Origin: Chrysochromulina tobinii
Lineage: Eukaryota; Haptophyta; Prymnesiales; Chrysochromulinaceae
Direction of reading: 5' to 3'
Length of the DNA stretch: 22,782 nucleotides
Assembly: GCA_001275005.1 (NCBI GenBank)
Contig: JWZX01002992.1
Span: 1 to 22,782 of the forward strand
Numbering within the stretch: position 1 is the stretch's first letter; each line of letters opens with the position of its first letter. The position numbers and the translations under genes were made by a program. The notes under the pieces are model-generated. The model was not told where the DNA came from. It ran no database searches and saw nothing but the letters and a program-made list of their open reading frames with translations. This document shows, piece by piece, positions 1-22,782 of this stretch.

Positions 1-283
1 CGCGCGCGCCGCCCGCGCGCGGCGCGCGGTCCGGCACCGCGGTAATTGTTGAAATAAGACTGTAGACCGTCTGGGGAGGTCGAAGGACTGAGCGCACCTG
101 CCATACACCTGCCAGATGCGACCAGATGCGAGGGGTTAGACCCATGGTTGGACACTCCATGTGAGAAACCACGTCGAGTCACTCCACTTGTGGATCCGCA
201 ATGGCGGCATCGCGCGACGCACGGGTACCACACTCGATAGATGAGCGGATGAAACGTCGTGACCTCAGTTGTAGGCCCTATCT
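1..283. other. 3' flank of the lipase gene, no gene seen
   Basis: The first 43 bases are almost pure G+C simple sequence (CG-rich runs). A decamer, CCAGATGCGA-like, is repeated head to tail at 112-130. No open frame here resembles a protein. It lies downstream of the minus-strand lipase stop codon, so it probably holds that gene's 3' untranslated region and terminator, but no polyadenylation motif can be named with confidence. Confidence 0.4.
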
Positions 284-2862
284 TCAGACAAACCGCATCA
301 TCGGGCCCGCACTCGCCTGCGCCCGTGCGAGCTGCAACACTTTGAGGACCTTGTCGGGCATGTGATCGGCCACACCGCGGTGCAGCGGCAGCCGGATGCG
401 TCGCAGCTGCGCGGCATCAGGCAGCTCCTCGGCACGCCACGTGCCGCGTCCGGTGCCGCGCCGAAGACGTATGAGGCGGCCAGGTGGCCAGAGCGGGCGC
501 TGGCGATCGGGGCGCGTCGCCCGATGCGACGCGAGCAGCTGGCGGGCTTTCTCAGAGGGGGGGTCGCCCGCACTTTCCCAGTCGACTGCCAACGCGAGCC
601 CGTCGGCATCCGCGTTGCCCTCGATGCACAGAGGCGGGGGCGGCGCGTGCACCCTCCCCGCGCGGCGACGCGTGCAGCCACACAGGGCGCTCGCGACGAG
701 GTCGTACGCAATCGCGGCCTTACTAGCACGCGAAAAGCAGAGTGCATGCAGAAGCTCATCTCGAAGGAGCTCTGTTGTCGCTAGGCTCAATGTGGGCACC
801 ACATCATTCTCAACGAAGACAGACGTGGTGAAGGCGCGGCTGGCGGCGGCCACGCCACGGGTGAGCATCCCGCCGGGCGGTGAGAACGCCACACAGCGCA
901 CGTCGACCTGATGAGCACGCGTCGCGTATCAGTAGAGCCTAATGAGGGAGGCAATCAGCACGCAATCACCACCTGATGAGCACGCCACGTGTCGCGTATC
1001 AGTAGAGCGAGCACGGCAGCGACGCCCGCCCCGAGCGAGTGGCCTGTGATGATGAGTGCAAATCCCTTGCAGCTCGATGTGTCTCCTAGGAGCAGACGAC
1101 CAAGCACTCCCGACCCCACCAGGGTGCGCTCGAGGGCCATCGCCGCCTTGCAGACCCCGCCGTGCGCTGCGGCCTTGCCATGGTCCGCAGCAGCCCCCTC
1201 AACGCCCGGTGGGAGCGGGTGCGGGTGCGCCATCGCGTCCGTCGCTATGTCGGTTACAGACAACGTGCCACGAATGGCCACGATCACCTCGCAGTGCTCA
1301 CGATCGACTAGCAAGCAAAAGGGCTTGTGCTCGAAAGTATTACTCCATTCGGCTGCACGCACCTCCACCGGTGCGCGGCGCCCCGATGCGCGGCCACGGC
1401 TCGTCGCGGCCTCCCCGCCGTTGGTCGCTCGTCGCTCGTGCGCCTCACGCAGTGTCTGGAGCAGAGCCACGTCATGCGCGCTCCTTCCCGCGCCCCGGAC
1501 GTCACCGCCAAGGGCTGCTGCCGTGCCTGGAGCGTCGTATCGAGCGCCGCTGCTAACGGCTCCGTCGCCATCGCTGTCGCCTCCTCTGGTACTGCAGGAG
1601 CGGAGACAGCACAGCGAGGCGAGCGCGCACGGCGCATGCACGCAGCACGTGCCGCGCAGCCGGTAAGCATAGAGCGGCCAGCCATACACGCCCATGCACG
1701 CCCACATCCATCGCTCAAGCTCCGCTAACCGCTCAGGCTCGTCGAAGGGCTGAGCGCCGTGCTGGGCGTCGAAGGGCTGAGCGCCGTGCTGGGCGTCGAA
1801 GGGTTGAGCGCCGTGCTGGGCGTCGAAGGGCTGAGCGCCGTGCTGGGCACCGGCCGCGAGAGGCATCGGCCGCGTTGCGTCCGCGTTCGACGCGCCGTGC
1901 TGGGCGCCAAACGAGCCGCCCTCGTCCATCCGATTAACGAAGCCGCCCTCGTCCATCCGAACGAAGCAATTAACGAAGCCTGAGCGATGATTGCCGAGGA
2001 CCGCGCTGCCGTGGAGCCTCTCGGGCGGGCCGCTGGGCGTGAGCTGCACATTCGTGCGCTCGATCTGCTGCGTGTGTTGCTCTGAGACGAGCACGAGGGC
2101 GGCGAGTAGGTCGTTGAATGTAAGGTCGAGTTCCGCAGGTACCACCGTCGCCAGTAACCTCGCGATCTGGGATTCAATCTGCTTCCAGTCGGAGCCATCG
2201 ACACCGCGCAAGGAGCAGAAGAACGTGGACGCAAACCGGCTGGACCAGCCCGTGGGCAGCGGCCTCGCCACCGGGCCGGTGGTCGACAGGTTGCCCAGGG
2301 CAATCGCCGACAGGAAGTCCTCTGCCACACTCGCGTGGGTCGTCGGGCCAAGTACGAAGAGCATGGACAGCACGCCGAGCATCCAGCTGCTCGCGTGCGC
2401 CCAGGCCACGACGCGCTGCGCGGTAATTAGCGCATCCACGCTGGTGCGAACCTCTTGATCGCAATAGTCCTTCTCGCCGGCGGTCGCTAAGTACAAACCC
2501 CAGCCGATTACGCCGGACTCAAGCATCTGCAGCACCAAACGCGCCGTCAGCAGCGGTGGCACGGTCTTCTGCCGCATCGGCACGCCACCGAGGATGCTCC
2601 CGTACGACGAAGCTCGCCACAGAAGGGCTTCGATCACGTAGTGACTGGCGTAAACTGACGTAACTGCGATGGCCCACGTGGTGAGAAAGAGGTCGCATCT
2701 GTTGCTCACACCACTCATGAAGCTTCGATCGAGGCCGAGAAAGATGATTGCGACCACGACCCCGAGCCAACCGATACGCATCGAGCACGCGAGAGCGGCG
2801 TACACGGCGAAGTCGTCCGTGCCAATGCGCCAGTCGCGGCCGAGCCATTGCATCGCCGGCAT
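284..2862 (-). CDS. sn-1-specific diacylglycerol lipase (DAGL-like), two exons
   Basis: Exons 2862-973 and 907-284 join across a 65-bp intron to give about 837 residues. The N-terminus starts MPAMQW and has four hydrophobic segments (about 19-46, 60-82, 103-127, 145-172), as in animal DAGL-alpha/beta. A region GVYGWPLYAYRL followed by a Cys-rich stretch (about 395-430) also matches that family. The class-3 lipase fold follows: IVAIRGT near 527-533, nucleophile elbow GHSLG with Ser609, VAFSPPGG just after the intron, the Asp of NDVVP (about 665) and the His of ADHMPDKV (about 812), forming a complete triad. The family hydrolyses the sn-1 ester of diacylglycerol to 2-monoacylglycerol at membranes. 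Length falls between DAGL-beta and DAGL-alpha. An inserted AQHGAQPFD repeat (4 copies) lies before the catalytic domain. It is divergent from the RhoGEF gene across 219 bp. The family call is strong; orthology within the family is not settled. Confidence 0.9.
908..972 (-). other. spliceosomal intron in the lipase gene, flanked by a duplicated exon segment
   Basis: On the minus strand exon 1 ends CATCAG and is followed by GTGGTG; the intron ends CTCATCAG before GTCGACGTGCGC. Its length (65 bp) is not a multiple of 3, and retention gives a stop after VVIAC. Removal joins AHQ to VDVRCVAFSPPGG, exactly the DAGL consensus. The last 36 bases of exon 1 plus GT (1008-971) recur at the intron end (938-906) with one 5-base gap, both containing GCTCTACTGATACGCGAC and GCGTGCTCATCAGGT. 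Between the copies is a 32-base core with two GATTGC motifs and CCCTCATTAG, related to the intron at 18237-18311. Confidence 0.85.
1741..1848 (-). repeat. 27-bp coding minisatellite, four copies (AQHGAQPFD)
   Basis: Four head-to-tail 27-base units (1741-1767, 1768-1794, 1795-1821, 1822-1848) with one substitution in the third copy. The period is a multiple of three, so the lipase reading frame stays open and encodes four AQHGAQPFD units in the linker between the membrane part and the lipase fold. Copy number is probably variable between strains. Confidence 0.95.
1915..1980 (-). repeat. short in-frame duplication in the lipase linker (VNRMDEGG-type)
   Basis: A segment beginning GCCGCCCTCGTCCATCCGA on the plus strand occurs at 1915 and again at 1942, each followed by a variant of ATTAACGAAGCC. 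On the coding strand it yields two near-identical peptides containing RMDEGG. It sits next to the 27-bp array, so this linker is a slippage-prone, probably disordered segment. Confidence 0.8.
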
Positions 2863-3081
2863 GTGAACCGCGATGTGAACACAGCGATCCGGCTCCCCGA
2901 AGCTCGGCGCAAAAGCGAGCGCGGTTCAGCAGTACTATTTTTGATGAAGCGTCTCCGTGTCGTACATGACGGAGTTTGAGGGGGGGGTCGAGTTTGAATT
3001 GGGGTTCCTCTAAGTCCGCACCCCGCCGACCCGTCCACTTCGGATGCGCATTCACGCGAACCCTCGAGCCAATCACCAATC
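2863..3081. promoter_or_regulatory. shared divergent promoter region (lipase / RhoGEF)
   Basis: 219 bp separate the two divergent start codons, so both upstream regions must lie here or inside the neighbouring genes. It includes a G-run (GAGGGGGGG, about 2979-2987) and a moderately AT-rich stretch around 2930-2975. No TATA box or initiator can be assigned. The call rests on gene arrangement alone. Confidence 0.4.
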
Positions 3082-4932
3082 ATGGCCACCTTCACGGATT
3101 GGGTCTACCTGCCCGCGGACGATTCGGACGACCCCATGCACTACTACGCCAACTTGACAACAGGAGAATCGCAGTGGGATCGGCCGAGAGTGCTCGACGC
3201 CAACTGCGGAAGCGCCTCAGCGGCCGGCAAGACAACCTGTCAAGTTTCCGTGGTGGCCAAGTGGGTGGAGTTCATGGACGAGCATCATGGGCGTCCCTAC
3301 TTATACAACAACGAGACAGGCGAGTCGGCTTGGGTCCTCCCGGCGGACGAGGACGAGGACAAGCCGCAGTGCGAGGAAGAGGCTCCGTGCGTCAAGGTCG
3401 ACGAGGTGGCCAGGTCAGAGGTGGAGAAGGCGCTCGCCAAGACGGAAAAGCGCGCGGCACACCGGCTGAAGCTCCTCAAGGAGATCGTGAGCACCGAACA
3501 ATCATATGTGGACTCACTCCGCGCACTCAACAAGGTATACGTCGACCCGCTGCGCATGGTGGCTGACGTGCCCAAGGGTGCGATCTTCACGCATAATGAC
3601 CTGGACGCCATCTTCTTGAACATCACTGTGATCATCAAGGTCAACGAGGCCTTCCTCAGCGAGCTTCTCGAAGAAGAGAAGAAGTGGCCAAACGTCAATT
3701 ACGCGCCCATCCTCAAGAAGGCGGCGACCAAGTTCAAGGGCTGCTATACCCGCTACGTCAACAACTTTGACGACGCGGCGGGGAAGCTGCTCACAATCGG
3801 CACGTCAGACAAACCTGCGGACAAGGACAAGCTACGCTACCTCGTCGGCTCCGCGCGCCACCCCGACGCTAAGGGGCGCGACTTGCGCTCCTTCCTAATC
3901 CAGCCAGTGCAGCGGGTGCCCCGCTACCGCATGCTGCTCGATGAATTGCTCAAACACACCGACGAAGACCACGTGGAGCGCGCCGACATCCAGGAGGCGC
4001 TCGAGATGGTGATTACGCTCGCCAAGTCGTTCAATGAGGACAAGCGCGCTGTTGAGGACCACGCCATCCTCAAGGAGGTCTTCGAAATGTTTTGTGACAA
4101 GGACGCGAGAGACCTCAAGGCGGAGCTCAACTCGTTTGAGCGCAAGTTTGTCAAAGAGGGCTCCCTCGTCAAGCAGCGCCTATCGCACCGGCAGCGGCGG
4201 CAGCTCTTCTTGTTCAGCGACATCTTACTGTACGCTGAGGCGGGCATGGCCGGCAAGGGCTTCAAGCTAAAGGGCAAGATCCAACTGCTCGATGGCACGC
4301 GCGTCGAGTCGCTGCCGAGCACCGAGGACTCGCCGCATGCATTCGCCCTCGTCGAAAATGGCGGGAAGGGGTACACTTGGCTCGCCGAGTCCGCCGCAGA
4401 GAAGGACGAGTGGTTCCAGGCCATCGATGGCGCCATCCGGGCGGTGCGCAAGGCCGCCGACCTGGACGCGAGCGACGCGTCGGATCTGATTTCGATGGTG
4501 AAGAGCAAGAGGTTGCACGAGCGCATCGCCGTCCTGCAGGGTGGGAGCACGCTCATCAAGTACAACAACAGCGACGGCAAGTCGACGCCGCGCTGGGTAT
4601 GCGTGACCCTCGACAAATTCGGCGCCGCCGAGCTCATACGGTGGGGCGACACAAGGACCCAGGACTGCAAGTCGGAGAAGCGCCTTACCGAGGCCACCGC
4701 GCTCCTCCACGGCGCCAAGTCGTCCACCTTCTTCAAGCAAAAGGGCGTCAAGGCGGATCAAGACTGGCAGTGCTTCTCGCTAGTCTTCAAGGACCGCACG
4801 CTGGACTTTGCCGCCGCCACCGTGGGACTGCTGCTCGATTGGTACCTCGCGCTTGGGGCGCTGCTCCCGCACTCGACGGAGCAGATCCTCGATGAAGAGC
4901 AGCTGCGCGCGCGCATCAGTAGTCAGATGTGA
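3082..4932 (+). CDS. Rho guanine-nucleotide exchange factor: two WW domains, DH, PH and a C-terminal PH-like domain
   Basis: A single open frame of 616 residues starting in good context (CAATCATGGCC). Two WW domains lie at about 7-36 (WVYL...YYANLTTGESQWDRP) and 61-88 (WVEF...YLYNNETGESAWVLP). A DH/RhoGEF domain spans about 128-325, with the first conserved helix (LLKEIVSTEQSYVDSL) and the hallmark FLIQPVQRVPRYRMLL at 271-286. A PH domain follows at about 355-456 (EGSLVKQ, QLFLFSDILLY, final-helix Trp in DEWFQAI). Residues about 475-600 look like another PH-type fold (RWVCVTLDKFG, WQCFSLVFKDRTLDFAA), less certain. DH-PH proteins load GTP on Rho/Rac GTPases at membranes; WW domains bind proline-rich partners. 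WW fused to DH-PH is an uncommon order. The DH-PH call is firm; the GTPase target is unknown. Confidence 0.93.
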   Translation: MATFTDWVYLPADDSDDPMHYYANLTTGESQWDRPRVLDANCGSASAAGKTTCQVSVVAKWVEFMDEHHGRPYLYNNETGESAWVLPADEDEDKPQCEEEAPCVKVDEVARSEVEKALAKTEKRAAHRLKLLKEIVSTEQSYVDSLRALNKVYVDPLRMVADVPKGAIFTHNDLDAIFLNITVIIKVNEAFLSELLEEEKKWPNVNYAPILKKAATKFKGCYTRYVNNFDDAAGKLLTIGTSDKPADKDKLRYLVGSARHPDAKGRDLRSFLIQPVQRVPRYRMLLDELLKHTDEDHVERADIQEALEMVITLAKSFNEDKRAVEDHAILKEVFEMFCDKDARDLKAELNSFERKFVKEGSLVKQRLSHRQRRQLFLFSDILLYAEAGMAGKGFKLKGKIQLLDGTRVESLPSTEDSPHAFALVENGGKGYTWLAESAAEKDEWFQAIDGAIRAVRKAADLDASDASDLISMVKSKRLHERIAVLQGGSTLIKYNNSDGKSTPRWVCVTLDKFGAAELIRWGDTRTQDCKSEKRLTEATALLHGAKSSTFFKQKGVKADQDWQCFSLVFKDRTLDFAAATVGLLLDWYLALGALLPHSTEQILDEEQLRARISSQM

Positions 4933-4980
4933 ACATCATTTACAACTAATCTCATGTACAATGACTAGAAAAGTGGGTTT

Positions 4981-4996
4981 GCTTGCTTGCTTGCTT
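4981..4996 (+). repeat. GCTT tetranucleotide microsatellite
   Basis: Four perfect GCTT units in the 209-bp spacer between the RhoGEF stop and the CRAL-TRIO start. The rest of the spacer shows nothing recognisable. Confidence 0.9.
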
Positions 4997-5141
4997 GAGA
5001 GAAGTAGCCATCTTTGGGTTATTACGGCGCGCCCAGGTTTCCCCACAGAAAGGATAGAGGCCGAGGCCAGATCCTGCCCTACAGCAGCCGCCGGCGGGTG
5101 GTTGGCCCTTCGGCGAAGTAGGCCTCCAATAGCTCTGAGCC

Positions 5142-6629
5142 ATGGTAAAGTTGCGGGGGCCGGAGCACGAGCAGTCCGCGGTGAAGGAGCTGCAGTTGAT
5201 GCTCGCGCCGCTGCCGGCCGACGAACTCACGTGCAGGCGCTTCATCCGTGCCAACAAGGGCGACATCAAGGGGGCCGCCAAGCAGTACCGAGGCTTCCTG
5301 GCATGGCGAGAAAAGGAGCGCGTCGATGAGGTCCTCACGGAGCCCTTGCACGCGCCCGATCTCGAGGCCGAACTTAAGTGCGTCGGCATGCAGCCGCTCG
5401 ACGGCCGTGACCTTGCCGGCCGGCCTGTGGTGGTAGTGGCGCTCGGCCTCATGGACATGTACCTTCTCAAGAAGCGCGGCGTGACGCAGGAAATGCTCGT
5501 GCGAAGGCATGTGAAGGCGATGGAGATGCTGGTGCAGCGTCTGCGCGAGGCGCCCAACCCGCTTGCCGGCTGCCTGCTGATCCTCGACCTCGCCGGCTGT
5601 ACCGCGTCCAAGTTCTTGTCTGCCTGGGGCTACATCCGCGAGATTGCGCCCATTTGCCAGCACCACTACCCTGAGCTGCTGTCCAAGATGTACTTTGTGC
5701 ATGGCTCGTTCTTTTTCAAATGGGGGATCGACAAGGTCAAGCTCTTGCTCGACCCTGCGACCCGCGACAAGATGGAACTCATGTGCGGCGACGTGATTCC
5801 ACTGCTTCGCGCGAACTTGCCGCTGAGCACGGCGCTACCGCCCGAGCTCGGCATCGCCACCTGGCCGCCGCCCGCCAAGGAGATGACGGCGGCGGAGGCG
5901 GCGGCGGTCGCGGCGGCGGCGGCGGCGGCGGCGGCAGCGGGGTCGTCGTCTACTGGTGCGGGGCCCGTGGCTGTTGGAGAGGTGGCTCGAGCGACGGCCC
6001 CTCAGCATACGTATGCGTTTGAATCAGCGGCGGTGGCGGCGCCCCCCGCGCAGGCTCGAGCCGCCGTACCCTCGCCCGCACCGAGTGATGGGACGTCGAG
6101 TGGGGAGTCGCAAGGCCTGCCTCTCCCTGCTCTACTCCCTGCTCCACCGCCACCGCGTTTGGGAGTGGACGCAGTTGAGGCGGCGCGGCCTACCCCCGCC
6201 GCCGGCGAGAGGAGGGCGGCTTTGAATGTGAATGCGGCCGACGAGGACGCGAGGTGGGCGAGTCCCTCGAGCTTTGGCCCCTCGAGCTCCCCCGGAGGCG
6301 CATCCGACCCCTCTCCCTCCTCTGTGCTTGCCCACAGCCTCCTGCCCTCCCACCGGCCCTCACCCGTCGTCTGCCGATGGGCTGCGCTCAGGCCCCCCGG
6401 CAGGGGCACGCTGGGCAAGGGGGAGATGAGCGAAGAGCTGGTCGCTCCACCGGCGTCACTGCTCGTGTACGTGGCGGCTCGTAAGGCGCGCGAAGAGAAG
6501 AAACAGCAGCAGCAACGTTGCGCGTCGGCCTCGACGACGAGGGACGCGATCCATGGCACCCAAGTCGCCTGCAGCGCTCCCAAATTAGGCAATGCTCTCT
6601 ACCCTGCCGCCCCTTCCCCCCCGTCGTAG
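5142..6629 (+). CDS. CRAL-TRIO (Sec14-like) lipid-binding protein, probably 5' part of a larger spliced gene
   Basis: The start codon is in good context (GAGCCATGG). Residues about 12-57 match the CRAL-TRIO N-terminal helical domain (CRRFIRANKGDIKGAAKQYR, FLAWRE). Residues about 78-235 match the lipid-binding CRAL-TRIO domain: GRPVVVVALG, a hydrophobic strand CLLILDLAG, HHYPELLSKMYFVHG and a terminal segment rich in Leu/Pro. Sec14 proteins bind or exchange phosphatidylinositol or other hydrophobic ligands at membranes. After residue 240 the frame is low complexity (Ala run at about 250-267, then Pro/Ser-rich, then ARKAREEKKQQQQ). The frame ends inside the beginning of the next coding frame, leaving no intergenic space, so the last part may be intron and the real product may continue into the DUF1769-like domain. 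Confidence 0.88.
   Translation: MVKLRGPEHEQSAVKELQLMLAPLPADELTCRRFIRANKGDIKGAAKQYRGFLAWREKERVDEVLTEPLHAPDLEAELKCVGMQPLDGRDLAGRPVVVVALGLMDMYLLKKRGVTQEMLVRRHVKAMEMLVQRLREAPNPLAGCLLILDLAGCTASKFLSAWGYIREIAPICQHHYPELLSKMYFVHGSFFFKWGIDKVKLLLDPATRDKMELMCGDVIPLLRANLPLSTALPPELGIATWPPPAKEMTAAEAAAVAAAAAAAAAAGSSSTGAGPVAVGEVARATAPQHTYAFESAAVAAPPAQARAAVPSPAPSDGTSSGESQGLPLPALLPAPPPPRLGVDAVEAARPTPAAGERRAALNVNAADEDARWASPSSFGPSSSPGGASDPSPSSVLAHSLLPSHRPSPVVCRWAALRPPGRGTLGKGEMSEELVAPPASLLVYVAARKAREEKKQQQQRCASASTTRDAIHGTQVACSAPKLGNALYPAAPSPPS
5887..5940 (+). repeat. GGC/GCG trinucleotide run encoding polyalanine
   Basis: An interrupted GCG-type triplet tract encodes most of an Ala run just after the CRAL-TRIO domain. 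It is in frame, low complexity and prone to length change. Confidence 0.9.
6467..6629 (+). other. candidate intron linking the CRAL-TRIO and DUF1769-like coding parts
   Basis: A GTACGT donor at 6467 and a pyrimidine-rich acceptor ending CCCCGTCGTAG at 6629 would remove 163 bp. They would join the upstream frame (ASLLV) in phase to PPSPPTSERSEPS of the downstream frame. Another donor-like GTAAGG lies at 6481 but is out of phase with this acceptor. Frame joining and a good pyrimidine tract support the model; no transcript evidence is available. Confidence 0.45.
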
Positions 6630-8031
6630 CCCCCCCAGCCCACCCACCTCCGAGCGTTCGGAACCCTCGACGCCGCCGCCGCTCATGCTCCCATTAGTCT
6701 TCGGCGGCTCCGTCTCCTCGCCTCCCTCCGCGCCTCCCTTGGCCGACGAGACCAGCCAAGCTGGCGTGGCCGACCTCTTCGGCGCGGCGTGCCGGCCCCC
6801 AAGCCAGCCCCCGCCGCTGCCGCCCCACCCCGACAGATGGGCGACGCGTCCGATGCTGCTGCGCCTCGCGTGCGGCGCCGAACCATACCGAACAGTCGGC
6901 TTCAACGACCCTTCGAGCGTCTTCCCGATCGAGACCGAGTACTTTGTGGGCAAGGGCTATGTGCGGCTGCGCAGTCTTCCCGGCGAGCCTACGGAGTACT
7001 TCAAGGGCAAGGCTCGCCAAATGTCGACTGTCATCCAGGGTCACTTCAAGAAGCCGTTGCCGGCGCATGAGCTGGCGACCGGCTTTGAGTTCGACCACCC
7101 GCTGCAAAACCTGCCCGCGCGCACGGTGCTGCGTATCCTCTTGAGCCTCATTCGACAAATCGCGCCCGCGGCCAGCTTCGACTTGCTCGGCGACAAGCCC
7201 GTTGTGCTCAATCCGCTCTTTGAGACAGTGCAGCGGCTGCACGTGGCACGACCGGGAGATGAGCCCGAGATCACGAAGGTCTTTGAGGAGGACAACGCGC
7301 TGCTCGGCGGCGCCTTCGCCAAGTGGCCCATCGGGTGGAAGGAGCGTAAGCGGCTCTTTGTCTCGCGAACCCCTGCAGGGGGGCCGTACATGATCGACCC
7401 GGCGCTCGTGTATACGATGGAGCTCTACGAAGACAAGCTGTGCCCCTCCACGTACGAGCTCGCGATTGGCATGTTCCGGTACTCGCTCGGACGTATCCTT
7501 GTCGGTGGCACCAAAAAGCCGCAGTGTGTCACGTCGATGGGTCAGGTGGGCTTCCAGCCACACAGCCGCCAATACATCTTCAACATCGAGATGTGGCACG
7601 AGTGCCTGCTTGCCGGGTGCGAGGTAGGGGCCACGCCGCAACACAGTAGCCGCTCGGAGTCGTTAGAACGGGCCGTGACTGACACGTACCGCGAGAGGGC
7701 GCGAGAGGGGAGGATGACGCCCAGGACGACGCCCCGCACTGTCCTGGGTTCGCTACCGAGCTGGATCTCCATGTCGGCCACCAAGGAGGTCCTGGGCGTC
7801 AAGATTCCGATCGGCACCGCTGTCGACGTGGGAGACGACGTCGAGGTCGTCGAGACGCCGCGGCGCGGCTGGTGGCCATGGGTGAAAAGCACGCCGGCCT
7901 CGAGCCCCTCTCCCTCCCCAGGGAACCCTCGCGTCGACAACAAGAAGCCCTTCGCCCAACACGGCGCTCATCATGGCACGAAAGAGCCGACCCCACGCGC
8001 CGTTCTGGGCACTACCCCGCGCATCGTGTGA
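6592..8031 (+). CDS. DUF1769-like protein, probably 3' exon of the CRAL-TRIO gene
   Basis: The open frame gives 479 residues if started at the weak ATG at 6592; the first 95 residues are Pro/Ser-rich. From about residue 112 to 345 it resembles DUF1769-family proteins known mainly from fungi: a strand pair with YFVGKGYVRL, QGHFKKPLPAHELATGFEFD followed by HPLQNLPAR, DLLGDKPVVLNPLF with HVARPGDEP, and later VYTMELYEDKLCPSTYELAIG. The biochemical function of that family is unknown to me. The C-terminus is a tail with two related peptides (TPRTVLGS and TPRAVLGT). The frame overlaps the CRAL-TRIO frame by 38 bp in another phase, best explained by one spliced mRNA. Family assignment is from remembered consensus, moderately sure. 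Confidence 0.72.
   Translation: MLSTLPPLPPRRSPPSPPTSERSEPSTPPPLMLPLVFGGSVSSPPSAPPLADETSQAGVADLFGAACRPPSQPPPLPPHPDRWATRPMLLRLACGAEPYRTVGFNDPSSVFPIETEYFVGKGYVRLRSLPGEPTEYFKGKARQMSTVIQGHFKKPLPAHELATGFEFDHPLQNLPARTVLRILLSLIRQIAPAASFDLLGDKPVVLNPLFETVQRLHVARPGDEPEITKVFEEDNALLGGAFAKWPIGWKERKRLFVSRTPAGGPYMIDPALVYTMELYEDKLCPSTYELAIGMFRYSLGRILVGGTKKPQCVTSMGQVGFQPHSRQYIFNIEMWHECLLAGCEVGATPQHSSRSESLERAVTDTYRERAREGRMTPRTTPRTVLGSLPSWISMSATKEVLGVKIPIGTAVDVGDDVEVVETPRRGWWPWVKSTPASSPSPSPGNPRVDNKKPFAQHGAHHGTKEPTPRAVLGTTPRIV
7954..8010 (+). repeat. imperfect inverted repeat at the 3' end of the DUF1769-like frame
   Basis: The arms GCCCAACACGGCGC (7954-7967) and GCGCCGTTCTGGGC (7997-8010) are complementary at 12 of 14 positions with a 29-base loop, ending about 20 bases before the stop codon. 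The arms resemble the motif of the 27-bp array in the lipase gene. Confidence 0.6.
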
Positions 8032-8691
8032 CGGATTGCGCGTTCTGTGACGGGGGCCTCGGTCTTGCTGGGTACGCCAGTCTTCAGTGTGGTGTGAGAG
8101 ATGTTGTGAGGCACGGCACGTGGCGAGATCTAGGCGAGAGCAGAGATGATTGTCATCAGCGAGATCTAGGCGAGATCCGAGATGAATGTCCTCAGCGCCG
8201 ATCTAGGCGAGATCCGAGATTCCTCAGCGAGGTCAGGACGCTCGAACATTGAGGTGGGCCGCGGCACGGGTCACGACGGCCAAAGTATCCGATGATGTGC
8301 TGCACGTGCCGCGGCCAATGTGTGGGGTCTGGCCGGTGCGCGCACGTGAGTGTGCGTGATGGCTGATGGACAGATGGAGGCTCGGAGAACGTTTTGTTCG
8401 TAGGGCCTAGGGGCAAGAGAGAAGAGATGAAGAGTGCCGTGACTGAGGTGAGTGCTGTTGCGGAGTGCCGTTGCCGGACGCTCGTCGGCCAGAGAAAAGT
8501 ATCACGGTTGGATAGTTATCGCGGCTCGCGGGAGCGGACGCGCAGAGTGACCGGCGCGCATTACGCAAGGCGAAATGACGATTACTCAATATTCGATTTT
8601 ATGCGCGGGGAGACTTCAACGTGTTCAACCCGACCCGCCGGTTTCGGGGATCGCGATCGGGCGCGCCTTCTCTGGGCTCGGCTGGACGCAT
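8032..8691. other. 660-bp convergent spacer, no gene seen apart from a minisatellite
   Basis: This lies between the stop codons of two convergent genes. It contains the 36-bp repeat at 8124-8227 and otherwise unique sequence. Short open frames here have no protein-like features. Both 3' untranslated regions should fall here. Confidence 0.5.
8124..8227 (+). repeat. 36-bp minisatellite, three copies
   Basis: Units at 8124-8159, 8160-8195 and 8196-8227 (the last shortened to 32). Each contains ATCTAGGCGAGA and ends in a TCATCAG or CCTCAG sequence. The units are contiguous without spacers, so this is not a CRISPR array. Confidence 0.88.
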
Positions 8692-11191
8692 TCACTTCCA
8701 CAGACCCACCGGCTTAGACTCTCGCTTGGTGCCGGAGGAGGATGAGCCTCCCTCGACCGGGAGTGCGGCCGCGCTACCGGCCGCGCTGGTCGCGGCGAGC
8801 GCCACGGCGAGGCTGTCCGCGCCGCACTTTTTGCGGAAGCGGCGGCGGAGCAGCTCGCGCTCCTCGAGTGCCCTACCCTTGTACGCTAGCCGCCAACACG
8901 GCGCTTCGCGCGTTTCCCGCTCGGCGGCGAGCTGCTTGACGGACGTGCGCTTGTGCTGGAGCTCGAGCACGACGTTCAGCAGGTCGTCGAGCCCTTGGTC
9001 GACGATCGCACGCAGCGGTGCAGCGTTGCGGCTCATATCGGGGGACGAGTTCACTTCAAGCAGCCACACGCCATACTGCGCGTCGAGCATCAGATCAAAG
9101 CCGTACAGCTCAAACGAAGCTGCCCGAGGCTCGATGACGTCGCACACCGCGCGCATCGTATCGCCCACCACAGCACTCATGCGCGCCTCGACAGCGGCCG
9201 CGGTGCGCGCGCCCGCTTCGGGGCCGTGCTGGGCCGTTAGAAAGCTGTGGAACTGCTCGCGCGACCACATGTTGCCCTCGATGGCCGTGCCGTACCCCTC
9301 GCACTTTTTCTGGATCGACTGGTTGGTGAGGTGGGTGACTCGGTCGGCGAGGTCGTCGTTGTACTCGCGGCTGCTGAAGCGCAGGTAGTAGTGCGAGTAG
9401 CGCCAGACGACGAGCGGGTTGATCGAGGTGACGAGCACCCACTGTCGCATATCAAACTTGCGCCTCTCAATCAGCAGCGGTCGGTCCACGTAGCGCTGCG
9501 CGATCATCTTGTGCTCGCGCTCGAAGAGGCGCTCGAGGATGGCTCCTAACTCACTCTCAATAGTGATGCCACGCCCCCGTGACATGTTCATCGCCTTGAG
9601 GATCCAAGCCGAGCCGATCGCGCCACCGATCGCAGGGGGCGTGGCAGCCGACGTCCTCGGCGTGGCCGTGGCGGCGGTTCGGTCTCTAAGCTCCGCCGCA
9701 CCGTCGTTGCCGTCGTCGCCGTCGCCGGTGGCCTCGCCACCTTCCTTATCAACGGCCGCGCTGCTTCCACCCTCCCTATCAATGCAGCGTGCCGCGCTGC
9801 TGGCGCCACCACAAAACGCTGCCTGCAGCTCGCTCAGCACCGCCTCGACCACAGCGCGTGCCAGCACAGCGCTTGTAGGCAGGCGTGCCGTCCACGATGC
9901 CGGCGTCATGTCGCCAACGCCCATCACGGCGCGCGACGTTCGCAGCGCCAGCGCAGCGGCAGCGCCAGAGCCGCGGCAGCTGCTGCTGGTGCTGGTGCTG
10001 CTGGTGCTGCTGCCCAGACTGCTACCGGCACAGCTGGCAGCGCCGGCGCTGCTGCTACTGATACTCCCGCCGGAACCCTCTGGCGGCGGCGGCTGTGGCG
10101 GCGGCTGTGGCGGCGGCTGTGGCGGCGGAGCGGCGGCGGCGGCTGCGGCGCTCAGGGCGGCGGCCGCAGGACTGCCGATGCTCACGCCAAGTGCTCGCTT
10201 AAGCCGGCCCTCTGCCGTTGCATCGAGCGAGCCCAGGAAGTAATGCCAGTCTGGCGCTTCAATGGTTGGATCGGCACCACGCAACGCCGAACACCGGTGT
10301 AGCCAAGCGGCGCCGCTGTTCCTGCTGCTACTGCTAGTGCTCGGCGCCCCCTGGTGTGAACCGGCGGCCTCGACGCGCTTGCAAGCGAGGTCGACGGCCG
10401 CCGCAAGCAACGCCCTGGATCGTGTGGGGGCACTGCCGCCGCCCATCGCCACTGCTGTCGGCGCCAAAACGGTCGCCTCCTTGTCCTTGTCCACCGTCGC
10501 CGCACCTTTTTTAACCACTGCCTTGGCCACCCCTGTGGATGCGGCCGCTCGCGTGGTCTGCGACGCTGCTGCTGCCGGCTCAGCTGCGGCCGCGCTGCTG
10601 CTGCCGTTGAGCGGGATCCGACGCAGCTCCTCTGCGGCGCGCGCGTGGTCTGCTGAAGCCTCCTCGAGCCGCGCGTGCGCCGCCGCCTCCTGAATGCGCG
10701 CGAGAAAGCGCCGAATGATCGAGACGGCGGCATTAACGCGCTCGGGTGCCGCCGGAGGCCACGCCGAGGAGGCGACCGCATCGACGAGGGCGGCACGCGC
10801 GGCGGTCACGAAATAATCGACGACGAACTCCTTGAGCTGCGCGGGCTCGTGCACGTAATACGTGCGCGGCACAAAGGTGTCGGGGTCCACGCCTTCGGTC
10901 CACGGCAGCGCACGCAGGTTTCCCGAGAGACGATGCTTGGTGATGAGCTCCCACGCGCGCTCAAAGTGGTTGAGGATCTGCTCGTCGCCAACAGTGCCGT
11001 CCGTGATGTGCTGCTCTGCTTTTGCGGCCTTAATCGTCCACTTTAGCCCAAAGCTCGTCGAGTCAGCATCCTCCTCCTCGACCCACCCGCGCCTTTCAAG
11101 CGCATCGCGAAGCGCCTGGATCTTGGCACCGCAGATCACAAAAGGTCTCGCGGCGCTTCTTCTTCTTCTTCACCTGCGGAGCCTCAGGCAT
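8692..11191 (-). CDS. tubulin glycylase-like TTL-family protein (TTLL3/8 type), frame broken near the start
   Basis: The main frame, 11139-8692, has no ATG at its beginning. The likely start is ATG at 11191 (MPEAPQ then a Lys run), which reaches FVICGAKIQALRDALERRGW only if one base of a four-T run at 11140-11143 is removed. The N-terminal part (about 1-110 of the main frame) has QILNHFERAWELITKHRLSGNLR and DTFVPRTYY, as in TTLL3/TTLL8. The catalytic TTL part (about 505-730) has WILKAMNMSRGRGI (ATP-binding), YVDRPLLIERRKFDMRQW, the LTNQSIQ region, ASFELYGFDLML and WLLEVNSSPDMS. A long Ala/Ser/Pro-rich insert separates them. TTLL3/8 enzymes ligate glycine onto tubulin tails in cilia and flagella, which suggests a flagellated stage. 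Glycylase rather than glutamylase activity is inferred from the motif set. Confidence 0.88.
11140..11143 (-). other. probable one-base insertion breaking the TTLL reading frame
   Basis: The coding strand reads GAGACCTTTTGTGATCTGC. With four T the ATG-initiated frame continues ETFCDLRC; with three T it reads ETFVICGAK and enters the TTLL domain. A stop precedes the domain frame upstream and no ATG lies between. A sequencing or assembly error in the homopolymer is the simplest explanation. A true frameshift or an unrecognised 5' exon cannot be excluded. Confidence 0.6.
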
Positions 11192-11505
11192 CACCCCACC
11201 AGCAGTGCCGGCAAACCGTCGCTCGGGCACACTCTGCGTTCGCTGCGTGTGAAATAGTCTCAGTTTCGTCGCTGTCCCCCCGTGAAGAATACGAAGATCT
11301 GTGAATACAAAACTGTTGACAATAACTTCTGACTTCCGTTCTGACGTTCTGAAAGACTGACTGATTGTTCAGCAGCTCAAGGAATGACACTGCGAGGCTG
11401 GTATTTGGCTGGTACATAGGATATTAGGTCAGCAGCCATCGACATGCATCGACTCCAGCCGGCGGCCCGGCGCGCCCAAGAGTTTCCGATACATGTGCGT
11501 GCGCG
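11192..11505. other. 314-bp spacer between two tandem minus-strand genes
   Basis: Less GC-rich than its surroundings. It must hold the 3' end of the EF-hand gene and the promoter of the TTLL gene. Repeated TTCTGAC/GACTGACTG-like words occur at about 11325-11365. No gene or recognisable control element is seen. Confidence 0.4.
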
Positions 11506-14106
11506 TCAGCGCTTCCTCTTCGGCCACTCGGCCAACGCGCGCCCACGCGAACCGCCCGCCACGCCGCCGTCGGTCGCTCTGAGGAACGTCGATTGGCGGC
11601 CTCGTCTATCTTCGAGCACGGTGACCATGTAAGGACCGATGTCCGTGTCGTCGACTGCCGTGGCCTCGTCGTCGTCGGCCTCCTCATTAACGTTCGTGCC
11701 TTCGACGACGTGGTCCTCACGCGTGCGCAGATCGTACATAAGGTCTGCTTTCACGCGTAAATCTTCCTTAAAGGCGCCATGGAGCGATCTCAAGCGCTCC
11801 AGATCGTCCGACGCGAGAGCGGCGTTGCGCTCCTCGTCGATTGCACGCTCCGAAGCGCTCAGCGGAGGCAACCACGCCACCTCTGGCGGCGGCGCGTCCG
11901 ACTGCGTAGACGGCTCGCGGCGAGAGTCAGATAGGGCTTGCGCCTGCGGTTCGCGCGCCTGCGCCACAGGCGCATTCGTCTGCGTCGTCGGCGACGCGCC
12001 CTGGTGAATTGGGTTGTGAATTGTCGGCTGCTCAAGGGAATGCGCGGCCGTCGGAGGTCGACTTGGCGCAGGCATCGGTGCGCCCTTATTCGTCGGTGTT
12101 GGCGCCGGTTCGGCGACCGGTAGGGCGGCGGCCGGTGCAAGTCCTGGTTTACGCGGCACAGGTACATGGAGTGGAGTCTCTGGCGTCAACGTGTGCAGCG
12201 CAGAGTGGCCGGAGCCGCCTTGCAACGTGCTCAAGTCGCGCACAAGGTGGTCGAACTCGAAGATGTCGAGCAGACGGTCGACCGAGGTGACGTCATACCG
12301 GCGGAGCGCGGCGCGTGCCTGCGCCTCGGATGCATGCACCCCGAGGAGGCGCAGCGCGGCATGCAGCTCGCTCACGTCCATTAAGCCGCTGCGGTCGCGG
12401 TCGAAGGTGTTGAAGGCGTCTTGGATGTTCGGAGGGATTGACGCTTGCCATTGGTTGACGAGCCCCTCCTCCTTGACTCGCTCCTCCTCCGCCGCCTTCT
12501 CCTCCTGCAGACGCGCCTGACGCTCCTCCTCGAGCCTTTGAAGCTCCTCCTCAGTGTACACTTTCTTTGGCTTGGGTGGGACCCAGCTAACGGCAAGCGC
12601 CGTGGCGAGCGCAGCCGCTCCCCACCCTTTACCCATCGCCTTCGCCTTGCCCATCGCCATCGCCATCGCTCCCGTCGTCGGCGGAGCCACCCCTGTCATC
12701 GACGCATCATCGATTCTCCAGGACTCCGGATTGGGCGCCGGTGGCAAGTACACGAACCCGATGCTGTCGATGTGGATGTTGCCCACAACCTTGAATGGGG
12801 TGTACATATCTCGATCGCGAGCCCCTCGCAAGTTTGATCGCATGCGGCGCTCCTCGGGGGTGAAAAGAGCCGCGTCCACCGATTGTGCGCCTTGACGAAA
12901 TGGGCCAAGGGGCCCTACTGACGAAACCTTGAAACCAGCTTTGGCCAGCCGTTGGTGCAGCTGTGCGCTCTCCTCTGCCAGAAGCGGCGCCTCGTCCGAC
13001 CGAAACGCGCGCGGCACAAGAGGATCGTCCGATGAGACGACGGGAGCGGGCGTGGGCAAGGGCGGCCGGGGGCGAGGCGTGGGACGACCCGCTGTGGCTC
13101 GGTAACCCGTTGACGCGCTCCATTCGCGCGTAAACGGCAGAGGCGTCGACGGCGGGTGCGGCACAACTCCTCCCCCAATGTCTGTGATCTTCCGGAAGGG
13201 AGCATAGGCCAGCTCGGGACCTCCTCGTTCCTCAGGTAGCAGAAGACCTCCTCGCGAGCAGAAAAAGTTCGATGGCATGGGTTGACATGCAGACCAGGAC
13301 GAGGAGATGACCGATGACGATGCCGCTGCGTCCGAGCCTGCAAGCGTGGTTCCCGCACTTCCGCCGCTAGCATCGTCGCTCGTGGGCGCCATCCTCAAAG
13401 GAGACCCTGCAACCAACGTGCCTGCCGGCGCGGTTCGCAGCCGTGAGGAAGCGTCGTCTGCAAAGCTCACTCCGCTCTCCGTCTTCGTGTGCGGATTCGT
13501 CGTGCTCGGGCGCGCCGTCGCCGGAGGCGGCAGCATGTACTCCCGAAACGGATCTGACATGCTCGACCGTGCCGTCGCCGGGACGCCGCGAGCTTTTCGC
13601 CTGCGAGGCGGCAGCATGCCATCCGGGTCCTGTATGGGCGTTGTCGACCACGCCTTGCTATCAGCCCTTGAGGGCCGCTGGCGCTGAGCACCCCACACGT
13701 GTGGTTTTGCAGCGGCTTCGTGCCACGGCATGACGACCGAGGACAGCCATCTCGGAGAGCCATCGTGGAGAGCCAGTGGTAACGTCCGAGGTTTGTGCGA
13801 CTGTTCAAGGCGGATCCAAGAGCACTTGCCACACGAGGAGAACCCGGCAAGCCCGCCTCTGTAGTCTCCCAGCGGCTCAAACGCGCCCCATTTGCCGCAA
13901 TTAGGGCAGCAATCTGTTGCCCTGACTACGAGCGGAGCCGTAGAAGTCGACTCCGGCGGCGCGGCCGACGTGTCGAGCACCATGTGGGAGCCTTCGGCCC
14001 CTTCGCGGCGCGATGAACGACTCCGAAACCGAACGTCACACGAGGGAGCACCTGCGGGGCGACCTGTCTCCCCTCCATTTCTCGTTGTGAATTGTTTTGG
14101 GGCCAT
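11506..14106 (-). CDS. unrecognised protein with N-terminal zinc-ribbon-like motif, coiled coil and EF-hand
   Basis: An uninterrupted frame of 866 residues from ATG at 14106. Residues 67-95 contain two CxxC pairs (C67/C70 and C92/C95; CPNC...CGKC) resembling a zinc ribbon. A long Ser/Pro-rich region follows. The middle has a conserved-looking block (about 400-470) with VDAALFTPEERRMRSNLRGA and MYTPFKVVGNIHIDSIGFVY. A charged helix with EEELQRLEEERQARLQEEK comes just before an EF-hand at about 562-595, whose loop DRDRSGLMDVSE has acidic or polar residues at calcium-ligand positions 1, 3, 5, 9 and 12; a second, degenerate hand (RYDVTSVDRLLDIFEFD) follows. Calcium binding is therefore plausible. 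I do not recognise the family. The C-terminal tail is acidic and ends in basic residues (WPKRKR). Confidence 0.8.
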   Translation of the reverse strand: MAPKQFTTRNGGETGRPAGAPSCDVRFRSRSSRREGAEGSHMVLDTSAAPPESTSTAPLVVRATDCCPNCGKWGAFEPLGDYRGGLAGFSSCGKCSWIRLEQSHKPRTLPLALHDGSPRWLSSVVMPWHEAAAKPHVWGAQRQRPSRADSKAWSTTPIQDPDGMLPPRRRKARGVPATARSSMSDPFREYMLPPPATARPSTTNPHTKTESGVSFADDASSRLRTAPAGTLVAGSPLRMAPTSDDASGGSAGTTLAGSDAAASSSVISSSWSACQPMPSNFFCSRGGLLLPEERGGPELAYAPFRKITDIGGGVVPHPPSTPLPFTREWSASTGYRATAGRPTPRPRPPLPTPAPVVSSDDPLVPRAFRSDEAPLLAEESAQLHQRLAKAGFKVSSVGPLGPFRQGAQSVDAALFTPEERRMRSNLRGARDRDMYTPFKVVGNIHIDSIGFVYLPPAPNPESWRIDDASMTGVAPPTTGAMAMAMGKAKAMGKGWGAAALATALAVSWVPPKPKKVYTEEELQRLEEERQARLQEEKAAEEERVKEEGLVNQWQASIPPNIQDAFNTFDRDRSGLMDVSELHAALRLLGVHASEAQARAALRRYDVTSVDRLLDIFEFDHLVRDLSTLQGGSGHSALHTLTPETPLHVPVPRKPGLAPAAALPVAEPAPTPTNKGAPMPAPSRPPTAAHSLEQPTIHNPIHQGASPTTQTNAPVAQAREPQAQALSDSRREPSTQSDAPPPEVAWLPPLSASERAIDEERNAALASDDLERLRSLHGAFKEDLRVKADLMYDLRTREDHVVEGTNVNEEADDDEATAVDDTDIGPYMVTVLEDRRGRQSTFLRATDGGVAGGSRGRALAEWPKRKR

Positions 14107-14503
14107 AGGAAAAAACGAAGAGGAGTGTCAAGAACCTCAAGTCTGTCGCAAAGAGAGTGAGTTTGACAGATGTTTCTCAATTTGTTCTCGACGAGCAGTC
14201 AGTGATACGTGATCCCCAGGATGTTTGCACCCGTCAGTCAGGAGTTGAGGAGAGAGAGAGAGACCGTTTTGAAAGGGGGTCGACTCTGTTTTCCACGTTT
14301 CGGCACCACGTAGTGGTACCGTGTCGAATTATAACCATTGACTCCGGTATATCCACGCATTCCGTGTAAACCCATCCCAAAACATCTTGAAGCTTTGGAG
14401 GAAGAAAACGAAATGTTGATCTTCGGGTACAATTCATCGGCGGGCGTGTTTTGGCGTGATCCGACGCAGGCGCTGCGCGGCCGCCCGACGCCCAAGAGCC
14501 GGG
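14107..14503. other. 397-bp divergent spacer, candidate promoter region
   Basis: Separates the divergent EF-hand and RING-CH genes. It contains a GA-dinucleotide run at about 14249-14262 and a small perfect inverted repeat ACCAC-GTA-GTGGT at 14305-14317. The RING-CH frame is open back to 14456 but without an ATG. Promoter function is inferred from position only. Confidence 0.4.
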
Positions 14504-15133
14504 ATGGATGCCACAGAATCTGGTTCTGACCCACCACCACAGTCAACGTCAGCTCGTACAGAGCTGCCCGCACCAGTCAAGATGAATGCGTGGGCTGAAA
14601 CTTCGAGAACATCAAGTGCTAGTGCGTACTCACTGGAGGAACGCTGCTGCTTCGTGTGCTGCTGTGAGATTAAAGGTGTGGAGCTTGTGTGCCCATGCGA
14701 GTGCAATGCCCGATTCATGCACATCGAGTGCCAGCTCAAGATGATGCAGCACACGGTGGCGCACCGAGAAGGCTGCCCCGTCTGCCAGTCGAAGTACCGG
14801 AATGTTCGCACGAGCCGCACACAAGTACGCAGGCTCACCCGTGAGGGTCTGTTTTTGCTTCTTTGGGCGTCTGGGAACGTGCTCCTTGGCGGCATGGGAG
14901 CGTACTTCATCAATTTGTGGCGCACCGAATATGATGATGATGACAAGGACGTTTTCCTCTACCTTGGCATCTCCTTCATCGCTCTCGCCGTCTTCCTCTT
15001 CATAATTGCTTGCGTAAATTGCTTGCGCTGCGCTGCGCGCGGTGCCCTTCGTCACCTCGAGCATAGTCGTCCACATGTCTTTGGGAGGCAAGGAGGTCGC
15101 CGTGCATGCCATGCCGATGATTGTCACTTCTGA
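14504..15133 (+). CDS. MARCH-like RING-CH E3 ubiquitin ligase with two membrane segments
   Basis: The first in-frame ATG is at 14504 (MDATESGSD), giving 209 residues. Residues 49-94 fit the RING-CH (RINGv) pattern exactly: C49-x2-C52, C63-x-C65, seven residues to H73-x2-C76, then 14 residues to C91-x2-C94. Two hydrophobic segments follow at about 113-138 and 150-172, separated by an acidic loop (TEYDDDDKD), as in MARCH-type ligases. Such proteins ubiquitinate membrane cargo in the endomembrane system, with the RING on the cytosolic side. The C-terminal tail is Arg/His/Cys-rich. The call is strong for RING-CH; the substrate is unknown. An upstream exon cannot be excluded. Confidence 0.9.
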   Translation: MDATESGSDPPPQSTSARTELPAPVKMNAWAETSRTSSASAYSLEERCCFVCCCEIKGVELVCPCECNARFMHIECQLKMMQHTVAHREGCPVCQSKYRNVRTSRTQVRRLTREGLFLLLWASGNVLLGGMGAYFINLWRTEYDDDDKDVFLYLGISFIALAVFLFIIACVNCLRCAARGALRHLEHSRPHVFGRQGGRRACHADDCHF

Positions 15134-16016
15134 TGTCACTTCCGAGCAAGTCGAGCAAGTACCCCTATGAAGAGCTCTGCGCTACAAGATGTAGCTAAAC
15201 TACGTGTACAAGATGTTCTAGCTAAACACTCACTGTGTGCGCTGTCGGTGCCGCGCCTGGACTCTCTCTTGCGGCTCCGTGCATGTGCGCTCTTCGATGC
15301 GCTCTCCGCTCTGGCCACACGGATAGCGGGATAGCATCAATATTTTATTTAACGAAGTGAATACTGCGTGTTTACGACTGTGAGTTTGTATGTTTGTTAG
15401 TGAGTCTCGGAGAGAGTGAGTTTATTTATTGAAACGGTCGTCGATGCACACATCTCACATGCTTCCTCTCCTAACGGTATCGAACGGTTGTATCTCATTG
15501 TGTATCGTAACCGTGGTATATAGTAGACCTCGCGTCCATTCACCGTAGTTTTGCCATAGATTCCGCCATTTCGTATTATTGTCGTCCTCTCGGAGCGGCT
15601 AATTAGTGGTAGAGCGCTTACGGGTTTTGCTGTGATTACAAATTCTATCTTCATCCCCGGCGCGCCCGGCCGGCCCGTCTGCCGTCACGGCGACGGGCCG
15701 TGACCGTCACCGCGCGTGTGGCATCGTGACGCGGAGCGCGGACGCCCGAGGCAGTTAGCGACAGGTCAGTCTCTGGAGTCCGGAGTCTCCGGTCGCGTCG
15801 GGTCTCGCTCTCGGGTGGCCCGCAGGCGCTCTTCTCGTATCTCGATACTGTAAAGGGAAGAGTCCGCGGTGCGCGGTCACAGCTGTAGGCGACTAGCGGG
15901 ACGCGACAGGCCGTGTACGGAGTAAGGTCAACTCTAGGCCCCGATCGAGTGAGACCCATGTGCATGGGCGCATGCGACCGGCGCCCCGTCGAGCGCGTGA
16001 CTCTAGACTCCGGACT
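15134..16016. other. 883-bp convergent spacer with AT-rich island, no confident gene
   Basis: Lies between the 3' ends of the RING-CH and CW-finger genes. From about 15320 to 15655 the sequence is much richer in A+T than the rest of the window, then turns abruptly GC-rich at CCCCGGCGCGCCCGGCC (15655 on). It contains a 21-bp direct repeat, a stem candidate GTCACGG...CCGTGAC near 15682-15702, and the repeats around 15773 and 16005. A minus-strand open frame at 15397-15654 (85 codons) has no recognisable domain and was not called. Confidence 0.5.
15183..15227 (+). repeat. direct repeat TACAAGATGT..AGCTAAAC, two copies
   Basis: Copies at 15183-15200 and 15207-15227 differ by a three-base insertion (TTC versus none). 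They lie just downstream of the RING-CH stop codon, probably in its 3' untranslated region. Confidence 0.85.
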
Positions 16017-16026
16017 CTAGACTCCG
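15773..16026. repeat. inverted repeat pair with a 14-bp tandem repeat at the CW-gene stop codon
   Basis: CTGGAGTCCGGAGTCT at 15773-15788 is the reverse complement, with one mismatch, of 16005-16020. The second arm overlaps a perfect tandem duplication of GACTCTAGACTCCG (15999-16012 and 16013-16026). The TAG stop of the minus-strand CW-finger gene (16017-16019) lies within the second copy, so this repeat supplied or replaced the end of that gene. Confidence 0.75.
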
Positions 16027-19000
16027 CGGCGTCGCTCCTGTATGGGGATCTCCTCGTACTCGTCCTCCTCATCGTCCTCGAAGTCCACGGCGGCCACCGC
16101 GCCCGGCCCACCTCTCACCACGGCCCCAGGACCGCCGCGTGCCACAGCACCTGGGCCACCGCGTTGTGATTCGGGCACGCCGAAACCGGCACCAAAGCCA
16201 CCGACGCTCCCGAAGCCCGACGCTCCACCAGCCGCAGCGCCCGGTCCGGCGCGGTAGGTTGGCGCGCCCGAGACGGCGCCGGGCCCGCCACTGGCGCCTG
16301 CGCCTCCTGTCGCTGCTGCGGCGGCAGGTGGCGGAGGTGCCGACTCCGGCTCAACGCCTGGCTCGGGTCCGATGCCAAGCATATCCGAACCAATCGATGC
16401 GAACCAGCGCGGCCTTGCCTTGAGCGCACGCCCTACGGCCTGCAGCCAGCGCGCGAGGTTCCACATCGAGAGCGGCAGAGCGTCTTTGCACGCCAGGGCC
16501 ACCTGAGCGAGCGAAAGGGGAGCGTGCGCGCGCCGCAGCACCCCGAGCATCGTGCGGGCCACCTCAACGTCGTCAGGCTCCTTGGCACCACTCGCCTTGC
16601 CACCACCGCTGCTGACGCCACCGCCGCTGCCGACGCCACCGCTCGCACCGCCGGCGCTCGCGCCGCCAGCACCGCTGCCGCCGATGGCGGCGCTGATCGC
16701 GGGCTGCTTGCTGCTGCTCGGCTTGGCGCTCGTCTCGGCGGCACTCTTGGCAATGCCGTTGCTCAGCTTGGGCTGCTTGGGCTCACGAGCGAGTGCTCCG
16801 ACGCTGCTGCCGTCCGCCGAGCGCTTCGTGGCGCCGCCGCCGCCGCCGCCATGGGCCGCCCCAGCCTTGTCGGTGACGCGAGGCGACTCCTCGGCGGCTG
16901 CGACGGGCTTCGGGCGCGGCGGCACTGCGAGTGCGGGAGGCTCAGCCGGCTTGGTGCCGATGACAGCACTCGCCGTGCGCTCCTTGCGCACCATTTGCTC
17001 GACGCGTTGCTCGTTGATCCTCTTGCCGAATTCCGCATACCCAGCGTCTTCGAGAGCCTCGATCACAAAGGTGGTCACGTGCTTCTCGAGCAGTGTCTCG
17101 CGCCGTACGCCGTACTTGACCGTCTCGGCGGGCAGGCGCGACCATGCCGACGAGCAGATCGTGTTGAAGAGCTTGACGGCCGTGCGCGGGTCGCGGTGCT
17201 CGCGGCAGCCCGCAAGGAGCTCGGCCGCATACCGTGTGAGTAGCCCGTCGCCTGTGAGCCACGAGCGCATGTGCGCCTCGCTCGTGCTCGACGCGCGCGC
17301 GAGCGGCGCGAAGTAGGCGACCGTCTTGGTGCACAGCCATAGCCCAGGCAGCAACTTACCGTCGGTGCCTCGCCGGTCGAGGTCGGTCGACCACGCGCGG
17401 ATCGGGCCGGCCCACACCCACGGGCGCGAGCCCCCTTCCTTATTCGGCAGCACGCGTGCCTTGACGTACACGTCGAGCTCGTCCGCACCCGCCGCCGACG
17501 GCACGGCCGCCGCCTTTTGCGCCTTCTGGGCCGCGCGCAGCGTGCCCTCGGGCAGCGTGGCGATGAGCGCGCGCGGCCCCCCCGCGCCGTCGCACAGCTC
17601 GAAGTCGGCGAGCATCATCACGGGCACCACGACACCCTTGGCGGACTCGAAGGGGTGCGCCTCCTTGCGCTCGTACACCGGAAGCATCGACTCACCTACG
17701 AGCGACACCTCAGGCATCGGGTTGTTGCGGTTGCCGCCGGGCGGCTTGTACAGCGGCAGGTAGGCCTCTGCCGGCTGCGTGAGGCGGTAGAGCGCCGAGG
17801 CGGTCTGCACCCAGAGCGCGGGCGGCGCGACGCTATAGTCCAGACGCGCCTTGAGCAGCGCCGTCGTGCGCACCCACACGCCGCCCGCAGCGCTCGCGGC
17901 GGCGTGACTGCCTGCGGCGGCGGCGGCGGCAGCGGTCGCAGACAGTGGCGGGCCGATGGTTCCAAGAACGCCGAGCGGCTCCGAGTCCGGCTGCCCGAGC
18001 GTCGGCAGCACCTCAAAAAGGTTCACAGGCTCACCTGAGGCGAGGCGCGTGACGCTGAACTGCGAGAGGATGCGCCGTGCCACCGAGGCGGGCGCTGGCA
18101 GCGGCGAACGCTCGACGGTCGCGATACTACTCGGGAGAAGCCGGTCGTCTATCGGCTGTTCCCTGGTGCCCGGCGGTTGCCAGCTCACGTCCAGCCGCGG
18201 CTTGAGGAGCACAAACCATGACGCGGCGGAGCGCACCTGATGAGGGTCGCAATCAGTGGCAATCAGTGGCAATCAGTGGCAATCACGAGAGCATGACGCG
18301 GCGGAGCGCACCCAGAGTTTGACCTTGCTCGGGTTGGCTGCGCCGTCGGGCAGTGAGGCGCCGCCGCCGCTGCCGCCCCCTTTGGAGCCCAGTGTAGCCG
18401 CCGTCTCGATCTGCAGCCGCCACTCGTGTACCGCGAGCGAGCGCATCCACAGGCGCGCGGGCACCCTCCTCCACGGGGAGCGAGCCCGCCGCCGCGACTC
18501 CCCTGCCGGCACCATCGGCATCGGCGCCGGTACCTTCGGCACCGCTCCCCTTGGGACGCTGTGCAGGCATCAATTGGCCGACGAGCTGCACGCTTGGCGG
18601 GGCGGTGGCCCCGGGCGGCCCCATCTCGGGGGGTGTGAAGAGCGCAAGTCCCTGCGGCAGGGCCGTGAAGAGGTCCGCTGGCTTGCCCGCTGCGTCGACG
18701 AAGAAAAAGGTTGAGGCGCGGAAGGAGGCGGTACCGCGCGCGCCGCTCGACGGGCTCGCGAGATCGGCTGCGTCCGCCGCCGCAAACGGGGCCATAGCCA
18801 CCTCGGGCAGCGCTGCGAGCCCGGCGCCTCGGGACGGCGGCACGGCTGGCACCGCGTACGCCCCGAGCACCGGCGAGCCGAGCAGCAACGGCTCGGCCAG
18901 CGGCGCGGAGGGCGCGGCGCCGGGAGGCTCCCACAGCATCCGCCCGACTGAAGCTGGGTAGAAAGAGGGGGGCGCCAAGCGCAGCCAGTACCAAGCATTG

Positions 19001-21495
19001 GGCGTGCGCAGCCAGAGCGATTGCAGGCGCAGCTGGCCCGCGTGCTGCAGCGCCCAGCCCGTCACCGGCGCCGTCACCACGTACCGCCACGCGGTGAGAT
19101 CGCCTTCAAAGCCGCCTGGCACCAGGATGCCGCGCATGCGCATGTGGCCGACCGGCCGGCGCGCGATGGCGAGTTGCTTCGGATCGGGCTTCGCGACACT
19201 CAATTCAAGCTCGAGCCGCTTGCGTTCAGCCTCAGCCTCCTCCTCCTGCTTCTTCTTCTCCTGCTCCTGCTTCTTCTTCAGAAGCGCCGCGGCCCAGGCC
19301 GAGGTGCTGCCCACGCTCGCCACAGCGGCCGCTGCCGCCTCGCGGGCCGCCTCCGCACGATGGCCCTTGCCGCCCGCCGCCGCACTCGGCGGCGATGGCA
19401 CAGCCGGCGCGGCGCTGCTCGCCGCGGCCGTAGCACTACTGGCGGTGGCCGCCGCCACCACTTCTTCATCGCTTGAGTCGACATCCGCGCTGCTCTTGGC
19501 GCCCGCTTTCACGGCAGCTCCCTTGGCCTTGGTGACAGCAGCCTTAGCTCCATCGCCCGTCTTGCCGGCACGCTTGACTTCCTTGTCTTCACGCTTGACT
19601 TGCTTGTCTTCACGCTTGACTTCCTTGTCTTCACTCTTGACTTCCTTGTCTTCACGCTTCACTTCGCGCTTCACTTCGCGCTCTTTCGCCTTCTCCAGGC
19701 GCTCTTGCCCGCGCGCCTCCGCCTCCGCCTCCTTGGACGCCGCCGCCGCAAGCGCCGCAGCCGAAGGCGCCCGCTTGCGCCCAGACGAGCGTCCGGCTAC
19801 CTCTTCGGCGACCGCGGCACCAACTTCGTCCGATGACGGCACTGCGTCCACGTCAAGCTCAGCGGCCTCCTCGGGCAGGTCCACGCCCGGCTTTGCGGCC
19901 TCCTCGGGCGGGTCCTCTGCCATGAAGGCCTCCTTGGGGCAGACCTGATCTGGGGAAGCCTCCTCAGCCTTCACAGCCTTGCCGCCATGAAGATCGGCAT
20001 CTGGGGACGCCTCCTCAGCCTTCACAGCCTTGCCGCCATGAAGATCGGCATCTGGGGACGCCTCCTCAGCCTTCACAGCCTTGCCGCCATGAAGATCGGC
20101 ATCCGAATTGGCCGTCGCGTCCTCCACGCGCGTCGGGGTCTCGCCGCTGCCGCCCTCGCTGCCCTCCTTGGCCGCCGCGCCGTCATCGTCGACGTCCATC
20201 GTCGATGCATTCGCCTCGCGGATGGCGTGCACGAGCGTCTCATCCTTTGGGCGCGCACCCTCACGCTGCTTCCCGCGAGCGCTGCTCGAGTGGGCGGCGC
20301 CAACGGACGCAGACGACGTGAGCCCCGCCGCCTCCGCCTCCCTCGCCTCCGCCTCCCTTGCCTCCTCCTCCCTTGCCTCCCGCTCGATTTGAAGCAGCGC
20401 GACCCGCTGCGCCTCCTCCTGCGCGGCCTTGAACTTGGCGGCGGTCGTGCGCGGGTCGTCCTCCCAGTCCGCCTTGACCGCACGCCTTCTCTGCTTCAGG
20501 TCGGGCTCACCCTCAACCTTCTCCTCCTTCTCCTCCTTCTCCTCCCCGTCCTCCTCCTCCTCCTCGTCCTCCTCGTCCTCCTCCTCCTCCTCGACTCCCC
20601 ACACCTCATTCCTGGCCATCCGCTCCTCGGGCTTCTCACATGAGTTGCGCTGCGTGTTCGGGTTCATATAGCAGAACCACTTTTCGGGTAGGGCCGTCTC
20701 CTCGTACTCGGGCCCGGCGGGCAGCCGGCGCCACTTTTCGCACCGGTCGCACTGCGCCCAGTTGCACGTCTCTGGCTCCTCGTCCGTCTCGCCCTCGCCC
20801 TCCTCCTCGCCCTCCTCCGCGCCCTCCTCCTCGCGCTCCTCCTCGCCGCCGCCGCCGCCTTCCTTGCCGCCGGCCTCGTCTTTGCTTTCAGATTCCTTGC
20901 CGCCGGCTGCCTTGGCCTTCTTGCGCGGCGCACGCTCCTTGGGCTCCTTAGGAGCCTTGGGCACCCTGGGCACCTTCTCCTTCTTCTCTTTGACTGGCCG
21001 CGGACCCGCCGACTTGCGCTTCTTACTGTCCGCGTCGCTTTCGAGCTCGAGGCGCACGAGAGGATCGCCGGCTGCGGCTGCGGCCGCCGCCGTGGCTGCG
21101 GCACCCGCGTCCTCAGCCGCCGCCGCCGCTGCCGCCGCCACGCCCTCAGGAGGTAGCTCAGAGGCACCTGGTGAGCCGAGCAGCTTGCCTAGCCATTCGA
21201 ACGCCACAGGCAGGCCAGTGGCATCGGTCAGAAAGAATTCAGCGAGTTGCAGACACGGGAGGGTGCGCAGCGCGGGCTGAATGCCGTCCGCCGGCGGAGC
21301 CACCTCGATCGACAGCAGGCTCGCGTCGCCTCCTAGCTCAGCAAGCATCTCCTCCTCGGAAATTGGCCGCGGCGAGCGTACCGCGCTCGGCTGACTGCAC
21401 GTCGGGCAGCGTACGCTGGCGATCGCGCCATCCACGAAATCAAGAGGAAGCTCGCGCGTCTTCTTGCAGTGGTGACAGTAAAGGCACGCCACCAT
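16017..21495 (-). CDS. CW-type zinc-finger protein with multiple DNMT1 replication-foci-domain-like modules
   Basis: Starts at ATG 21495 (MVACLYCHHC, a CxxC...CxxC zinc-ribbon-like N-terminus, residues 4-33). A CW zinc finger lies at about 246-290: W246, C249, C252, W255, C275, C286. CW domains usually read methylated histone H3 Lys4. Acidic runs, Lys-rich repeats and a long Glu/Arg helix follow. The second half carries repeated pairs of FF-V-DA-G-PADLFTALP-type and LW-RT-AWY-L-PS-Y-type sequences: about 18980-19110, 18640 across the intron to about 18180, 17750-18065, and 17270-17630. These resemble the RFTS/RFD module of DNMT1-class proteins, but no methyltransferase motifs are present. Exon 1 ends at 18312 and exon 2 runs 18236-16017. 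A frame change at about 18480-18575 must be another intron or an indel. A nuclear chromatin-reader role is inferred. Confidence 0.8.
18237..18311 (-). other. spliceosomal intron with TGATTGCCAC tandem repeats and duplicated flanks
   Basis: On the minus strand CTCTGG is followed by GTGCGC, and the intron ends CCCTCATCAG before GTGCGC. Removal of 75 bp joins KVKLW to VRSAASWFVLLKPRL; retention gives a stop. The 20-base segment GTGCGCTCCGCCGCGTCATG occurs both at the intron start and at the start of the next exon. Between the copies are a GTGATTGC word and a 10-bp tandem repeat (TGATTGCCAC, about four units), then CCCTCATCAG, matching the core of the intron at 908-972. Confidence 0.88.
18480..18575 (-). 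other. unresolved frame change in the CW-finger gene
   Basis: Upstream, the protein reads FFFVDAAGKPADLFTALP and PPSVQLVGQLMP in one frame. Downstream, RLWMRSLAVHEWRLQIETAA reads on to KVKLW in the frame shifted by one base. The DNA between encodes GAG/ADADGAG-type low complexity with GGTGCCG repeated. Several GT...AG pairs of length 1 modulo 3 exist (for example GTACCGG to CCGGCAG, 31 bp, unusually short), and a one-base indel is equally possible. Confidence 0.6.
19571..19654 (-). repeat. 21-bp coding repeat, four copies (VKREDKE)
   Basis: Units CGCTTGACTTCCTTGTCTTCA-like at 19571, 19592, 19613 and 19634, with degenerate continuation to about 19682. In the CW-finger protein they encode a charged heptad of Val-Lys-Arg/Ser-Glu-Asp-Lys-Glu/Gln type, likely helical or disordered. 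Confidence 0.9.
19948..20100 (-). repeat. 51-bp coding minisatellite, three copies
   Basis: Near-identical units at 19948-19998, 19999-20049 and 20050-20100 encode three copies of a 17-residue peptide containing LHGGKAVKAEEASPD. The unit length keeps the frame. The near identity of the copies suggests recent expansion or homogenisation. Confidence 0.93.
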
Positions 21496-21674
21496 TTACG
21501 CGTGGCCGTCGCGGAGGTGAGAGGGCTCTGTGTAGCCTTCAGTTCCTGTGTGCCCAATAAAACGCCCCTTTGTCGTTCAGAAGGCAGATGGCCATTTACT
21601 CGCCCTCGGCTACACTCTCCTCCGGCCTCGATTAAATTGATACGCGTCCACCGGGACTCGCACGCTTTTCGACC

Positions 21675-22782
21675 TTAGTCGGACGCACCACGGCTTGTGG
21701 GATTGAACCACTGCACGGCGCGAAAGAACAGCACTGGCGCCCGACAAAGTGGACACGTTGCGCCTGTCCTCGTCCGAAGCGAATCAGCGCTAATGCGATG
21801 CGCTCCCTCCTCGCCAATCCAGTGCATGCCTGCGGGCAGGTGAAGCGTCGTGGGAACAGGGAGGCACAAGCGGGCACCCGTGTGGCACGCACGCGGGAGC
21901 GCGGGCGGGGACGGACGAATTCGAGCCACTGGTGCGTCGCACAGGGGTGGATGTGGTAGAAAGTAGTGGAGCGATCCATTTCCAGGAAGGTCTCACGGCT
22001 GACGGGGCAGACCTCGTGCGCGCTCGGCGTGAAGGCTCCACTCGACTCGCCGTCCACCATCATCAGATACAAAATCTCGGACAGGATCCACACCTTCTGG
22101 TAGCTTTTATCGCGACACCACGCGTCCCTGCGATGGGAGCGGGCATGCAGGCGGAGTGGGTCGCTTGCCTGAAGAGTGAGGGGAGCGACTGGGTCAGCTT
22201 CAGATCGCGGTGCTCACCACGCCCAGCAGCGACCCATGCGTCGGACGTACTCTTCCTGATTGGGTGCGTCGCTCACGCTCCTGGCAAGCTCACCCAGATG
22301 CTCTGCAAGAGCTCGCAGCAAGCCCCACCTGTATGGATTCGAAGGCGTGAGCAGATATCGATCGCTGTTGGGCGTCAGGTACTTCGCAGCCGCGGGGCGA
22401 CGGTTCTTTGGAGCGTCCCGTGGGACTGCCTCGAGAACTTTGGCGCCGAGAGCCACGAGACGTGCCGGGTCGCTCGTCTCCCAGTCGCGCCACCATGTAT
22501 CAGCCGCCGCCCCGCTCATTCTCTCTCCCATTAGCTTGTGGCGACTCATCGCGCCGATGTGCCTGACGCAGCCCTGGCTTTCATCGCGCATGAGATCGCA
22601 TCCTCTCTCAAGGTACGCGTGATCTGGACCGATCCTTTGAAGTGTGGTTGCCAAGTAAGCCCGCTCGACGCCGTCCGCCATGGCTTCTGCATCCGTCCTT
22701 GCACGACGGGGCGCAGCGTCGAGCATCTCAGGGTTGCCTTCGAGCTCCATTCTCGGCAACAAGGGCGGAATCGTTTCAAAGA
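21675..22782 (-). CDS. RING-like zinc-finger protein, 5' end beyond the window, two small introns
   Basis: The frame is open to the right edge (FETIPPLLPRMELEGNPEM), so the gene probably starts outside; the first ATG inside is at 22750. Exon 1 runs to 22218 and encodes a helical region (MADGVERAYLATTLQRIG, NPYRWGLLRALAEHL). A single TGA at 22214-22216 is removed by an intron modelled at 22217-22164. Exon 2 has VWILSEILYLMM and CPVSRETF...HIHPCATHQWLEF. A second intron (about 21888-21830) leads to MHWIGEEGAHRIS and TCPLCRAPVLFF, ending at TAA 21675-21677. The Cys/His pattern resembles a RING but has Ser where the second Cys is expected, so it may be a variant RING or U-box-like fold. Ubiquitin ligase function is a guess from that pattern. 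Splice sites are my best phase-consistent choices. Confidence 0.6.
21830..21888 (-). other. candidate 59-bp intron splitting the RING-like motif
   Basis: The acceptor is a clear pyrimidine tract ending CCTGCCCGCAG at 21830. A GTGCC donor at 21888 gives the correct phase to join WLEFVRPRP... to MHWIGEEG. A better-looking donor GTGCGT at 21892 would leave the wrong frame. The frame switch itself is clear; the donor is uncertain. Confidence 0.5.
22164..22217 (-). other. candidate 54-bp intron in the RING-like gene
   Basis: The donor GTGAGC at 22217 is strong, a CTGAC branch-like word lies at about 22197-22193, and a pyrimidine tract ends CTTCAG at 22169. Using CTTCAG gives 49 bp and breaks the frame; the next AG (GGCAAG, ending 22164) gives 54 bp and keeps it. 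The in-frame TGA between the two coding parts requires some intron here. The exact acceptor is uncertain. Confidence 0.5.

What the first reader, a model, noticed from the sequence alone, without database searches (positions are those of the whole stretch)
18217..18311. Second intron with the same core and its own flanking duplication: a possible introner-like family
The intron at 18237-18311, in an unrelated gene 17 kb away, has a 20-base direct duplication of host sequence on both sides. Its core shares GTGATTGC, CTGATTGC and CCCTCAT-Y-AG with the lipase intron. Aligned over about 31 positions after removing extra 10-bp repeats, roughly four fifths of bases agree. Shared core plus different, host-derived flanking duplications points to a mobile or copying intron family. 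Known introner elements in algae carry target duplications, usually shorter than those here, so the long duplications may be a distinct mechanism.
Basis: partly seen in the sequence, partly recalled or inferred. Interest (0 to 1): 0.88.

Follow-up and report, generated by a model that had tools for sequence, protein, structure and literature searches.

The report
Mobile half-introns with long target duplications
In this marine alga thousands of introns look as if a tiny piece of DNA carrying only the end of an intron was copied into genes, the missing beginning being supplied by a duplicated stretch of the gene itself, which is an unusual way of making introns.

Summary
Observation confirmed. 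The 75-nt intron at 18237-18311 (minus strand) lies between exact 21-bp copies of host sequence. Removing it restores the frame, and three orthologues read through the site. Its 3' end recurs at 4,232 places (up to 2 mismatches; reversed-pattern control 1) in this 53-Mb haptophyte assembly. An unrelated second family, F2 (2,312 places, control 0), has the same plan.

Both are minimal 3' splice-site cassettes: branch-point-like motif, pyrimidines, AG. The 5' splice site comes from the left copy of a long, variable duplication (11-46 bp in 53 clean copies). An upstream copy of the downstream exon was found at 67 of 136 F1 sites (controls 6 of 408) and 35 of 52 F2 sites (5 of 156), tandem arrays included. 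F2 has a sharp 5' end; no inverted ends were seen.

Best reading: an introner-like 'half-introner'. How it moves is unresolved: SINE-like retroposition, or break repair copying intron ends. The large survey I read asks for similarity at both intron ends and, as written, would miss it. No RNA evidence of splicing was found.

The parts
18237..18311 (-). intron, 75 nt, GTGCGC...CATCAG
   Evidence: frame restored on removal, in-frame TGA if retained; orthologues continuous
18292..18312 (-). left (5') copy of the 21-bp duplication; holds the 5' splice site G|GTGCG
   Evidence: 100% identical to 18217-18237
18217..18237 (-). right (3') copy of the duplication; start of the downstream exon (its first G is the last base of the intron)
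18238..18291 (-). inserted cassette, F1 family: short filler CTCTC, GTGATTGCC, 10-bp units, CCCTCATCA
18246..18285 (-). 10-bp tandem units (ACTGATTGCC), each with a branch-point-like CTGAT (function inferred)
18237..18252 (-). shared F1 3' end TTGCGACCCTCATCAG
   Evidence: exact form TTGCNNCCCTCATCAG at 1,644 places, relaxed form at 4,232
18312..21495 (-). upstream coding sequence, CW-type zinc finger; frame shifts near 18460 relative to P0063
16020..18236 (-). downstream coding sequence of the same gene
908..972 (-). second F1 intron in the window (lipase gene), 65 nt, GTGGTG...CATCAG
   Evidence: frame restored on removal; Lipase_3 domain in the ORF
939..972 (-). cassette of the lipase intron, GTGGTGATTGCGTGCTGATTGCCTCCCTCATTAG
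   Evidence: sequence
906..938 (-). right copy of the lipase duplication
971..1008 (-). left copy of the lipase duplication, with 6 extra nt

Best explanation
The intron was made by inserting a short non-autonomous cassette that carries only the second half of an intron: a branch-point-like CTGAT unit (here in 10-bp tandem), pyrimidines and AG. The insertion duplicated a long, variable stretch of the target exon (11-46 bp in the clean set). The left copy supplies the 5' splice site (G|GT) and enough length for a working intron (medians about 80 nt); the right copy keeps the coding sequence. Splicing out left copy plus cassette restores the original mRNA. At least two unrelated cassette families follow this plan at thousands of places. 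SHOWN: anatomy, copy number, local duplications, common strand of neighbours, frame restoration at the two window introns, orthologues that read through. INFERRED: that splicing occurs in the cell and that cassettes are copied in trans. WEAKER INFERENCE, how the copy is placed: about 0.4 SINE-like target-primed retroposition of a short RNA (variable duplication, no inverted ends, defined cassette ends), about 0.35 break repair or template switching that copies ends of existing introns, about 0.25 a DNA transposase with an unusually wide stagger. Selection for correct splicing would explain why the duplication mostly starts at the GT next to the cassette's AG.
For: F1 3' end 4,232 places, control 1; F2 head 2,312 places, control 0. 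Duplications: F1 67 of 136 vs 6 of 408 controls, F2 35 of 52 vs 5 of 156. In 53 clean copies the duplication starts with GT in 41 and GC in 4. 1,104 of 1,644 exact F1 ends are followed by GT, 1/16 expected. F2 5' end sharp: in 24 recognised copies conservation falls from 0.67-1.0 inside to 0.42 just outside. Two F2 fillers searched genome-wide gave only their own loci, so no donor flank was seen to travel. Neighbours 150-1,500 bp apart share strand: F1 31 of 31, F2 24 of 24 among the listed places. Frame restoration and orthologues.
Against: No duplication at the threshold in 69 of 136 F1 and 17 of 52 F2 sites, read as age but not shown. 540 of 1,644 F1 ends are not followed by GT. F1's 5' end is blurred: first TGAN from -1 to 32 nt after the duplication. 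F2 pyrimidine tracts are nearly unrelated between copies (mean similarity 0.48), which a recent single master would not predict. The F2 head is about as conserved where no duplication is seen (mean 1.67 of 24 mismatches, n=15) as where one is (1.12, n=33), so part of it may be held by splicing function. 14 of 26 clean F2 copies have 4 or more unexplained bases, or diverged duplication, before the head. No transcript across the junction was found. No autonomous partner was identified.
Confidence: 0.62

Rival explanations
1. Not a transposon: staggered breaks in exons are filled in (giving the duplication) while the gap is patched by template switching into the 3' ends of existing introns. Only patches that bring a branch point and AG up to a GT survive.
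For: Variable duplication length; each F2 copy has its own pyrimidine tract, as if there were many donors; repeated events at one start in L012 with duplications of 12, 23, 39 and 39 bp; weak excess of similar F1 cores within a contig (share at >=0.8: 0.067 within, 0.027 between; 7 of 1,000 permutations). Daphnia precedent of direct repeats at gained introns (PMC3443670, passages).
Against: F2's sharp 5' end; no donor flank carried in 2 of 2 fillers searched; mean within-contig similarity not significant for F1 (92 of 1,000) and none for F2 (680 of 1,000).
Confidence: 0.3
2. A classical introner: a MITE-like DNA transposon with inverted ends and a short fixed duplication.
For: Introners of this kind are common in aquatic protists (PMC9860276, abstract and passages).
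Against: Duplications of 11-46 bp, not fixed; by eye F2's ends (GCATGCAAG, CCCCACAG) are not inverted repeats; the 5' half of each intron is host sequence.
Confidence: 0.04
3. Reverse splicing of whole spliced introns into new places, as proposed for fungal introner-like elements.
For: Sense orientation relative to neighbours; conserved 3' end at AG.
Against: A whole-intron copy would carry the donor's 5' half and need no duplication; neither fits.
Confidence: 0.02
4. Plain tandem exon duplication (AGGT model) plus a shared splice consensus; no mobile cassette.
For: Tandem duplication creating introns is an accepted route (PMC3443670, passages); tandem arrays of duplication plus cassette occur here (L010, L012, L054).
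Against: The sequence between the copies is a shared cassette, not exon; motifs of 16-24 nt recur thousands of times against controls of 0-1; at most 12 of 27 F1 and 13 of 26 F2 clean targets have A two bases before the GT.
Confidence: 0.02

Closest known systems
Introners / introner-like elements (PMC9860276: abstract, passages, sections 15 and 17 seen)
   Same: Many similar introns in unrelated genes; insertion into exons that leaves the mRNA unchanged; in some families one splice site comes from the target duplication.
   Different: Here only the 3' half is shared; duplications 11-46 bp instead of 3-9 bp; no inverted ends; cassettes of about 20-60 nt. The Chrysochromulina family shown there has 4-bp duplications and carries its own 5' splice site, the reverse arrangement.
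Intron gain in double-strand-break repair, Daphnia type (PMC3443670, passages)
   Same: Direct repeats flanking the new intron, explained by fill-in of staggered ends.
   Different: There the repeats are short and the insert is filler; here the same cassettes recur thousands of times.
Tandem genomic duplication of an AGGT exon segment (PMC3443670, passages; PMC4974935, listing and start of abstract only)
   Same: Duplicated exon supplies a splice site and the coding sequence is kept.
   Different: Here a foreign cassette lies between the copies and brings branch point and acceptor.
Direct repeats near splice sites (PMC11782384, passages)
   Same: Direct repeats at intron borders; mean 11.4 bp, reported for all 213 introns examined there.
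   Different: Those are short and of many positions, with no shared cassette; ours were scored against cross-locus controls.
Introns of Micromonas and of Amoebophrya (PMC3443670 and PMC7789003, passages)
   Same: Micromonas introners lie only along the sense of transcription; Amoebophrya introns carry direct repeats.
   Different: Amoebophrya has 3-5-nt direct repeats and 8-20-nt inverted repeats.

Membership tests
Introner | many sequence-similar introns at unrelated places in one genome | tested here: met
Introner | intron gained by insertion into an exon, mRNA unchanged | tested here: met
   for this one site: frame and orthologues; not tested genome-wide
Introner (survey definition, PMC9860276) | similarity reaching both the 5' and the 3' intron end | tested here: not met
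   5' part is locus-specific duplicate; criterion as
Introner, MITE-like | terminal inverted repeats | tested here: not met
   F2 ends compared by eye only
Introner, DNA-transposon type | short target duplication of fixed length (3-9 bp in earlier families) | tested here: not met
   11-46 bp, variable
Introner | spliced in RNA | tested here: inconclusive
   one protein search for a junction-spanning product found none; no RNA data held
SINE-like retroposon | variable-length target duplication, defined element ends | tested here: met
   (F2; F1's 5' end is blurred)
SINE-like retroposon | A-rich or simple-repeat 3' tail and RNA intermediate | tested here: inconclusive
   no A-rich tail seen in the F2 rows; an RNA intermediate is not testable here; 26 RVT_1 matches in the genome, no link
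Reverse-spliced fungal introner-like element | whole donor intron copied, no target duplication | tested here: not met
Tandem exon duplication | the whole new intron is duplicated exon | tested here: not met
   cassette between the copies

The most novel reading that the evidence does not exclude
A separate class of intron-making element: cassettes as short as about 20 nt that carry only a branch point and a 3' splice site, insert with unusually long variable target duplications, and draw the whole 5' half of each new intron from the gene they enter. Unrelated families share one insertion process in a haptophyte. Because only the 3' halves are alike, surveys that ask for similarity at both ends miss them, so recent intron gain may be undercounted across eukaryotes.
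Probability: 0.5. Interest if true: 0.88.

Novelty: new variant of a known kind. Interest (0 to 1): 0.78.

Why it matters
Where introns come from is an old open question. Here some introns are young enough that the target duplication is still exact, sites number in the thousands, and two unrelated cassettes share one plan, so splice-site recruitment, minimum intron length and insertion chemistry can be read from sequence. It also suggests a simple change to surveys: cluster introns by their 3' halves and test whether the 5' half is a local duplicate. That could reveal intron gain that is now invisible.

Tried and rejected
Viral carriers: an exact 19-mer of the repeat had no match in viral contigs. 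The F1 end matched one contig (L089): a single isolated match without the unit repeats, outside the ORFs of 200 aa or more, judged chance. The F2 head matched one 4,554-base contig (L090), which ends like an F2 intron, perhaps stray algal DNA; not pursued. Prokaryote genome contigs: 0 matches to one F1 pattern. Rfam on the window at gathering scores: 0.

Donor tracing: two F2 fillers searched with up to 3 mismatches; each found only itself.

Length trade-off: duplication and insert length looked negatively correlated (F1 rho -0.39, p 0.04; F2 rho -0.79, p 2e-6), but for F2 measured from the cassette head it fades (rho -0.21, p 0.28, n=29). I treat it as largely an artefact of diverged duplication ends.

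Local copying: for F1 the share of very similar within-contig pairs is raised (7 of 1,000 permutations) but the mean is not (92 of 1,000); for F2 neither (466 and 680 of 1,000).

Spliced product: the junction-centred search returned only P0064, which by its sequence lies in exon 2.

Rows dropped and biases: one search dropped 18 of 154 sites near locus ends and keeps tandem arrays. One search's 35 of 52 include some rows where the repeat is cassette or neighbouring-intron sequence (L080, L104). One search's figure is for 24 of 47 inner-core matches, chosen by at most 3 head mismatches; of the other 23, 6 have 4-5 mismatches and 17 have 6 or more. One search cut 229 rows to 53 by score, divergence, tandem arrays and cassette words in the duplication; it is anchored at an AG and so under-samples other arrangements. 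One search's 103 rows hold many coding repeats and served only for examples. One search uses the first 100 listed places each; its pairs closer than 150 bp (F1 14 same, 0 opposite; F2 10 same, 1 opposite) may be tandem copies. Sampling: one search took good matches to the window, searches took places early in the hit lists; only (20 arbitrary 10-kb regions) is free of that.

Full report
WHAT IS THERE. On the minus strand the gene reads AAACTCTGG|GTGCGCTCCGCCGCGTCATG, then CTCTCGTGATTGCC and further 10-bp units, then CCCTCATCAG|GTGCGCTCCGCCGCGTCATGG. The 21-mer GGTGCGCTCCGCCGCGTCATG is exact on both sides. Retained, the 75-nt segment puts TGA in frame; removed, the protein reads SKVKLWVRSAASWFVLLKPRLD. 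The gene encodes a CW-type zinc finger protein. P0060 (61% over the aligned part) and P0061 (47%) align across the site without interruption (its output was cut before P0062), and P0062 reads KVWVRSAASWFLLLKPR there. P0061's longest contig is 24.8 kb, so its gene is probably genomic and intron-free at this point. P0063, close to identical to the window's exon 1, runs into the intron and stops at VRSAASCSRDCH: the intron is also in another assembly. Its cluster counts 72 sequences; whether all carry the intron is not known.

HOST. The assembly has 53.15 Mb in 2,253 contigs. For the RhoGEF protein at 3082-4929 the closest relatives with names are Prymnesium parvum (47%) and an entry whose name is cut after 'Scyph', read as Scyphosphaera (45%). 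So this is a haptophyte, probably a metagenome-derived assembly; the species is unknown.

FAMILY SIZE. CTGATTGCCACTGATTGC: 499 exact hits, control 0. TTGCNNCCCTCATCAG: 1,644; followed by GT: 1,104, 67% where 6% is expected. GATTGCNNCCCTCATCAGG with up to 2 mismatches: 4,232, control 1. Family F2 begins GCATGCAAGTGCTCACCACGGCGC and runs through pyrimidines to CACAG: 833 exact hits of a 17-mer and 2,312 places with up to 3 mismatches of the 24-mer, controls 0. A variant F1 end occurs 119 times. These are places, not insertions: tandem copies are included. In 20 arbitrary 10-kb regions there are 6 exact F1 ends and 4 exact F2 heads, in 7 of the 20 regions, in line with the genome-wide exact counts. 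[quoted passage not shown]

DUPLICATIONS. 67 of 136 F1 sites carry an upstream copy of the downstream sequence at score >=12, against 6 of 408 cross-locus controls; F2: 35 of 52 against 5 of 156. Fisher p values are 5e-40 and 1e-21, but sites within a locus are not independent and tandem arrays are included. In the unanchored F1 search the most frequent start, tandem arrays apart, is the cassette/exon boundary (17 at offset 0, 6 each at -1 and +1, 4 at -2; 27 at the -6 edge are array copies whose match runs into the cassette; 93 of 136 in all at score >=12, the rest scattered). In 53 clean copies (27 F1, 26 F2, anchored at an AG) the duplication starts with GT in 24 and 17 and GC in 1 and 3. 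The base before is G in 22 of 27 and 20 of 26; the base before that is A in 12 and 13, so the target is G|GT more than AG|GT. Median length 21 bp (F1, 11-44) and 25.5 bp (F2, 14-46); predicted introns 80 and 77.5 nt (medians).

EXCEPTIONS. In the lipase intron (908-972) and in some F2 copies (L019, L094) the AG|GT or AG|GC lies inside or at the far end of the duplication. Insertion followed by selection for correct splicing would leave this. 540 of 1,644 exact F1 ends are not followed by GT; some are internal tandem repeats (L061) or GC starts (L015, L025), the rest were not sorted.

CASSETTES. F2's 5' end is sharp: in 24 recognised copies from loci not fetched by its head, conservation is 0.92-1.0 at eight of ten positions (0.71 and 0.67 at two) and 0.42 one base outside; copies were recognised by that head, so the inside figure is partly by choice. 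In 9 of 26 clean copies the duplication ends at or overlaps the head; 14 of 26 have 4 or more bases between, some clearly diverged duplicate, some unexplained. Two unexplained fillers were searched genome-wide and found only at home, so no donor flank was seen to travel. F1 is built of 10-bp units; a one-unit copy with an exact 29-bp duplication lies in L042; its 5' end is blurred. CTGAT in F1 and CTCAC in F2 could serve as branch points at a usual distance from the AG: inference. Listed neighbours 150-1,500 bp apart share strand in 31 of 31 F1 and 24 of 24 F2 pairs; with pairs under 150 bp, 45 of 45 and 34 of 35.

MECHANISM. The pattern speaks against plain consensus, plain tandem duplication, reverse splicing of whole introns, and transposons with inverted ends and short fixed duplications. 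What remains is insertion of a copied 3' splice-site cassette with a long duplication. Variable duplications without inverted ends are most familiar from target-primed reverse transcription (recalled), and reverse transcriptase genes exist here (26 matches; one with RNase H), but no link to the cassettes was found. Against copying from one recent master, F2 pyrimidine tracts are nearly unrelated between copies, and the F2 head is about as conserved where no duplication is visible. Break repair copying the ends of existing introns is therefore a live alternative. In L012 four duplications of 12, 23, 39 and 39 bp share one start: repeated events at one site, at least one of them a plain tandem copy.

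NOVELTY. Papers seen: PMC9860276 (abstract, passages, sections 15 and 17); PMC7789003, PMC12768974, PMC11782384, PMC3443670, PMC11167929 (passages). Searches with introner alone and with haptophyte, target site duplication or branch point, and with intron gain, direct repeats flanking and tandem duplication listed no title or abstract start describing this class; I judged the other papers by listing only, lists were capped, and preprints and most subscription papers are not held. PMC9860276 requires, as written, similarity near both intron ends and drops low-complexity families, so F1 and F2 would be missed even if this assembly was in its set, which I could not determine.

VERDICT. By effect it is introner-like; by the survey definition it fails one tested feature, so I call it a new variant, not a member. 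The insertion chemistry is open.

Noticed in passing
8123-8220: Three copies of GATCTAGGCGAGATCCGAGAT (36-37 bp apart) alternate with GATTGTCATCAG-like words between genes: perhaps a worn F1 array outside coding sequence.
   Followed up: no
near 18460: The window has one extra G relative to P0063 (VEEVPARLW), which breaks the frame just upstream of the intron: sequencing error or a real allele.
   Followed up: partly
1740-1874: 27-bp tandem repeat GTCGAAGGGCTGAGCGCCGTGCTGGGC in the lipase ORF; its complement resembles the F2 word CACGGCGCTCA.
   Followed up: no
19966-20100: Coding tandem repeat, about three units of 51 bp (17 aa) by eye; also picked up.
   Followed up: no
L010, L012, L054, L068: Arrays in which duplication plus cassette repeat in tandem two to four times, in L012 with different duplication lengths from one start.
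   Followed up: partly
L015, L022, L025, L105: Copies whose duplication starts with GC instead of GT, suggesting GC-AG introns.
   Followed up: no
L094, L059: F1 units directly upstream of an F2 head: mixed cassettes.
   Followed up: no
L090 4495-4554: A 4,554-base contig filed as viral ends in an F2-like intron: stray algal DNA, or a virus carrying a host intron.
   Followed up: no
L035 (C650:1-10000): Very dense in TGATTGCC/CTGATTGC units on both strands (29 and 5 TGATTGCC, 25 and 17 CTGATTGC).
   Followed up: no
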